A stretch of 64,000 nucleotides of DNA from an uncultured Paracoccaceae bacterium (lineage in GTDB: Bacteria > Pseudomonadota > Alphaproteobacteria > Rhodobacterales > Rhodobacteraceae): positions 1 through 64,000 of the forward strand of contig CANMTR010000012.1 of the NCBI GenBank assembly GCA_947500825.1, read 5' to 3'. The notes beneath the pieces were generated by a model, which made no database searches, was not told the DNA's origin, and saw nothing but the letters and a program-made list of their open reading frames with translations. This document shows positions 1-64,000 of the stretch, one piece after another. A program made the translations under genes and the position numbers. The number at the start of each line of letters is the position of its first letter. Position 1 is the stretch's first letter.

Positions 1-330
1 GACGGACTGATCAGCTCGGCCACGCCGACATCCGTCGGGCCTGCCATGAGCTACACCATGCAGTGGGACACGATCATGAGGCATTGACCGCCATCGGTCC
101 GAGCACAGCCCGAACGTGTTGCCCGACCTGATCGGGCAGATCCCTGCGGATGAGCAGATCGGCTCCGTTACGGCCGACGGGGCCCATGATACCCGCCGGT
201 GCCACAACGCGATCGCCAGACGCCTAGCGCGGTGCCGACGCCGTCATTCCGCCACGCCGGAATGCGCGGCCATGGAAGGCGGACACCGCAGGCGCCACCG
301 GCTGTCGCGGTGGCGACCCTCGCTCTGATC
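1..330 (+). pseudogene. IS5-family transposase remnant (C-terminal part, frameshifted and truncated)
   Basis: Translation gives LPDLIGQIPADEQIGSVTADGAHDTRRCHNAIA, then in another frame AVIPPRRNARPWKADTAGAT; both resemble the catalytic part of IS5-type transposases. Confidence 0.75.
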
Positions 331-450
331 AAGTCTCGTCATGTCCTCGCACAGCGAGATCAGTAGCAAGCCACGCTTGCGCGATGCGGCGTCGTGGTTC
401 GGCCAGTTGGCCGTGCGGGGCGGGCGAGCGAGCACTTCGGCATGCTCGAC
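300..450 (-). pseudogene. IS5-family transposase remnant (N-terminal part)
   Basis: Minus-strand ORF 244..570 contains RTANWPNHDAASRKRGLLLISLCEDMT, resembling the N-terminal TTNWPxYNxALxxRGSLxIWxD motif of IS5-type transposases. Confidence 0.55.
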
Positions 451-724
451 ACACCGGCGTATTTGCTTGCCTGCGAGCACGCGGCGGCACATCACGAGCG
501 AGGGCGTGGCGTATGCTCCCCCCGGGCTGGCGATGTCGAACGGAGCACGCCCTGTCCTGCGCGTGGGCAATGCCGCCGTTCCATCGGAGGCTGGGTCGGC
601 GGTGCTTTTTCACGCCCGGGCCTCGATTGCCCGAAAATCGTACGTGCAGAAAACTCGGGCAATCGTCTCCATCCGCACCAACGTCGTGCTGGCAACGGTG
701 CGGGGTGCGCCCCAGATAGGGGGT

Positions 725-1693
725 ATGACGGATACCGGCTTCGACGACATTCCATATACCGCCCTCGGTTGGCACCGCGCGGGCAAGGGCGCGGTGCTTG
801 CCACCGTGATAGAGACCTGGGGCTCGGCGCCGCGCCCCGTGGGCAGCCAACTCGCGATCTCGGGCGATGGCGAGATCGCCGGCTCGGTGTCGGGCGGATG
901 CGTCGAGGGGGCGGTGGTCGTCGAGGCGCTGGAGGCCGCCGAGACAGGGGGCGCGCGCATCCTCGAGTTCGGCGTGTCCGACGACGAGGCCTTCGCCGTG
1001 GGCCTGGCCTGCGGCGGACGCATTCGCGTGCTGGTCGAGCCGGTGCGGGAGGGCGACCTTCCGCCCGGCATGCTGGCCGACCTGGTGGCCGACCGTGCGG
1101 CGCGGCGCCAGGTTGCCTATGCGGTGGACACGCAGACCTGGGCCCGGTGGCTGGTGCACCCACCCGAACAGCCCGACCGTTTTCGCCTGGACCGATCTGG
1201 GTTCGAGGAGGATGGGCAGACCTTCGTGGCGATCCACAATCCGCCGCTGCGGATGGTCGTGGTGGGCGGTGTGCACATCGCACAGCCGCTCATGCGGATG
1301 GCGCGGTTGTCGGGGTTCGATGCGGTCCTCGTCGATCCGCGCGAGAGCTTTGCCAGCGAGGGGCGGTTCCCGGGCGAGACGCTGATTCATGACTGGCCCG
1401 ACGAGGCGCTGGCCCGCCACGGCATCGACGCGCGCACGGCCGTCGTGACGTTGACCCACGACCCCAAGCTCGACGATCCGGCAATCGAACACACGCTGGG
1501 GACGGAGGCGTTCTACCTCGGATGCCTGGGATCGAGCAGGACCCACGCCAAGCGTGTTGCGCGGCTGGAGGAGAAGGGGCTTTCGCCTGAGCGCATACAT
1601 GCGCCCGTGGGCCTCGACATCGGCGCGCGGAGCCCGGCGGAGATCGCCGTGGCGATCATGGCGGAGATCGTTCAGAGCCTGAGGCGCGGCTGA
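725..1693 (+). CDS. XdhC/CoxI family protein (molybdoenzyme maturation)
   Basis: Start MTDTGFDDIPYTALGWHRAGKGAVLATVIETWGSAPRPVGSQLAISGDGEIAGSVSGGCVEG; typical XdhC/CoxI N-terminus and C-terminal Rossmann-like domain (YLGCLGSSRTHAKR). ORF extended upstream in the track; ATG at 725 preferred. Confidence 0.85.
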   Translation: MTDTGFDDIPYTALGWHRAGKGAVLATVIETWGSAPRPVGSQLAISGDGEIAGSVSGGCVEGAVVVEALEAAETGGARILEFGVSDDEAFAVGLACGGRIRVLVEPVREGDLPPGMLADLVADRAARRQVAYAVDTQTWARWLVHPPEQPDRFRLDRSGFEEDGQTFVAIHNPPLRMVVVGGVHIAQPLMRMARLSGFDAVLVDPRESFASEGRFPGETLIHDWPDEALARHGIDARTAVVTLTHDPKLDDPAIEHTLGTEAFYLGCLGSSRTHAKRVARLEEKGLSPERIHAPVGLDIGARSPAEIAVAIMAEIVQSLRRG

Positions 1694-2679
1694 TGAAGTT
1701 CGGCGAGGTGCCGCTCGACCGGGCGAGGGGCGCGATCCTGGCCCATTCCCACCGCACCGCCGGGGGGCGCATCCGCAAGGGCCGGCGGCTGGAGGAGGCC
1801 GACCTGGAGGCGCTGCGCGACGCAGGCCTGGAATCGGTCGTGGCCGCCGAGCCGGGACCTGGCGACGTGGGCGAGGATGCGGCCGCCGCGCGGATCGCCG
1901 CCGCCCTCTGCCCCGATCCGGAAGCCGCCGGTCTGAGGGTGACGGCTGCGAGCACCGGGCGCGTGAACCTGCACGCCACGGGGCCGGGTGTGCTGCAGCT
2001 CGACGCGGGCGCGGTGGAGCGGCTGAACGGGCTCGACCCGATGGTGACGGTCGCGACGCTGCGCCCGTTCGACCGGGTGGCCAAGGGGACCATGGTCGCG
2101 ACGGTCAAGATCATCTCCTACGCGGTTCCGGAGGCCGCCGTCGCCGGAGCTGCCGGGGCCGGGGCGAACACGATCTCGGTGGCGCCGGTTACCCTCCGCG
2201 GAGCGACCCTGGTTATTACGGAGATGGGGCAGGGGCCGGGCAAGGGCGAGCGGGCTGTCGCGACCCGCCTCGAGAGGTTGGGCATGACGCTCGACGCGGT
2301 CGAGGTCGTCCCTCATGCGGCGCGGCCCATCGCCGAGGCTTTGTCGGCCGTCGAGAGTGACCTGGCGCTGCTGCTGACCGCCTCCGCCACGTCGGACGCA
2401 CGCGACGTCGGCCCGGCGGGCCTCGTGGCGGCGGGGGGGACGTTGACCCGGTTCGGGATGCCCGTCGATCCGGGCAACCTGCTGTTCTACGGCCGATTGG
2501 GCGGACGGCCAGTGATCGGGCTGCCGGGATGCGCCCGGTCGCCGGCGCTCAATGGCGCTGACTGGGTGCTGGAGCGCATATGTTGCGGCATCGAGCCCGA
2601 GGCGGACGACATCGCGCGGATGGGTGTCGGCGGCCTCCTGAAGGAAAGTCCGGCCCGGCCCCACCCGCGCTCCAAGTAA
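1693..2679 (+). CDS. Molybdopterin-binding (MoeA/MoCF-like) protein
   Basis: 328 aa; overlaps xdhC stop (TGATGA); MKFGEVPLDRARGAILAHSHRTAGGRIRKGRRL and PGNLLFYGRLGGRPVIGLPGCARSPALNGADWVLERI typical of molybdopterin-binding domain proteins. Confidence 0.8.
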   Translation: MKFGEVPLDRARGAILAHSHRTAGGRIRKGRRLEEADLEALRDAGLESVVAAEPGPGDVGEDAAAARIAAALCPDPEAAGLRVTAASTGRVNLHATGPGVLQLDAGAVERLNGLDPMVTVATLRPFDRVAKGTMVATVKIISYAVPEAAVAGAAGAGANTISVAPVTLRGATLVITEMGQGPGKGERAVATRLERLGMTLDAVEVVPHAARPIAEALSAVESDLALLLTASATSDARDVGPAGLVAAGGTLTRFGMPVDPGNLLFYGRLGGRPVIGLPGCARSPALNGADWVLERICCGIEPEADDIARMGVGGLLKESPARPHPRSK

Positions 2680-2718
2680 GCTCCCCGCGCGCCAGTGAGC
2701 GGCGCACGGGAGAGGCTG

Positions 2719-4305
2719 TCAGACCACGTCGCGATAGTTGATCTCGGGCGTGTCGGACCCCTCGGGGACCAGACGGCGCTTGACTAGCAGCCGGTTCAGG
2801 GCGGCAATATAGGCCTTGGCGCTCGCGACGACCGTGTCGGTGTCCGAGGATTGGCCGGTCACGATACGCCCCGATTCCTCCAGCCGGACGGTGACGGTCG
2901 CCTGCGCGTCCGTTCCTTCGGTCACCGCGTGGACCTGGTAGAGCTGCAGCCGCGCGGAATGATCGACGAGGCCCTTGATCGCGGCGAAGGTCGCGTCCAC
3001 CGGGCCGTCGCCCTGGGCGGTGATCTGGCGATCCTCGCCATCGACGCGCATGGTCAGGTCGGCCGATTGCGGCGCCTCCGTGCCGCAGATCACGCGCAGG
3101 AAGGTCAGTTCCAGCGCGTCCTCGGCCGCACCCTGGGCCCGGACAAGGGCGTCGATATCCTCGTCGTAGACCTCCTTCTTGCGGTCGGCCAGCGACTTGA
3201 ACCGCACAAAGATGTCCTGGAGCTGGTTGTCGCCCACGTCGTGGCCCAGCTCCTTGAGCTTCGAGCGCAGCGCGGCGCGGCCCGAATGCTTGCCCATGAC
3301 GAGGCTCGTCTCCTTCAGGCCCACGTCGGCGGGGCGCATGATCTCGAACGTCTCGGCGTTCTTGAGCATGCCGTCCTGGTGGATGCCGCTCTCGTGGGCG
3401 AAGGCGTTCTTGCCCACGATCGCCTTGTTGAACTGGACGGGGAAGCCCGAGACGGTCGCCACCCGCCGCGAGATGTTCATGATCCGCGTGGTGTCGATCT
3501 CGGTGTGGAAGGGCATGATGTCGCCCCGCACCTTGAGCGCCATCACCACCTCCTCGAGCGCGGTGTTGCCCGCCCGCTCGCCCAGCCCGTTGATCGTGCA
3601 CTCGATCTGTCGCGCGCCGCCCTCGACGGCGGCGAGGCTGTTGGCCGTCGCCATGCCAAGGTCGTCGTGGCAATGGGTGGCGAAGATCACGTCCTCGGCG
3701 CCCTCGACCTCGGCGATCAGGCGCCGGATCAGCTCGGCCGATTCCACGGGCGCGGTGTAGCCCACAGTGTCGGGAATGTTGATGGTCGTGGCGCCGGCCC
3801 TGATCGCGATCTCGACCACGCGGCGGAGATAATCCCACTCGGTCCGGGTCGCGTCCATGGGCGACCACTGCACGTTGTCGCACAGGTTGCGGGCGTGGGT
3901 CACCGTCTGGTGGATGCGGTCGGCCATCTCGTCCTGGGTGAGGTTCGGGATGGCCCGGTGGAGCGGCGAGGTGCCGATGAAGGTGTGGATCCGCGGCGAC
4001 GTGGCGTGACGCACCGCCTCCCAGGCCCGGTCGATGTCGGTGGGGTGGGCGCGGGCGAGGCCGCAGATGGTCGCTCGGCGGGACCGCTCCGCGATCTCCT
4101 TGACGGCGCGGAAATCGCCCTCCGACGCGATGGGAAAACCGGCCTCGATGATATCCACGCCCATCGCGTCCAGAAGCTCGGCGATTTCGAGCTTCTCGGC
4201 GTGGGACATGGTGGCGCCGGGCGACTGCTCGCCGTCACGCAGGGTCGTGTCGAAAATCAGCACCCGCTGCGGTTCGCGGGCGACGGCGTTGGTGTCGGGG
4301 TTCAT
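2719..4305 (-). CDS. leuA: 2-isopropylmalate synthase
   Basis: 528 aa; RVLIFDTTLRDGEQSPGATM, HCHDDLGMATANSLAAVEGGARQIECTINGLGERAGN, HESGIHQDGMLKN. Confidence 0.97.
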   Translation of the reverse strand: MNPDTNAVAREPQRVLIFDTTLRDGEQSPGATMSHAEKLEIAELLDAMGVDIIEAGFPIASEGDFRAVKEIAERSRRATICGLARAHPTDIDRAWEAVRHATSPRIHTFIGTSPLHRAIPNLTQDEMADRIHQTVTHARNLCDNVQWSPMDATRTEWDYLRRVVEIAIRAGATTINIPDTVGYTAPVESAELIRRLIAEVEGAEDVIFATHCHDDLGMATANSLAAVEGGARQIECTINGLGERAGNTALEEVVMALKVRGDIMPFHTEIDTTRIMNISRRVATVSGFPVQFNKAIVGKNAFAHESGIHQDGMLKNAETFEIMRPADVGLKETSLVMGKHSGRAALRSKLKELGHDVGDNQLQDIFVRFKSLADRKKEVYDEDIDALVRAQGAAEDALELTFLRVICGTEAPQSADLTMRVDGEDRQITAQGDGPVDATFAAIKGLVDHSARLQLYQVHAVTEGTDAQATVTVRLEESGRIVTGQSSDTDTVVASAKAYIAALNRLLVKRRLVPEGSDTPEINYRDVV

Positions 4306-4357
4306 TGGGGGTGTCCTCGGTATCGTCTCGTCTGGGTCTCGTCGGCGCGTACCGCCT

Positions 4358-4393
4358 CCTCTGAGCGCGTGCGCCGTAGGGCACGCTCAGAGG
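4358..4393 (-). promoter_or_regulatory. Hairpin in leuA leader (candidate attenuator element)
   Basis: Perfect 10-bp arms CCTCTGAGCG (4358-4367) and CGCTCAGAGG (4384-4393), extendable; contains the stop codon of the upstream leader peptide. Confidence 0.65.
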
Positions 4394-4443
4394 CGCGTAA
4401 GGAGAAGCAGACCAAGGAAACGACGGGCGGACATGTCGGGCAT
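4387..4443 (-). CDS. leu operon leader peptide (MPDMSARRFLGLLLLTRL)
   Basis: 18-codon ORF on minus strand upstream of leuA with 6 Leu codons among the last 9; stop codon lies in the hairpin. Below the length cutoff of the ORF track. Confidence 0.7.
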   Translation of the reverse strand: MPDMSARRFLGLLLLTRL

Positions 4444-4518
4444 GATAACCGCCGGATCGGCGAAGGAAACCCCCGATATTCGCCCCGCCCGGACCTTGCC
4501 GGACGGGGCCATGGTCGA

Positions 4519-5190
4519 TCAGCGTTGCGTGGGCCGGATGACGACCTGCACGCGGCGGTTCTGCTGGCGCCCCTCGGGCGAGGCGTTGGAGGCGAGGGGC
4601 TGGGTCTCGCCGTAGCCTACGGTGCGCAGGCGCGCGGGGCTCACGCCGTTGCGGATCAGGACCTGGGTGACCGACTGGGCGCGGCCCTCGGACAGGTTCT
4701 GGTTGTAGGCGTCGGCGCCGGTGCTGTCGGTATGGCCCTGGATCTCGATCCGGCTGGCGGAATACTGGTTGAGGCTCGACGCCAGGATCCGCAGGTCGCC
4801 GTAGATCGACGGGGCAAGCTGCGCGCTGTCAACGGGGAACAGGATGTCCTGGGGCATCCGCACGATCAGCGCGTCGCCGGTGTTCTGGATGATGATACCC
4901 TCCCCGAGCTGGGCGCGCAGCTCCTGCGCCTGCCGCTCGAGGAAGCCGCCGGTGACGGCGCCGGCACCCCCGCCGATGGTCGCGCCGATGGCCGCGTTGC
5001 GCAAACGGTCGCCGCTGTCGTCGCCCTGGGTCGCGCCGGCCAGGGCGCCCGCGGCGGCGCCGATCAGCGCGCCGGTGCGTACGCGGTTGGGGTTTCCCGG
5101 CCCGGTGCCGGTCTCGGTGGATTGCACGCAGGCGGTCAGCGCGAGCGTCCCGGCGGTGGCAAGGAGCAGGGGGTACTTGGCGAAGGTCAT
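4519..5190 (-). CDS. OmpA-family outer membrane lipoprotein with glycine-zipper region
   Basis: Signal MTFAKYPLLLATAGTLALTAC (lipobox), glycine-rich AAAGALAGATQGDD..GATIGGGAGAVTGG, OmpA-like IEIQGHTDSTGADAYNQNLSEGRAQSV. Confidence 0.9.
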   Translation of the reverse strand: MTFAKYPLLLATAGTLALTACVQSTETGTGPGNPNRVRTGALIGAAAGALAGATQGDDSGDRLRNAAIGATIGGGAGAVTGGFLERQAQELRAQLGEGIIIQNTGDALIVRMPQDILFPVDSAQLAPSIYGDLRILASSLNQYSASRIEIQGHTDSTGADAYNQNLSEGRAQSVTQVLIRNGVSPARLRTVGYGETQPLASNASPEGRQQNRRVQVVIRPTQR

Positions 5191-5304
5191 TCTCGTCCTC
5201 GGTCGGTCTTGGGTGCACATCCCGCCCGCCTCTATACCGAAAGGGGGTGTGGCAATCCTCAACGCGCCCGCGTGATCGGCGGATTTCCGCCTGGGGCGCA
5301 CGCG

Positions 5305-6144
5305 TCACGGGGCGGTGCGCGCCGCCTCGTCGGCCAGAAGCGCGCGCTTGACCGGCAGCCCCCAGTGATATCCCCCCAGCCCGCCGCTCGCGCGCAGGGC
5401 CCGGTGGCACGGGATGAGACCGCCGATCGGATTGCGCCCGACGGCCGTGCCCACGGCGCGGTGCGCGCCGGGGTGGCCGATGGCGCGGGCGATCTCGGCA
5501 TAGGTGGTAACACGGCCCTGCGGCACCCTGAGGAGCGCCTCCCACACCTTGATCTGGAAAGGCCCGCCCATGACGTGGAGCCGCGTGCCGCCGACCTCCG
5601 TGTCCAGCACCTCCAGGTAGGGGGCGAGGGCAGCGGGGTCCTCGACGAAGGCTGCCGCGGGCCAGCGCCCCGCCAGGTCGTCGAAGGCCGCCTCCACCCC
5701 CGTCTCGGCGGTGAAGGCCAGGCCCGCCAGCCCGCGCCCGGTCGCCATGGCAAGAAGGGGGCCGAACGGACCCTCGCCGGTGGACCAGCGGATGGCCAAC
5801 CCCTCTCCCCGGCGGGCATAGGCGCCCGGGCTCATCGCCTCCCAGGTGACGAACAGGTCGTGGAGCCGCCCCGTCCCCGACAGGCCGAGCGCATCCGCGG
5901 TCTCCAGCGTCGTGCGCCGCTCCTCCAGGAGACGCTTGGCGTGACCGAGGGACAGGTATTGCTGGAACCGCTTCGGGCTGGTCCCGGCCCAGCGCGAGAA
6001 CGTTCGGTGGAAATGCGCGGGGCTCAGCCCCATCTCGGCGGCGATCTCTTCCAGGGTGAGGTCGCGTCCCGCGTCCAGTCGGGCGATGGCGCGACGCATG
6101 AGCTGCCAGTGGTAACTGCCTTCGGTATCGGTCTCGGTGTCCAT
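5305..6144 (-). CDS. AraC-type HTH / methylated-DNA--[protein]-cysteine S-methyltransferase (Ada-like, no N-terminal Zn domain)
   Basis: N-terminal AraC HTH (LTLEEIAAEMGLSPAHFHRTFSRWAGTSPKRFQQYL) and C-terminal MGMT with GGLIPCHRALRASGGLGGYHWG. Confidence 0.92.
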   Translation of the reverse strand: MDTETDTEGSYHWQLMRRAIARLDAGRDLTLEEIAAEMGLSPAHFHRTFSRWAGTSPKRFQQYLSLGHAKRLLEERRTTLETADALGLSGTGRLHDLFVTWEAMSPGAYARRGEGLAIRWSTGEGPFGPLLAMATGRGLAGLAFTAETGVEAAFDDLAGRWPAAAFVEDPAALAPYLEVLDTEVGGTRLHVMGGPFQIKVWEALLRVPQGRVTTYAEIARAIGHPGAHRAVGTAVGRNPIGGLIPCHRALRASGGLGGYHWGLPVKRALLADEAARTAP

Positions 6145-6273
6145 GCCTTCGATCTACGCCGCGGTCCGGCCGGGCGCGACCCGAAGCTTGCTCATTGCGT
6201 GCGGCTTCCTTGCTTTCCCGAATACGCCGGCGACCGGCTTGCCACCGGCGGGCGTGCGGGGCAGACACCCGGC

Positions 6274-6921
6274 ATGGCCAGACCCTTGCCCTATCACGAC
6301 CAGGCGGAGATCTTCGCCCGCTTCCAGGCGGCAGAGCCCGAGCCCGTGGGCGAGCTCGACCACGTCAACGTCTATACCCTCGTGGTCGCCGTCGCCCTGT
6401 CCGCGCAGGCGACCGACGCGGGCGTGAACCGCGCCACCGGCCCGCTCTTCGCCAGGGTCGACACACCCGTGGCGATGCTCGATCTCGGCGAGGAAGGGCT
6501 GACCGAATACATCAAGTCCATCGGCCTCTACCGCAACAAGGCGCGGAACGTCATCAAGCTCAGCCGGATCCTGGTGGAGGAGTACGGCGGCGAGGTGCCC
6601 TCCTCCCGCGCCGCGCTCGAAGGCTTGCCGGGGGTGGGGCGCAAGACGGCGAACGTGGTTCTGAACATGTGGTGGGGCCACCCCGCGCAGGCCGTGGACA
6701 CGCATATCTTCCGCGTCGGGAACCGCACGCGGATCGCGCCGGGCAAGGACACCCTCGCCGTCGAGCGCGCGATCGAGGACAACGTGCCGGCCGAGTACCA
6801 GCTTCACGCGCATCACTGGCTGATCCTGCACGGGCGCTATGTCTGCCTGGCGCGCAAGCCCCGCTGCCCGGACTGCCTGATCCGCGACATCTGCCCCCAC
6901 CCGGAGAAGACCGAGAGATGA
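6274..6921 (+). CDS. nth: Endonuclease III
   Basis: LPGVGRKTANVVLNMWWGHPAQAVDTHIFRVGNR (HhH-GPD) and C-terminal CLARKPRCPDCLIRDICPHP 4Fe-4S cluster loop. Confidence 0.96.
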   Translation: MARPLPYHDQAEIFARFQAAEPEPVGELDHVNVYTLVVAVALSAQATDAGVNRATGPLFARVDTPVAMLDLGEEGLTEYIKSIGLYRNKARNVIKLSRILVEEYGGEVPSSRAALEGLPGVGRKTANVVLNMWWGHPAQAVDTHIFRVGNRTRIAPGKDTLAVERAIEDNVPAEYQLHAHHWLILHGRYVCLARKPRCPDCLIRDICPHPEKTER

Positions 6922-7898
6922 GCCACGACGTGATCGGTATCGGCAATGCGATGGTCGACGTGATTTCCCACGCCGACGACGACTTCCTCGACCACATGGG
7001 GATCGAGAAGGGCATCATGCAGCTCGTCGACCAGGGCCGGGCCGAGCTGCTCTATGCCGCCATGTCGGACCGGACCCAGACGCCGGGCGGGTCGGTGGCC
7101 AACACCATCGCGGGGCTAGGCCGCCTGGGCCTGTCGGCGGCCTTCGTCGGCAAGGTGAGCGACGACGCGCTCGGGCGTAGCTACGCGCAAGGCATGGAGG
7201 ACGACGGGATCGCCTTTCCCAATACGCCCTCGGCGGCGGAGGCGCCCACCTCGCGTTGCATGATCTTCGTCTCCCCCGACGGGGAGCGGTCCATGAACAC
7301 GTATCTCGGCGCAGGCGCCGACCTCGCGGCCGGGGACGTGCCCGAGGCGCCCTTCGCGGGTGGCGGGATCGTGTTCCTCGAAGGGTACCTCTTTGACAAG
7401 GAAGCGGGAAAGACGGCTTTCCGCCGGGCGGCGCAGCTGATGCATGCTGCCGGCGGGCGCGCCGGCATCACCCTGTCAGACCCGTTCTGCACCGAGCGGC
7501 ACCGCGCGGACTTCCAGTCGCTGATCGCCACGGAAATGGACGTGGTGATCGGCAACGAGGCGGAATGGACCACCCTATACGAAACCGGGCTCGACGCCGC
7601 GCTCGACCGGGCGGCGTCCGACTGCGCAACGGTGGTCTGCACGCGCTCCGGCGACCCGGTGATCGTCGTCTCCCGGGGAGATCGGCTGGAGGTGCCGGTG
7701 GAACGGGTCGTGCCGGTCGACGCGACCGGGGCGGGAGACCAGTTCGCCGCCGGGTTCCTCTTCGGCTATGCCAGAGATCTCGACATCGAAACCTGCGGCC
7801 GGATGGGTGTGGCGGCGGCGGCGGAGGTGATCGGCCATGTCGGGCCGCGGCCCCAGATCGACCTTATCGAGCGGTTCCGCGCGCTGGGCCTCGTCTGA
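6918..7898 (+). CDS. Adenosine kinase / PfkB-family carbohydrate kinase
   Basis: MSHDVIGIGNAMVDVIS..., PGGSVANTIAGLGRLG, VDATGAGDQFAAGFLFG; ATGA overlap with nth. Confidence 0.92.
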   Translation: MSHDVIGIGNAMVDVISHADDDFLDHMGIEKGIMQLVDQGRAELLYAAMSDRTQTPGGSVANTIAGLGRLGLSAAFVGKVSDDALGRSYAQGMEDDGIAFPNTPSAAEAPTSRCMIFVSPDGERSMNTYLGAGADLAAGDVPEAPFAGGGIVFLEGYLFDKEAGKTAFRRAAQLMHAAGGRAGITLSDPFCTERHRADFQSLIATEMDVVIGNEAEWTTLYETGLDAALDRAASDCATVVCTRSGDPVIVVSRGDRLEVPVERVVPVDATGAGDQFAAGFLFGYARDLDIETCGRMGVAAAAEVIGHVGPRPQIDLIERFRALGLV

Positions 7899-7901
7899 GG
7901 T

Positions 7902-8540
7902 CTATGCGCGTTCGAGGGCGGTGGCGAGCTCGCCGAACCCGGTGAAGCGCCGCTCGAAGTCGAGCCCGAGGCGGTCGGCGGCCCGTCGTGCCTCGGCCGT
8001 CAGGACCGGATCGTCCGTCTGGGCGAGATAGACGACGCGGTCGTAGTGGGCGAAGTACATCTCGCGCAATTCAGGATGGCGGTCGAGCCCGAGTGGACGC
8101 ACCACGAAGGCATCGAACTGTCGGGCCAGGAAGTCCGTGAGATAGAACGCGCCCATCTCGGCCTCGGCGCGCGACAGAAAATCGTCCACGCCCGAGAAGA
8201 AGGCATAGCAGTGGGGCCCGGGCAGCCGCTCCACCCCCAGTTCGGCGCAGACCGCGTCGAGCGCGCCGCCCGTTCCGCAATCACCGTATCCGACGAGGAT
8301 GCGTTCGTACTCGCCTCGATGGTCCAGGATGGCCTTGCGGACGGCGGCGGGAATACGGTCGGGCGTGTTATGTAGGATCGCCGGAAGGCAGGCGAGATCC
8401 ATGTGGTCCCAGCCGTTCAGCCGGATGAGCGCCGTGATCTCCCGCGCAAGGGCCCCGCAGGCCAGGATCAGCACCCTTCCTCGACCCGTGGCCGGAAGCC
8501 CGTGCCGCGTCAGGTCGCCGTCACGGAGAGGAACGGTCAC
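7902..8540 (-). CDS. DUF1638 domain-containing protein
   Basis: VLILACGALAREITALIRLNGW..., LVGYGDCGTGGALDAVCAELGVERLPGPHCYAFFSG typical of DUF1638. Confidence 0.85.
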   Translation of the reverse strand: MTVPLRDGDLTRHGLPATGRGRVLILACGALAREITALIRLNGWDHMDLACLPAILHNTPDRIPAAVRKAILDHRGEYERILVGYGDCGTGGALDAVCAELGVERLPGPHCYAFFSGVDDFLSRAEAEMGAFYLTDFLARQFDAFVVRPLGLDRHPELREMYFAHYDRVVYLAQTDDPVLTAEARRAADRLGLDFERRFTGFGELATALERA

Positions 8541-8563
8541 GTCCTAAAGACTCCCGACGATCG

Positions 8564-8755
8564 TCAATGGCGCCCGGAAGGCACACCGCCGGACAGAACC
8601 AGCCGCAAGACGAGCGCGACGCCAAGGGCGACGACTGCCACGACCGCGAGTGAGGCGGGGTCCGCGAAGAGGCCGGCGAGCGCGGCCACGGCAACGGTCG
8701 CCCCCGCCGCGACGATCACGCCGGCCAGAAGCAGGATGAAAGAACGTGTGGGCAT
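8564..8755 (-). CDS. Small membrane protein, unknown function
   Basis: 63 aa with two hydrophobic segments (SFILLLAGVIVAAGATVAVAALAGLF; LAVVAVVALGVALVLRLVL), between DUF1638 and corrinoid-protein genes. Confidence 0.6.
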   Translation of the reverse strand: MPTRSFILLLAGVIVAAGATVAVAALAGLFADPASLAVVAVVALGVALVLRLVLSGGVPSGRH

Positions 8756-8806
8756 CTTGACCCTCCTTCCTTCCCGAGATGGGGGCGGGCCCCGCGAACG
8801 CCAAGG

Positions 8807-9514
8807 TCAGCCGGCGGTGGCGCGCTGGTTGTGGCGGCGGGCGACCCATTCCTTCGCGGTCTCGACCGCCACGGCGGCGTCGCGGCAATAGGCGTCTGCC
8901 CCGATCGACTTGCCGAATTCCTCGTTCAAGGGCGCACCGCCGACGAGCACGATGTAGTCGTCGCGGATGCCCTTCTCCTTCATCGTGTCGATCACGACCT
9001 TCATGTAGGGCATTGTCGTGGTCAGCAGCGCGGACATGCCGAGGATGTCCGCATCCTCGCGCTCCAGCGCCTCCAGGTAGGTCTCGACCGGGTTGTTGAT
9101 CCCGAGGTCGACAACCTCGAACCCGGCGCCCTCCATCATCATGCCGACGAGGTTCTTGCCGATGTCGTGGATGTCGCCCTTGACCGTTCCGATGACCATC
9201 TTGCCCTGTTTGGGCGCGCCGGTCTCGGCCAGGAGCGGCTTGAGGATGACCATGCCCCCCTTCATCGCGTTCGCGGCGAGAAGGACCTCGGGCACGAACA
9301 GGATGCCGTCGCGAAAGTCGTGGCCCACGATGGTCATGCCCGCGACCAGCGCCTCGGTGAGGATCCGGTAAGGCGCCCAGCCACGCTCGAGCAGGATGTT
9401 GACGGATTCCTCGATCTCGTCCTTCATGCCATCGTAGAGGTCGTCCATCATCTGCTGGACGAGTTCGTCGTCGTCCAGCTCGGAGAGGATCAGATCTTCG
9501 TCTTCGTCGGCCAT
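8807..9514 (-). CDS. Corrinoid (B12-binding) methyltransferase-associated protein
   Basis: MADEDEDLILSELDD...; B12-binding motif GDIHDIGKNLVGMMMEGAGFEVVDLGINNPVE ... VLVGGAPLN. Confidence 0.92.
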   Translation of the reverse strand: MADEDEDLILSELDDDELVQQMMDDLYDGMKDEIEESVNILLERGWAPYRILTEALVAGMTIVGHDFRDGILFVPEVLLAANAMKGGMVILKPLLAETGAPKQGKMVIGTVKGDIHDIGKNLVGMMMEGAGFEVVDLGINNPVETYLEALEREDADILGMSALLTTTMPYMKVVIDTMKEKGIRDDYIVLVGGAPLNEEFGKSIGADAYCRDAAVAVETAKEWVARRHNQRATAG

Positions 9515-9681
9515 GGTCGCCTCGCACATCGGTGGTCCGCCACATCTGCGCTATCCACCGCGCAGGTCTGACCAGTTTGCGACGTCACTTGGACCGGGGG
9601 CGACACGCGGTCAAATGCGGATCGCGCATGACCATCATGAGCCGGGGCGCGATGTGTCCAGGCGGCGTTGCGGCCGCCTCG

Positions 9682-10620
9682 TCACGCCGCGGAGCGGCGA
9701 CGGCGGCGCAGGGCGGCGATCCCGCCCAGACCGGCGAGCAGGAGCGGTGCGGTCGCCGGCAGCGGTACGGCGGCGATGTCGGCCGCGGCTTCCCCGGCCG
9801 CCTCGGCGAAGAGGTCGTGGATCGTCTCCGTCGGATGGAACGGATTGTAGAAGGCGAAGCCCTCGCAGGTTTCCGGGTTCTCCAGCGCGTCACCCTGCAC
9901 GCAGGCCTCCGTGATGTTCGTCAGTCCGTAGGCGGACGGGTTCGACAGAGCCGGGGAGATCACCCCGTCGCTGTCAAGGATGCCAATATTGGCAGAGGCG
10001 GAGACGTCCGCGACGGCGCCGCGGAGGCCCTGGTTGAACAGCGCCGAGGCCTGCGACCCCAGGTCCGACAGCCCGAGGCCCGAGATGAGGGGCGTGACGC
10101 CGATATCGGGGGCCGTGACGACGACGATGTCCTCCACGCCGGCGTCGATGAGCTTGACTAGGCCGTCGCCCAGATCGGTGACGGCCGGGCCGATCCGCGC
10201 GGCGAGCGCCTCCGATATGGCGTCCTCGTCTGCGCCGGTGGCGGCGAGGGGGGCCGCGAGCTGCGTCGCTGCCGCGGCATCGTTGCCGCCGAACCAGACA
10301 TACGCCACCGAGTCGGGCCCGATCTGCAGGCCGGAACTGGCGAAGGCGTAGATCTGCCCGCCGAAGTCCTGGTCCGTGGTGTCGTCGCCGTCGGACAGCG
10401 CCGTGGCCCCGGCCTGGGCGAAATTGCCCGTCTCGGGCGATGTGGCGCCGATCTGAACGGCCCAGGTATCGCCGTCGGTGTACTGGTTGCCGGGGGTGTC
10501 GAGCCCGGGAACGAACGGGTCGCTCAGGCTGTCGCCGAAGACGAGCGTATCGGTCGTCGCAGCTCCGGCCGCGGAGCCGAATGCCATGAGGCCGATCGTG
10601 CAGATGGAGAGATGACGCAT
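9682..10620 (-). CDS. SGNH/GDSL-family hydrolase with VPLPA-CTERM sorting signal
   Basis: Signal peptide MRHLSICTIGLMAFGSAAGA; LVFGDSLSDP, YVWFGGNDAAA; C-terminus VPLPATAPLLLAGLGGIAALRRRRRSAA. Confidence 0.85.
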   Translation of the reverse strand: MRHLSICTIGLMAFGSAAGAATTDTLVFGDSLSDPFVPGLDTPGNQYTDGDTWAVQIGATSPETGNFAQAGATALSDGDDTTDQDFGGQIYAFASSGLQIGPDSVAYVWFGGNDAAAATQLAAPLAATGADEDAISEALAARIGPAVTDLGDGLVKLIDAGVEDIVVVTAPDIGVTPLISGLGLSDLGSQASALFNQGLRGAVADVSASANIGILDSDGVISPALSNPSAYGLTNITEACVQGDALENPETCEGFAFYNPFHPTETIHDLFAEAAGEAAADIAAVPLPATAPLLLAGLGGIAALRRRRRSAA

Positions 10621-10852
10621 GGAACACTCCTCGGGTTCTGCCGCACTATAATCCGATATTGCTCCACGGCCAAACGGATTGCGGATGGATCTGCGCTCTG
10701 TGTGCATCGCGTTCGTGGTGACGGGCCGCCTAATGGCCCATCTACGGCCCTGTCGAGGCCTGGCACGCGACCTCCGTGGCCGGTGGCAGTTGCGCTCGGC
10801 CTTGATCCGCTTAGGATCACGAGGCGCGAGGAAAAAGGGAAACGGGCGGCAC

Positions 10853-12268
10853 ATGCCACAGACTTTCAACGAGATGTATCAGGATGGGCAGGTGCGCGCG
10901 CCCTATGCCGGGCTGGAGCGATGGGCCAACGAGATGCCCGACGAGCTGCGCGGGTTGAAGCAGTCCGAGGCCGAGGCCCTGTTCCGCCGCATCGGCATCA
11001 CCTTCGCGGTCTACGGCGAGGGGGGCAATCCCGACCGGCTGATCCCGTTCGACATGTTCCCCCGGGTGTTCGCCGCCGACGAATGGGCAAAGCTCGAGCG
11101 CGGGATCAAGCAGCGGGCCCGGGCGCTCAACGCTTTCCTCGCCGACGTCTACGACCGGGGGGAGATCGTGCGCGCGGGCCGCATCCCCGCCCACCTCGTC
11201 TATCGCAACGACGCGTTCGAGATCGCGGCCACCGGCTTCACCCCGCCGCAGGGAGTGTTCAGCCACGTGGTCGGCATCGATCTCGTGCGCGTCGGGCCGG
11301 ACGAGTTCTACGTGCTCGAGGACAACTGCCGCACGCCCTCCGGCGTCTCCTACATGCTGGAGAACCGCGAGATCATGATGCGGATGTTCCCGTCTCTGTT
11401 CCAGCAAAAGCGGATCGCGCCGGTGGAGACCTATCCGCAGGTGCTCAAGCGCACCTTCGACAGCGTCGCGCCGAAGAAGTGCGAGGGACAGCCGCGCGTG
11501 GTCGTCCTCACGCCGGGCCACTTCAATTCCGCCTATTACGAGCACTCGTTCCTGGCCGACATGATGGGGGTGGAGCTGGTCGAGGGGGGCGACCTCTTCG
11601 TCGAGGGCGACTTCTGCTGGATGCGGACGACCGAGGGGCCCAAGAAGGTCGACGTGATCTATCGCCGGATCGACGACGCGTTCCTCGACCCGCTGTGCTT
11701 CCGCTCGGACTCGATGCTGGGCGTTCCTGGGCTGATGAACGTCTATCGCTCGGGCGGCGTAACGATCTGCTCCGCGCCCGGCGCGGGCGTGGCGGACGAC
11801 AAGGCGATCTATACCTTCGTGCCCGAGATGGTGCGCTTCTACCTTGGCGAGGAGCCGATCCTGAAGAACGTGCCCACCTGGCAATGCGCCAAGGACGACG
11901 ATCGCAGATACGTGCTGGAGAACCTGGCCGAGTTGGTGGTCAAGGAGGTGCATGGCTCGGGTGGCTACGGGATGCTCGTCGGGCCCAAGGCCAGCCGCGA
12001 CGATATCGAGCTGTTCCGCGCCAAGATCGAGGAGAACCCCGACAACTACATCGCCCAGCCCACCCTGGCGCTATCGGCCTGTCCCACCTTCGTCGAGGAG
12101 GGCGTCGCGCCCCGGCACGTGGACCTGCGCCCCTACTGCCTGGTTGGGCAGGACGTGACACTGGTGCCCGGCGGGCTGACCCGCGTGGCGCTGACCGAGG
12201 GCAGCCTCGTGGTCAACTCGTCCCAGGGCGGTGGCGTCAAGGACACCTGGGTCCTGGCGGGGGAGTGA
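10853..12268 (+). CDS. Circularly permuted type 2 ATP-grasp protein
   Basis: MPQTFNEMYQDGQVRAPYAGLERW..., GVFSHVVGIDLVRVGPDEFYVLEDNCRTPSGVSYMLENRE, KEVHGSGGYGMLVGP. Confidence 0.93.
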   Translation: MPQTFNEMYQDGQVRAPYAGLERWANEMPDELRGLKQSEAEALFRRIGITFAVYGEGGNPDRLIPFDMFPRVFAADEWAKLERGIKQRARALNAFLADVYDRGEIVRAGRIPAHLVYRNDAFEIAATGFTPPQGVFSHVVGIDLVRVGPDEFYVLEDNCRTPSGVSYMLENREIMMRMFPSLFQQKRIAPVETYPQVLKRTFDSVAPKKCEGQPRVVVLTPGHFNSAYYEHSFLADMMGVELVEGGDLFVEGDFCWMRTTEGPKKVDVIYRRIDDAFLDPLCFRSDSMLGVPGLMNVYRSGGVTICSAPGAGVADDKAIYTFVPEMVRFYLGEEPILKNVPTWQCAKDDDRRYVLENLAELVVKEVHGSGGYGMLVGPKASRDDIELFRAKIEENPDNYIAQPTLALSACPTFVEEGVAPRHVDLRPYCLVGQDVTLVPGGLTRVALTEGSLVVNSSQGGGVKDTWVLAGE

Positions 12269-12272
12269 GATC

Positions 12273-13226
12273 ATGCTGAGCCGTACCGCAGAGAACCTCT
12301 ACTGGCTCGCGCGCTATATCGAGCGGGCCGAGACCAACGCGCGCCTCCTGGAGGTGGCCGCGCGCAACGCCCTCCTGCCCGACACGGGCGGGGGAATGCG
12401 CAACGAGTGGGAATCGATCCTCCTCGCCTCGGGCACGAAGCAGCTCTTCGACGAGAAGTACGGCGAGCCGGTGCAGCGTAACGTCGAGACGCACATGTTC
12501 TTCGACCGCGACAACCCGTCGTCGGTGGCCTCGTGCATCCACCAGGCCCGCGAGAACGGCCGCATCGTGCGCACCGCGCTCACCACCCAGGTCTGGGAGG
12601 CGCTCAACGCCGCCTCGACCGATATGAACGAGCTGGCCAGGCAGGAACGCTCGCGCCTCTCGACCTCGGACATGAAGGATTTCGCGCTGCGCCACATGGC
12701 CCAGATCCGCGGTGCGATCCTGGGCAACCAGCTCAGGAACGACGGCTACGACTTCATGAATATCGGCCACTTCCTGGAACGGGCGGATTCCACCGCGCGG
12801 ATCCTGGATGTGAAATACTACGTCCTGCTGCCCAGCGTGGCGATGATCGGCTCGGGCCTAGACAACTACCAGTGGCGCACGGTCCTGCACGCGATGAACG
12901 CCCAGCGTGCCTTTGCCTGGGTCTATGGCGGCGAGGTGACGGCTTCCAAGATCGTGGATTTCCTGGTCCTGAACAAGCAATCGCCGCGCTCGCTGATCTC
13001 GTCGGCCGCCGGGGTGGAAGAGCATCTCGAACGCCTCGCCCGTCTCTATGGCCGCCCCTCGGGCGCCACGGCCAAGGGGCGCGAGCTCTCTGCGCGCCTG
13101 GCGCAGATGAACGTGAACGACATCTTCGACCAGGGATTGCACGACTTTCTGCAAGGCCACCTGCGCGACGTGTTCGACCTGGGCGGTGAGATCACCGCCA
13201 GTTACCTCAGCGGGGAAGCGCGATGA
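12273..13226 (+). CDS. Alpha-E domain-containing protein
   Basis: MLSRTAENLYWLARYIERAETNARLLEVAAR, RADSTARILDVKYYVLLPS; 4 nt after ATP-grasp gene. Confidence 0.93.
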   Translation: MLSRTAENLYWLARYIERAETNARLLEVAARNALLPDTGGGMRNEWESILLASGTKQLFDEKYGEPVQRNVETHMFFDRDNPSSVASCIHQARENGRIVRTALTTQVWEALNAASTDMNELARQERSRLSTSDMKDFALRHMAQIRGAILGNQLRNDGYDFMNIGHFLERADSTARILDVKYYVLLPSVAMIGSGLDNYQWRTVLHAMNAQRAFAWVYGGEVTASKIVDFLVLNKQSPRSLISSAAGVEEHLERLARLYGRPSGATAKGRELSARLAQMNVNDIFDQGLHDFLQGHLRDVFDLGGEITASYLSGEAR

Positions 13227-14083
13227 GATTGAAGGTCACCCACCGCACGGAGTACCGCTACGACGCGCCCAAGCGGCACGTCATCCAGTCCCTCCGCCTG
13301 TGGCCCACCGAGTTCGAGGGGCAAAGGGTCGTCTCTTGGTCCCTCGCTGTCGAGGGGGCCACGGCCGAGCGCGGCGCGGCCTTCCGCGACGGCGCCGGCG
13401 ACTGGGTCGAGACGGTTTCCCTGCGCAACGTCTCGGACGTGGCGATCGTGGTCGAGGGGGAGGTCGAGACGACCGACCTTAACGGGGTCGTGCGCGGCCT
13501 GCGCGAGAAGGTGCCGCCGGTGGCCTACATGCGCGCCACCCGCGTCACGCGCCTGACGGAGGGCCTGCGGGACCTTGCCACCGAGGCGGTCTCGGGTTGT
13601 GGCAGCGACCTCGACCGGGCGCACGCCATCTCGCGCTCCGTTGCGCGGGCCGTCGTCTACACGCCCGGCGCGACCGAGGCCGAGACGACGGCAGGCGAGG
13701 CGCTGGAGCTCGGTCGGGGCGTCTGCCAGGATCAGGCCCACGCCACCATCGCGCTGGCCCGTGCGGCAGGCATGCCGGGGCGCTACGTTGTGGGCTATCT
13801 CCATTCCACCTCCGACGGGGAGGTGCACCAGGCCAGCCACGCCTGGGCCGAGATCTGGGTGGCGGGCCTGGGCTGGGTCGGATTCGATGCCGCGAACGGC
13901 TGCTGTCCGGACGAACGCTACATCCGACTGGGCTCCGGCCTCGACGCCCATGCCGCCGCGCCGATACGGGGGCATTCGCTGGGCGCGGGCACCGAGGCGA
14001 TGGACGTGGACGTCCGCGTGGTCGAAAGCGAGGGGCAATCCCAGTCCCAGGGACCGCAAGGGCAGGCCCAGCGTCAGCAGTGA
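13223..14083 (+). CDS. Transglutaminase-like cysteine protease family protein
   Basis: MRLKVTHRTEYRYDAPKRHVIQSLRLWP, core GRGVCQDQAHATIALARAAGMPGRYVVGYL...QASHAWAEIWVAGLGWVGFDAANG. Confidence 0.95.
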   Translation: MRLKVTHRTEYRYDAPKRHVIQSLRLWPTEFEGQRVVSWSLAVEGATAERGAAFRDGAGDWVETVSLRNVSDVAIVVEGEVETTDLNGVVRGLREKVPPVAYMRATRVTRLTEGLRDLATEAVSGCGSDLDRAHAISRSVARAVVYTPGATEAETTAGEALELGRGVCQDQAHATIALARAAGMPGRYVVGYLHSTSDGEVHQASHAWAEIWVAGLGWVGFDAANGCCPDERYIRLGSGLDAHAAAPIRGHSLGAGTEAMDVDVRVVESEGQSQSQGPQGQAQRQQ

Positions 14084-14114
14084 AAGCGGAACGCCGCAGG
14101 GGCCGGGGGAGACT

Positions 14115-14831
14115 ATGACCTATTGCGTCGGAATGCTGGTGGATGCCGGGTTCGTCCTCTTGTCGGACACGCGGACGAACGCCGGCGTCGACAACATCTC
14201 GTGCTATCGCAAGATGTTCACCTTCGAAGAGCCGGGAGAGCGGGTCATCGCGATCATGACGGCCGGGTCTCTCTCCGTCACCCAGACGACCCTAGCCCGG
14301 CTCGACGAAGCGGTAGCGGCGAACGGCGATCGTTCCATCATGGCCGCCGGGACGATGCTGGAAGTGGCCGAGATCGTCGGAGAAACACTGGCGAACGTTT
14401 CGCGACGGGTGGCGGAGCGTATGGGGGATCGGGCCAGTTCCGCGCGCGCCTCGATGATCGTCGCCGGCCAGCGGCAGGGCGGTGCGCCGCGGATGTTCCT
14501 CGTCTATCCCGAGGGCAACTTCATCGAGGCGACCCACGACACGCCGTATCTGCAGATCGGCGAGCACAAGTACGGCAAGCCGATTCTCGACCGTGTCGTG
14601 ACCTCCGGGACCTCGCTCCTCGACGCGCGGAAGGCTGTGCTGTTGTCGATGGATTCGACCCTGCGCTCAAATTTGAGCGTGGGCATGCCGCTCGACCTGT
14701 GCGTGATCGAGGCGGACAGCCAGCGTATTTTCGAACAGCGCCGGATCGACGCCGAGGACGAGACGTTCCAGGCGATGAGCAATGCCTGGTCGCAATCCCT
14801 GCGAGACGCGTTCCGCGACATCGACATCTGA
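14115..14831 (+). CDS. Proteasome-type protease (Anbu, ancestral beta subunit)
   Basis: MTYCVGMLVDAGFVLLSDTRTNAGVDNISCYRKMFTFEEPGERVIAIMTAGSLSVTQTTL; Thr2 available as N-terminal nucleophile; co-operonic with ATP-grasp, alpha-E and transglutaminase genes. Confidence 0.93.
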   Translation: MTYCVGMLVDAGFVLLSDTRTNAGVDNISCYRKMFTFEEPGERVIAIMTAGSLSVTQTTLARLDEAVAANGDRSIMAAGTMLEVAEIVGETLANVSRRVAERMGDRASSARASMIVAGQRQGGAPRMFLVYPEGNFIEATHDTPYLQIGEHKYGKPILDRVVTSGTSLLDARKAVLLSMDSTLRSNLSVGMPLDLCVIEADSQRIFEQRRIDAEDETFQAMSNAWSQSLRDAFRDIDI

Positions 14832-14887
14832 AACCGGTGAGGCGAGGCCTCAGAGCCTTTCCCCAAGGCAAGGACTTGAAGCGAGTT

Positions 14888-14907
14888 TCGGGAGATTACG
14901 CTCCCGA
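14888..14907. terminator. Small hairpin between convergent genes (possible terminator)
   Basis: TCGGGAG attacg CTCCCGA between anbu and the alpha/beta hydrolase; no clear T-tract. Confidence 0.35.
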
Positions 14908-14933
14908 TCCTCTCGTGCGTCGTCGGGGCCGGG

Positions 14934-15878
14934 TCAGCAGGCCGAGGCTTTTTCCCTGAACACTTCGAGGATGGAGGCGAGGGCGCGGCCCCGGCGGTCG
15001 GGCGTGTCCATCAGGGTCTCGTGCCGGCCATCTTCGATCGTCACCAGCCTCCCGCCGGGCCAGCCGCGCATGCGCTCGGCCACGGCATCGAGGTCGACGA
15101 TCTTCTCGTCGCTTCCGACGACGGCGACACAGGGAATGCCGGGGCTCGGCCGTTCGGCGAGGGCGGCGCAATCGGCCATTGCCTCGTTCAGCCAGCCCAG
15201 GGACGGGCCGCCAAGGGCCAGGTCGGGGTAGGTGTCGGTCTGCCGGGCCATGCGGGCGTACTGCGCTTCGTCGTTCGTCAGCAGGTTCGCCTCGAACGGC
15301 GTCGCGTGGGGATAGGCGCTGCCCGATGTGCCGGGCGCGTAAAGATGCGACAGCCCCACGCGCCGCGCCGTCCAGGTCAAGGCCCAGGCCGCCGGGCGCA
15401 GGCCCGCCGAGAGAGAGATCCCCCACATCGGCGAGGAAAACGCGGCCCGCTCCACCGCCAGCCCGTCGGTCAACGCCCGCAGGCCGATCGCACCGCCCAT
15501 GGAATGGGCAAGCAGGTAGAAGGGGCGCGGCAGGTCGACCTCCTTCGCATGCTCGAGCAGCGCGGCCACGTCGAGCTGGTAATCGGCGAACCGCTCCACG
15601 TGGCCCGAATGGGGATCCTCCAGCAGGCGATCCGACAGGCCTTGCCCGCGCCAGTCCACTGCCAGGGTAGCCAGCCCCTCGGCGGCCAGGTCCCGCGCGA
15701 GTTCACCGTATTTCTCGATGTACTCGGTCCGGCCCGGGAACAGCAGCACGGTCGCCCGCGCACCTTTCGGCTGCCACGATGCGGCGCGGATCCGGACGCC
15801 GTCGCGGGCCCGCAGCCAAGTCGCGACCGTGCCCTCGGGAGCATCGGCCACGTCGTCGAAGAAGGGCGCCGTCTCCAC
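14934..15878 (-). CDS. Alpha/beta hydrolase (lysophospholipase family)
   Basis: LLAHSMGGAIGLRAL nucleophile elbow, AVDWRGQGLSDR, DGRHETLMD; probable GTG start at 15878 (VETAPFFDDV...). Confidence 0.85.
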   Translation of the reverse strand: METAPFFDDVADAPEGTVATWLRARDGVRIRAASWQPKGARATVLLFPGRTEYIEKYGELARDLAAEGLATLAVDWRGQGLSDRLLEDPHSGHVERFADYQLDVAALLEHAKEVDLPRPFYLLAHSMGGAIGLRALTDGLAVERAAFSSPMWGISLSAGLRPAAWALTWTARRVGLSHLYAPGTSGSAYPHATPFEANLLTNDEAQYARMARQTDTYPDLALGGPSLGWLNEAMADCAALAERPSPGIPCVAVVGSDEKIVDLDAVAERMRGWPGGRLVTIEDGRHETLMDTPDRRGRALASILEVFREKASAC

Positions 15879-15880
15879 GA

Positions 15881-16165
15881 TCAGAGGGCCTGCGCCAGCT
15901 TCATCGCCTGTCCCATGTCGCCGTCGATCTTGAGCCGTCCGGACATGAACGCGGATGTAGGATCGAGATCGCCCTCGAAGATCTCGCGGAATGTGTCGGC
16001 ATCGGCGGTCAGGGTCACTTCCGCCTCCTCGTCGGCGGCGCGCGCGCCTTCGCCGTCGAGCATGATCGTGCCTTCGCCGTCGACCACGAACTTGGCGGAG
16101 CCGTCGAAACTGCCCCCGGTCTTGCGGTTCAGCTCCGAAACTGCCTGATCGATCATCTCGCTCAT
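15881..16165 (-). CDS. SCP2 sterol-binding domain protein
   Basis: 94 aa; TADADTFREIFEGDLDPTSAFMSGRLKIDGDMGQAMKLAQAL. Confidence 0.9.
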   Translation of the reverse strand: MSEMIDQAVSELNRKTGGSFDGSAKFVVDGEGTIMLDGEGARAADEEAEVTLTADADTFREIFEGDLDPTSAFMSGRLKIDGDMGQAMKLAQAL

Positions 16166-16237
16166 TCCTAGTCTCCTGAATTCGTGTGCGCCAGAGGGGA
16201 TGCAAAGCGGCCGCGGCCTGCTAGGATTTGTCCAGAA

Positions 16238-16789
16238 ATGACCCGAACCGCTTCGATGTCAAAGGCTCTTGCCGTAACGATCATGCTGGTCGCCGCACCC
16301 GCGGCGGGGCAGGAAACGCGCCTCAACGACCTGTTCGGCGCCCTAGCCACAGCCGAAGGAACCGATGCGCAACAGATCGCCGGCAAGATCGCCGACGAAT
16401 GGTCCCGGTCCGGCTCCCCGTCTTTCGACCTTCTCCTGACGCGCGGCCGAGAGGCGCTGGAAACGGGGGAAACGCAGGTCGCCATCGGCCACCTGACGGC
16501 CCTCGTGGACCACGCTCCCGACTTCGCCGAAGGATACAACGCCCGCGCCACGGCCTTCTTCAACGACGGCCAGTACGGCCCGGCGCTGGAGGACATTCGT
16601 CATACGCTGGCGCTCAACCCGCGCCATTTCGGAGCCATGATCGGCTTGGCGCTGATCCTGGACGATATCGAGCGTCCTTTGGCCGCGCTCGACGTCTGGC
16701 GCGAGGTCAAGACACTTTATCCCGCCTCGCCGGAGGCCGCGCAGGCCATCCCCGACCTCGCCCGCCGAGTGGAGGGGAGCGACATCTGA
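16238..16789 (+). CDS. Secreted/periplasmic tetratricopeptide-repeat protein
   Basis: Signal-like MSKALAVTIMLVAAPAAGQ; AEGYNARATAFFNDGQYGPALEDIRHTLALNPRHFGAMIGLALILDDIERPLAALDVWREV TPR-like pattern. Confidence 0.75.
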   Translation: MTRTASMSKALAVTIMLVAAPAAGQETRLNDLFGALATAEGTDAQQIAGKIADEWSRSGSPSFDLLLTRGREALETGETQVAIGHLTALVDHAPDFAEGYNARATAFFNDGQYGPALEDIRHTLALNPRHFGAMIGLALILDDIERPLAALDVWREVKTLYPASPEAAQAIPDLARRVEGSDI

Positions 16790-16911
16790 GCGGGTCGTGG
16801 CCAAGCGGTCACGGGCGCGCGACGCAGCCCTCCACATCGGGTCGCGGATGTGGTGCACTGCGCCACGACCGCAAGAACAACAAGCGCGGCGGCAGAGCAG
16901 TAGAGGACATC

Positions 16912-17640
16912 ATGAGGACAATCTTGATAGCCGGTCTCGCGACCGCGGCGCTTCCCTGCGCGGCCCAGCAGGTCGACGTGACCGGTGGCGAGCTGCGCTT
17001 CGGCTACGAACGCCCCGTCGACGGAGAGCAGGACGGCGAAACCCCCTCCAAGACGTCGCTCGAGGGGGCGATGTCGTTCGGGGTGGGCCGTGCCTTCGCC
17101 GCGCAGGCAGACCTGGCGCTCGACCGGTTCGACGCCCGCGGCGATTACGGCAAGTCGCTGGGCGTCCACGGCGCCTACGCGATCAGCCCCCTGACCCATG
17201 TGGGGGGCTTCGCGGGCTACGAATCGGCCGGGCGGGCCGACGTGACCTATTTCGGCGGCGAGGTCGCGGTCGAGACGGGCGTGACTGCGGTGGAAGGCTA
17301 CGTCATGGCCGCGACCGAGCACGACAGCGGCGTCGAGGGAACGGTCTGGGGGATCGAGGGGCACCAGGGCGTGACCCCGCAGCTCGACCTGGGCGGACGG
17401 CTGAACCTCGGCTCCTTCGACCGCGGCGTGGACGTCACGCGGATCGGGCTGACGGCCGCCTATGCCGTCACCCCGGCCGCCCGGGTCGAGGCCGAGCTGG
17501 GCACCGCCGACGTGGAGGTTCCTGGGCTCGGTAGCCGCGACGACGCCTATCTGGGCGTGAAGGCCACCTTTACCTTCGGCCCCGGGCAGGGGTCCACCTT
17601 CGGCCGCCGCGGGCTGCTCGACCTCCTTCCCGGGGGTTGA
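16912..17640 (+). CDS. Outer-membrane beta-barrel/porin-like protein
   Basis: Signal MRTILIAGLATAALPCAAQ; alternating beta-strand-like glycine/aromatic pattern through to the C-terminus. Confidence 0.6.
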   Translation: MRTILIAGLATAALPCAAQQVDVTGGELRFGYERPVDGEQDGETPSKTSLEGAMSFGVGRAFAAQADLALDRFDARGDYGKSLGVHGAYAISPLTHVGGFAGYESAGRADVTYFGGEVAVETGVTAVEGYVMAATEHDSGVEGTVWGIEGHQGVTPQLDLGGRLNLGSFDRGVDVTRIGLTAAYAVTPAARVEAELGTADVEVPGLGSRDDAYLGVKATFTFGPGQGSTFGRRGLLDLLPGG

Positions 17641-17691
17641 GTCTCGTCACGGCCGTCGTCATCTATGATCGGCGGCAAGGATAAGGCGTTC

Positions 17692-20664
17692 ATGGCACGG
17701 ATCACCGCGGTCCTGGGGCCCACAAACACCGGCAAGACGCATTACGCGCTGGAGCGGATGCTGGGCTATCGCACCGGCATCATCGGTCTTCCGCTCCGCC
17801 TTCTGGCGCGGGAGATCTATGACAAGCTCGTCGCCCTGCGCGGCCCCTCGGTGGTGGCTCTGGTCACCGGCGAGGAGCGGATCGTGCCCGACCGAACCCA
17901 GTACTGGGTCTGCACGGTCGAGGCGATGCCGGAGGCGATGGGGACTGACTTCCTGGCCATCGACGAGATCCAGCTTTGCGCCGATCCCGACCGTGGCCAC
18001 GTCTTCACCGACCGGCTGCTGCGCGCGCGGGGCACCCACGAGACCTTGTTCCTGGGCGCGGAGACCATGCGTGGTGCCATCGCCGAGCTTGTCCCCGAGG
18101 CGAGCTTCGTGCGGCGCGAGCGGTTCTCGACCCTGCTCTACACCGGCGGGCGCAAGATCAGCCGGATGAAGGCCCGCTCGGCAATCGTCGGCTTCTCGGT
18201 CGACAACGTTTATGCCATCGCCGAATTGTTGCGCCGTCAGAAGGGGGGCGCGGCCGTGGTGATGGGTGCGCTGTCGCCACGGACACGCAACGCCCAGGTG
18301 GAGATGTACCAGAACGGCGACGTGGATTTCCTCGTCGCGACCGATGCGATCGGCATGGGCCTCAACCTCGACATCGATCACGTCGCCTTCTCCTCCACCC
18401 GCAAGTTCGACGGACGGCGGATGCGCGACCTCCAGCCCAACGAGCTGGCCCAGATCGCGGGCCGGGCGGGGCGTTATCAGAACGACGGCACCTTCGGGGT
18501 GACCGGCGAGGCGCCCCCCCTCGACGACGGGGTGGCGGAGGCGATCTGCGAGCACCGCTTCGCACCGATCCGGATGCTGCAATGGCGCAACCCGCGGCTC
18601 AACTTCGTCTCTCCCGAGCGCCTGATCGCCTCCCTTGAGGAGAAGCCCGAGGGAGACCGGCTGGCCCGCGCGCGGGAGGCCGACGACCTGCGCGCGCTCA
18701 AGAGCCTGGCCGAAGTGCCCGAGATCGCCGCCGCCTGCCGCGACGCCCACGGGGTGCGGCTCTTGTGGGACGTGTGCCGAATCCCCGATTTTCGCGGCAT
18801 CAGCGCGGGCGAGCATGCCGGCATGCTGGAGAGGATCTTCGGCTTCCTGCAGGAGTGGGGCAGGGTGCCCGACGACTGGCTGGCGCGTCAGATCAAGCGC
18901 ATCGATCGAACCGACGGCGATATAGATACGTTATCCAAGCGGCTGGCGTATATCCGCACATGGACCTACGTCGCGCAGCGCAAGGGCTGGGTGGACGACG
19001 AACGGCATTGGCGCGGGGCCACCCGCGCGGTAGAAGACCGCCTGTCGGATGCCCTGCACGAGGCGCTGACCCAGAGATTCGTGGACCGGCGCACCAGCGT
19101 GCTGCTGCGCCGGCTCAAGCAGAAGGAGGCCATGGTGGCCGAAGTGAACGACCAGGGCGAAGTGACCGTCGAGGGCCAGTACATGGGCCGGATCGAAGGG
19201 TTCCGCTTCCGGCAGGACAAGGCGTCGAGCCCCGACGAGGCCAAGACGCTGCGGCAGGCGAGCGCGGCGGCGCTGGTTCCCCAGTTCAACCTGCGTGCCG
19301 ACCGCTTCTACAACGCGCCCGACACCGAGATCGACGTCACCGAACAGGGTGGCCTGATGTGGGGCGAGCAGGCGGTCGGCAAGCTGGCGCGGGGCGACGA
19401 TGCTCTCAAACCGCAGATCGTGCCCTTCGTCGACGACGAGGCCGGCGCGGAGGTGCAGCAAAAGGTCCAGCGCCGGCTTCAGCACTTCATCGACCGCCGC
19501 GTGGCCGCCCTGTTCGAGCCCTTGGTGGCGATGCAGCGCGACGAGGCGCTGACGGGGCTGGCCAAGGGCTTCGCCTTCCGCCTGGTCGAGGCGATGGGTG
19601 TGATCCCGCGAGACGAGGTTGCCAACGAGGTCCGCGATCTCGACCAACCCTCCCGTGGGGCCTTGCGCAAGCATGGCGTGCGCTTCGGGCAGTTCACGAT
19701 CTTCCTGCCTGCGCTGCTCAAGCCCGCTCCCACGCGGTTCAGGCTGGTCCTGTGGTCGCTGGCGGAGGGGTTCGACACCTTCCCCGAAAGCCCGCCACCG
19801 GGCATGGTCACGATCCCGGTTGATGCGACGGCACCTCGGGGCACCTATACCCGCGCGGGCTACCGCATCGCGGGGGAACGGGCGATCCGTATCGACATGC
19901 TCGAGCGGCTCGCCGATCTCCTGCGTCCGCAGGACGGTCGCGAGGGATTCGAAGCAACGGCCGACATGCTGTCGATCACCGGCATGACGCTCGACCAGTT
20001 CGCCGTCCTGATGGAGGGGCTGGGCTACAAGGCCGAGAAGGGCGAGCGCCCCAAGGTCGCCGGTCCCCGCGAGCAGCCGAAGGCGGCCGAAACGCCCGAC
20101 GCCCCGGCCGAGCCAGACACGCCGGAGACACCCCCGGCGCCGACGCCGGAGACACCGGAGGAGACCCCGCCGGACCCCGACACGGTTCCCGATCCGTCGC
20201 CCGACGAGCCGTCCGAGCCGACCGAGACGCCGCCCTCCGAACCCTCGGACGTGCCCGACCCGGACCCGAACGAGACGCCTCCCGCGCCGCCGACCGAGAC
20301 ACCGGGGGATGCGCCCGGAGAGATGCCCCCCGCTCCCCCTTCGGAGGTGCCGGAGCCCGGCGGCCCGGCCCAGACCCCGATGATGTCGCAGCCCGGCCAG
20401 GCGGACGGAGAAGAGGCTGTCGCCGCGTCCGAGACGGAGGCGTTCTACACCTTCACCCGCGTCAGCCGGCCCAAGGGCGGCGCCAAGCCGCGCGGCGAGC
20501 GTACGCCCCCCCGTGGCAAGGGCCGCCCCCGCCAGGACAAGGCCGCGTCTCCCGGGGGCGGCAAGGGTCGGCCCGCGGCCACCGCTCCCCGCAGACGCGA
20601 CAAGCCGATCGACCCCGACAATCCGTTCGCCGCGGCGCTGATGGGGCTCAAGGACAAGAATTGA
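17692..20664 (+). CDS. Suv3-like DEAD/DEAH RNA helicase with disordered C-terminal tail
   Basis: ITAVLGPTNTGKTHYALERMLGYRTGIIGLPLRLLAREIYDKL (Walker A), AIDEIQLCADPDRGHVFTDRLL, LVATDAIGMGLNLDIDHVAFSSTRKFDG, QIAGRAGR; upstream ATG at 17665 also possible. Confidence 0.92.
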   Translation: MARITAVLGPTNTGKTHYALERMLGYRTGIIGLPLRLLAREIYDKLVALRGPSVVALVTGEERIVPDRTQYWVCTVEAMPEAMGTDFLAIDEIQLCADPDRGHVFTDRLLRARGTHETLFLGAETMRGAIAELVPEASFVRRERFSTLLYTGGRKISRMKARSAIVGFSVDNVYAIAELLRRQKGGAAVVMGALSPRTRNAQVEMYQNGDVDFLVATDAIGMGLNLDIDHVAFSSTRKFDGRRMRDLQPNELAQIAGRAGRYQNDGTFGVTGEAPPLDDGVAEAICEHRFAPIRMLQWRNPRLNFVSPERLIASLEEKPEGDRLARAREADDLRALKSLAEVPEIAAACRDAHGVRLLWDVCRIPDFRGISAGEHAGMLERIFGFLQEWGRVPDDWLARQIKRIDRTDGDIDTLSKRLAYIRTWTYVAQRKGWVDDERHWRGATRAVEDRLSDALHEALTQRFVDRRTSVLLRRLKQKEAMVAEVNDQGEVTVEGQYMGRIEGFRFRQDKASSPDEAKTLRQASAAALVPQFNLRADRFYNAPDTEIDVTEQGGLMWGEQAVGKLARGDDALKPQIVPFVDDEAGAEVQQKVQRRLQHFIDRRVAALFEPLVAMQRDEALTGLAKGFAFRLVEAMGVIPRDEVANEVRDLDQPSRGALRKHGVRFGQFTIFLPALLKPAPTRFRLVLWSLAEGFDTFPESPPPGMVTIPVDATAPRGTYTRAGYRIAGERAIRIDMLERLADLLRPQDGREGFEATADMLSITGMTLDQFAVLMEGLGYKAEKGERPKVAGPREQPKAAETPDAPAEPDTPETPPAPTPETPEETPPDPDTVPDPSPDEPSEPTETPPSEPSDVPDPDPNETPPAPPTETPGDAPGEMPPAPPSEVPEPGGPAQTPMMSQPGQADGEEAVAASETEAFYTFTRVSRPKGGAKPRGERTPPRGKGRPRQDKAASPGGGKGRPAATAPRRRDKPIDPDNPFAAALMGLKDKN

Positions 20665-21035
20665 GCGATCCCGCTGCGGCCATACGGCTCGACAAGTGGC
20701 TCTTCTTCGCGCGCGCTTTCAAGACACGGAGTATCGCCGCCAAGGTCGTGACCGACGGTGGCGTCAGGGTGAACGGCGTGCGGGTCTCCAAGCCCTCCTC
20801 TGTCGTGCGGGCGGGCGATACGCTGACCTTCTCCCAGGGGCGGCAGGTGCGCGTGGTGGTCGTCGTGGCCTTGGGCGACCGGCGCGGCCCGGCCCCCGAA
20901 GCGCAGGCGCTATACGAGGACAGGTCGCCGCCGCCCGAGCCGCGGGCACTCGGCGGGCCGCGCTACGACAAGGGCGGCCGGCCCACCAAGAAGGACCGCC
21001 GCAAGCTTGATGCGGGGCCCTTGTCGGACGGGTGA
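20661..21035 (+). CDS. RNA-binding S4 domain protein (Hsp15-like)
   Basis: IRLDKWLFFARAFKTRSIAAKVVTDGGVRVNGVRVSKPSSVVRAGDTL; TTG start overlapping helicase stop. Confidence 0.88.
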   Translation: MSDPAAAIRLDKWLFFARAFKTRSIAAKVVTDGGVRVNGVRVSKPSSVVRAGDTLTFSQGRQVRVVVVVALGDRRGPAPEAQALYEDRSPPPEPRALGGPRYDKGGRPTKKDRRKLDAGPLSDG

Positions 21036-21104
21036 ACGGCCCGCGCTTGAATGATCTGCGGGCCTCGTCTAGGTCCGCACCCGGAACCGGATTGGACGCC
21101 TCCC

Positions 21105-21440
21105 ATGACATACATCGTCAACGACAACTGCATCGCCTGCAAGTACACCGACTGTGTCGAGGTTTGCCCCGTGGATTGCTTCTACGAGGGCGAGAACATG
21201 TTGGTGATCCATCCCGACGAATGCATCGACTGCGGTGTCTGCGAGCCCGAATGCCCAGCCGAGGCGATCCTGCCCGACACGGATCCCGAGGCCGAGAAAT
21301 GGGTCGAGTTCAATCGCAAGTATTCCGAGGCCTGGCCCGTCATCGTGACCAAGAAGGATCCTCTGCCGAACGCCGAGGAGATGGACGGAAAGTCCGGCAA
21401 GATGGAGCTTTTCTCCGAGGCGGCGGGCGAGGGCGGCTGA
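21105..21440 (+). CDS. fdxA: 7Fe ferredoxin FdxA
   Basis: [55 protein letters not shown]. Confidence 0.96.
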
Positions 21441-21620
21441 CACCCGCGCGTCGCGACGGATCGGGCCGCGTCCCACCGCCTCTGGCGGTGCGGGCCATTT
21501 CGTGGTATGCATGCCGCGAACTGATCAGAAGAGTATTGATCGGACCGGGCCCGTCCGTGGGTGCCGCTCCGTCGTCTCTTCGTGCTCTCAGGCATGGCCC
21601 GTGAAGGAACGTCTACGACG

Positions 21621-22136
21621 ATGAGCAAATCCAAGAAGCCGGAATTCCGCACCAACGATTATGTCGTCTATCCCGCCCACGGGGTAGGCCAGATCCTGTC
21701 CATCGAGAAGCAGGAGGTGGCCGGGCTCGAGCTGGAACTTTTCGTGATCCTGTTCGAGAGGGACAAGATGACGCTTCGGGTGCCGACCCACAAGGCGACC
21801 GAGGTGGGCATGCGGCCGCTCTCGTCCCCCGACGTGGTCACCAAGGCGATGTCGACGCTCAAGGGCAAGGCCAAGGTCAAGAAGGCCATGTGGTCCCGTC
21901 GCGCCCAGGAATACGAGCAGAAGATCAACTCCGGCGACCTGATCGCCATCGCCGAGGTGGTCCGCGACCTCCACCGCACCGACGACCAGCGCGAACAAAG
22001 CTATTCCGAGCGCCAGCTCTACGAAGCTGCCCTGGAGCGTCTCACGCGTGAAATATCGGCCGTGTCGGGCGACGACGAAACTGCTGCCCAGCGCCAGATC
22101 GATTCCGTTCTGGAGGCCCGCCAGGCCGCGGCCTGA
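21621..22136 (+). CDS. carD: CarD family transcriptional regulator
   Basis: FRTNDYVVYPAHGVGQILSIEKQEVAGLELELFVILFERDKMTLRVPTHKATEVGMRPLS. Confidence 0.95.
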   Translation: MSKSKKPEFRTNDYVVYPAHGVGQILSIEKQEVAGLELELFVILFERDKMTLRVPTHKATEVGMRPLSSPDVVTKAMSTLKGKAKVKKAMWSRRAQEYEQKINSGDLIAIAEVVRDLHRTDDQREQSYSERQLYEAALERLTREISAVSGDDETAAQRQIDSVLEARQAAA

Positions 22137-22162
22137 TCTAAGGGCACCATCGCGACGCACTG

Positions 22163-22197
22163 CGGGCCACGCCTCCCATCAAAAGGGGCGTGGCCCG
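22163..22197 (+). terminator. Intrinsic terminator downstream of carD
   Basis: Perfect 11-bp stem CGGGCCACGCC ... GGCGTGGCCCG followed by TCTCGTT, 27 nt after the carD stop. Confidence 0.75.
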
Positions 22198-22322
22198 TCT
22201 CGTTCCTGAGCCGTCCGGGAAGATGAGAAAGCACGTTCCAACGCCCGGATCGACATGATTTTTGCCGGAAAACCGCTTGCACCCCCCGGCGAGTTTTTCT
22301 AAACCGCACCCACGCCAAGGAT

Positions 22323-22397
22323 GGCCCGTTCGTCTATCGGTTAGGACGCCAGGTTTTCAACCTGGAAAGAGGGGTTCGATTCCCCTACGGGCTACCA
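22323..22397 (+). tRNA. tRNA-Glu (anticodon TTC)
   Basis: GGCCCGTTCGTCTATCGGTTAGGACGCCAGGTTTTCAACCTGGAAAGAGGGGTTCGATTCCCCTACGGGCTACCA; anticodon loop TTTTCAA on CCAGG/CCTGG stem, T-arm GGGGTTCGATTCCCC, encoded CCA, G1-U72 wobble. Confidence 0.97.
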
Positions 22398-22499
22398 CTT
22401 TCCCTCATTTCGAGGATACCGTCGAAGGTCGCCAGAGAAAATCGGCGCGATCTGTTCGTGGCTCTCTCTTCGGCATACAGCCCCACACAACTGCCGCCC

Positions 22500-23921
22500 T
22501 CACCCGCTTTCGGTCCGGGAATAGATGTCGTCGAGCCGTTCTATATCGTCCTCGCCCAGGTAGCGGCCGGTCTGGACCTCGATCAGAACCATGGGGACTT
22601 TGCCCGGATTCTCCAGCCGGTGGATCGTGCCGAGGGGGACATGCACCGATTCTCCTTCTCCGACGAGGTGGCTCCCGGTGCCGATCGTGACGCGCGCTGT
22701 GCCGCTGACCACCACCCAATGTTCTGACCGGTGCATGTGGCGCTGAAGCGAGAGTGCCGCGCCGGGATGGACGAAGATGCGCTTCACGCGGAACCTGTCG
22801 CCTTCCATCAGGGTCTCGAAATGGCCCCAGGGGCGATGGTCCTGCAAGAACGCCTCCGCCTGGTAGGCCCCCCGCTCGCGCAGCGCCTCGACGGCAAGGC
22901 GGACATCTGGTGCACGGGCCCGGTCCGCCACCAGCACGGCGTCGTCCATTGCCACTGCGATGAGATTGTCGAGCCCGATTCCGACAAGCTCCAGCCCCTC
23001 GACCTCGGAGCGCAGGAGCGTGTCGCGGCAATCTATGGCCATCGCCGCGCCGTGCAGGGCGACACCGGCGGAGTCGCTCTCCATTTCCCGGTGCACCGCC
23101 GGCCAGCCGCCAAGATCAGTCCAGCGGCCCTGGTAGGGCGCGACCACCAGGCCCTGCGCCTTCTCCATGACGGCATAGTCGATGGAGCTGGCCGGAACCG
23201 CGTCCCAGGCTTCGGGGTCGAGCCGCAGGAAGCCCAGGTCGGGACGCGCACGTTCCACGGCACGGGCGACCGGGCCGGTCATCTCGCGGGCATGGGCCTC
23301 GAATGCAGCGAGGATCGTGTCGGCGCGGAACATGAAGACGCCCGCGTTCCACAGGTGGCCGCCGTCTGAGAGCATCCTTTCGGCCTCCTCCCGCGCCGGC
23401 TTCTCCACGAAGCGGCGGAGCGTGGCGAACCCTTCGACACGATCGGCGCCAGGCTCGAGCCAGCCGTATTCCGTCTCGGCGTTCGTGGGGGTGATCCCGA
23501 AGGTGACGATACGTCCCGACTGCGCGGCCGGCAGGGCCGACCGCGCAAGGGCGGCGAAGGCGTCGGGATCGGCGATCGCATGGTCGGAGGGGGCGGCGAG
23601 CATCACCGCGCCCGGGTCCGCCCGCGCGAGGAAGATCGCCGCGGCAAGGATCGCGGGCGCGGTGCTGCGCGGGGCCGGCTCGATCAGGACCGCGCCGGGA
23701 TCGATACCGGCATCGAGAAGCTGCTCACCGACGATGAAGCGGAAATCCGCAGCGGTGACGACCGTGGGGCGTGCGAATCCCGGGCCCGACAGCATCCGCG
23801 CGCAGGCCGAGAACAGGCTCTCAGACCCGACGATTTGCGCGAACTGTTTGGGAAAGGCTTTTCGCGACAGGGGCCAGAGCCTGGTTCCGGAGCCGCCGCA
23901 CAAAATCACCGGATGTATCAT
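22500..23921 (-). CDS. manC: Mannose-1-phosphate guanylyltransferase / mannose-6-phosphate isomerase
   Basis: MIHPVILCGGSGTRLWPLSRKAFPKQF; C-terminal cupin RPWGHFETLMEGDRFRVKRIFVHPGAALSLQRHMHRSEHWVVVSGTARV. Confidence 0.95.
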   Translation of the reverse strand: MIHPVILCGGSGTRLWPLSRKAFPKQFAQIVGSESLFSACARMLSGPGFARPTVVTAADFRFIVGEQLLDAGIDPGAVLIEPAPRSTAPAILAAAIFLARADPGAVMLAAPSDHAIADPDAFAALARSALPAAQSGRIVTFGITPTNAETEYGWLEPGADRVEGFATLRRFVEKPAREEAERMLSDGGHLWNAGVFMFRADTILAAFEAHAREMTGPVARAVERARPDLGFLRLDPEAWDAVPASSIDYAVMEKAQGLVVAPYQGRWTDLGGWPAVHREMESDSAGVALHGAAMAIDCRDTLLRSEVEGLELVGIGLDNLIAVAMDDAVLVADRARAPDVRLAVEALRERGAYQAEAFLQDHRPWGHFETLMEGDRFRVKRIFVHPGAALSLQRHMHRSEHWVVVSGTARVTIGTGSHLVGEGESVHVPLGTIHRLENPGKVPMVLIEVQTGRYLGEDDIERLDDIYSRTESG

Positions 23922-24023
23922 TGGCTCGCTCTCGCCGGACCTTAAACCTCAAGTTGTCAGGATCCGGCCAGCCGATGCAATGGAGCAGGGGACTGCGCGT
24001 GCGTGAGAGGAGCTCGTCGTGCG

Positions 24024-24596
24024 TTACGCGCCACGCCCGTCAGGGGTCTGGCACACCGAGACGAGGCTTTCGTAGCGGCGCACGATCCATCCCGGGGCGT
24101 CGGTCGGGATCGATTCGTCGATCGCCGCCTCGCTGCGGGCGAAGACGTTTGCCGAGCGGCTATTGTCGACCGCGGCGATGCTCTCGCTCGCGGCGATACG
24201 GTCATAGGCCACGAAGGCCACCGCGACGAGCAGGATGCCGCGCGCCACACCGAAGACGAAGCCAAGGCCGCGGTCGAACGGGCCCAGCGCCGAATCCCGC
24301 ACGGCGCCCGACAGGAGGGGCGTGAAGATCGACACCACCACCAGCATCACGGCGAAGACGGCGGCAAAGGCGACGATGATCGACAATTCGCAACTGCCCG
24401 AGAGGTAGCGGTCGAGATAGGGTATTTCCTGCACCAGCGGTTGTGCGGCGGGGGCGAGGGCGAAGGCCGCGATGGCCGCGACGATCCAGCCCAGGATCGC
24501 CATGGCCTCCCGCACGAGCCCGCGCGAATAGGCCAGCACGGCGGAGACGACGAGGATCAGCGCGACCACGCCGTCGATGATGGTGAAGCCGTCCAT
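24024..24596 (-). CDS. cvpA: CvpA family membrane protein
   Basis: MDGFTIIDGVVALILVVSAVLAYSRGLVREAMAILGWIVAAIAAF; multiple TM segments. Confidence 0.9.
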   Translation of the reverse strand: MDGFTIIDGVVALILVVSAVLAYSRGLVREAMAILGWIVAAIAAFALAPAAQPLVQEIPYLDRYLSGSCELSIIVAFAAVFAVMLVVVSIFTPLLSGAVRDSALGPFDRGLGFVFGVARGILLVAVAFVAYDRIAASESIAAVDNSRSANVFARSEAAIDESIPTDAPGWIVRRYESLVSVCQTPDGRGA

Positions 24597-24605
24597 GATT
24601 CGCTC

Positions 24606-25973
24606 CTATCCGGCGCCGAAGATGTCGCCCACGAGGCCCGCCAGGTCGGGGTAATGGCGTACGCCCATTCCCTCCATGCCGGTCGCCTTGGCCTGGGCCG
24701 GTGCGATCGCGGTGGAGAAACCAAGTTTGGCCGCTTCTTTCAACCTGTTTTCCGTCTGCCCCACGGGGCGCAGGGCGCCCGACAGGCTGATCTCGCCGAA
24801 GATGACGGACCGCTCGGGCAGGGCCACGTCCTCCCGCGCGGACAGGAGCGCCGCGGCGACCGCGAGGTCGGCGGCCGGCTCGCGCACGCGCAAACCGCCC
24901 GCCACGTTGAGATAGACGTCGAGCCCGGAGAAGGGGATGGCGCAGCGGGCTTCGAGCACGGCCAAGATCATGGCCAGCCGCGCCCCGTCCCAACCCACGA
25001 CGGAGCGGCGCGGCTGCGATGTGGGGGTGGGGGCAACCAGGGCCTGGAACTCGCACAGGACGGGGCGGGAACCCTCGATCCCGGCAAAGACGGCTGCGCC
25101 CGGTTGGGGGTTGTCGCGTTCGCCCAGGAACAGGGCGGAGGGGTTGGCGACCTCGGAGAGCCCCTCGCCGGTCATCTCGAACACCCCGATCTCGTCGGCG
25201 GGGCCGAAGCGGTTCTTCACGGCGCGCAGGATGCGGAACTGCAGGCCCCGCTCGCCCTCGAAGTAGAGGACCGTGTCGACCATGTGCTCGACCACCCTGG
25301 GGCCGGCGATCTGCCCTTCCTTGGTGACGTGCCCGACGAGGACGACCGAGATGCCGTGGCGCTTGGCGAAGGTCGTCAGCTCGTGGGCCGCGGCGCGGAC
25401 CTGGGCCACGGACCCGGGCGCGCTGTCGACGCTGTCGACCCACATGGTCTGGATCGAGTCGATGATGGCCACGTCGGGCTTCTCGGCCTCCAGCGTGGTC
25501 AGGATCTCGCGCAGGTTCGTCTCGGCGGCGAGTTTCACGGGCGCGTCCCCGAGGCCGAGCCGCGTCGCGCGCATCCGCACCTGGGCGCGCGCCTCCTCGC
25601 CCGAGACATAGATGCAGCCAAGTCCGGAGCGGGCGAAGCTGGCGGCGGCCTGCAACATCAGCGTGGACTTGCCGATGCCGGGATCGCCCCCCACCAGGAT
25701 CGCCGACGCCGGGACGAGCCCGCCGCCCAGAACCCGGTCGAGTTCCGCGATGCCGGATGCGGCGCGGGGTGGCGGAACGTCGTCGGCGGCGTCGAGGTCT
25801 GTCAGCGTCATGCCGCGACCCCGTTTCGCGCCAATGGCCTTGGCCCCGGGGCCGGACGACAGCGGCACCTCCTCGACGATGGAGTTCCAGGCGCCGCAGG
25901 CATCGCAGCGGCCCGACCACTTGGAATGGGCCGCGCCGCAGGATTGGCACACGAAGGTCATGGGTTTCGCCAT
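24606..25973 (-). CDS. radA: DNA repair protein RadA
   Basis: Zinc finger CQSCGAAHSKWSGRCDACGAWN, Walker A GGDPGIGKST, KNRFGPADEIGVFEM. Confidence 0.97.
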   Translation of the reverse strand: MAKPMTFVCQSCGAAHSKWSGRCDACGAWNSIVEEVPLSSGPGAKAIGAKRGRGMTLTDLDAADDVPPPRAASGIAELDRVLGGGLVPASAILVGGDPGIGKSTLMLQAAASFARSGLGCIYVSGEEARAQVRMRATRLGLGDAPVKLAAETNLREILTTLEAEKPDVAIIDSIQTMWVDSVDSAPGSVAQVRAAAHELTTFAKRHGISVVLVGHVTKEGQIAGPRVVEHMVDTVLYFEGERGLQFRILRAVKNRFGPADEIGVFEMTGEGLSEVANPSALFLGERDNPQPGAAVFAGIEGSRPVLCEFQALVAPTPTSQPRRSVVGWDGARLAMILAVLEARCAIPFSGLDVYLNVAGGLRVREPAADLAVAAALLSAREDVALPERSVIFGEISLSGALRPVGQTENRLKEAAKLGFSTAIAPAQAKATGMEGMGVRHYPDLAGLVGDIFGAG

Positions 25974-26010
25974 GGCCTCCTTGTGCCCGCCCGGGCCGGG
26001 CCCGGCAAGG

Positions 26011-26772
26011 TCACTCGGCGGCGGCAGCGGGGCTCAGGGCGATCACGTTGCGGCCCCGCGCCGGCCGGACGAAGCCCAGGTCGCGCAGCAGGTCGCCGAA
26101 CTCCGCTTCCAGCTCGGCGGTCCGTCCGTCCAGCCCGGCCTCGGCGGCGGCGACCTCGTCGCGGCTGCGTCGCAGGCTGTCCCCGGTTTCGCGCGCGCGG
26201 GCGATCCGGTCCTCGAACCGCGCGACCTCCTCCTCCCGCTGGCGCAGGAAGCCGCGGGCCCGGGCCACGTTCTCGTCGCTGAACGCGGCGGCGAGTTCGT
26301 GCGACGTCTGCGACATCTGCGCCGCCACTTCGAGGATCTCGGGCTCCAGTGCCGCCAGGTCGGGATGGGCGCGCAGGAACAGCAGGCGCTCCTTCACCGC
26401 GTCGTACTCCGACGGGAGCCGGAAGGCGCCGGCGCGGTCCGCGGCGTGGCTGATGCGGTAGGCTTCTGCCACGTCGGACATGCAGATCCCGAAAGCCCGG
26501 TGCGACTGTTCAAGCCGCAGGACCCGGAAGGCGCCCGGCAGGACGGATATGACCGCGACGAGGAGCACGAGGAGGCCGGCCTGGGCCGCGAGGCCCGCGT
26601 CGGGGAACTCGGTCTCTCCCACCTGGACCGGGAGGCTCAGGACGGGTGCCAGCCCCGCTGCCCCGGCGGCGGTGAAGACGGCGAGCGCGGCGGCGCAAGG
26701 GATCAGGACACCCCCCGCGATCCGATGAATCCAGCCGGCGATCACGAGGCCGGTCGAGTATGTCCGGGACAT
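26011..26772 (-). CDS. Hypothetical membrane protein with coiled-coil region
   Basis: 253 aa; N-terminal hydrophobic segments and Glu/Arg-rich heptad-like C-terminal half (REEEVARFEDRIARARETGDSLRRSRDEV). Confidence 0.7.
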   Translation of the reverse strand: MSRTYSTGLVIAGWIHRIAGGVLIPCAAALAVFTAAGAAGLAPVLSLPVQVGETEFPDAGLAAQAGLLVLLVAVISVLPGAFRVLRLEQSHRAFGICMSDVAEAYRISHAADRAGAFRLPSEYDAVKERLLFLRAHPDLAALEPEILEVAAQMSQTSHELAAAFSDENVARARGFLRQREEEVARFEDRIARARETGDSLRRSRDEVAAAEAGLDGRTAELEAEFGDLLRDLGFVRPARGRNVIALSPAAAAE

Positions 26773-26842
26773 GACGATTCCCCCTTACTATCCATGCGAC
26801 AAGCGAGAATTCGCCGATTGCAGTGAAGGAATCGTTTCCCGC

Positions 26843-27880
26843 TCAGATGTGATCGCGGTGGTAGCGCGCGCCGAGCGACGTCAGGATCTCGTAGCCGATC
26901 GTGCCGGCCGCCTCGGCGATGTCGTCGATGCGGTTGTGGGCTCCGAGCACCTCCAGCGTGTCCGGCACCCCCTCCACGCCCGAGACATCGGCGGTCAGCA
27001 GGTCCATCGAGACGCGGCCCACGAGGGGGCAGGGCGTGTCGCCGTGCCAGAGCCGGGCGGCGTTGCCCATGGCGCGGATGATCCCGTCCGCGTAGCCCGC
27101 CGAGAGCGTCGCCACGCGGGTGGGGCGACGGGCCGTCCAGGTGCCGCCGTAGCCCACGATCTCGCCCGGCTCCACGTGGCGCACCTGGATCACGGGAGCA
27201 TGGAGATGCGCCACGGGGCGTGCCGCGGCGAAGGGCAATCCGCCATAGAGGCCGATCCCCGGGCGGGTCATGTCGAAGTGGTAGTCGCGGCCCATCAGGA
27301 TGCCGCCCGTCGCGCCGAGCGAGAGGGGCACGTCGAGGCCCGCGGTCATGTCGAGGAAGCTGGCGAGCTGGCGCCCGTTGGCGGGATCTCCCGGCTCGTC
27401 CGCGCAGGCGAGATGGCTCATCACGAGGGCAGGGCGTCGGGCCACGACCATCTCGCGTACGGCCTGCCACTCGGCGGGTTCCACCCCGAGCCGGTTCATG
27501 CCGCTGTCGAGCTGGACGCCGAACGGGTGGCCGGGCAGTTCCCGGAAATGCCGGGTCATCTGCTCGAGGGAGTTGAGCATCGGGACGAGGGCGTGGGCGC
27601 GGATCGCCGCTGCGTCGCCGGCCATGTGGCCGGAAAAGACCATGATCCGCGCCTCCGGTCCGAGTGCGGCGCGCGCCGCCGCGCCTTCCTCGGCGACCGC
27701 GAGGAAGAACGTGCGCGCCCCGGCCGCCTGCAAGGTCCGGGCGACGGGGGCGATGCCCAGCCCGTAGGCGTCCGCCTTGACTACCGCGGCGGTCTCGCAC
27801 TCCGCGCCCGAGGCCGCGTCGAGCGCGCGCCAGTTCGCCGCCAGCGCGCCGAGGTCGATCTGCAGATGTGCCGTTCCCAT
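26843..27880 (-). CDS. alr: Alanine racemase
   Basis: [20 protein letters not shown] (PLP Lys), [41 protein letters not shown]. Confidence 0.96.
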
Positions 27881-27947
27881 GGGTCGAGGGTGGTGGGTCA
27901 GCGGGCGCCGCCGGTCAAGGCCTATCGGCGCCGCGACCCCGTTTGCC

Positions 27948-29438
27948 TCAGGATTCGATGCGGGCGTTCTCCTGCCACGGCTTCACGATGTTGCCGAATC
28001 GGGTGAAGCGGCCCTCGAAGGACAGTTCCACCGTGCCGATGGGCCCGTGCCGCTGCTTGCCGATGACGATCTCGGCGCGGCCGTGCAGCCGCGCCATCTC
28101 GTCCTGCCAGGAGGCCATCTTGTCCAGTTCGTGGTCGCCGGGCTTCTCGCGCTCCTTGTAGTATTCCTCGCGGAACACGAACATCACCACATCGGCATCC
28201 TGCTCGATGGAGCCCGATTCCCGCAGATCGGAGAGCTGCGGGCGCTTGTCCTCGCGCGATTCCACCTGCCGGGAGAGCTGGGAGAGCGCCACGACGGGGA
28301 TGTCGAGCTCCTTGGCGATGGCCTTCAGGCCTTGGGTGATCTCGGAGACCTCGTTCACCCGGCTGTCCTTGGCCGAGGCCGGGCGCACGAGCTGCAGGTA
28401 GTCCACGAAGAGCGCGTCCAGGCCGTGCTCGCGCTTCAGCCTGCGCGCACGGGCGGCGAGCTGGCTGATGGGCAGGGCGGGCGTGTCGTCGATATAGAGC
28501 GGGCAGGCCTCCAGCGCCTTCGCAGCCTCGACGAAGCGGCGGAACTCGCCCTCGCTCATGTCGCCGCGCCGGATCTGCTCGGAGGGAACCTCCGAAGACT
28601 CCGACAGGATGCGGGCGGCAAGCTGCTCGGCCGACATCTCCAGGGAGTAGAAGCCGACGACCCCGCCATCCACGGCGCCGGTGCTCCCGTCGGGCTTCTG
28701 CCCCTTGCGGTAGGCCTTGGCGATGTTGAACGCGATGTTGGTCGCGAGCGAGGTCTTGCCCATGGAGGGCCGCCCGGCGAGGATCAGCAGGTCGGACTTG
28801 TGCAGCCCGCCCAGCTTCTTGTCGAGATCGACGAGGCCGGTGGAGATACCCGCGAGCCCCCCCTCGCGCTGGTAGGCGGCGTTGGCCACGTTCACCGCGT
28901 CGGTCACCGCGCGCAGGAAGGACTGGAAGCCCTGTGCCGCCTGGCCCGACTCGCCCAGCTTGTAGAGCGCCTGCTCCGCCTCGACGATCTGCTCCTTGGG
29001 CTCCGAGGCCACGTCCACCTTCGCCGCCTTGGTCGAGATATCCTTGCCCAGCTCGATCAGCTTGCGGCGGATCGCCAGGTCATAGAGCATCTGAGCGTAG
29101 TCGCGCGCGGCATAGGCGCTGATCGCGGCGCCGGCGAGCTTGACCAGGTAGGCCGGGCCGCCGAGGTCGGCGAGGCCGGGCTCGTCGGCCAGGAACGACT
29201 TCAGCGTCACCGGAGAGGCGAGCTGGTTGCGTGCGATCCGCGCCGCGGCAACCTCGTAGATCCGGGCATGGACGGGGTCGTGGAAATGGCTTTCGTCGAT
29301 CACCGAGGCCACGCGGTCGTAGACGTCGTTGTTGGTCAGGATCGCGCCCAGAAGCTGCTGCTCGGCTTCGGTCGAATGGGGGAGCTGCTCCTCGGCCGTG
29401 TCCCCGCCCTCGGGCGCGAACGTGGTCAGCTTGTTCAT
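27948..29438 (-). CDS. dnaB: Replicative DNA helicase DnaB
   Basis: [27 protein letters not shown], Walker [66 protein letters not shown]. Confidence 0.97.
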
Positions 29439-29625
29439 GGTTCTGTTCCCTGCTCTCGCCCCAGTTCGGCGCCGGTGTCGCCCGGCTTAGTCCCCGCGCC
29501 CCGGCCCGATCAAGGCGGGATAAGTCGCGGGATCCCTTTTCGCCGATGACAACATCTGGGCGCGACGCTGTCAAAGCTTGGCTGATCTGGGGTCCGCTTG
29601 CGGTCGGTTCCATCACGGGCAGGGT

Positions 29626-29657
29626 CCATCCACAGATATCCGTGGATATGTGGATAA
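29626..29657. promoter_or_regulatory. Cluster of DnaA-box-like 9-mers upstream of dnaB
   Basis: Perfect TGTGGATAA (rc TTATCCACA) at 29649-29657 plus 7/9 matches CCATCCACA (29626-29634) and CGTGGATAT (29641-29649). Confidence 0.5.
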
Positions 29658-29679
29658 CTCCACCCGCTCACATCGGGCG

Positions 29680-30360
29680 TCAGGAGGGCGCGCGCGCGGC
29701 CTGCCAGCCCCTCGGATCGGTTAGGAACGCCTCTACCCCGGCCAGCGTCTCGGGGTCGAACGCGTCCCGTTCCCGCGCGGCCGCCAGAACGTCCCACCAG
29801 GTGCAGAGGTGGTGCAGGCGCACGCCGTGATCGCCCAGCGTGCTGGCCGTCTCGGGAAAGATGCCGTAGGAGAAGATCACGGCCGTGTGCGCGCAGGTCG
29901 CGCCCGTATCCCGGATCGCGTCCACGAACGAGAGCTTGGAGCCACCGTCGGTGGTCAGGTCCTCGACAAGAAGCACCCGGTCGCCCTCTTTCATCACCCC
30001 CTCGATGCGGGCGTTGCGCCCGTATCCTTTCGGCTTCTTGCGCACATAGGTCATGGGCAGGGAGAGCCGCTCGGCCACCAGCGCGGCGAAGGGGATGCCT
30101 GCGGTCTCGCCGCCCGCGATGCCGTCGAACGCCTCGAACCCCGCGTCCCGCATGACCGTGACGCAGAGGAAATCCATCAGCGTCGCGCGGATACGCGGGA
30201 ACGAGATCAACCGGCGGCAGTCGATATAGGTCGGCGACGGCAGGCCGGAGGCGAGCGTGTAGGGGGTCTCGGCGTCGAAATGGACGGCGCCGATCTCCAG
30301 CAGCATGCCCGCCGACAGGCGGGCGATCTCGTCGCGCCCGGGAAACCCCGTCGGGATCAC
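29680..30360 (-). CDS. pyrE: Orotate phosphoribosyltransferase
   Basis: GTG start ([28 protein letters not shown]); [39 protein letters not shown]; overlaps glpX stop. Confidence 0.94.
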
Positions 30361-31343
30361 GACGACTGCCCGGTGGGCGAGCGCGAGACGGGGTTGCGGT
30401 AGGTCATACGCCGGACGGACCCGGTCTTCGAGCGCATCAGGATTGTCTCGGTCGTGAAATAGCCCGGCTCGCGCTTGATCCCGGCCACGACGGAGCCGTC
30501 GGTGACGCCCGTGGCGGCGAAGATCACGTCGTCTGTCACCAGGTCGTCGCGGGTATAGACCCGGTCGAAATTGGTCACGCCGGCCTTCCGCGCGCGGCCC
30601 CGTTCGTCCTCGTCGCGGAACACCAGCTTGGCGTACATCTGCCCGCCCATGCACTTGAGCGCCCCGGCCGCCAGCACGCCCTCGGGCGCGCCGCCCGAGC
30701 CCATGTACATGTCGATCCCCGTGCGCGCCGTCTCGGCGCAGTGGATGATGCCGGCCACGTCGCCGTCGGTGATCAGCCGCACCGCCGCGTCGGTGGAGCG
30801 GATGCTTTCGATCATGTCCTCGTGACGCGGCCGGTCCAGCACGCAGACGGTGATGTCGTGGGTAGAGACACCCTTGGCCGAGGCCAGGGCCGAGACGCGC
30901 TCCGAGGGGCTCATGTCCATCGTCACGACACCGGGGCGGAAGCCGGGGCCCACGGCGAGCTTCTCCATGTAGACGTCCGGCGCGTGCAGCATCGAGCCGC
31001 GCGGCCCCATGGTGATCACGGTCAGGGCGTTGGGCATGTCCTTGGCCGTCAGCGTCGTGCCCTCCAGCGGGTCGAGCGCGATGTCCACCTCCGGGCCCTG
31101 TCCGGTGCCGACCTCTTCGCCGATATAGAGCATCGGCGCCTCGTCGCGCTCGCCCTCGCCGATGACCACCGTGCCCTGGATCTCCAGGCGGTTGAGCTGT
31201 TCGCGCATGGCGTTGACGGCGGCCTGGTCGGCGGCCTTCTCGTCGCCCCGGCCGATCCACTGGGCCGAAGCCAGGGCGGCGGCCTCCGACACCCGGGCGA
31301 GGCCCAGGGACAGCATCCGGTCGTTGAAGTCCTGCGTCGGCAT
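30357..31343 (-). CDS. glpX: Class II fructose-bisphosphatase
   Basis: [60 protein letters not shown]. Confidence 0.96.
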
Positions 31344-31424
31344 CTGAAGGCCTTTCCTCGGCTTTGGTCGGCGCCTGTCTAGCCCGCGGGCCGTGGAGCG
31401 CACAAGGTGGTTACCCGCGCGCGA

Positions 31425-32717
31425 TCAGCTCGGGATCTCCTCGATGCGCAGCGCGACCGGGTCACCGACCAGGACGCCCGTCCGTTGCATCGCCGAGATC
31501 GCCCGATCGAGGTCGACACGGGCGGTGCGGTGGGTGACGATCAGCACCCGCGCCGTGGTCTCCACGTGGTCGTACTGGCGCATCCGGTCGATGGAGATGC
31601 CGGATTCGCCCAGCGCGGCGGCGATCTTTGCCAGCGCGCCGGGGCGGTCTTCGAGGTCCATGCGCACGTAGTAGGGCGCGGGCGACCCTCCCTGGGCGCG
31701 GGCGACGGCGCGCAGCGACGCGGCCGGCTGGCCGAAGGTCGACAGCCGCGTGCCCCGCGCGATCTCCATGATGTCGGACAGCACCGCGCTGGCGGTGGGT
31801 CCTTCGCCGGCGCCGGCCCCGCGCATCACGATCTGGCCCACCGCGTCCCCTTCCAGGACGACCATGTTGGTGGCCCCGTCGAGCTGGCCCAGGGGCGATG
31901 TCGCCGGGACGAGGCAGGGCGACATCCGCGCCTCCAGCCCGTCCTCGTTCATCTGCGCCACGCCCAGGAGCTTTACCTTGAACCCCATGTCGGCGGCATG
32001 GCGGATGTCGGCCACGGAGACCCGCTCGATCCCCTCGAGCAGGACCCCGTCGAAATCGACCCGGGTGCCGTAGGCGATGGAGGCCAGCAGCGCGAGCTTG
32101 TGGCCCGCGTCGATCCCGCCCACGTCGAGCTGCGGGTCGGCCTCCAGGTATCCCAGCGCCTTCGCCTCGGCGAACACGGTGTCGTAGGGCAGGCCCGCAT
32201 CCTCCATCCGGGTCAGGATGTAGTTACAGGTGCCGTTCATCACCCCCATCACCCGCTCGATCCGGTTGCCCGCGAGCCCCTCGGTGAGGGCCTTCACGCA
32301 AGGGATGCCGCCCGCCACGGCGGCCTCGAACCGCAAGGCCAGGTCCTTGCGTTCCGCCGCCTCGGCCAGCTCCTGGCCGTACAGGGCCAGCATGGCCTTG
32401 TTGGCGGTGACCACGTCCTTGCCCCGGGCGATCGCGGCCTCGACCGTGTCCTTCGCCGGGCCGGCCTCGCCGCCGACGAGTTCCACCACCACGTCCACGT
32501 CGTCGCGCGCGGCCAGCGCCACCGGGTCCGCTTCCCAGGCATAGCCCGAAAGATCCACGCCGCGGTCGCGGCTGCGGTCGCGGGCAGAGACGGCGGTGAT
32601 CTCCACGGGCCGTCCGGCGCGTGCGGCAAGAAGGTCGGCGCGGGCCTGCACGATCCGGACCACGCCCGTTCCGACGGTGCCGAGCCCGGCGATGCCGAGG
32701 CGGAGGGGGGTGGTCAT
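31425..32717 (-). CDS. hom: Homoserine dehydrogenase
   Basis: LGIAGLGTVGTGVVRIVQ, VTANKAMLALYG, GVMNGTCNYILTRM, C-terminal ACT domain. Confidence 0.96.
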   Translation of the reverse strand: MTTPLRLGIAGLGTVGTGVVRIVQARADLLAARAGRPVEITAVSARDRSRDRGVDLSGYAWEADPVALAARDDVDVVVELVGGEAGPAKDTVEAAIARGKDVVTANKAMLALYGQELAEAAERKDLALRFEAAVAGGIPCVKALTEGLAGNRIERVMGVMNGTCNYILTRMEDAGLPYDTVFAEAKALGYLEADPQLDVGGIDAGHKLALLASIAYGTRVDFDGVLLEGIERVSVADIRHAADMGFKVKLLGVAQMNEDGLEARMSPCLVPATSPLGQLDGATNMVVLEGDAVGQIVMRGAGAGEGPTASAVLSDIMEIARGTRLSTFGQPAASLRAVARAQGGSPAPYYVRMDLEDRPGALAKIAAALGESGISIDRMRQYDHVETTARVLIVTHRTARVDLDRAISAMQRTGVLVGDPVALRIEEIPS

Positions 32718-32787
32718 GGGCGGACTCCTTCGTCGCGTGGGCGGATCGAGCGCCGCATAGCCGCTTTTCGGCCGGGATCAAAGGGCG

Positions 32788-33087
32788 CTAGCGCATCCCT
32801 CGGGCCCGCTCGCGCAGGCGCGCGGCGCGCTCTTCGGCCGTCGTATCGCGCTCCGGCGCCTCGATCGCCTCGGCGCGGTCCCGCAGGCCGGTGGTACGGG
32901 ATTCGAGGTCCGCCGCGATGTCCGGATCGACATCGGGCATCGACGCGACCCTTTCGGTGATGTCACCGGAGGGAACGAGGACGAGGTAATCGCCCCGCGC
33001 CGTCCGCGAGTCCTGGGCAACGTCGAGCTGCGGCAAGCCGCACCCGGCGAGCACGGGCAGGAGACAGAGAAGGAACGTGGCGCGCAT
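32788..33087 (-). CDS. Small lipoprotein, unknown function
   Basis: MRATFLLCLLPVLAGCGLPQ lipobox; Arg/Glu-rich C-terminus. Confidence 0.65.
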   Translation of the reverse strand: MRATFLLCLLPVLAGCGLPQLDVAQDSRTARGDYLVLVPSGDITERVASMPDVDPDIAADLESRTTGLRDRAEAIEAPERDTTAEERAARLRERARGMR

Positions 33088-33200
33088 GGACCCGACTGAA
33101 GGTGATGACAGCGTTAGCCTAGGGCCCGGGCCGCAAGCGGTCCACCGCAAAACACGATCTCAAAGAAATGCTTGGCCTCCAATAAGTTGTGATGCGATAT

Positions 33201-33833
33201 TCACACCTCGCTCGAAGCCAACCCGGGCGCCCGCATCAAAATCGACAGGCGCTCGACCGGGTCCGCGGCAGACCAGATCTCGTCGCCGAAGGACAGGAAA
33301 TCCGCGATCGGCCACAGGCGTTCCACCCGATCCTTGTCGAGGCCGCCTTCGGCCACCACGGGAACCTCGACCACCTCGGACCACCAGGCGAACAACTCGT
33401 CCCCGGCCAGCTCCTCGCCCAGGTCAGGCCCGCCCGCGGGGCCGAAGGCGACGTAGTCCGCCCCCATCTCGCCGGCGGTCATCCCGGCATGGCGCGAGGT
33501 GCCGCAGAAGACGCCGACGATGGCGTCCGCGCCCAGGTCCGCCCGCGCGGCCTTCACCCGCCGCGCCCCGTCCGACAAGTGCACTCCGTCGAGGCCGGCG
33601 CGTTCGGCGAGCTTCCAGTGATCGGCGATCACCAGCGCCACGTCGCGCGGCTCGGTCACGGCGCGCAGGGCGTCGGCGGCGCGGATCAGGGCGTCCTCGT
33701 CGCGGGTCGCCAGTTCGAGGCGCAGGCACGCCACCGCGTGGGCGTCGAGAAGCCGGGCGAGGGTGTCGGGAAACGTGTCGGCCTCGAACTGCGGAGGCGT
33801 CACGAGATAGATCTGCGGCGTCTCGTCTGTCAT
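33201..33833 (-). CDS. Thiamine phosphate synthase (ThiE)-like protein
   Basis: IYLVTPPQFEADTF, VALVIADHWKLAERAGLDGVHLSDGARRVKAARADLGADAIVGVFCGTSRHAGMTAGEMGADYVAFGP. Confidence 0.82.
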   Translation of the reverse strand: MTDETPQIYLVTPPQFEADTFPDTLARLLDAHAVACLRLELATRDEDALIRAADALRAVTEPRDVALVIADHWKLAERAGLDGVHLSDGARRVKAARADLGADAIVGVFCGTSRHAGMTAGEMGADYVAFGPAGGPDLGEELAGDELFAWWSEVVEVPVVAEGGLDKDRVERLWPIADFLSFGDEIWSAADPVERLSILMRAPGLASSEV

Positions 33834-33929
33834 GCAATGCTCCTCTGGCGGGCCCGGACGCGACATAGCGAAGGCGCGCGGGCTTGACCATGCTTGCCGG
33901 CGTCCGCCGGCGGGGATAGGGCGCGAGCC

Positions 33930-34649
33930 ATGCATGACACACCCTCCATGATCCTGGTCCGTCCCCAGATGGGCGAGAACATCGGCGCCGCCGCCCGCGC
34001 GATGGCCAATTTCGGCCTGCGCGACATGGCGCTGGTCTCGCCGCGTGACGGCTGGCCCAACCCCAGGGCCACCGCGATGGCGTCCGGCGCGACGCCGGTG
34101 CTCGACCGGGCGCGCGTTTCCGACACGGTCGCCGCGGCGGCGGCGGCTTGCGATTTCGTCTTCGCCACCACGGCGCGTCCCCGCGACATGGTCAAACCGG
34201 TCTACGATCCCGAGGCCGCGATGGCCGAGGCGCGGGCGATGATCGGGCAGGGGCGGCGCGTGGGCATCCTCTTCGGCCCCGAGCGCGCCGGGCTCGAGAA
34301 CGACGACGTGGCGCAGGCCAACGCGGTGGTCACGGTGCCGGTCAGTCCCGACTTCCCGTCGCTGAACCTGGCGCAATGCGTCCTCTTGATGGGGTACGAG
34401 TGGCGGCGGGGCGCCGTCGACCGCACGCTGCCGCCCGCACCCCAGGTCGCCCCCTCCGGCGAGGTCGACCGCCTGGCCACCCACTGGGAGGAACGGCTGG
34501 AGGCGTCCGGCTTCTTCTTTCCGCCCGAGAAGGCCCCGCACATGAAGCGCAGCTTCCGCAACTTCTGGAGCCGGATGCCGATGACGCGCGCCGACGTGCA
34601 GCTTCTGCACGGCGCGTTGCGGCAACTGGTCCGGGGGCGGGGCGGCTGA
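33930..34649 (+). CDS. trmJ: RNA methyltransferase, TrmJ/TrmH (SPOUT) family
   Basis: MILVRPQMGENIGAAARAMANFGLRDMALVSPR, GILFGPERAGLENDDV, VPVSPDFPSLNLAQCVLLMGYEW. Confidence 0.92.
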   Translation: MHDTPSMILVRPQMGENIGAAARAMANFGLRDMALVSPRDGWPNPRATAMASGATPVLDRARVSDTVAAAAAACDFVFATTARPRDMVKPVYDPEAAMAEARAMIGQGRRVGILFGPERAGLENDDVAQANAVVTVPVSPDFPSLNLAQCVLLMGYEWRRGAVDRTLPPAPQVAPSGEVDRLATHWEERLEASGFFFPPEKAPHMKRSFRNFWSRMPMTRADVQLLHGALRQLVRGRGG

Positions 34650-34710
34650 CTTGCGGGTCCGCGCCGCGCGGACTAGCGTCGCGCCGCGATCCCCAAGGTC
34701 CCGGAGGCAG

Positions 34711-35859
34711 ATGATGGCGGCCAAGCGCGCGATATTCCAGGAGGTCGAGGACACGTCGCGCCCGCGCGAGGCGCCGAAGGGCGGCATGATCGATGCCCGC
34801 CCCCGAGGCGCCCGCCGGGCGGTCCGGCTGTGGCTGGGTTTCCTTTTCGGGCTCGTCGTGGCGATGATCGCGCTCGGCGGCCTGACGCGCCTCACCGACA
34901 GCGGCCTGTCGATCACCGAATGGCGCCCCGTCACCGGCGCGCTCCCCCCCATGGATGCCGCGTCCTGGGAGGCGGAGTTCGAGCGGTATCGCCAGATCCC
35001 CGAATTCGAGCTGCAGAACAGCCAGATGAGCCTTGCGGAGTTCAAGTCGATCTACTGGTGGGAATGGGGTCATCGGCAGCTTGGCCGGGTGATCGGCCTC
35101 GTCTGGGCGATCGGCTTCCTGGGCTTTCTCGTCACGCGCAAGGTCCCGCCGGGATGGACCGGGCGGCTCTTCGGCATCGGCGTCCTGGGCGGCCTGCAGG
35201 GCGCCATAGGGTGGTGGATGGTGTCGTCGGGGCTCACGGACGACATGGTCGACGTGGCCTCCTACCGGCTGGCGACCCATCTCGGCCTCGCCTTCGTCAT
35301 CCTCGGACTGATCGCCTGGTTCATGCTGTCCCTGTCGCGGCCCGAGGCGGCGCTGATGCAGGCGCGCCGGGGCCGCGAGCCGCGCCTGGCGGCATGGTCC
35401 ACGGCTCTCCTTGGTGTGGCCTTCGTGCAGATCCTGCTCGGCGCGCTGGTGGCCGGCATCGACGCCGGGCGCAACTACACCGACTGGCCGCTGATGGCGG
35501 GGGGCTTCCTGCCGCCGGACCCGCTCCAGATCGAGCCCCTGTGGCGCAACTTCTTCGAGAACGACGGGACCGTGCAGTTCATGCACCGGATGGCGGGCTA
35601 CGCGCTGGCCGCCCTGGCCGTGGTCGTGTTCGTCAAGGCGCGGCGCTCGTCCTACCGCAAGACGCGGGCAGCCTACCACGCGATCATCGCCATGGTCGCG
35701 CTGCAGGTCCTTCTGGGGATCGTGACGGTGATGTACTCGGCCCCCTGGCAGCTCGCCATCCTGCACCAGCTCGGCGCCGTCGCCCTTTGGGTGCTGATCC
35801 TGCGCGGGCGGCACCAGAACGCCTATCCCAAGATCCAGTCCGTGAGGGAGGGCGCATGA
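34711..35859 (+). CDS. ctaA: Heme A synthase (COX15/CtaA family)
   Basis: GGLTRLTDSGLSITEWRPVTGALPPM, EWGHRQLGRVIGLVW, GALVAGIDAGRNYTDWPLM, FMHRMAGYALA. Confidence 0.95.
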   Translation: MMAAKRAIFQEVEDTSRPREAPKGGMIDARPRGARRAVRLWLGFLFGLVVAMIALGGLTRLTDSGLSITEWRPVTGALPPMDAASWEAEFERYRQIPEFELQNSQMSLAEFKSIYWWEWGHRQLGRVIGLVWAIGFLGFLVTRKVPPGWTGRLFGIGVLGGLQGAIGWWMVSSGLTDDMVDVASYRLATHLGLAFVILGLIAWFMLSLSRPEAALMQARRGREPRLAAWSTALLGVAFVQILLGALVAGIDAGRNYTDWPLMAGGFLPPDPLQIEPLWRNFFENDGTVQFMHRMAGYALAALAVVVFVKARRSSYRKTRAAYHAIIAMVALQVLLGIVTVMYSAPWQLAILHQLGAVALWVLILRGRHQNAYPKIQSVREGA

Positions 35860-37325
35860 CCGCCTACGACGATCTGATGACGTTCCAGTCCCACACGGAG
35901 GTGCTGGGGCAGGTGGCCGGGCGCCTCTCCTGGGATCAGGAGACGGTGATGCCGCGCGGCGCGGCCGAGCAGAGATCCGAGGAGATGGCGGTGATGGAGG
36001 AGCTGCTCCATGCCCGCCGCACCGACCCCCGGATCGGCGAATGGCTGGCGGCGGCGGAGGCGCCCCACGCGGTGGGCGAGGCCAACCTGCGCCACATTCG
36101 CCGCGACTTCGCCCGCGCCACGCGGGTGCCGGGCCGGCTAGCGGCCGATCTCGCGCGCGTGACCTCCATGGCGCAGGGCCAGTGGGCCGCCGCGCGCGCG
36201 GCCGACGACTTCGCCGCCTTCGCCCCGGTCCTCCACCGCGTCGTCGAGCTCAAGCGCGAGGAGGCCGCGGCGCTGGCCGATGGCGGCGACCCCTACGACG
36301 CCCTGCTCGACGATTTCGAGCCAGGTGCGACCGCCGCGACGCTCGACGACATGTTCGGCGCGCTCAGGCCGCGCCTGACGGACCTTCGCAACCGGGTCCT
36401 GGGCGCGGAGAGGGGGCCCGCCCCCCTGTCGGGCACCTTCGACGAGGACATGCAGCTGCGTCTCTCGGCCGAGCTGGCGCTGGCTTTCGGCTACGACATG
36501 GCGCAGGGCCGGATCGACCGTGCCGTTCACCCGTTCAGCTCCGGCAGCGGCCAGGATGTGCGGATCACCACGCGCACCGATCCGGCCGACCCGTTCAACT
36601 GCCTCTACTCCACCATCCACGAGGTCGGCCACGCCACCTACGAACAGGGGATCGCGCCGCAATACCGCTTCACCCCCCTGGGCCGCGGCGTGTCGATGGG
36701 CGTGCACGAGAGCCAGAGCCGGATCTACGAGAACCAGATCGGCCGCTCGCGGGCCTTCACCTCGTGGCTCCACGGACGGATGGAACAGGCCTTCGGCCCC
36801 TCCGGCATGGACGCCGAGGCGTTTTACGCCACCGCGAACCGGCTTCACCGCGGCTACATCCGCACCGAGGCCGACGAGGTCCAGTACAACCTCCACGTCC
36901 TGTTGCGCTTCGACCTGGAGCGGGAGATGATCTCCGGACGCCTCGCCCCCGCAGACCTGGAAGAGGCATGGAACGCCCGGTTCGAGGCCGATTTCGGCTA
37001 CCGGCCGGATCGGGCGTCGCAGGGATGCCTGCAGGACGTGCACTGGTCGGTGGGGCTCTTCGGCTATTTCCCGACATACACGCTGGGCAATGTCTATGCC
37101 GGCTGCCTGCATGCGGCGCTCCGGCGCGACCTGCCGGACCTGGACGCCTCTCTGGCCGTGGGCGACCCCGCGCCCGCGACCGCCTGGCTGCGCGAGCGGG
37201 TGCAGGTCCACGGTGGGCTCCACCCCCCGCGGGACGTGATCGCGCGGGCGACCGGCGAGGCACCCTCCGAGGCGCCGCTCCTCGACTACCTCGAGACGAA
37301 GTTCGGCGCGATCTACGAGGTCTGA
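35856..37325 (+). CDS. Carboxypeptidase Taq, M32 metallopeptidase family
   Basis: STIHEVGHATYEQGI (HExxH variant HEVGH), GVHESQSRIYENQIGRS, HPFSSGSGQDVRITTR; ATGA overlap with ctaA. Confidence 0.94.
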   Translation: MTAYDDLMTFQSHTEVLGQVAGRLSWDQETVMPRGAAEQRSEEMAVMEELLHARRTDPRIGEWLAAAEAPHAVGEANLRHIRRDFARATRVPGRLAADLARVTSMAQGQWAAARAADDFAAFAPVLHRVVELKREEAAALADGGDPYDALLDDFEPGATAATLDDMFGALRPRLTDLRNRVLGAERGPAPLSGTFDEDMQLRLSAELALAFGYDMAQGRIDRAVHPFSSGSGQDVRITTRTDPADPFNCLYSTIHEVGHATYEQGIAPQYRFTPLGRGVSMGVHESQSRIYENQIGRSRAFTSWLHGRMEQAFGPSGMDAEAFYATANRLHRGYIRTEADEVQYNLHVLLRFDLEREMISGRLAPADLEEAWNARFEADFGYRPDRASQGCLQDVHWSVGLFGYFPTYTLGNVYAGCLHAALRRDLPDLDASLAVGDPAPATAWLRERVQVHGGLHPPRDVIARATGEAPSEAPLLDYLETKFGAIYEV

Positions 37326-37335
37326 TCCGCGACCG

Positions 37336-37373
37336 CCCGGCTGCGGATCAGAGGGGCCTGATCCGCAGCCGGG
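37336..37373. terminator. Perfect 16-bp inverted repeat between convergent genes (bidirectional terminator candidate)
   Basis: CCCGGCTGCGGATCAG (37336-37351) / CTGATCCGCAGCCGGG (37358-37373), 6-nt loop; lies between M32 peptidase and CorC/HlyC genes. Confidence 0.7.
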
Positions 37374-38655
37374 TGATGCGGTTGTCCACGCGCTGCATCA
37401 CCTCGAAGCGGAAGTTGTGGAACGAGAAGACCTGTCCCTGGGTAGGGATCGTCTGCGCCTCGTGGATCACGAGCCCGGCAACCGTGTTGGCTTCGTCGTC
37501 GGGAAGCTGCCACTCGGCGGCGCGGTTCAGGTCGCGGATCGTCATGCCGCCGTCCACGATCCAGTCGCCCCCGTCGGTGCGGCGATAGGGAGCCTCCGAA
37601 TCCAGGTCGAACTCGTCTGTGATCTCGCCGACGATCTCCTCGAGGATATCCTCGAGCGTGATCAATCCCTGCAGCGCGCCGTATTCGTCCACCACGAGGG
37701 CGAAATGGGTGTGCCGGCGCAGGAACTGGCGCATCTGCTCGTCGAGCGTCGTGGTCTCCGGCACGAAGTAGGGGGCCATCGCGATGTCCGCGATCTCGAA
37801 CGCCTTGAGGGTCTCGCCCTCGTTGTCGGCGGCGACCCGGCGGGAATAGATCTCGCGCAGGAGGTCCTTGGCGTGGATCACCCCGATGATGTTCTCGTGG
37901 CTTTCTCGATAGATCGGCAGGCGCGTATGCGGGCTGTCGAGGCATTGGCGCAGCAGCTCGCCCGGCGGGTCGTCGGCGTGGAGCATCTCGATCTTGGAGC
38001 GATGGAGCATGATCTCCTCCACCGTGCGCTCCGACAGGTCCAGCGCGCCCAGGATACGGTCGCGATCCTCCTTCTCGACCACGCCTTCCGAATGGCCCAG
38101 GTTCAGCGCGCCCTCGATCTCCTCGCGGACAGCCAGGATCTGGCTGTCGGGGTCGGTCTGCACGCCGACGAGGCGCAGGATCAGCCGCACCAGGACCCGC
38201 ACCGCCCCGACCACGGGCGCGAAGATCTTGACCACGATCTGGATCGGGGCCGAGACGCTGGACGCTGCCGTTTCGGCATTGGTGATGGCGTAGGTCTTGG
38301 GCAGGACCTCGGCGAAGATCAGGACCAGGAGCGTCATGACCAACGTGGCGAAGGCGACGCCCGAATCGCCCAGGAGGCGGGTGAAGAGTGCGGTGGCGAG
38401 CGACGTGGCCAGGATGTTGACCAGGTTGTTGCCAAGGAGGACCGAGCCGATCAGCCGCTCGTTGTCCTCGGTGATCTTGAGCGCGCGCGCCGCCCCCTTC
38501 GATCCCTTGTCGGCCAGGCTGCGCAGCTTGCCTCGCGAAGCAGCCGTCAGCGCCGTTTCGGAGCCGGAGAAGAAGGCCGAGCAGACCAGCAGAAGAACGA
38601 TGGCGCCGGAGGTTACGAAAAAGGCGGCGTCGAGCACGGGAGCGTCCGGGTCCAT
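37348..38655 (-). CDS. Hemolysin-family/CorC-like CNNM + CBS domain transporter-associated protein
   Basis: FFSGSETALTAASRGKLRSLADKGSKGA, CBS domain RLPIYRESHENIIGVIHAKDLL, FALVVDEYGALQGLITLEDILEEIVGEI. Confidence 0.93.
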   Translation of the reverse strand: MDPDAPVLDAAFFVTSGAIVLLLVCSAFFSGSETALTAASRGKLRSLADKGSKGAARALKITEDNERLIGSVLLGNNLVNILATSLATALFTRLLGDSGVAFATLVMTLLVLIFAEVLPKTYAITNAETAASSVSAPIQIVVKIFAPVVGAVRVLVRLILRLVGVQTDPDSQILAVREEIEGALNLGHSEGVVEKEDRDRILGALDLSERTVEEIMLHRSKIEMLHADDPPGELLRQCLDSPHTRLPIYRESHENIIGVIHAKDLLREIYSRRVAADNEGETLKAFEIADIAMAPYFVPETTTLDEQMRQFLRRHTHFALVVDEYGALQGLITLEDILEEIVGEITDEFDLDSEAPYRRTDGGDWIVDGGMTIRDLNRAAEWQLPDDEANTVAGLVIHEAQTIPTQGQVFSFHNFRFEVMQRVDNRITRLRIRPL

Positions 38656-38707
38656 GGGGCGGGAAAGATCGCGCCCGTTATGGGGCGCTCGGGGTCGGGT
38701 GGCAAGA

Positions 38708-39625
38708 TCACCCGTCGCGGGCGAGCGGATGATGGTCGAGGACCAGCTCGCGCAGGCGGTGGTCGAGTACGTGGGTATAGACCTCGGTGGTGGAGACGTC
38801 GGCATGGCCCAGGAGCGCCTGGATCGCCATCAGGTCGGCGCCCCCCGCCAGCAGGTGGGTCGCGAAGGCATGACGGAGGGTGTGCGGCGTCACCTTGGCG
38901 GGGTCCAGCCCCGCGGCCAGGGCGATCTCCTTGATCAGCGTGAAGAAGCGGTGCCGCGTCAGGTGCCCCGCCTTGCCCCGGGAGGGAAACAGGAACCGCG
39001 ACGGCGCCCGCGGGTCCTCCGCCTCGGCGCGCGTCGCGAGCCAGGCCGAGAGCGCGGTGCGCGCGGGCGCCGAGAGCGGCACCATCCGTTCGCGCCCGCC
39101 CTTGCCGCGGATGAGCAGCATCCGCGGATCGCCCCGGGCCGCCGCCACGGGCAGCGAGACCAGCTCGCTCACCCGCATCCCCGTGGCATAGAGAAGCTCC
39201 GCAAGGCAGGCATTGCGGATTCGGTCGGCCTCGGTCCGTCCGGTCCGGGCAGCGGCGCAGATCAGGCGGTCGACCTCCTCGACCTCAAGGGTCTTCGGCA
39301 GGCGCTTCTGGCGCCCCGGTCCCTTGATGCGGATCGCCGGGTTGTCGTCGCGCCATCCCTCCTCGTAGCCAAAACGGAACAGGCCCTTGATCGAGGACAG
39401 GCGCCGCGCGCGCGTGGACAGGGCAAGCCCTTGGTCGGTGCAGTGGACGAGGTACCTCTCGATCCCGTCGCGCCCGACGCTGTCGAAGTCGAGGTTCCGG
39501 GCCGCCAGCCAGCCGGCGAAGTCCTTCAGGTCGCGGGCATAGGCAAGCTGGGTGTTGTCGGCCGCACCCGCCTCGGCCGCCTGCGCCTCCAGCCAGACGG
39601 ATATTCGGTTCGCCATGGCGGTCAT
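38708..39625 (-). CDS. xerD: Tyrosine recombinase XerD
   Basis: TPHTLRHAFATHLLAGGADLMAIQALLGHADVSTTEVYTHVL; LYATGMRVSELVSL; RGKGGRERMVPL. Confidence 0.95.
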   Translation of the reverse strand: MTAMANRISVWLEAQAAEAGAADNTQLAYARDLKDFAGWLAARNLDFDSVGRDGIERYLVHCTDQGLALSTRARRLSSIKGLFRFGYEEGWRDDNPAIRIKGPGRQKRLPKTLEVEEVDRLICAAARTGRTEADRIRNACLAELLYATGMRVSELVSLPVAAARGDPRMLLIRGKGGRERMVPLSAPARTALSAWLATRAEAEDPRAPSRFLFPSRGKAGHLTRHRFFTLIKEIALAAGLDPAKVTPHTLRHAFATHLLAGGADLMAIQALLGHADVSTTEVYTHVLDHRLRELVLDHHPLARDG

Positions 39626-41049
39626 TCCGGGCCTCCCGCCAGCGCGATCTCGGTGGCCGCGCGGCGCGCGACGCGGTCCTGTCCCGCCGCGACCAGCGTC
39701 GCCAGCCCGTCGCGGAGCGCGTCGAGGTTGCCCTCCGCGCCCAGGTCGAGGAGCGCGATGGCATGAAGGAGCGCCTCCCCGGACTGCCCCTGGGCCACCA
39801 GCTCCGCGCCCCGGCCCGTGGCCGCGCGGCCCGCCAGCCCCGCGACGATGGCTTCGTCCAGCGCCGCGTCGCCGGTGGGCGCGGGCGGGTCCGGGTCGTC
39901 GTCCGCCAGGTGCCGCAGGGTCGTCAGGATCTCGGCGGCGGGCGCGTCGAGCGCGCGGGGCACGGGCCGGTCCGTCGCGCGCGCGGCGAGCGCGGGGCCG
40001 AGCCCGGTTGCGCGCATATCCTCCCACAACCCCGGCAACAGCTCCGAGACGGCCGCGGCGTCGCCCTCCTCCAATGCCCGGTCGAGCGCCTGAGCGCCGG
40101 CGACCCGGTCCCATGGCTGGCCCGACGCGGCGGGGTCGTGCTCTCCGTAGACATTCCAGAGCGCCCCCGCGTCGAGCGCCCCTGCGCGGGCGAGGCGCTC
40201 GGCCGCCGCGATCCGCGCCTTCCACCCGATATGGCGGCGCAGGTCGGCATGGGCGAAGGGTAGGGGCAGGGCGGCGCTGCGCAGCGGCTCGCCCATGGCC
40301 TCGTAGAGCATGTAGTCGAGCGGCGTCGGGCGCTCGGGCGGCGGCAGGTTCACCCCTTCGGCATAGGCGTCGAGGAACCGCGCCAACCGGTCCATCTCGG
40401 CGGGCGTCACCACCGACAGGGCGCGCGCGGTTTCCAGCGTCACGGCGGCGGCGGGCCAGTCGCCCGAGCGCGCCAGGCAGAAGATCCGCGCCGGGTAGGT
40501 GGGCGTGATCCGGGGAGCGGCGCGCATCCGCGCGCAGGCCTGCTCCTCCTGCCCGGTCAGCAGCGCCAGGTCGAACCAGCGCCGGAACACCTCCGGCCGG
40601 TCGTATCCCGCCCGTTCCATCATCTGCCGCGCCGGGGCGAAAGCGCCCGCCGCCATCAGCGCATCGAGCCGCGACAGGAAGAACCTCTCCCCGTCGCTGC
40701 CCTCAGGCGGATCGGCCGTCGCGATCAGCATCCTGCGCAGCAGGTCTTGGGTGGCGGCCAGGCGCGGCACGCCCAGCCCGTCGAGGCGCCGCGCAAGGCC
40801 CTCCGCTTCCGAGGCGGACCACGGGTCGGCGTCCAGCCCCGCCGCCTCGGGGTCCACGAGCCCCACGGTATCGGGCACGGGCCGGTCGAGCGGCTCCACC
40901 ACGATCGGGTCGGGCCGCGCGTCGTCGGAGACCGGCGGGTTCGTCGGCGGAACGGCGACGGTGCGCGACAGCCACCCGGGGCCGGAACCTTGCGCAAGCG
41001 CGGAGCCGGGCCAGAGCGCCAGGGCGAGGATCAGGATGCTAGCGCGCAT
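39622..41049 (-). CDS. Hypothetical secreted alpha-helical-repeat protein
   Basis: Signal MRASILILALALWPGSALAQ, Ala/Leu-rich helical repeats; overlaps xerD start. Confidence 0.75.
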   Translation of the reverse strand: MRASILILALALWPGSALAQGSGPGWLSRTVAVPPTNPPVSDDARPDPIVVEPLDRPVPDTVGLVDPEAAGLDADPWSASEAEGLARRLDGLGVPRLAATQDLLRRMLIATADPPEGSDGERFFLSRLDALMAAGAFAPARQMMERAGYDRPEVFRRWFDLALLTGQEEQACARMRAAPRITPTYPARIFCLARSGDWPAAAVTLETARALSVVTPAEMDRLARFLDAYAEGVNLPPPERPTPLDYMLYEAMGEPLRSAALPLPFAHADLRRHIGWKARIAAAERLARAGALDAGALWNVYGEHDPAASGQPWDRVAGAQALDRALEEGDAAAVSELLPGLWEDMRATGLGPALAARATDRPVPRALDAPAAEILTTLRHLADDDPDPPAPTGDAALDEAIVAGLAGRAATGRGAELVAQGQSGEALLHAIALLDLGAEGNLDALRDGLATLVAAGQDRVARRAATEIALAGGPE

Positions 41050-41173
41050 CCAGCGATACGGGCACGCTGCGCTCCGCCCGCTCGGGCGACAGGTCGCCCA
41101 GATAGGCGAACCCGGCCACGCCGATCAGGGCTACCACGATCAGGAACACCAGTAATTTCACAAGCTTGAACAC
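41039..41173 (-). CDS. Small single-TM protein (44 aa)
   Basis: GTG-start ORF (V/M)FKLVKLLVFLIVVALIGVAGFAYLGDLSPERAERSVPVSLDAR; absent from the ORF track because of length; overlaps downstream ORF start. Confidence 0.7.
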   Translation of the reverse strand: MFKLVKLLVFLIVVALIGVAGFAYLGDLSPERAERSVPVSLDAR

Positions 41174-41307
41174 GCGCCGCCTCGTTTCGCCCACCTCGAC
41201 AATCCGGTTCTGACGACCGGTTTGCGTGCTTTATAGCTGGTCTTCGGGCCAAGATCACGCCATTGAGGCGCCGAATTTTCACGGGTGAGGGGGGTGTTGC
41301 CCTAGCG

Positions 41308-41859
41308 ATGCGCCGATTGAGGAAAACCGTCGTCATGGTGGGCATGATGGGGGCCGGCAAGACCGCCGTGGGCGGCGCCGTCGCCCGCACGCTGGGCGTG
41401 CCGTTCCTCGATTCCGACGCCGAGATCCAGGCGGCGGCGAACGCAACGATCCCCGAGATCTTCGCCCGCGACGGCGAGCCCTTCTTTCGCGAACGCGAGG
41501 CGCAGGTGATCGATCGGCTGATGCAGGGGCGTCCGGGCATCCTCTCCATCGGGGGCGGGGCCTACCTTTCCGCGCGCAACCGCGAGGCCATCGGCCGCCG
41601 GGGCGTGGCCCTGTGGATCAGGGCGGAGCGCGAGCTGCTGTGGGAGCGGGTGCGCCACAAGGATACCCGTCCGCTCCTGCGCACCCGGGACCCGCGGGCG
41701 ACCCTGTTCGCCATGATCGAGGCGCGCGAGCCGAGCTACGCCCTGGCCGACTTGGCCGTCGATGCCGAGCCGGGCCTCAGCGTCGAGGCGATGGCGCGCA
41801 AGGCCATCGGGGTGATCGAGACCCGCGAGGATGTTCTGGACGGAGGACGAAAACCATGA
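41308..41859 (+). CDS. aroK: Shikimate kinase
   Basis: VVMVGMMGAGKTAVGGAVARTLGVPFLDSDAEIQ, ISIGGGAYLSARNRE. Confidence 0.95.
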   Translation: MRRLRKTVVMVGMMGAGKTAVGGAVARTLGVPFLDSDAEIQAAANATIPEIFARDGEPFFREREAQVIDRLMQGRPGILSIGGGAYLSARNREAIGRRGVALWIRAERELLWERVRHKDTRPLLRTRDPRATLFAMIEAREPSYALADLAVDAEPGLSVEAMARKAIGVIETREDVLDGGRKP

Positions 41860-42980
41860 CCGATGCCGCCACCACCGATGTCCGCGTCGATCTCGGATCG
41901 CGCGCCTACGACGTGCGCATCGGGCCCGACCTGCTGGACCGGGCCGGGGAGGAGATCGCGCCGCTCCTGGCGCGGCCCCGCGTGGCGATCGTCACCGACG
42001 GGAACGTCGCCGGCCGCCACCTCGCGGCGCTCGAGGCGTCGCTCGCCCGCGCGGGCATCGCCGCCTCGGCCCTGACCCTGCCCGCGGGCGAGGCGACCAA
42101 GTCGTGGGAGGCTCTGGGCCGGACGGTCGAATGGCTCCTGGCCGAGCGGATCGAGCGGCGCGACGTGGTGGTGGCGCTGGGCGGCGGCGTGATCGGCGAC
42201 CTCGTGGGCTTCGCGGCCGCGATCCTGCGCCGCGGCGTGCGCTTCGTGCAGGTGCCGACCTCGCTCCTGGCGCAAGTCGATTCGTCCGTCGGCGGCAAGA
42301 CCGGGGTCAACGCCGCCGCCGGCAAGAACCTGATCGGCGCGTTCCACCAGCCCGCCCTGGTCCTGGCCGATATCGGCGTGCTCGACACGCTGGCGCCGCG
42401 CGACTTCCTCGCGGGCTACGGCGAGGTGGTGAAATACGGCCTCCTGGGCGATGCGGAGTTCTTCGCCTGGCTGGAGACGAACGGGCCGGCCCTGGCCGCC
42501 GGCGACGGCGGTCTGCGGGCCGAGGCGGTGCGCCGGTCCGTCGCCATGAAGGCCGACATCGTCGTGCGCGACGAAACCGAGCAGGGCGACCGGGCGCTTC
42601 TGAACCTGGGCCATACCTTCGCCCACGCGCTCGAGGCGGCGACCGGGTATTCCGACCGGCTGCTCCACGGCGAGGCGGTCGCGATGGGCTGCGCGCTGGC
42701 CTTCGACCTGTCCGGCCGGCTGGGCCACTGTCCGCAGGAGGATACCTCGCGCGTCCGCGCCCACCTGGCGCAGATGGGGCTGCGCGGCCGCCTCTCCGAC
42801 ATCCCCGGCGACCTGCCGGGGCCCGAGGCGCTGATGGAGCTGATGGCCCAGGACAAGAAGGTGGTGGACGGCCGCCTGCGGCTGATCCTGGCCCGCGGGA
42901 TCGGCCGCGCCTTCGTCACGTCCGATGTCCCCCCCGAGGCCCTCGGGGCGGTCCTGTCGGACGCCTTGGCGGAGCGCTGA
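41856..42980 (+). CDS. aroB: 3-dehydroquinate synthase
   Basis: VVALGGGVIGDLVGFAAAILRRGVRFVQVPTSLLAQVDSSVGGKTGVN, NLGHTFAHALEAATGYSDRLLHGEAVAMG. Confidence 0.97.
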   Translation: MTDAATTDVRVDLGSRAYDVRIGPDLLDRAGEEIAPLLARPRVAIVTDGNVAGRHLAALEASLARAGIAASALTLPAGEATKSWEALGRTVEWLLAERIERRDVVVALGGGVIGDLVGFAAAILRRGVRFVQVPTSLLAQVDSSVGGKTGVNAAAGKNLIGAFHQPALVLADIGVLDTLAPRDFLAGYGEVVKYGLLGDAEFFAWLETNGPALAAGDGGLRAEAVRRSVAMKADIVVRDETEQGDRALLNLGHTFAHALEAATGYSDRLLHGEAVAMGCALAFDLSGRLGHCPQEDTSRVRAHLAQMGLRGRLSDIPGDLPGPEALMELMAQDKKVVDGRLRLILARGIGRAFVTSDVPPEALGAVLSDALAER

Positions 42981-43063
42981 CGCCGCTGCCCCACGGATAC
43001 GTCCGCCAAAATCCGCGGGGTCGTCCGTGATGCGGGAAGGCCCCCCGCGCGGACACGGGGAGC

Positions 43064-43861
43064 TCAGCGGCAATAACTGCCGGAGCGGTATCGCGCGGTG
43101 TCGAAGTGGAAGTGATCCTGGTGGAAGCGGTCGGATTCGGGGCCCAGCACGGTGCCGAACGGGCCGCAGGCGGCCTCGTGCAGGCGCCGCAGGATGCGCC
43201 CCTGCCGCCCGCTTCCCCAGCCGTCGAGCACCGTGATCCGCGTCCCGTCCGCCAGCCGTATGGCCGAGATGTCGATGGCCCGTCCCCGCCCGTGCTCCGA
43301 TACCTTCGCCCCGGGGCGGTTGTTCCGGGTCCGGCAGGCATAGTGGGCGGCCACGGTCAGGCCCGCCGCGCCCCCGCCCCGCGCGCCCACCACGGGGCGC
43401 ACCGCGTCGCGCACCCAGGCCGACAGGGTGCGCGCCGTGCGGCAATCGAGCGTCGCGGGTTGGCTCAGGGCCAGCCCCCCCGCCCGGGTCACGCGTACGG
43501 GCGAGCCCACGCCGCACCCCTCGATCCGCCCCGGGATCTCGGGCAGCGGCGCGCCCGCGAGCGTCGGGTCGCCGCAGAGCGCGCCGGTGGGCGCCGCGGG
43601 GCGGTCGTCGTCCTGCCCGGCGACGGTGCGCGGCGCCTCGGGCGGCGTTTCCCGCGCCTCGGGTCGGGGCGCGGCGTCGGGGGCGGGGGGCGCCGCATCG
43701 GAGAGCGTTTCGGCGGGCGTCGCGGGCGAGGCCATCGCGGGAGCGTCCGTCTCCGTCCGGGCCTCCGGCGGAGGCGAGCTCGCCGGCGCCTGGGCCGGTG
43801 CGGGCAGGGCCCCCAGGCACCAGGCCAGGAGCGCCGCCAGCGCCGGGGCCCGGACGTTCAC
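43064..43861 (-). CDS. Extensin-family protein (extensin-like C-terminal domain)
   Basis: Signal peptide, Pro/Ala-rich linker, then ...[31 protein letters not shown]...[16 protein letters not shown]. Confidence 0.88.
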
Positions 43862-44946
43862 TCCGCCCTCTCGCGAAAACGGGCGAGGGCGTCAGCCACC
43901 CGGCGGCAGGCGGCCTCGTCTCCCACGGTGATCCGCAGGCAGTGCGGCAGGCCGTAGCCGCCCACGCGGCGCACGATCAGCCCCTCGGCACGCAGATGCG
44001 CGTCGCAGGCAGCGGCCTCCTCGGGGCTCTTCAGCCGCGCCAGGACGAAGTTCGCCTCCGACGCGTCGGACGGCACGCCCGCCTGGGACAGGGCCAGCGC
44101 CAGCCATGCCCGAAGACGCGCGTTCTCGGATCGCGCATGGTCCACGAAGGCGCGGTCGCGCATCGCCGCCTCGGCGGCAGCGAGCTGCGGCGTGCCGAGG
44201 TTGAACGGCCCCCGGACCCGGTTGAGCACGTCGATCACGTGGGCGGGCGCGAAGGCCCATCCCACGCGCAGGCCCCCCAGCCCGTAGATCTTGGAGAAGG
44301 TGCGGGTCATCACAACGCCCTCGCGCGCGGCCACCAGCCCGGCGCCGCCGTCGTGGCCTTCGGCATATTCTGCATAGGCCCCGTCTAGGACCAGCAGGGC
44401 GTGGTCGGGCAGCCCGTCCGCCAGCCGCGCCACCTCGTCCGTGCCGATCATGGTGCCGGTCGGGTTGCCGGGGTTGGCGATGAAGACGAGGCGCGTGCGC
44501 GGGCTCACCGCGCCCAGGATCGCGTCCACGTCCACCCGCCGGTCGCGCTCGGCCACGCAGACCGGCGTCGCCCCCGCGGCGAGCGCCGACAGGCGGTACA
44601 TGGAAAAGCCGTGCTCGGTATGGATCACCTCGGCGCCCTCGCCGCCATAGGCCGTGCACAGGAACGCGATCAGCTCGTCCGAGCCCGCCCCGCACACGAT
44701 CCGCTCGGGGTCGAGCCCGTGGACCTCCCCGATCGCGCGCCTCAGCCCCGCATGGGACCCGTCCGGATAGCGGTGGAGCAGGGCCGCGCTCCGCGCCAGC
44801 GCCTCCTGTGCGGCGGGGGGCGGGCCGAACGGGTTCTCGTTCGACGACAGCTTGACCGCGTCCCGCACCCCGGGCACGCGGCTTTCCCCGCCCTGATAGG
44901 GGTCGATGTCGAGGATGCCGGCTCTGGGCGCCACGGCGTGGGTCAT
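43858..44946 (-). CDS. hisC: Histidinol-phosphate aminotransferase
   Basis: [51 protein letters not shown]. Confidence 0.94.
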
Positions 44947-45044
44947 CTGGTTCTCCTGGGCCACGACGCCCTACCTAGTCCTGCGCGCGGGGCGGGGCCA
45001 GAGGCCCGTGCGCCCACGCGCGACCCTGCGCCGAACCTTTCCTC

Positions 45045-46532
<1,488 letters not shown>

Positions 46533-46601
46533 GCAAGTCCTCCCTCGTTCCTGCTGCAGACCATATGACCGTGCGCCGCCACGGCAAGGCGCGCGGGCAG
46601 G

Positions 46602-47120
46602 CTATTGCGAGGCGAACTCGTTGCAGATGGTGCGGACCTCGTCCTCGATCTGCGCGATCAGCAGGCCCTGGATCACCGGCGCGGCCATGTCGAGCGCCCA
46701 GGACATCTCGCCCTCGATCTCGTCGATGGTCACGTCCGCCGTCGTCACCTCGCATCGCGACAGGATGCCCTCGACATTGGCGGAGACGTCGGCGGCGAGG
46801 TCGCCGCCGGTATCCTCCTCCGCCCCGCGGCAGGTCAGCCGGCCGCCTATGGTAAAGCTCACGCCGTCGCCGCGCAGGCGCAGATCCGCGCTCGACACCT
46901 GGACCGAGCGCACCTCTCCCAGGCCGAGCGACACCCCCATGATCTCGGTTCCCAACGGCTCGCAGGGGTTGAACGCGGCGATCCGCGCCTCCAGCGCAGA
47001 CTGCGCGTCCCCGCCCTCCGGCCCCGAAGGCACCTCTCCCTGCGCTCCGAGCGCGACGGGGAAAAGACAGGCGACGAGGGCGCCGGTCCATATCGTCCGT
47101 CTCGTCCGGAGAAGGTCCAT
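46602..47120 (-). CDS. Hypothetical secreted protein between glpK and glpD
   Basis: 172 aa, signal-like LVACLFPVALGAQ, four Cys after the putative signal; no family recognised. Confidence 0.65.
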   Translation of the reverse strand: MDLLRTRRTIWTGALVACLFPVALGAQGEVPSGPEGGDAQSALEARIAAFNPCEPLGTEIMGVSLGLGEVRSVQVSSADLRLRGDGVSFTIGGRLTCRGAEEDTGGDLAADVSANVEGILSRCEVTTADVTIDEIEGEMSWALDMAAPVIQGLLIAQIEDEVRTICNEFASQ

Positions 47121-47283
47121 GACCGCCCTTTCGGTGCCGGTGACGGGGGAACTGTCCGCCGGGTGGATCGGATTATTCTTTTACGCTAGCATGCCCCGAA
47201 GCCGAGCCAAAGGGGCCATGCCATCCGAGGGTCTGGACGAAGACGCGGACAGGCTCGCCGCGACACGCCCGGACTGACCCCCG

Positions 47284-48915
47284 CTACTCGGCCGCGCGCG
47301 TCTCCGCCCGGGCCTCGGCCATCCAGTCGTCGAGGGCGGCGATCTCGTCCGCGCTCATCCTCAGGCCGAGCTTGGTGCGCCGCCAGACCACGTCCTCGGC
47401 GCGGCGGGCGTATTCGCGCTCCATGAGCCAGCGTACCTCCGCCTCGGTCAGGGTGCCGCCGAAGTCGCGGCCCATCCCGGCGGCGGCGTTCCCGGCGCCC
47501 GAGCACACGTCCTTCGCCTCGGTGCCGTAGGCGCGCACCAGCCGCCGCGCCCAGAACTCGCTGAGGAACGGGTGCGCCCGGCGCAGGTCGTCCACCAGGG
47601 CGGGCACCCCGTCCACGGCGAAGTCGCCGCCGGGCAGGGGCACGCGCGCCGTCCAGTCGCCCGTCATCTGGCCGAAATGGGGGGCGAGCTTGGCAAGTGC
47701 CTGCTCGGCGAGCTTTCGGTAGGTGGTGATCTTGCCGCCGAACACGTTGAGGAGCGGCGGGTCCATGCCCACGGGGCCGTCCGTGGCAGGCCCGGCATCG
47801 ACCGACAGCACGTAGTCGCGCGTCGCCGCCGTGGCCGACTTGGCCCCGTCGTCGTAGAGCGGGCGCACGCCCGAATAGGTCCAGACCACGTCCTCGCGCC
47901 GCACGGGCTTCTCGAAGTATTCCGACGCGAAGGCGCAGAGGTAGTCGGTCTCCTCGTCCGATATCTCGGGCGCGACGGAGGGGTCGCGGCCGTGGTCCTT
48001 GTCGGTGGTGCCGATCAGGGTGAAGTCGGTCTCGTAGGGGATGGAGAAGATGATCCGCCCGTCCTCGCCCTGGAAGAAGTACGCCTTGCCGTGGTCGTAG
48101 AGCTTGGGCACCACGATGTGGCTGCCGCGCACCAGCCGCACCCCCTCGGACGAGTTGAAGCGCACGGTGCCGCGCACCACGTCCTCCACCCAGGGGCCGC
48201 CCGCGTTCACCAGCCCGCGGGCGCGCACGACCTGCTGCGCGCCGGTCTCCACGTCCTCCAGCGTCACCGACCAGCTCGCGCCGTCGCGGTCGGCGGTCAC
48301 CACCTTCGTGCGGGTCTTCACGGTGGCGCCGCGGATCTCGGCGTCGCGGGCGTTGAGCGCCACGAGCCGCGAATCCTCGACCCAGCAGTCGGAATACTCG
48401 TAGGCCTTCTTGAAGCGGTCCCTGATCGGGCCGCCCTCTGGCGCGGTGGTCAGGTCCAGCGTCCGGGTGGCCGGCAGGTGCTTTCGCCCCCCGAGGTTGT
48501 CGTAGAGGAACAGCCCGATGCGGATCACCCAGTCCGGTCGCCGCCCCTTCATCCAGGGCATCACGGTGTTCAGCAGCTTCGAGGTCGGCGTCTCGCCCTC
48601 GAAGCGCATGTCGGGCGAGTAGGGCAGCACGAAGCGCATGGGCCAGGAGATGTGCGGCATCGCCTCGAGCAGCACCTCGCGCTCGATCAACGCCTTCTTC
48701 ACCAGTCCGATTTCGAAGAACTCCAGATAGCGCAGCCCGCCGTGGAACAGCTTGGTGGACTTCGACGAGGTCGCGCCCGCCAGGTCGCCCATCTCCGCCA
48801 GGTACACCGACAGGCCCCGCCCCTGGGCGTCCCGCGCGATCCCTGTGCCGTTGATGCCGCCCCCGATCACGAAGAGGTCGTAGATCTTCTCGGTCACTGC
48901 GGTGTGCTCCGCCAT
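47284..48915 (-). CDS. glpD: Glycerol-3-phosphate dehydrogenase (aerobic, FAD)
   Basis: YDLFVIGGGINGTGIARDAQGRGLSVYLAEMGDLAGATSSKSTKLFHGGLRYLE. Confidence 0.97.
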   Translation of the reverse strand: MAEHTAVTEKIYDLFVIGGGINGTGIARDAQGRGLSVYLAEMGDLAGATSSKSTKLFHGGLRYLEFFEIGLVKKALIEREVLLEAMPHISWPMRFVLPYSPDMRFEGETPTSKLLNTVMPWMKGRRPDWVIRIGLFLYDNLGGRKHLPATRTLDLTTAPEGGPIRDRFKKAYEYSDCWVEDSRLVALNARDAEIRGATVKTRTKVVTADRDGASWSVTLEDVETGAQQVVRARGLVNAGGPWVEDVVRGTVRFNSSEGVRLVRGSHIVVPKLYDHGKAYFFQGEDGRIIFSIPYETDFTLIGTTDKDHGRDPSVAPEISDEETDYLCAFASEYFEKPVRREDVVWTYSGVRPLYDDGAKSATAATRDYVLSVDAGPATDGPVGMDPPLLNVFGGKITTYRKLAEQALAKLAPHFGQMTGDWTARVPLPGGDFAVDGVPALVDDLRRAHPFLSEFWARRLVRAYGTEAKDVCSGAGNAAAGMGRDFGGTLTEAEVRWLMEREYARRAEDVVWRRTKLGLRMSADEIAALDDWMAEARAETRAAE

Positions 48916-49246
48916 GCAAGCCTCCGGGTCTGTGCGAGAGGAGTATAGGGCCGCGGCCACGGATTTTGAGGGGGGAACGGCGTCGCCGGATCGACGCCGG
49001 AATCATCCGGGGGGTGATCGCGCCAAAGGCGAAGCGACTTCGGCGGCCCGTTCCCGGTATTCGAACAAAATTCGCTTAGAATACCGATTGTCCGCTCCCC
49101 GGGGTCGAAGACGGCAATTCGACCAAGCCAATTTCGAAAAACCTTGAGTCGAATGGGGTTCGATGTCGAATGACCTTATTCCGTTCTCAGGGGCATCCCG
49201 CTCCGCCGAGTAAATGGTACCAACCGGGAAAAAAGGAATTTACGTC

Positions 49247-49858
49247 ATGACCTTTATGAAAACCCTCCTCGGCGCCACCGCCGTTGCCGCTCTGCCCTTC
49301 GCCGCGTCGGCGTTCACCTTCGTCGAAGGCATGTCCACCGGCGGTCAAACCGTCACCAACGGCGTTGCGATGGGGATCGACCCCGACCAGAACGAGGCCG
49401 ATTTCGACTTCTTCTGGGATTCCACTCCCTATACCGGCTATATCACGTTCAGCTCGGATCGGGCATTTGATCTCTATTTCGAGAATTACATTCCCAACCG
49501 CGCCGATAGCGGGCAATTCTCCGGACTGACCCTGCGTGATTCCATGGGCAATTTCCTGCAGAACGGGGAAGCCGATGCCAATTTCTGCGGATCGGCCGAA
49601 TTCGACGTCGTTTCCGGCCCCTGCAATCTCGTGACCGGCCAGAACGGCGAGGCCGACTACCTCAAGCCCGACACCGACACGCCGATCTTCGCGAAGTTGT
49701 CTGCCGGTACCTACACGATCGGCCTTTACGAATCGAACCGCCCGGTCGGCGGCTCGGCCGACTTCCGCGTCTCGGCGGTTCCGCTGCCCGCGGGCGGCCT
49801 GCTGCTGGTCAGCGCGCTGGGCGGCATGGGCCTGATGCGTCGCCGCAAGTCGGCCTGA
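49247..49858 (+). CDS. Secreted protein with VPLPA-CTERM sorting signal
   Basis: Signal MTFMKTLLGATAVAALPFAASA; C-terminus VSAVPLPAGGLLLVSALGGMGLMRRRKSA. Confidence 0.85.
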   Translation: MTFMKTLLGATAVAALPFAASAFTFVEGMSTGGQTVTNGVAMGIDPDQNEADFDFFWDSTPYTGYITFSSDRAFDLYFENYIPNRADSGQFSGLTLRDSMGNFLQNGEADANFCGSAEFDVVSGPCNLVTGQNGEADYLKPDTDTPIFAKLSAGTYTIGLYESNRPVGGSADFRVSAVPLPAGGLLLVSALGGMGLMRRRKSA

Positions 49859-49877
49859 CGCCTTCCCCGACGCTGCG

Positions 49878-49902
49878 AAAGGGCCCCGCGAGGGGCCCTT
49901 TC
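49878..49902 (+). terminator. Intrinsic terminator
   Basis: AAAGGGCCCC GCG AGGGGCCCTTT hairpin 20 nt after the VPLPA-CTERM gene stop. Confidence 0.8.
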
Positions 49903-49969
49903 CATGCCGGGGTCGGGGCCCGGCCGGGTTTCGCCCCCTTCCCCGCGCGGGGAAGGGGCGCGGGTCCGG

Positions 49970-50626
49970 TCATCCCGGATCCATCGGCTGGCCGAACGGG
50001 TCGATCACCGGGCCCCCGGCCGCGCGCGCGTCTTCCGCGTCGTGGGTCACCAGCACCGCCGGAAGCCCCCGGTCGCGGATCGTGTCGAAGGTGAAGCGGC
50101 GCACCGTCTCGCGCAAAGCCGCGTCGAGGCGCGAGAAGGGCTCGTCGAGCAAGAGGGCCGCCGGCGCCGACAGGAGTGTCCGCATCAGCGCCACCCGCGC
50201 GCGCTGTCCGCCCGACAGCGTCGCCGGGTCGCGCCGGGCATAGCCCGCGAGGCTCGCATCCTCGAGCGCCGCTGCCACGGCCTCCCGCCGTCGCCCGCGG
50301 CCCCGGATCGTGGGCGGCAGGCCGAAGGCCAGGTTCGCCCCCACCGACATGTGCGGAAACAGCAGGTCGTCCTGGAAGATCAGGCCGATGCCCCGGGCGC
50401 ACGGCCCCAGCCCAGACAGGTCGCGCCCCCCCAGCCGCACGGCGCCCCGCGCGTCGAAGGCGGGCAGGGGAGCCCCCACCACGTAGGACAGCAGCGTCGA
50501 CTTGCCCGACCCCGACGGCCCCATCACCGTCAGGATCTCGCCCGGCGGCACCCGCGCGGTCACCGAGATCAGGGCGGTTCCCTCCAGCGCGATCGTCACG
50601 CCCTCCATTTCCAGCCCGCTCTTCAT
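49970..50626 (-). CDS. ABC transporter ATP-binding protein (YnjD-like)
   Basis: Walker A MGPSGSGKSTLLSYV, signature LSGGQRARVALMRTLL, LLLDEPFSRLD. Confidence 0.92.
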   Translation of the reverse strand: MKSGLEMEGVTIALEGTALISVTARVPPGEILTVMGPSGSGKSTLLSYVVGAPLPAFDARGAVRLGGRDLSGLGPCARGIGLIFQDDLLFPHMSVGANLAFGLPPTIRGRGRRREAVAAALEDASLAGYARRDPATLSGGQRARVALMRTLLSAPAALLLDEPFSRLDAALRETVRRFTFDTIRDRGLPAVLVTHDAEDARAAGGPVIDPFGQPMDPG

Positions 50627-52329
50627 CCGGCCTCCTGCATGGCGCGCCTGTTGCGGAACACGGCGTTGGGCACCGCGATGGCAAGCGCGAACCCGGCGAA
50701 GGGCAGGGCCGTCTGCGCCAGGGCATAGAGCCCGATCAACCGCCGGTCCCCGCCCGAGGACAGGGCCACCGCCTCGGTCGTCAGGGTCGAGACGCGCCCC
50801 AGCCCGATCAGCAGCGTGGGCAGGTACTGCCCCACAGACACGGCGATCCCCACCGCCGCCGCCGTCAGCACGGGCCTGAGCAGCATCGGCAGGCGCACCC
50901 GCCACAGGATGCGGTCCGGCCCCGCGCCGAGGCTCGCGGCCACCAGCCCCATGCGCCCGTCCCAGGCCCGGAACGGGTCGGCCAGGGACAGGAACACGTA
51001 AGGCAGCACGAAGACCGCATGCGCGGCGACCACCGCCGCCAACGTGCCGCCCGTCCCGGTGGCCACCGCCAGCGTCTGCAGCCCGGTGACGAAGGTCGCC
51101 TGCGGCACGATCAGCGGCACGTAGAGAAGCCACAGCGCCCGCGTCCCGGGCCTGATCCCGTGGCGCTCCTCCGCCTCCAGGCAGGCCAGCACCAGAAGGA
51201 GCGAGATCGCGGTCGCGGCGATCGCGATTCCGGCCGTCACGCCCGCCCGTTCCAGCAGGCCGCCGCCCTGCCGCTCCCAGGTGCGCAGCGACAGGGTCTC
51301 CGGCAGCGCGTCGGGAAAGGCCCAGAAACCCGCGAAGGACCACAGGGCCAGCCCCGCGAGGCCGACCAGCACCGCGCTGGCCGACAGGGCCGCCGCCGCG
51401 CCCGACAGGACCTTCAGGACCGGCTCGCCGCGCCCCCGTCCGCCCGACCAGATCCAGGCCCGTCCGACCCGCGCCGCGATCCGCTCGCCCGCCCACCACG
51501 CGCCAAGGCAGGCCAGCACCAGCGCGAGCTGCAGCACCGCCCCGGCGGCGGCGCGGAACCGCAGCGACAGGTCGGGGTCGCCCAGCCAGTCCAGGACCTG
51601 CACGGCGAGCGGCGCGGGCGTGGTGGGCCCCAGGATCAGCGCCACGTCCACCACCGAGGCCGAGAAGGCCAGCACCGCGAAGACCGGCAGCCGGATCTGC
51701 GGATAGACCCGCGGCAGCACCGTCTTGATCCACGCCGTCGCCCGCCCGTAGCCTTGGGTCTCGGCGGTCAGGACGCTGCGCCGGACGGGGATCTGCCCCA
51801 TAGCCGCCAGCGTCATCAGCAGGAGGAACGGGACCTCCTTGGCCACCAGCCCCGCGATCAGCGACAGGCCCCAGGGGTCGCCGAGGATCAGCACGTCGGG
51901 CGGCCGTTCCCACCCGGTCGCCCAGGGCGACACCGCCCGCGCCACCCATCCCGACGGCGCGATCAGGAACGCCAGTCCCAGCGCGGCGGCGGCATGGGGC
52001 ACCGACAGGAGCGGCGAGAGCAGCCGCTCGATGGCGCGGAAGGTGCGGGTGCCGTGCCAGGCCGCGCAGATCAGCACCGTCGCGCCGAAGGAGATCGCGG
52101 TGGCCGCCAGCGCCGTGACGACGCTCAGCCGCATCGCGGTCCGGAGGCCCGGCCAGTCCGCCAGTGCCGCCCACGGTGCCAGCGACCACTCGGTGCCCCC
52201 CAGCGCGGGGTACCAGCCGAAGGCCGGGGCGACCACGCCCGCCAGCCCCGCGACCACCGGGCCCAGCAGGCAGGCGATGGTCAGCGCCGGCGCCCAGGGC
52301 AGGAGGCGCGCTCGCGCCCGCCCGCTCAC
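50623..52329 (-). CDS. ABC transporter permease, two fused permease halves (YnjC-like)
   Basis: 568 aa, many TM segments, two BPD-type permease regions; probable GTG start overlapping upstream stop. Confidence 0.88.
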   Translation of the reverse strand: MSGRARARLLPWAPALTIACLLGPVVAGLAGVVAPAFGWYPALGGTEWSLAPWAALADWPGLRTAMRLSVVTALAATAISFGATVLICAAWHGTRTFRAIERLLSPLLSVPHAAAALGLAFLIAPSGWVARAVSPWATGWERPPDVLILGDPWGLSLIAGLVAKEVPFLLLMTLAAMGQIPVRRSVLTAETQGYGRATAWIKTVLPRVYPQIRLPVFAVLAFSASVVDVALILGPTTPAPLAVQVLDWLGDPDLSLRFRAAAGAVLQLALVLACLGAWWAGERIAARVGRAWIWSGGRGRGEPVLKVLSGAAAALSASAVLVGLAGLALWSFAGFWAFPDALPETLSLRTWERQGGGLLERAGVTAGIAIAATAISLLLVLACLEAEERHGIRPGTRALWLLYVPLIVPQATFVTGLQTLAVATGTGGTLAAVVAAHAVFVLPYVFLSLADPFRAWDGRMGLVAASLGAGPDRILWRVRLPMLLRPVLTAAAVGIAVSVGQYLPTLLIGLGRVSTLTTEAVALSSGGDRRLIGLYALAQTALPFAGFALAIAVPNAVFRNRRAMQEAG

Positions 52330-53540
52330 GGCGTGCCGGTGCCGAAGCGGCGCTCCCAGTCCTCCTCGATCCGCTCCATCCAGCTCGGATGCGGCTCGGG
52401 CAGGGTCTCGCCCAGCTCTTCGGGCGCCAGCGTCGCCACGCCCAGCTCGATTTCCTCGAAGAGGGCGCGATCCTCCTCGGGCAGGTCCGCCACGTCCAGC
52501 ACCGTGGGCACGCCGAGATGGGCCGGGTCCTGCTTGCGCGCCTGCGCCTCGGCCGACAGGAGGAAGTTCGCCACCACCATGGCGCCGGCCGTGGCGCTGG
52601 CGTTGTAGGGGATCGCGACGAAGCTCGCGTTGCCCAGCGTGCCCCCGTCGAGGACGAAGGTCCGCACGCTCTCGGGCAGCTCGAAATTGGCGATCGCCGC
52701 CGAGGCCTCGCCGGGGTTGAACGAGATCGCGATGTCGATCTCCCCGTCCGCCACGAGCTGATGCTGGGCCGGCCCCGACTGCGGATAGGCCTGGCCTTGC
52801 CGCCACAGAACGGGCGTCAGCGCCTCCATGTAGGTCCAAAGGGGTGCGGTGACGGCCTCGTAGTCGGCCTCGTCCACGGGGGCGTAGAGCGGCCCGGTGT
52901 CCTCCGCGAGCCCCAGGAGCGCCTGCTTGAGGAAGGTCGAGCCCAGGAAGTCGGGCGGCTGCGGGAAGCCGAAGCGCCCCGGGTTCTCCTCGGTCCAGTC
53001 CAGCAGGGCGGGGATCGTCGTGGGCGGTTCGTCCACCCGCGCGCTGTCGTAGTAGAACACGACCTGCGCCATGGACCAGGGCGCCTCCAGCCCTTCCACC
53101 GGCACGGTGAAGTCCTCGGTCAGGGCCGGGTTCGCCTCGGGGTCCAGCAACGCCCAGTTTGGCAGGTCTTCCGCCCAGGGGCCGAACAGCAGGTCATTCT
53201 CTTTCATGGCGGCGAAGTTCTCGCCGTTGAGCCATATGAGGTCGATGGAGCCGTCCTCGTCCTGCCCCGCGCTGCGCTCGCTCAACACGGTGCTGACGGC
53301 GGTGGCGGTGTCCGACAGCTTCACGTGCTCGACCTCGACGCCGTACTCCTCGGCCACCCGGTCGCCCGCCCAGGTGATGTAATCGTTAAGCCGCGGATCG
53401 CCCCCCCAGGCGTTCCAGTACACGGTCTGCCCCTCCGCGGCCGCGAGCACCGCGTCCCAGTCGGCGGGGTCGACCTGCTGCGCGGCGGCTGGGGCGGCGA
53501 GGGCCAGGGCGGCGACGGCCAGGGAACGCGATCTGATCAT
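52326..53540 (-). CDS. ABC transporter substrate-binding protein (YnjB-like)
   Basis: Signal MIRSRSLAVAALALAAPAAAQ; WNAWGGDPRLNDYITWAGDRVAEEYGVEVEHVKLSD, DLIWLNGENFAAMKENDLLFGPWAE. Confidence 0.92.
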   Translation of the reverse strand: MIRSRSLAVAALALAAPAAAQQVDPADWDAVLAAAEGQTVYWNAWGGDPRLNDYITWAGDRVAEEYGVEVEHVKLSDTATAVSTVLSERSAGQDEDGSIDLIWLNGENFAAMKENDLLFGPWAEDLPNWALLDPEANPALTEDFTVPVEGLEAPWSMAQVVFYYDSARVDEPPTTIPALLDWTEENPGRFGFPQPPDFLGSTFLKQALLGLAEDTGPLYAPVDEADYEAVTAPLWTYMEALTPVLWRQGQAYPQSGPAQHQLVADGEIDIAISFNPGEASAAIANFELPESVRTFVLDGGTLGNASFVAIPYNASATAGAMVVANFLLSAEAQARKQDPAHLGVPTVLDVADLPEEDRALFEEIELGVATLAPEELGETLPEPHPSWMERIEEDWERRFGTGTP

Positions 53541-53706
53541 GTGATGTCCTTCGGTTTGTCGTGCGCGACTTGGCGCGACTTGGCGCGGCGGGGGTGGGGG
53601 GAAACCCACCGCCATTGGAACCCTCGCCCCCGCCGGATCGCAAGATCGTACGGGCGTCGACGCGGCCCCCCGCTCCCGCGCCCTCGGCGGCCTGGGCGCC
53701 AAGGCC

Positions 53707-54648
53707 TCAGACCCGGTTGTCGGGCGTATCCCCGCCGAAGAACGCGTCCAGCGCGTCGGCCACCATCATCCCCATCGCCTCGCGCGTCTCCAGCGTGGCC
53801 GATCCCAGATGCGGCAGCAGCACCACGTTGTCGAGCCCGCGCAGCGCCTCGGGCACCTCCGGCTCGCGGGCGTACACGTCGAGACCCGCGCCCGCGATGG
53901 TGCCGCGCCGCAGCGCCTCCACCAGCGCCGTCTCGTCGATCACGCTGCCCCGCGCGGTATTGACCAGGATGCCCTCGGGGCCCAGCGCCTCCATCAGGTC
54001 CAGGTCCACGAGGCCCGACGTCTCCCCCGATCCCGGCACGTGGAGCGACACCACGTCCGAGCGTTCGAACAGGTCGGCCAGCGTCTCCACCCGCGTCCCC
54101 GGCGCCTCCGTGTCCGAGCGGTTCCACCACAGGATCTCCATCCCGAAGGCGCGGGCCCGCTCGGCCGTGGCCCGCCCGATCCGGCCCATCCCGACGATCC
54201 CCAGGGTCCGCCCCGAAAGCCCGCGCCCCAGCAGGTGGGTGGGGTGCCAGCCCGGCCAGTGCCCGGCGCGCAGCTCGCGCTCGCCCTCGCCCGCGCGCCG
54301 CGCGGCCATCAGGATCAGCGTCATCGCCAGCTCGGCGGTGGCGTCGGTCAGCACCCCCGGCGTGTTGACCACCGTCACCCCGGCGGCCCGCGCCGCCTCA
54401 AGGTCGATATGATCCACCCCCACGCCGAAATTGCCGACGATGCGCGCCGTGGCCCCCTCGAAGGCGGCCGCGTCGAGCCGGTCGGTGACGGTGCACAGCA
54501 CCGCGTCGTACTCGGCCATGGCCGTGCGCAGCTCCTCGGCCCCCATCGGCCGGTCGTCGGCGTTCAGGCTCGCCTCGTAATCGCCCGCGAGGCGCGATTC
54601 GCACGCCGAGGGCCACTTGCGTGTCAGCAGGATGCGGGGTCTGGCCAT
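53707..54648 (-). CDS. D-isomer 2-hydroxyacid dehydrogenase
   Basis: [67 protein letters not shown]. Confidence 0.94.
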
Positions 54649-54888
54649 TCTCTCTCGGTCCTTCTTGCCGGGTCGCGCGTGGGGCGGGACCTAGCGTGGC
54701 CGGCCCCGGCGTCGCGCCTCTCCCGCCACGTTGTCCCCGCCATGTCGCCGTGGCGCGCCGGGGCGCCGCAATCGTGTTGCCCCGGACGCCTCGCGGGGGC
54801 CATAAGGGCGCCGAACCGCCGCCGGCTCCCCCGCGAGGCGCGTATGCGCGGCGGCGAAGACATCGACCCAGGACGCCGGAATGCCCTC

Positions 54889-55788
54889 ATGACAGCCAAG
54901 ATCCTCGACGGCCGCGCCTTCGCGGACACGACCCGCGCCCGGGTCGCCGAGCACGTGACCCGCCTGCGCAACGACCACGGCCTCGTTCCCGGCCTCGCGG
55001 TCGTCCTGGTGGGGGAGGACCCGGCGAGCCAGGTCTATGTCCGCTCCAAGGGCCGCAAGACCCGCGAGGCGGGGATGGAGAGCTTCGAGCATCTCCTGCC
55101 CGCCGACACGCCCGAAGGCGACCTCCTGGCCCTGGTCGAGCGTCTGAACGCCGACCCGGCCGTCCACGGCATCCTCGTGCAGCTCCCGCTCCCCGACCAC
55201 GTCGACGCGGCCCGCGTGCTCGACGCGATCTCGCCGGCCAAGGACGTGGACGGCTTCCACGTCCTCAACGTGGGCCGGCTCGGCACGGGGCAGGGGGCGA
55301 TGGTGCCCTGCACGCCGCTGGGATGCCTGATGCTCCTGCGCGACCACCTGGGCGACATGTCCGGCCTCGACGCGGTGATCCTGGGCCGCTCCAACATCGT
55401 CGGCAAGCCCATGGCCCAGCTTCTGCTGGCCGAGAACTGCACCGTGACGATCGCCCATTCGCGCACCCGCGACCTCGACGCCCTTGTCCGACGGGCCGAC
55501 ATCCTGGTGGCCGCGGTGGGCCGCCCCGGCATGGTCCCGGGCGGCTGGGTCAAGCCCGGCGCCACGGTGCTCGATGTCGGGATCAACCGCCTCCCCGCCG
55601 AGGAGGAGGGCGGCAAGACCCGCCTCGTGGGCGACGTGGACTTTGCCTCCGCGGCCGAGGTGGCCGGGGCCATCACCCCGGTCCCCGGCGGGGTCGGGCC
55701 CATGACCATCGCCTGCCTTCTGGCCAACACGGTGGCGGCCTGCTGCCGGATCAACGGATTGCGACCTCCGGAGGGGCTGACGCCCTAA
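54889..55788 (+). CDS. folD: Bifunctional methylenetetrahydrofolate dehydrogenase/cyclohydrolase
   Basis: [75 protein letters not shown]. Confidence 0.97.
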
Positions 55789-55825
55789 TCGGGGTCGTTA
55801 GGGTGGCGATCGAGGGAGGACGATC

Positions 55826-57502
55826 ATGAACGACCTAACGCCCGGCGGAGGGCGCCGCCGCTCCGTCGCGACCACCAAGGGGCGCATGCTCGACGAGGCC
55901 GCGCTCATGGAGGTGCGCGCCATCGTCGGGGGCGCACCCGTCCGCGACCGGCTGATCGAGTATCTCCACGGCGTCCAGGACGCCTTCGGCCACGTCTCCG
56001 CCCCCCATCTCCACGCGCTCGCCCACGTGTTGCGCATCGGGCAGGCCGAGGTCTACGAGGTCGCCTCCTTCTACGATTTCTTCGACCTGGTGAAGGAGGG
56101 CGAGGCGCCCCCGCCCGAGGTCACGATAAAGGTCTGCGACGGCGTCGCCTGCATGATGGCCGGCGCCGAGGCGCTGATCTCGGAGTTGCGCGCGGGCACC
56201 GACCCGGCCCGCGTCCGGGTCCTGCGCGCACCCTGCATGGGCGGTTGCGACGTGGCCCCCGCGGCCCGGGTGGGCGACCGCGAGGTGGGCCTCGCGGACG
56301 CGGACAAGCTCGCCGCCATGGCCCTCGCGGGCGAGACGGACCTGCGCCTGCCCGCCTACGAAGGGCTCGACGCCTACCGCGCCGCGGGCGGCTACGCCCA
56401 GCTCGAGCGGGTCCGCTCCGGCGCGCTCTCCGTGGACGACGTGATCTCCGAGCTGGAGAACTCCTGCCTCAAGGGGCTGGGCGGCGCGGGCTTCGTCACC
56501 GGCATTAAGTGGAAGCTGGTCCGCCGCAACCCCGGCCCGCGCCTGATGACCGTCAACGCCGACGAGGGCGAGCCCGGCACCTTCAAGGACCGCTACCACA
56601 TGGAGCGCACGCCCCACCGCTTCCTCGAAGGCGCCCTGATCGGCGCCCACGTGGTCGAGGCGGAGCGGATCTACGTCTACATGCGCGCCGAGTACCCGGC
56701 CGCGATCGAGATCGTGCGCCGCGAGATCGCCGCGCTGGAGGAGGCGGGGATCGCCGCGCCGGGCTTTCTGGAACTGCGCCGCGGCGCGGGCGCCTATATC
56801 TGCGGCGAAGAGAGCGCCATGGTCGAATCGCTCGAGGGCAAGCGCGGCCTGCCGCGCCTCAGGCCCCCGGTGATCGGCCAGGTGGGGCTGTTCGGCCGGC
56901 CCACGCTCAACAACAACGTCGAGACCCTGCACTGGGTGCCCCGCATCCTTGAGAACGGGATCGAGTGGTTCGAGGGGCTGGGCAAGCCCGACCATCCCGG
57001 CCAGCGGTCGTGGTCGGTCTCTGGCCGCGTCGCGCGCCCGGGCCTCGTGGAGGCGCCCGCCGGCTCCACGGTCCGCGAGCTGATCGCGGCCTGCGGCGGC
57101 ATGGCCGAGGGGCACGAGTTCAAGGCGTTCCTGCCCGGCGGGGCCTCGGGCGGCATGCTGCCCGCCTCCGAGGGCGACACCCCGCTCGATTTCGGCGGGC
57201 GGCTCGCCGAACTCGGCGCCTTCGTGGGGTCCCACGCCGTGGTCGTCTTCTCCCAGGCCGACAACATGCGCGACGTCTGCCTCAACCTGATCGATTTCTT
57301 CGCCCACGAAAGCTGCGGGCAATGCACGCCGTGCCGCGGGGGCACCGAGAAGATGGCGCAGATCCTGCGCCGCGACCCGATCGACGAGGACACGATCCGC
57401 GACCTCGACCAGGTCATGCGCGATGCCTCCATCTGCGGGCTGGGCCAGGCGGCGCCGAACCCGGTCGCCCATCTCCTCACCCATTTCCGCGACGACCTGT
57501 GA
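55826..57502 (+). CDS. NAD-dependent formate dehydrogenase beta subunit (fused NuoE-like and NuoF-like domains)
   Basis: N-terminal NuoE-like CDGVACMMAG...APCMGGCDVAP and C-terminal NuoF-like GLGGAGFVTGIKWKLVR, VNADEGEPGTFKDR, ESCGQCTPCRGGT. Confidence 0.93.
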   Translation: MNDLTPGGGRRRSVATTKGRMLDEAALMEVRAIVGGAPVRDRLIEYLHGVQDAFGHVSAPHLHALAHVLRIGQAEVYEVASFYDFFDLVKEGEAPPPEVTIKVCDGVACMMAGAEALISELRAGTDPARVRVLRAPCMGGCDVAPAARVGDREVGLADADKLAAMALAGETDLRLPAYEGLDAYRAAGGYAQLERVRSGALSVDDVISELENSCLKGLGGAGFVTGIKWKLVRRNPGPRLMTVNADEGEPGTFKDRYHMERTPHRFLEGALIGAHVVEAERIYVYMRAEYPAAIEIVRREIAALEEAGIAAPGFLELRRGAGAYICGEESAMVESLEGKRGLPRLRPPVIGQVGLFGRPTLNNNVETLHWVPRILENGIEWFEGLGKPDHPGQRSWSVSGRVARPGLVEAPAGSTVRELIAACGGMAEGHEFKAFLPGGASGGMLPASEGDTPLDFGGRLAELGAFVGSHAVVVFSQADNMRDVCLNLIDFFAHESCGQCTPCRGGTEKMAQILRRDPIDEDTIRDLDQVMRDASICGLGQAAPNPVAHLLTHFRDDL

Positions 57503-57572
57503 TGCGCCCCCCCGTCTCCTCACCCTTTTCCAAGTACCCATCGACGTCCCAGCACGCGCCGGAGGTTTCCCC

Positions 57573-60356
57573 ATGTCCAAGACCGTGACCATCACCCTCG
57601 ACGGCACCCTGGTCGAGGTCGAGGAGGGGCAGACCATCTGGCAGGCCGCCAAGGGGCAGGGCACCACGATCCCGCACCTGTGCTGGCGCGACGCGCCCGC
57701 CTACCGCGCCGACGGCAACTGCCGCTCCTGCATGGTGGAGGTGGAGGGCGAGCGCGTTCTCGCGGCCTCCTGCGCGCGCCGGGTCGCCGACGGCATGGTG
57801 GTGCGCACCGACACCGACCGGGCCCGCAAGTCGCGCGAGATGGTGTTCGAGATGCTGGGCGCCGACATGGGCGCGCCCGATGCCTCCGCCGACGGCGAGG
57901 CCCCGTTCTGGACCTGGGCGCGCGACATGGGGATCGAGGACCGCGTGACCGGCGACCGGCTCCCCTCCAAGTTCGGCCCCCACGACACCCCCGAGCACGA
58001 CGCGACGAACCCCGCCATCGCCGTCAACCTCGACGCCTGCATCGCGTGCAACCTGTGCGTCCGCGCCTGCCGCGAGGTGCAGGTCAACGACGTCATGGGC
58101 ATGGCCGGGCGCGGCCACCACACGATCCCGGTCTTCGACCAGCACGACCCCATGGGCCACTCCACCTGCGTGACCTGCGGCGAATGCGTCCAGGCCTGCC
58201 CCACCGGCGCGCTGATGGAAAAGACCCTCCTCGACACCGCCGCCCGCACCCGCACCGTCCCCGACGAGAAGATCGAGGAGGTCGACAGCGTCTGCCCGTT
58301 CTGCGGCGTGGGCTGCCAGACGAAGGTCGCCGTGGCGGACGGACGGATCGTGCGCGTGGACGGCCGCGACGGCCCCGCGAACGAGAACCGCCTCTGCGTC
58401 AAGGGCCGCTTCGGCTACGATTACGCCATGAGCGAGCGCCGCCTGACCGTTCCCCTCGTGCGCCGCGACGGGGCCGACAAGCCGCTCGCCCTCCACGACG
58501 ACCCCATGTCCCAGTTCCGCGAGGCCACCTGGGAGGAGGCGATGGAGCGCGCCGCCGGCGGCCTCACCGGCGTGCGCGACCGCGACGGCGGGCAGGCGAT
58601 CGCGGGCTTCGGCTCCGCCAAGGGCTCCAACGAGGAGGCGTATCTCTTCCAGAAGCTCATCCGGGCGGGCTTCGGCACCAACAACGTCGATCACTGCACG
58701 CGGCTCTGCCACGCCTCCTCGGTCTCCGCACTGCTCGAAGGGGTGGGCTCGGGCGCGGTCTCGGCGCCCTTCATGGATGCCCACAAGGCCGATTGCGTGA
58801 TCGTCATCGGCGCGCGGCCCACGGTGAACCACCCCGTCGCCGCGACCTACTTCAAGCGCGCGGCGAAGCGCGGCACCAAGCTCGTGGTCTGCGACCCCCG
58901 CGGCCAGGACCTGATGACCCACGCCACCCACTCCCTGCAATTCAAGCCGGGAACGGACGTGGCGCTCCTCAACGCCATGCTCCACGTTATCGTGGAGGAG
59001 CGGCTCTACGACGAGCAGTACATCCAGGCCAACGTGGCCGAGTTCGACGCCCTGAAGGCCAAGGTCGCCGACTTCCCGCCGGAGGCCATGGCCGACACCG
59101 TGGGCATCGACGCGCGCACCATCCGCGAGGTCGCCCGCCTCTACGCCACGTCCCAACGCTCGATGATCTTCTGGGGCATGGGGATCAGCCAGCATGTCCA
59201 CGGCACCGACAACTCGCGCTGCCTGATCGCGCTGGCGCTGATCACCGGCCATATCGGGCGCCCGGGCACCGGCCTGCACCCGCTCAGGGGCCAGAACAAC
59301 GTCCAGGGCGCCTCCGACGCGGGCCTCATCCCCATGAGCTACCCCGACTACAAGCGCGTGGACGATTCAGACGTCCGCGCCCGGCTGGAGGACGTCTGGG
59401 GCCGCCCGCTGGACATGAACGCCGGCCTCACGGTGGTCGAGGTCGTCCACGCTATCCACGACGGCGACGTCAAGGGCATGTACATCATGGGCGAGAACCC
59501 GGCCATGTCCGACCCCGACCAGACCCATGCCCGTGCCGCGCTGGGCAAGCTCGAGCATCTCGTGGTGCAGGACATCTTCTTCACCGAGACGTGCCAGTTC
59601 GCCGACGTGATCCTGCCCGCCTCCTCCCATGCCGAGAAGCGCGGCACCTACACCAACACCAACCGCCAGGTGCAGATGGGCCGCCCCGCCATGGCGCTCC
59701 CGGGCGAGGCGCGCCAGGACCTCGACATCCTGATCGACCTCGGGGCGCGCTGCGGGCTCGACTGGTCCTACGACGGGCCGGCGGCGGTCTATGCCGAGAT
59801 GGCCAGCGTCATGCCCTCGCTCGACGGCATCACCTGGGACATGATCGAGGACCGCGACTCGGTCACCTATCCGCTCAAGGGAGAGGCCGAGGAATGGGTG
59901 ATCTTCACCGACGGCTTCCCCACCGAGGACGGCCGCGGCAAGCTCGTCCCCGCCGACCTGCTCCCTCCCGACGAGGTGCCCGACGCCGACTTCCCCATGG
60001 TCCTGACCACGGGGCGGCTGCTGGAGCACTGGCATACCGGCGCCATGACCCGCACGGCCTCCGTCCTCGACCGGCTGGAGCCCGAGGGGATCGCGGCCAT
60101 GCATCCCCGCCAGATCGAGCGCATGGGCCTGACGCCGGGTCAGGCCGTGACGATCGAGACGCGGCGGGGGGGCATCACCGCCACGCTCCGCGCCGACCGG
60201 GAGGTGGCCGACAACATGGTGTTCATCCCGTTCTGCTTCGTGGAATCGGCGGCCAACATGCTCACCAACCCGCAGCTCGACCCCTACGGCAAGATCCCGG
60301 AGTTCAAGTTCTGTGCCGCCCGCGTCTTCGGCACCGTGGCGGAGGCCGCCGAATAG
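57573..60356 (+). CDS. NAD-dependent formate dehydrogenase alpha subunit (molybdo-/tungstopterin)
   Basis: N-terminal 2Fe-2S domain, CIACNLCVRACREVQ and CVTCGECVQACPTGAL 4Fe-4S sites, VCPFCGVGC, VDHCTRLCHASS catalytic region (Cys, not Sec), C-terminal molydopterin dinucleotide-binding domain. Confidence 0.95.
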   Translation: MSKTVTITLDGTLVEVEEGQTIWQAAKGQGTTIPHLCWRDAPAYRADGNCRSCMVEVEGERVLAASCARRVADGMVVRTDTDRARKSREMVFEMLGADMGAPDASADGEAPFWTWARDMGIEDRVTGDRLPSKFGPHDTPEHDATNPAIAVNLDACIACNLCVRACREVQVNDVMGMAGRGHHTIPVFDQHDPMGHSTCVTCGECVQACPTGALMEKTLLDTAARTRTVPDEKIEEVDSVCPFCGVGCQTKVAVADGRIVRVDGRDGPANENRLCVKGRFGYDYAMSERRLTVPLVRRDGADKPLALHDDPMSQFREATWEEAMERAAGGLTGVRDRDGGQAIAGFGSAKGSNEEAYLFQKLIRAGFGTNNVDHCTRLCHASSVSALLEGVGSGAVSAPFMDAHKADCVIVIGARPTVNHPVAATYFKRAAKRGTKLVVCDPRGQDLMTHATHSLQFKPGTDVALLNAMLHVIVEERLYDEQYIQANVAEFDALKAKVADFPPEAMADTVGIDARTIREVARLYATSQRSMIFWGMGISQHVHGTDNSRCLIALALITGHIGRPGTGLHPLRGQNNVQGASDAGLIPMSYPDYKRVDDSDVRARLEDVWGRPLDMNAGLTVVEVVHAIHDGDVKGMYIMGENPAMSDPDQTHARAALGKLEHLVVQDIFFTETCQFADVILPASSHAEKRGTYTNTNRQVQMGRPAMALPGEARQDLDILIDLGARCGLDWSYDGPAAVYAEMASVMPSLDGITWDMIEDRDSVTYPLKGEAEEWVIFTDGFPTEDGRGKLVPADLLPPDEVPDADFPMVLTTGRLLEHWHTGAMTRTASVLDRLEPEGIAAMHPRQIERMGLTPGQAVTIETRRGGITATLRADREVADNMVFIPFCFVESAANMLTNPQLDPYGKIPEFKFCAARVFGTVAEAAE

Positions 60357-60385
60357 GCACTGGCGGAAGCCGAGGAACAGATCCC

Positions 60386-60413
60386 GGCCGGGGCCGCCGA
60401 AAAGGCCCCGGCC
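60386..60413. terminator. Inverted repeat between convergent fdh and lrgB genes
   Basis: Perfect 10-bp arms GGCCGGGGCC / GGCCCCGGCC with 8-nt loop; no T-tract. Confidence 0.6.
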
Positions 60414-60429
60414 GAGCCCGCCCGCCGGG

Positions 60430-61143
60430 TCACACGAAGAGCGAGATCAGGAGCGGCGCCAGGATCGCCGTCAGGAGCGCGTTGAGCCCCATCCCGATGC
60501 CGGAGAACGCCCCGGCGGTGGAGTTGATGCGAAACGCGTGGGCGGTGCCGATCCCGTGGGCGGCCACCCCGACGGCGAAGCCGCGCGCCCGCCAGTCGCG
60601 GACCCCGAGCGCATTCAGAAGCGGCGTGGCGATCACCGCGCCCACGATCCCGGTGATGATCACCAGCACTGCCGTCAGGCTCGGCAGGCCCCCGATCTGC
60701 TCCGACACGCCCAGCGCCACCGGCGCCGTGGCCGATTTCGGCGCGATCGACAGCAGCGTCTGGCCGCGCACCCCCAGCGCCCAGGCCACCGCCACCGCCG
60801 TCCCGATCGCGGTGACCGACCCGGCGAAGAGCGCGGCCAGCATCGGCAGGGCCGTGCGCTTCAGCCGCCCGAGGTTCTCGTGAAGCGGAAAGGCCAGCGC
60901 CACCGTCGCCGGGCCCAGCATGAAGTGGACGAACTGCGCCCCCTCGAAATACCGCTGGTAGTCGGTCCCGGTGAGCAGCAGGACCGCGCCGATCAGGATC
61001 ACCGCGATCAGAACCGGGTTGGCCAGGGGGTGGCCCACCTTGCCCGCCCCCCAGTCGGCCGCGAGATAGGCCACCAGCGTCAGCGTCAGCCACAGGAGCG
61101 GCTCCTGCGCCAGATACGTCCACAGATCCACCGCGTCACTCAT
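60430..61143 (-). CDS. lrgB: LrgB family protein
   Basis: PLANPVLIAVILIGAVLLLTGTDYQRYFEGAQFVHFMLGPATVALAFPLHENL..., AAHGIGTAHAFRINSTAGAFSGIGMGLN. Confidence 0.92.
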   Translation of the reverse strand: MSDAVDLWTYLAQEPLLWLTLTLVAYLAADWGAGKVGHPLANPVLIAVILIGAVLLLTGTDYQRYFEGAQFVHFMLGPATVALAFPLHENLGRLKRTALPMLAALFAGSVTAIGTAVAVAWALGVRGQTLLSIAPKSATAPVALGVSEQIGGLPSLTAVLVIITGIVGAVIATPLLNALGVRDWRARGFAVGVAAHGIGTAHAFRINSTAGAFSGIGMGLNALLTAILAPLLISLFV

Positions 61144-61190
61144 CGCGAACCCCCGTCGCGTCGTCGTTCATCGCCGACCCGGTCGCGCCA

Positions 61191-61544
61191 TCACTCATCG
61201 TCGGCCCCCGTCAGCCGTGCCACCGCGCGGAAGACATAGACGCCCGCCACGATCGAGGCGGCGGTGCTCACCGTCAGCGCCGCCACCAGCGCCGGCCCCT
61301 GCCGCCCGAACGTGTCCAGGTGCGCGATCACGCCCACGCCCGCCGGCACGAACAGCAGCGACAGGTGCCGCAGGATCGTCGTCGCGGTCTCCTCCAGCAT
61401 CGGGCGCAGGGCGGGACGCAGGGTCAGCGCCGCGAACATCGCCGCCAGCCCGATCACCGGGCCGGGCACCGGCAGGCCCAGGCCCCGCGCCGCCACCTCG
61501 CCGCCGAGCTGGAACACCAGCAGGATCGCCACCGCCCGGATCAT
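61191..61544 (-). CDS. lrgA: CidA/LrgA family protein
   Basis: VFQLGGEVAARGLGLPVPGPVIGLAAMFAAL, HLSLLFVPAGVGVIAHL. Confidence 0.92.
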   Translation of the reverse strand: MIRAVAILLVFQLGGEVAARGLGLPVPGPVIGLAAMFAALTLRPALRPMLEETATTILRHLSLLFVPAGVGVIAHLDTFGRQGPALVAALTVSTAASIVAGVYVFRAVARLTGADDE

Positions 61545-62197
61545 GGCAGGGCCCTCAGGCCGTAATCGTCGAACTTCACCAGCGTCTCCTCGATTTCGTC
61601 CGCGCCCAGGATATGCGGGCCACCCGCCTGCATCGACAGGATGTATCCCCGCGCCAGGGTTTCCAGCTCTTCCAGCCGCCACAGCGCCCGGTCAAGCCCG
61701 TCGGCGATCACCGTGGCGCCGTGATTGGCCATCAGGCAGGCCGTGCGCCCGGCCATCGCGGCCACGACCGCGTCCGACAGGGCCGCGCTGCCGAAGGTGG
61801 CGTAATCCGCCAGCGGCACGTCGTCCCCGCCGAAGGCGGCCACCATGTAATGGCAGGCGGGGATCGGCGTGCGCGCCATGGCGAGTGCGGTGGCATGGGC
61901 CGGGTGGGCATGGATCACCGCCTCCGCCCCTTCCCGCGCGACATAGAGAGCCCGGTGCAGGTGCCACTCGCTCGACGGCTTGCACGGCCCCTCCGCCGGC
62001 CCGCCCTCCAGCGGCATCCGCGCGATCGTCTCGGGCCTCATCGCGTCGTAGGGGATGCCCGAGGGCGTGATCAGCATCGCCCCCGCCACCCGCACCGACA
62101 CGTTGCCCGATGTCCCCTGGTTCAGGCCCTTCGCCTCCATGGCCCGGGCGGTCTCGATCATCGCCGCCCGCGTCTCGCGCGTGTCCTCCAGGCTCAT
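61541..62197 (-). CDS. Class II aldolase/adducin family protein
   Basis: GLNQGTSGNVSVRV, ITPSGIPYDAM, SSEWHLHRALY, AVIHAHPAHATALAM, LMANHGATVIADGLDRALWRLEELE; ATGA overlaps with both neighbours. Confidence 0.92.
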   Translation of the reverse strand: MSLEDTRETRAAMIETARAMEAKGLNQGTSGNVSVRVAGAMLITPSGIPYDAMRPETIARMPLEGGPAEGPCKPSSEWHLHRALYVAREGAEAVIHAHPAHATALAMARTPIPACHYMVAAFGGDDVPLADYATFGSAALSDAVVAAMAGRTACLMANHGATVIADGLDRALWRLEELETLARGYILSMQAGGPHILGADEIEETLVKFDDYGLRALP

Positions 62198-63684
62198 GCG
62201 AAGGTCCCCCTCAGCCGCTCGCGCAGCTCGGCCTTCTGGATCTTGCCCATGGCGTTGCGCGGCAGCGCGTCCACCACCTCGTAGGCCTTGGGCCGCTTGT
62301 AATCCGCGAGCTGCTGCGCCGCGGCCTGGGCCAGCAGGTCCAGGTCCGGCGGCCCTTCGGCCACCACCACCGCAACGACGCCCTCGCCGAAATCGGGGTG
62401 GGGCACGCCGATCACCGCCGTCTCCACCACGCCGGGCGCGGCGTCGAGCACCTGCTCCACCTCCTTGGGATAGACGTTGTAGCCGCCCGAGATCACCAGG
62501 TCCTTGCCGCGGCCGACGATGGTGACGTAGCCGTCGGTGTCGATCGCCCCGAGGTCCCCGGTCGTGAACCAGCCCTCGGGGCCCAGCTCCTCGGCCGTCT
62601 TGTCGGGCATCCGCCAGTAGCCGGGGAACACGTTGGGCCCGCGCACCTCGATCATGCCGATCTCGCCCGCGGGCAGCGCCCCGTCCTCGCCCGTCACCCG
62701 GACCTCGGTGCCGGGCAGGGGCAGGCCCACGGTCCCCGCCCGCCGCTCGCCCCCGTAGGGGTTGGAAGTGTTCATCCCCGTCTCCGTCATCCCGTAGCGT
62801 TCCAGGATGCGGTGGCCGGTGCGGGCCTCGAACCGCGCATGGGTCTCCGCCAGGAGCGGCGCCGAGCCCGACACGAACAGGCGCATGTGCCCCGCCGCGC
62901 CGCGGTCGAACCCCTCCTCGGCCAGCAGCCGGGTATAGAAGGTCGGCACCCCCATCATCGTCGTCGCCCCCGGCAGCGCCGCGACCACGCCCCTGGCGTC
63001 GAACTTGGGCATCCAGATCATCGACGCCCCCGCCAGAAGCGTCGTGTCCACCGCCACGAACAGCCCGTGCGCGTGGAAGATCGGCAGCGCGTGGAGCAGC
63101 ACGTCGTCGCCCGTCACCTCCCAGGTCTCCACCAGCGCGCGGGCGTTCGACAGCAGGTTGCCATGGGTCAGCATCGCCCCCTTGGACCGCCCCGTGGTCC
63201 CGGAGGTATAGAGGAACGCGGCCAGATCGTCCGTCCCCCGGTCCACCGGCTCCAGCGTGCCCCCCGTTTCCGCCGTCGCCCGGGTGAAGCTGCCCTCGCC
63301 GGTGCTCGACAGGGTCAGCACGGGCACCTCCAGCGCGCCGTCCCGCGCGGGGTCGCGCACCACCAGCGCCGGCTCCGCGTCGCCCACGAAGTAGGCCACC
63401 TCCGGGTCGGTATAGGCGGGGTTCAGCGGCACGAAGATCACCCCCCGCGCGAGGCAGGCGGCATAGATCGCCAGCGCCGCCACCGACTTCTCCACCTGCA
63501 CCACCAGCCGGTCGCCGGGGACGAGCCCGCGCACGTCCAGCACCCCCGCCGCGCGGCCCGCGAGGTCCAGGAACCCGGCGTAGGACAGCGCGCCGCCGTC
63601 CGCGTCCCGGATCAGGGGCCGGTCGCTGCCCGCATGGGGGGCGAGCAATGCGTCGTGGAGCGGATTTGCCATCTCTGTGCCCAA
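62194..63684 (-). CDS. matB: Malonyl-CoA synthetase (MatB-like AMP-dependent acyl-CoA synthetase)
   Basis: LYTSGTTGRSKGAMLTHGN, LERYGMTETGMNTSNPYGGERRAGTVGLPLPGTEVRV (characteristic of MatB), GRGKDLVISGGYNVYPKEVE. Confidence 0.88.
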   Translation of the reverse strand: MGTEMANPLHDALLAPHAGSDRPLIRDADGGALSYAGFLDLAGRAAGVLDVRGLVPGDRLVVQVEKSVAALAIYAACLARGVIFVPLNPAYTDPEVAYFVGDAEPALVVRDPARDGALEVPVLTLSSTGEGSFTRATAETGGTLEPVDRGTDDLAAFLYTSGTTGRSKGAMLTHGNLLSNARALVETWEVTGDDVLLHALPIFHAHGLFVAVDTTLLAGASMIWMPKFDARGVVAALPGATTMMGVPTFYTRLLAEEGFDRGAAGHMRLFVSGSAPLLAETHARFEARTGHRILERYGMTETGMNTSNPYGGERRAGTVGLPLPGTEVRVTGEDGALPAGEIGMIEVRGPNVFPGYWRMPDKTAEELGPEGWFTTGDLGAIDTDGYVTIVGRGKDLVISGGYNVYPKEVEQVLDAAPGVVETAVIGVPHPDFGEGVVAVVVAEGPPDLDLLAQAAAQQLADYKRPKAYEVVDALPRNAMGKIQKAELRERLRGTFA

Positions 63685-63777
63685 TTCTTGTGCGTCACTG
63701 GGGGCGCAGGCTAGCGTGTCCGGTCCGGCAAGGCGAGGCGGGTTGCTGCCCCGGCGCGCGCCTGCCTTGATGCCCCG

Positions 63778-64000
63778 ATGCAGGACGCCGCCCCGATCAC
63801 CGCCGCCGACCAGCCCCGCAGCCGGGGCGAGGTCCGCGTGGCCGTCTCCCCGCGCGGGCTTTCGGGCCTGCGCCAGTCGGGGGCGATGAAGGCGCTCTTT
63901 CCCCGCCGCGGCGCGGAGGAGGCGGTGCTCGTCAACACCTCGGGCGGCGTCACCGGCGGCGACCGCCTGCGCGTCTCGGCCAGCGTCGCGGCCGGCGCCC
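63778..64000 (+). CDS. ureD: Urease accessory protein UreD (truncated by window edge)
   Basis: MQDAAPITAADQPRSRGEVRVAVSPRGLSGLRQSGAMKALFPRRGAEEAVLVNTSGGVTGGDRLRVSASVAAGA; UreD N-terminus. Confidence 0.85.
   Translation, partial: MQDAAPITAADQPRSRGEVRVAVSPRGLSGLRQSGAMKALFPRRGAEEAVLVNTSGGVTGGDRLRVSASVAAGA

Follow-up and report, generated by a model that had tools for sequence, protein, structure and literature searches.

The LEU element of Actinobacteria lies upstream of leuA and combines a leader ORF holding a run of Leu codons with a pseudoknot, without a terminator; its base stem pairs the Leu codons with the region of the leuA Shine-Dalgarno (SD) sequence (Seliverstov et al. 2005, PMC1262725). 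Mutations in the leader peptide of the Streptomyces coelicolor leuA leader had effects that are inconsistent with classical attenuation (PMC1262725). Corynebacterium glutamicum leuL, encoding MTSRANLLLLRRGGSQRS*, also places a run of four Leu codons ahead of leuA and is described as acting by transcriptional attenuation (PMC8709942). Two other systems come from organisms closer to the one studied here: uORFC-8-2, an amino-acid-specific upstream ORF that attenuates cysS in Rhodobacterales by means of cysteine codons and an intrinsic terminator at its end (PMC8632094), and trpL of Sinorhizobium meliloti, a tryptophan attenuator whose leader peptide is translated from a leaderless mRNA and which also releases a small RNA, rnTrpL (PMC10117765). 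In a survey of alphaproteobacterial RNA motifs, the sole mention is of the ilvB leader peptide (PMC1273637).

We analysed a 64,000-nt stretch of DNA (the window) from an uncultured member of the Rhodobacteraceae, in which a Leu-rich leader ORF and a hairpin precede leuA. The likeness of this locus to the actinobacterial LEU element is one of layout, as described by Seliverstov et al. (PMC1262725): the position upstream of leuA, the leader ORF with its Leu run, the pseudoknot, as seen in the host family, and the lack of a terminator are common to both. Unlike the LEU element, however, the element belongs to Alphaproteobacteria, serves mostly TIGR00973-type LeuA, carries its stop codon inside a covarying hairpin and, in the host family, has a predicted leaderless promoter; in addition, its long-range helix is often situated a little ahead of the SD rather than at it. 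The run of four Leu codons is shared with C. glutamicum leuL but the peptide end differs. As in the enterobacterial leu leader and the classical attenuators, Leu codons would be the sensor, but the U-tract terminator of those systems is absent. The locus resembles uORFC-8-2 in having an amino-acid-specific upstream ORF, although the codons and the gene are different, and resembles trpL in the predicted leaderless leader of an alphaproteobacterium. Rfam release 15, which includes the leucine leader, gave no relevant match in the window (E<=5) or in nine relatives (E<=1), a match to a viral pseudoknot being taken as chance. An earlier description of a leuA element in Alphaproteobacteria was not found in the literature searched, in which subscription journals are thinly covered.

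Results

The leader ORF, its probable start and its putative promoter

The gene downstream of the leader, at 2719-4305 on the minus strand, encodes 2-isopropylmalate synthase (NCBIfam TIGR00973, E=1.5e-194); in the profile search it scored 647 bits against the equivalog cut-off of 599. Its start codon at 4305 is preceded by the SD sequence GAGGA (4314-4318) and lies 81 nt past the leader stop, close to the 80 nt of the original prediction. Two adjacent plus-strand ORFs at 341-1693 and 1693-2679 are convergent with leuA and end 40 nt from its end; judged by eye, they resemble genes for an XdhC-type and a molybdopterin-binding protein.

The Leu-rich ORF runs on the minus strand from an ATG at 4443-4441 to a TGA at 4389-4387, with the product MPDMSARRFLGLLLLTRL*, in agreement with the coordinates and the Leu run first assigned to it. 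Four consecutive Leu codons, CTG CTT CTC CTT (4399-4410, minus strand), form the proposed stall site. The reading frame and the stop of the prediction stand, but its start at the first ATG probably does not, because that ATG overlaps a conserved -10 box, TATCAT (4447-4442, minus strand). The second ATG, at 4434 and 7 nt from this box, is probably the true start, giving a leader ORF at 4387-4434 that encodes MSARRFLGLLLLTRL*; the spacing of the ATG and the position of the TGA are conserved in relatives. Upstream, 17 nt from the -10 element, is a -35-like element GTTTCC (4465-4470, minus strand), for which relatives have GTTTTC or CTTTTC. A scan of the leader promoter region for the sigma-70 consensus gave no match. 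Of 100 family loci, 81 have a TATNNT box 5-8 nt ahead of the leader ATG, and in 48 of these 81 the distance is exactly 7 nt, although the narrow spread of spacings is partly imposed by the promoter script, which favoured values near 7 nt. From the distance between the -10 box and the ATG at 4434, and from the overlap of the box with the first ATG, we infer that the leader mRNA begins at or near the AUG at 4434, that is, that the leader is leaderless.

The promoter-like block as a whole (GTTTTC/CTTTTC, about 17 nt, TATNNT, 7 nt, ATG; 4442-4470 in the window) is conserved in family loci and predicts leaderless translation of the leader. Many family leaders also have GHI or AHI(P/A) a few codons past the start (e.g. 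L048, L049, L058 and L059), often together with a CATATC-like DNA motif.

A covarying hairpin around the stop codon

The TGA of the leader lies within a hairpin, P2, whose arms CCTCTGAGCG (4393-4384) and CGCTCAGAGG (4367-4358) form a perfect 10-bp stem on the minus strand, just as originally described. In an alignment of 54 sequences (A1), from which a covariance model was built, 97.4% of the cells of the P2 stem are standard pairs and both sides have changed in 7 of the 10 pairs. None of 500 shuffles reached the observed value, and sliding the partner strand lowered pairing to 24-53%. RNAalifold recovers the helix unaided. Covariation extends to the stop codon: whether TGA, TAA or TAG, it is balanced by changes on the opposite arm. 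In the window, the region as a whole folds better than its shuffles (z=-2.42).

In five loci (L118, L122, L128, L139 and L146), the Leu codons are retained together with a P2-like stem, yet the stem holds no stop codon, so that a buried stop is not indispensable.

Conservation in the family and the class

An ORF of this kind could arise by chance in a single sequence, and it is conservation that decides. Among 249 host-family genomes, 191 show the hairpin signature (190 of 248 genera), with at most one copy in each genome listed, and the signature stands ahead of leuA at every locus inspected; a reversed control pattern had no match among the family genomes listed. In the leuA upstream regions of 30 relatives, the leaders end in GLLLL(T/S)RL* or close variants and the TGA sits within CGCCTCTGAGCGTGCC...GGCGCG..CGCTCAGAGG. 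An anchored search yielded 92 distinct family elements, and in 90 of them the TGA occupies the same stem position.

In the remaining families of the class, the plan is shared although the sequence has diverged: CTN, CGA or CTN, CTTA, four bases and a stem of the form CCCCTGA.../...TTCAGGGG. The covariance model matches 67 of 85 leuA-upstream loci from other parts of the class, including 32 of the 50 that did not contribute to the model, and 72 of 299 genomes of the phylum. The host genome has one copy (E=1.3e-12); the next match, at C2:212265 (E=0.126), lacks Leu codons and was put down to chance. The only match in the phylum that falls outside the class (G532, E=0.007) is weak and ahead of an unrelated gene, and was judged likewise. 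When GTDB contigs were scanned for the core pattern CTTCGACTTANNNNCCCCTRA, a LeuA start lay within 420 nt in 74 of 80 among the matches listed; the remaining listed matches mostly reach the end of the available sequence. A match in Bacteroidales (L220), without leuA, was taken as chance. Hosts named include Gluconobacter, Acetobacter, Komagataeibacter, Asaia and Caulobacter. On this comparative evidence, the element precedes leuA widely across Alphaproteobacteria and is no local accident. The Leu codons and covarying stem that the original prediction sought in an alignment of leuA upstream regions are present both in the family and across the class, and the conserved promoter-like block is placed ahead of the leader. 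Both findings go against the grounds that had been named for refuting the prediction.

A pseudoknot and a long-range helix

The loop of P2 can form a pseudoknot. In the window, CGGCGC (4371-4376, minus strand) within the loop is complementary to GCGCCG (4343-4348, minus strand). Across 89 family loci, the loop sequence GGYGC has a downstream partner, GCGCC, and the base beside the pseudoknot covaries, being paired in 63 of the 89 loci against 37.2 +/- 3.4 in shuffles (0/10000). Outside the host family, only single examples of the pseudoknot are seen, e.g. L037.

A second helix, P1, joins the leader codons, including the Leu codons (4402-4424, minus strand), to the stretch that separates the hairpin from the leuA SD (4322-4340, minus strand). 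When the RNA of the window was folded from 4434, P1 formed in three blocks with pair probabilities of 0.84-1.0, the strands being 4424-4417, 4412-4408 and 4405-4402 on the 5' side and 4340-4337, 4334-4330 and 4329-4322 on the 3' side. This fold also predicts, for the window alone, that the SD bases 4316-4312 pair with UGUCC of the leader (4433-4429), with probabilities of 0.76-1.0. In comparisons in which each locus was paired with its own or with a swapped partner strand, the P1 duplex energy over 94 loci was -15.84 kcal/mol for native pairs and -12.50 +/- 0.28 kcal/mol for swapped pairs (0/5000), and the GC-matched score of the best gapless helix was 17.06 against 14.43, 16.97 against 14.03 and 16.26 against 14.41 in three groups (0/2000 each); these permutations leave some relatedness between rows, most of which represent different genera. 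Strong helices were found in 118 of 208 loci, where 53.6 +/- 7.1 were expected from swaps, and they lie mainly 7-36 nt ahead of the leuA AUG. Examples are CGATTCTTCG / CGAAGAATCG at L122 and AGATTCTTCG / CGAAGAATCT at L139. The comparative signal argues that a helix between the Leu-codon stretch and the leuA start region is real and conserved. In many loci P1 ends 15-35 nt ahead of the AUG, beside the SD and not over it; only some of the loci have the SD itself covered.

Codon choice and a second type of LeuA

The proposed sensing codons are rich in a rare one. CTT makes up 46% of the Leu codons at the leader end in the family and 57% elsewhere, as against 7% in LeuA coding sequences, which serve here as an approximation to genome usage. 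CGA, only 1.3% of the Arg codons in LeuA genes, is the usual middle codon of the leader end outside the family, a count that includes loci picked by a pattern that fixes CGA. Many leaders outside the family have two conserved Leu codons only (LRL).

A further family of the class, f13, carries the element in front of a different type of LeuA (TIGR00970/PRK03739), which the profile search bore out for L334 (792 bits). The leader end encodes LRL(T/M/I)RP in all seven f13 loci examined (L330-L336), and in five of the seven a P1 helix of 7-9 bp ends 8-15 nt ahead of the AUG, as in CTTCTTCTG/CAGAAGAAG and CTATCGCT/AGCGATAG. Since the same element precedes non-orthologous types of LeuA, it follows the function and not an orthologous protein. 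This suggests either that the enzyme gene was replaced behind a retained switch or that the switch was transferred.

Discussion

The locus shares with ribosome-mediated amino-acid leaders a short Leu-rich ORF ahead of leuA and a covarying RNA structure at the stall site and stop. The conservation across the class of the Leu codons, the stop position and the covarying stem lends strong comparative support to the leucine-responsive, ribosome-mediated control of leuA that was originally proposed. We consider it reasonably probable that the element is an attenuator of this kind that has no intrinsic terminator and probably acts on leuA translation. We infer its leaderless transcription, its response to leucine, the direction of that response and the translational level from sequence features.

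Transcription would start at or beside the leader AUG, so that translation of the leader would begin on a leaderless mRNA. A shortage of charged tRNA-Leu would halt the ribosome on the rare CUU and CUC codons just before the stop, where it would cover the 5' strands of both P1, with its Leu codons, and P2, with its stop codon. Both helices would be kept open, the sequence upstream of leuA would be accessible and leuA would be made. When leucine is ample, the ribosome would get to the stop inside P2 and depart; P2, the loop pseudoknot and P1 could then fold, with P1 taking up bases at and just upstream of the leuA SD and lowering initiation. Alternatively, P1 may act by blocking a standby region upstream of the SD. 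Simple sequestration of the SD is not supported by the folding test, in which a mask representing the stalled ribosome changed the predicted accessibility of the leuA start by a median of 0.004, compared with 0.027 for a control mask placed 30 nt upstream. The leader mutants of the comparable S. coelicolor leuA, with effects inconsistent with classical attenuation, count against the attenuator model (PMC1262725). So do the many leaders outside the family that have just two conserved Leu codons, and the many loci in which P1 stops beside the SD.

A different use of the same parts would be transcriptional attenuation without an intrinsic terminator, where translation of the leader gates the access of Rho or the pausing of RNA polymerase, and the folded elements (P1, P2 and the pseudoknot) would pause the polymerase or counter Rho. 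The absence of a U-tract is in keeping with this, as is the segment after P2, which is richer in C (0.297) than in G (0.236), as Rho-loading sites are; Rho-dependent attenuation of the tna type has been suggested for terminator-less actinobacterial leaders (PMC1262725). However, P1 is positioned relative to the leuA AUG, which points to translation, and a stall during starvation would expose additional bare RNA to Rho, which is the opposite of what a biosynthetic gene needs. We therefore regard control by Rho or pausing as unlikely, although worth keeping in mind.

The peptide rather than the codons could in theory be the sensor, if, with a ligand bound, a conserved end such as LRLxxP* or LLLLxRL* made the ribosome arrest at the stop, in the manner of TnaC and tryptophan. 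A Pro codon before a stop codon favours slow termination, and the end LRL(T/I/S/R)xP*, with its Pro ahead of the stop, is common outside the family. Arrest of this kind nevertheless seems improbable, since the stop varies between TGA, TAA and TAG and is outside the stem at some loci, family leaders usually end Leu-stop, and the conservation of particular codons (CTT, CGA) is explained by P1 and by stalling at rare codons. It is a little harder still to credit that the folded RNA is the target of a leucine-responsive protein, with the leader ORF secondary. Binding of this kind has been put forward for the actinobacterial LEU element (PMC1262725), and the loop sequence is strongly conserved in the host family, but it varies in other families, where conservation is seen instead in the ORF end, the stop and the Leu codons. 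Finally, a Leu-codon leader followed by a GC-rich hairpin recalls the classical attenuator of the enterobacterial leu operon, but this reading is very improbable and was rejected because no U-tract follows P2 (at most three T in the 8 nt after it in 208 of 221 loci); moreover, the hairpin encloses the stop codon, and the terminator scan gave no site in the leader, the sole terminator-like site found being inside leuA (4282-4261). The missing U-tract had been noted from the window at the outset, and holds there and in the relatives; together with the conserved pairing of the Leu codons to the leuA upstream region, it supports the early suggestion of a mechanism that differs from the classical terminator.

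Returning to the ribosome-mediated attenuator, we lean slightly towards seeing in it a leucine switch that is spread across the Alphaproteobacteria and has so far escaped description, its own Leu codons supplying one strand of a helix in the leuA start region. Its presence ahead of two non-orthologous isopropylmalate synthases suggests that it outlived gene replacement or travelled along, and it may be either related to the actinobacterial LEU element or convergent with it. If so, Alphaproteobacteria, among them the acetic acid bacteria, the sphingomonads and the relatives of Caulobacter, would gain a leucine sensor at the committed step of leucine synthesis that is without an Rfam family, and a clean case in which sensing codons double as part of the regulatory helix. 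The similar actinobacterial layout has posed a question of mechanism since 2005, one that tractable alphaproteobacteria could make testable.

Two leuA genes of the host family, at L023 and L076, are without the leader; there, another ORF ends just ahead of leuA, and the regulation of the gene must differ from the leader type.
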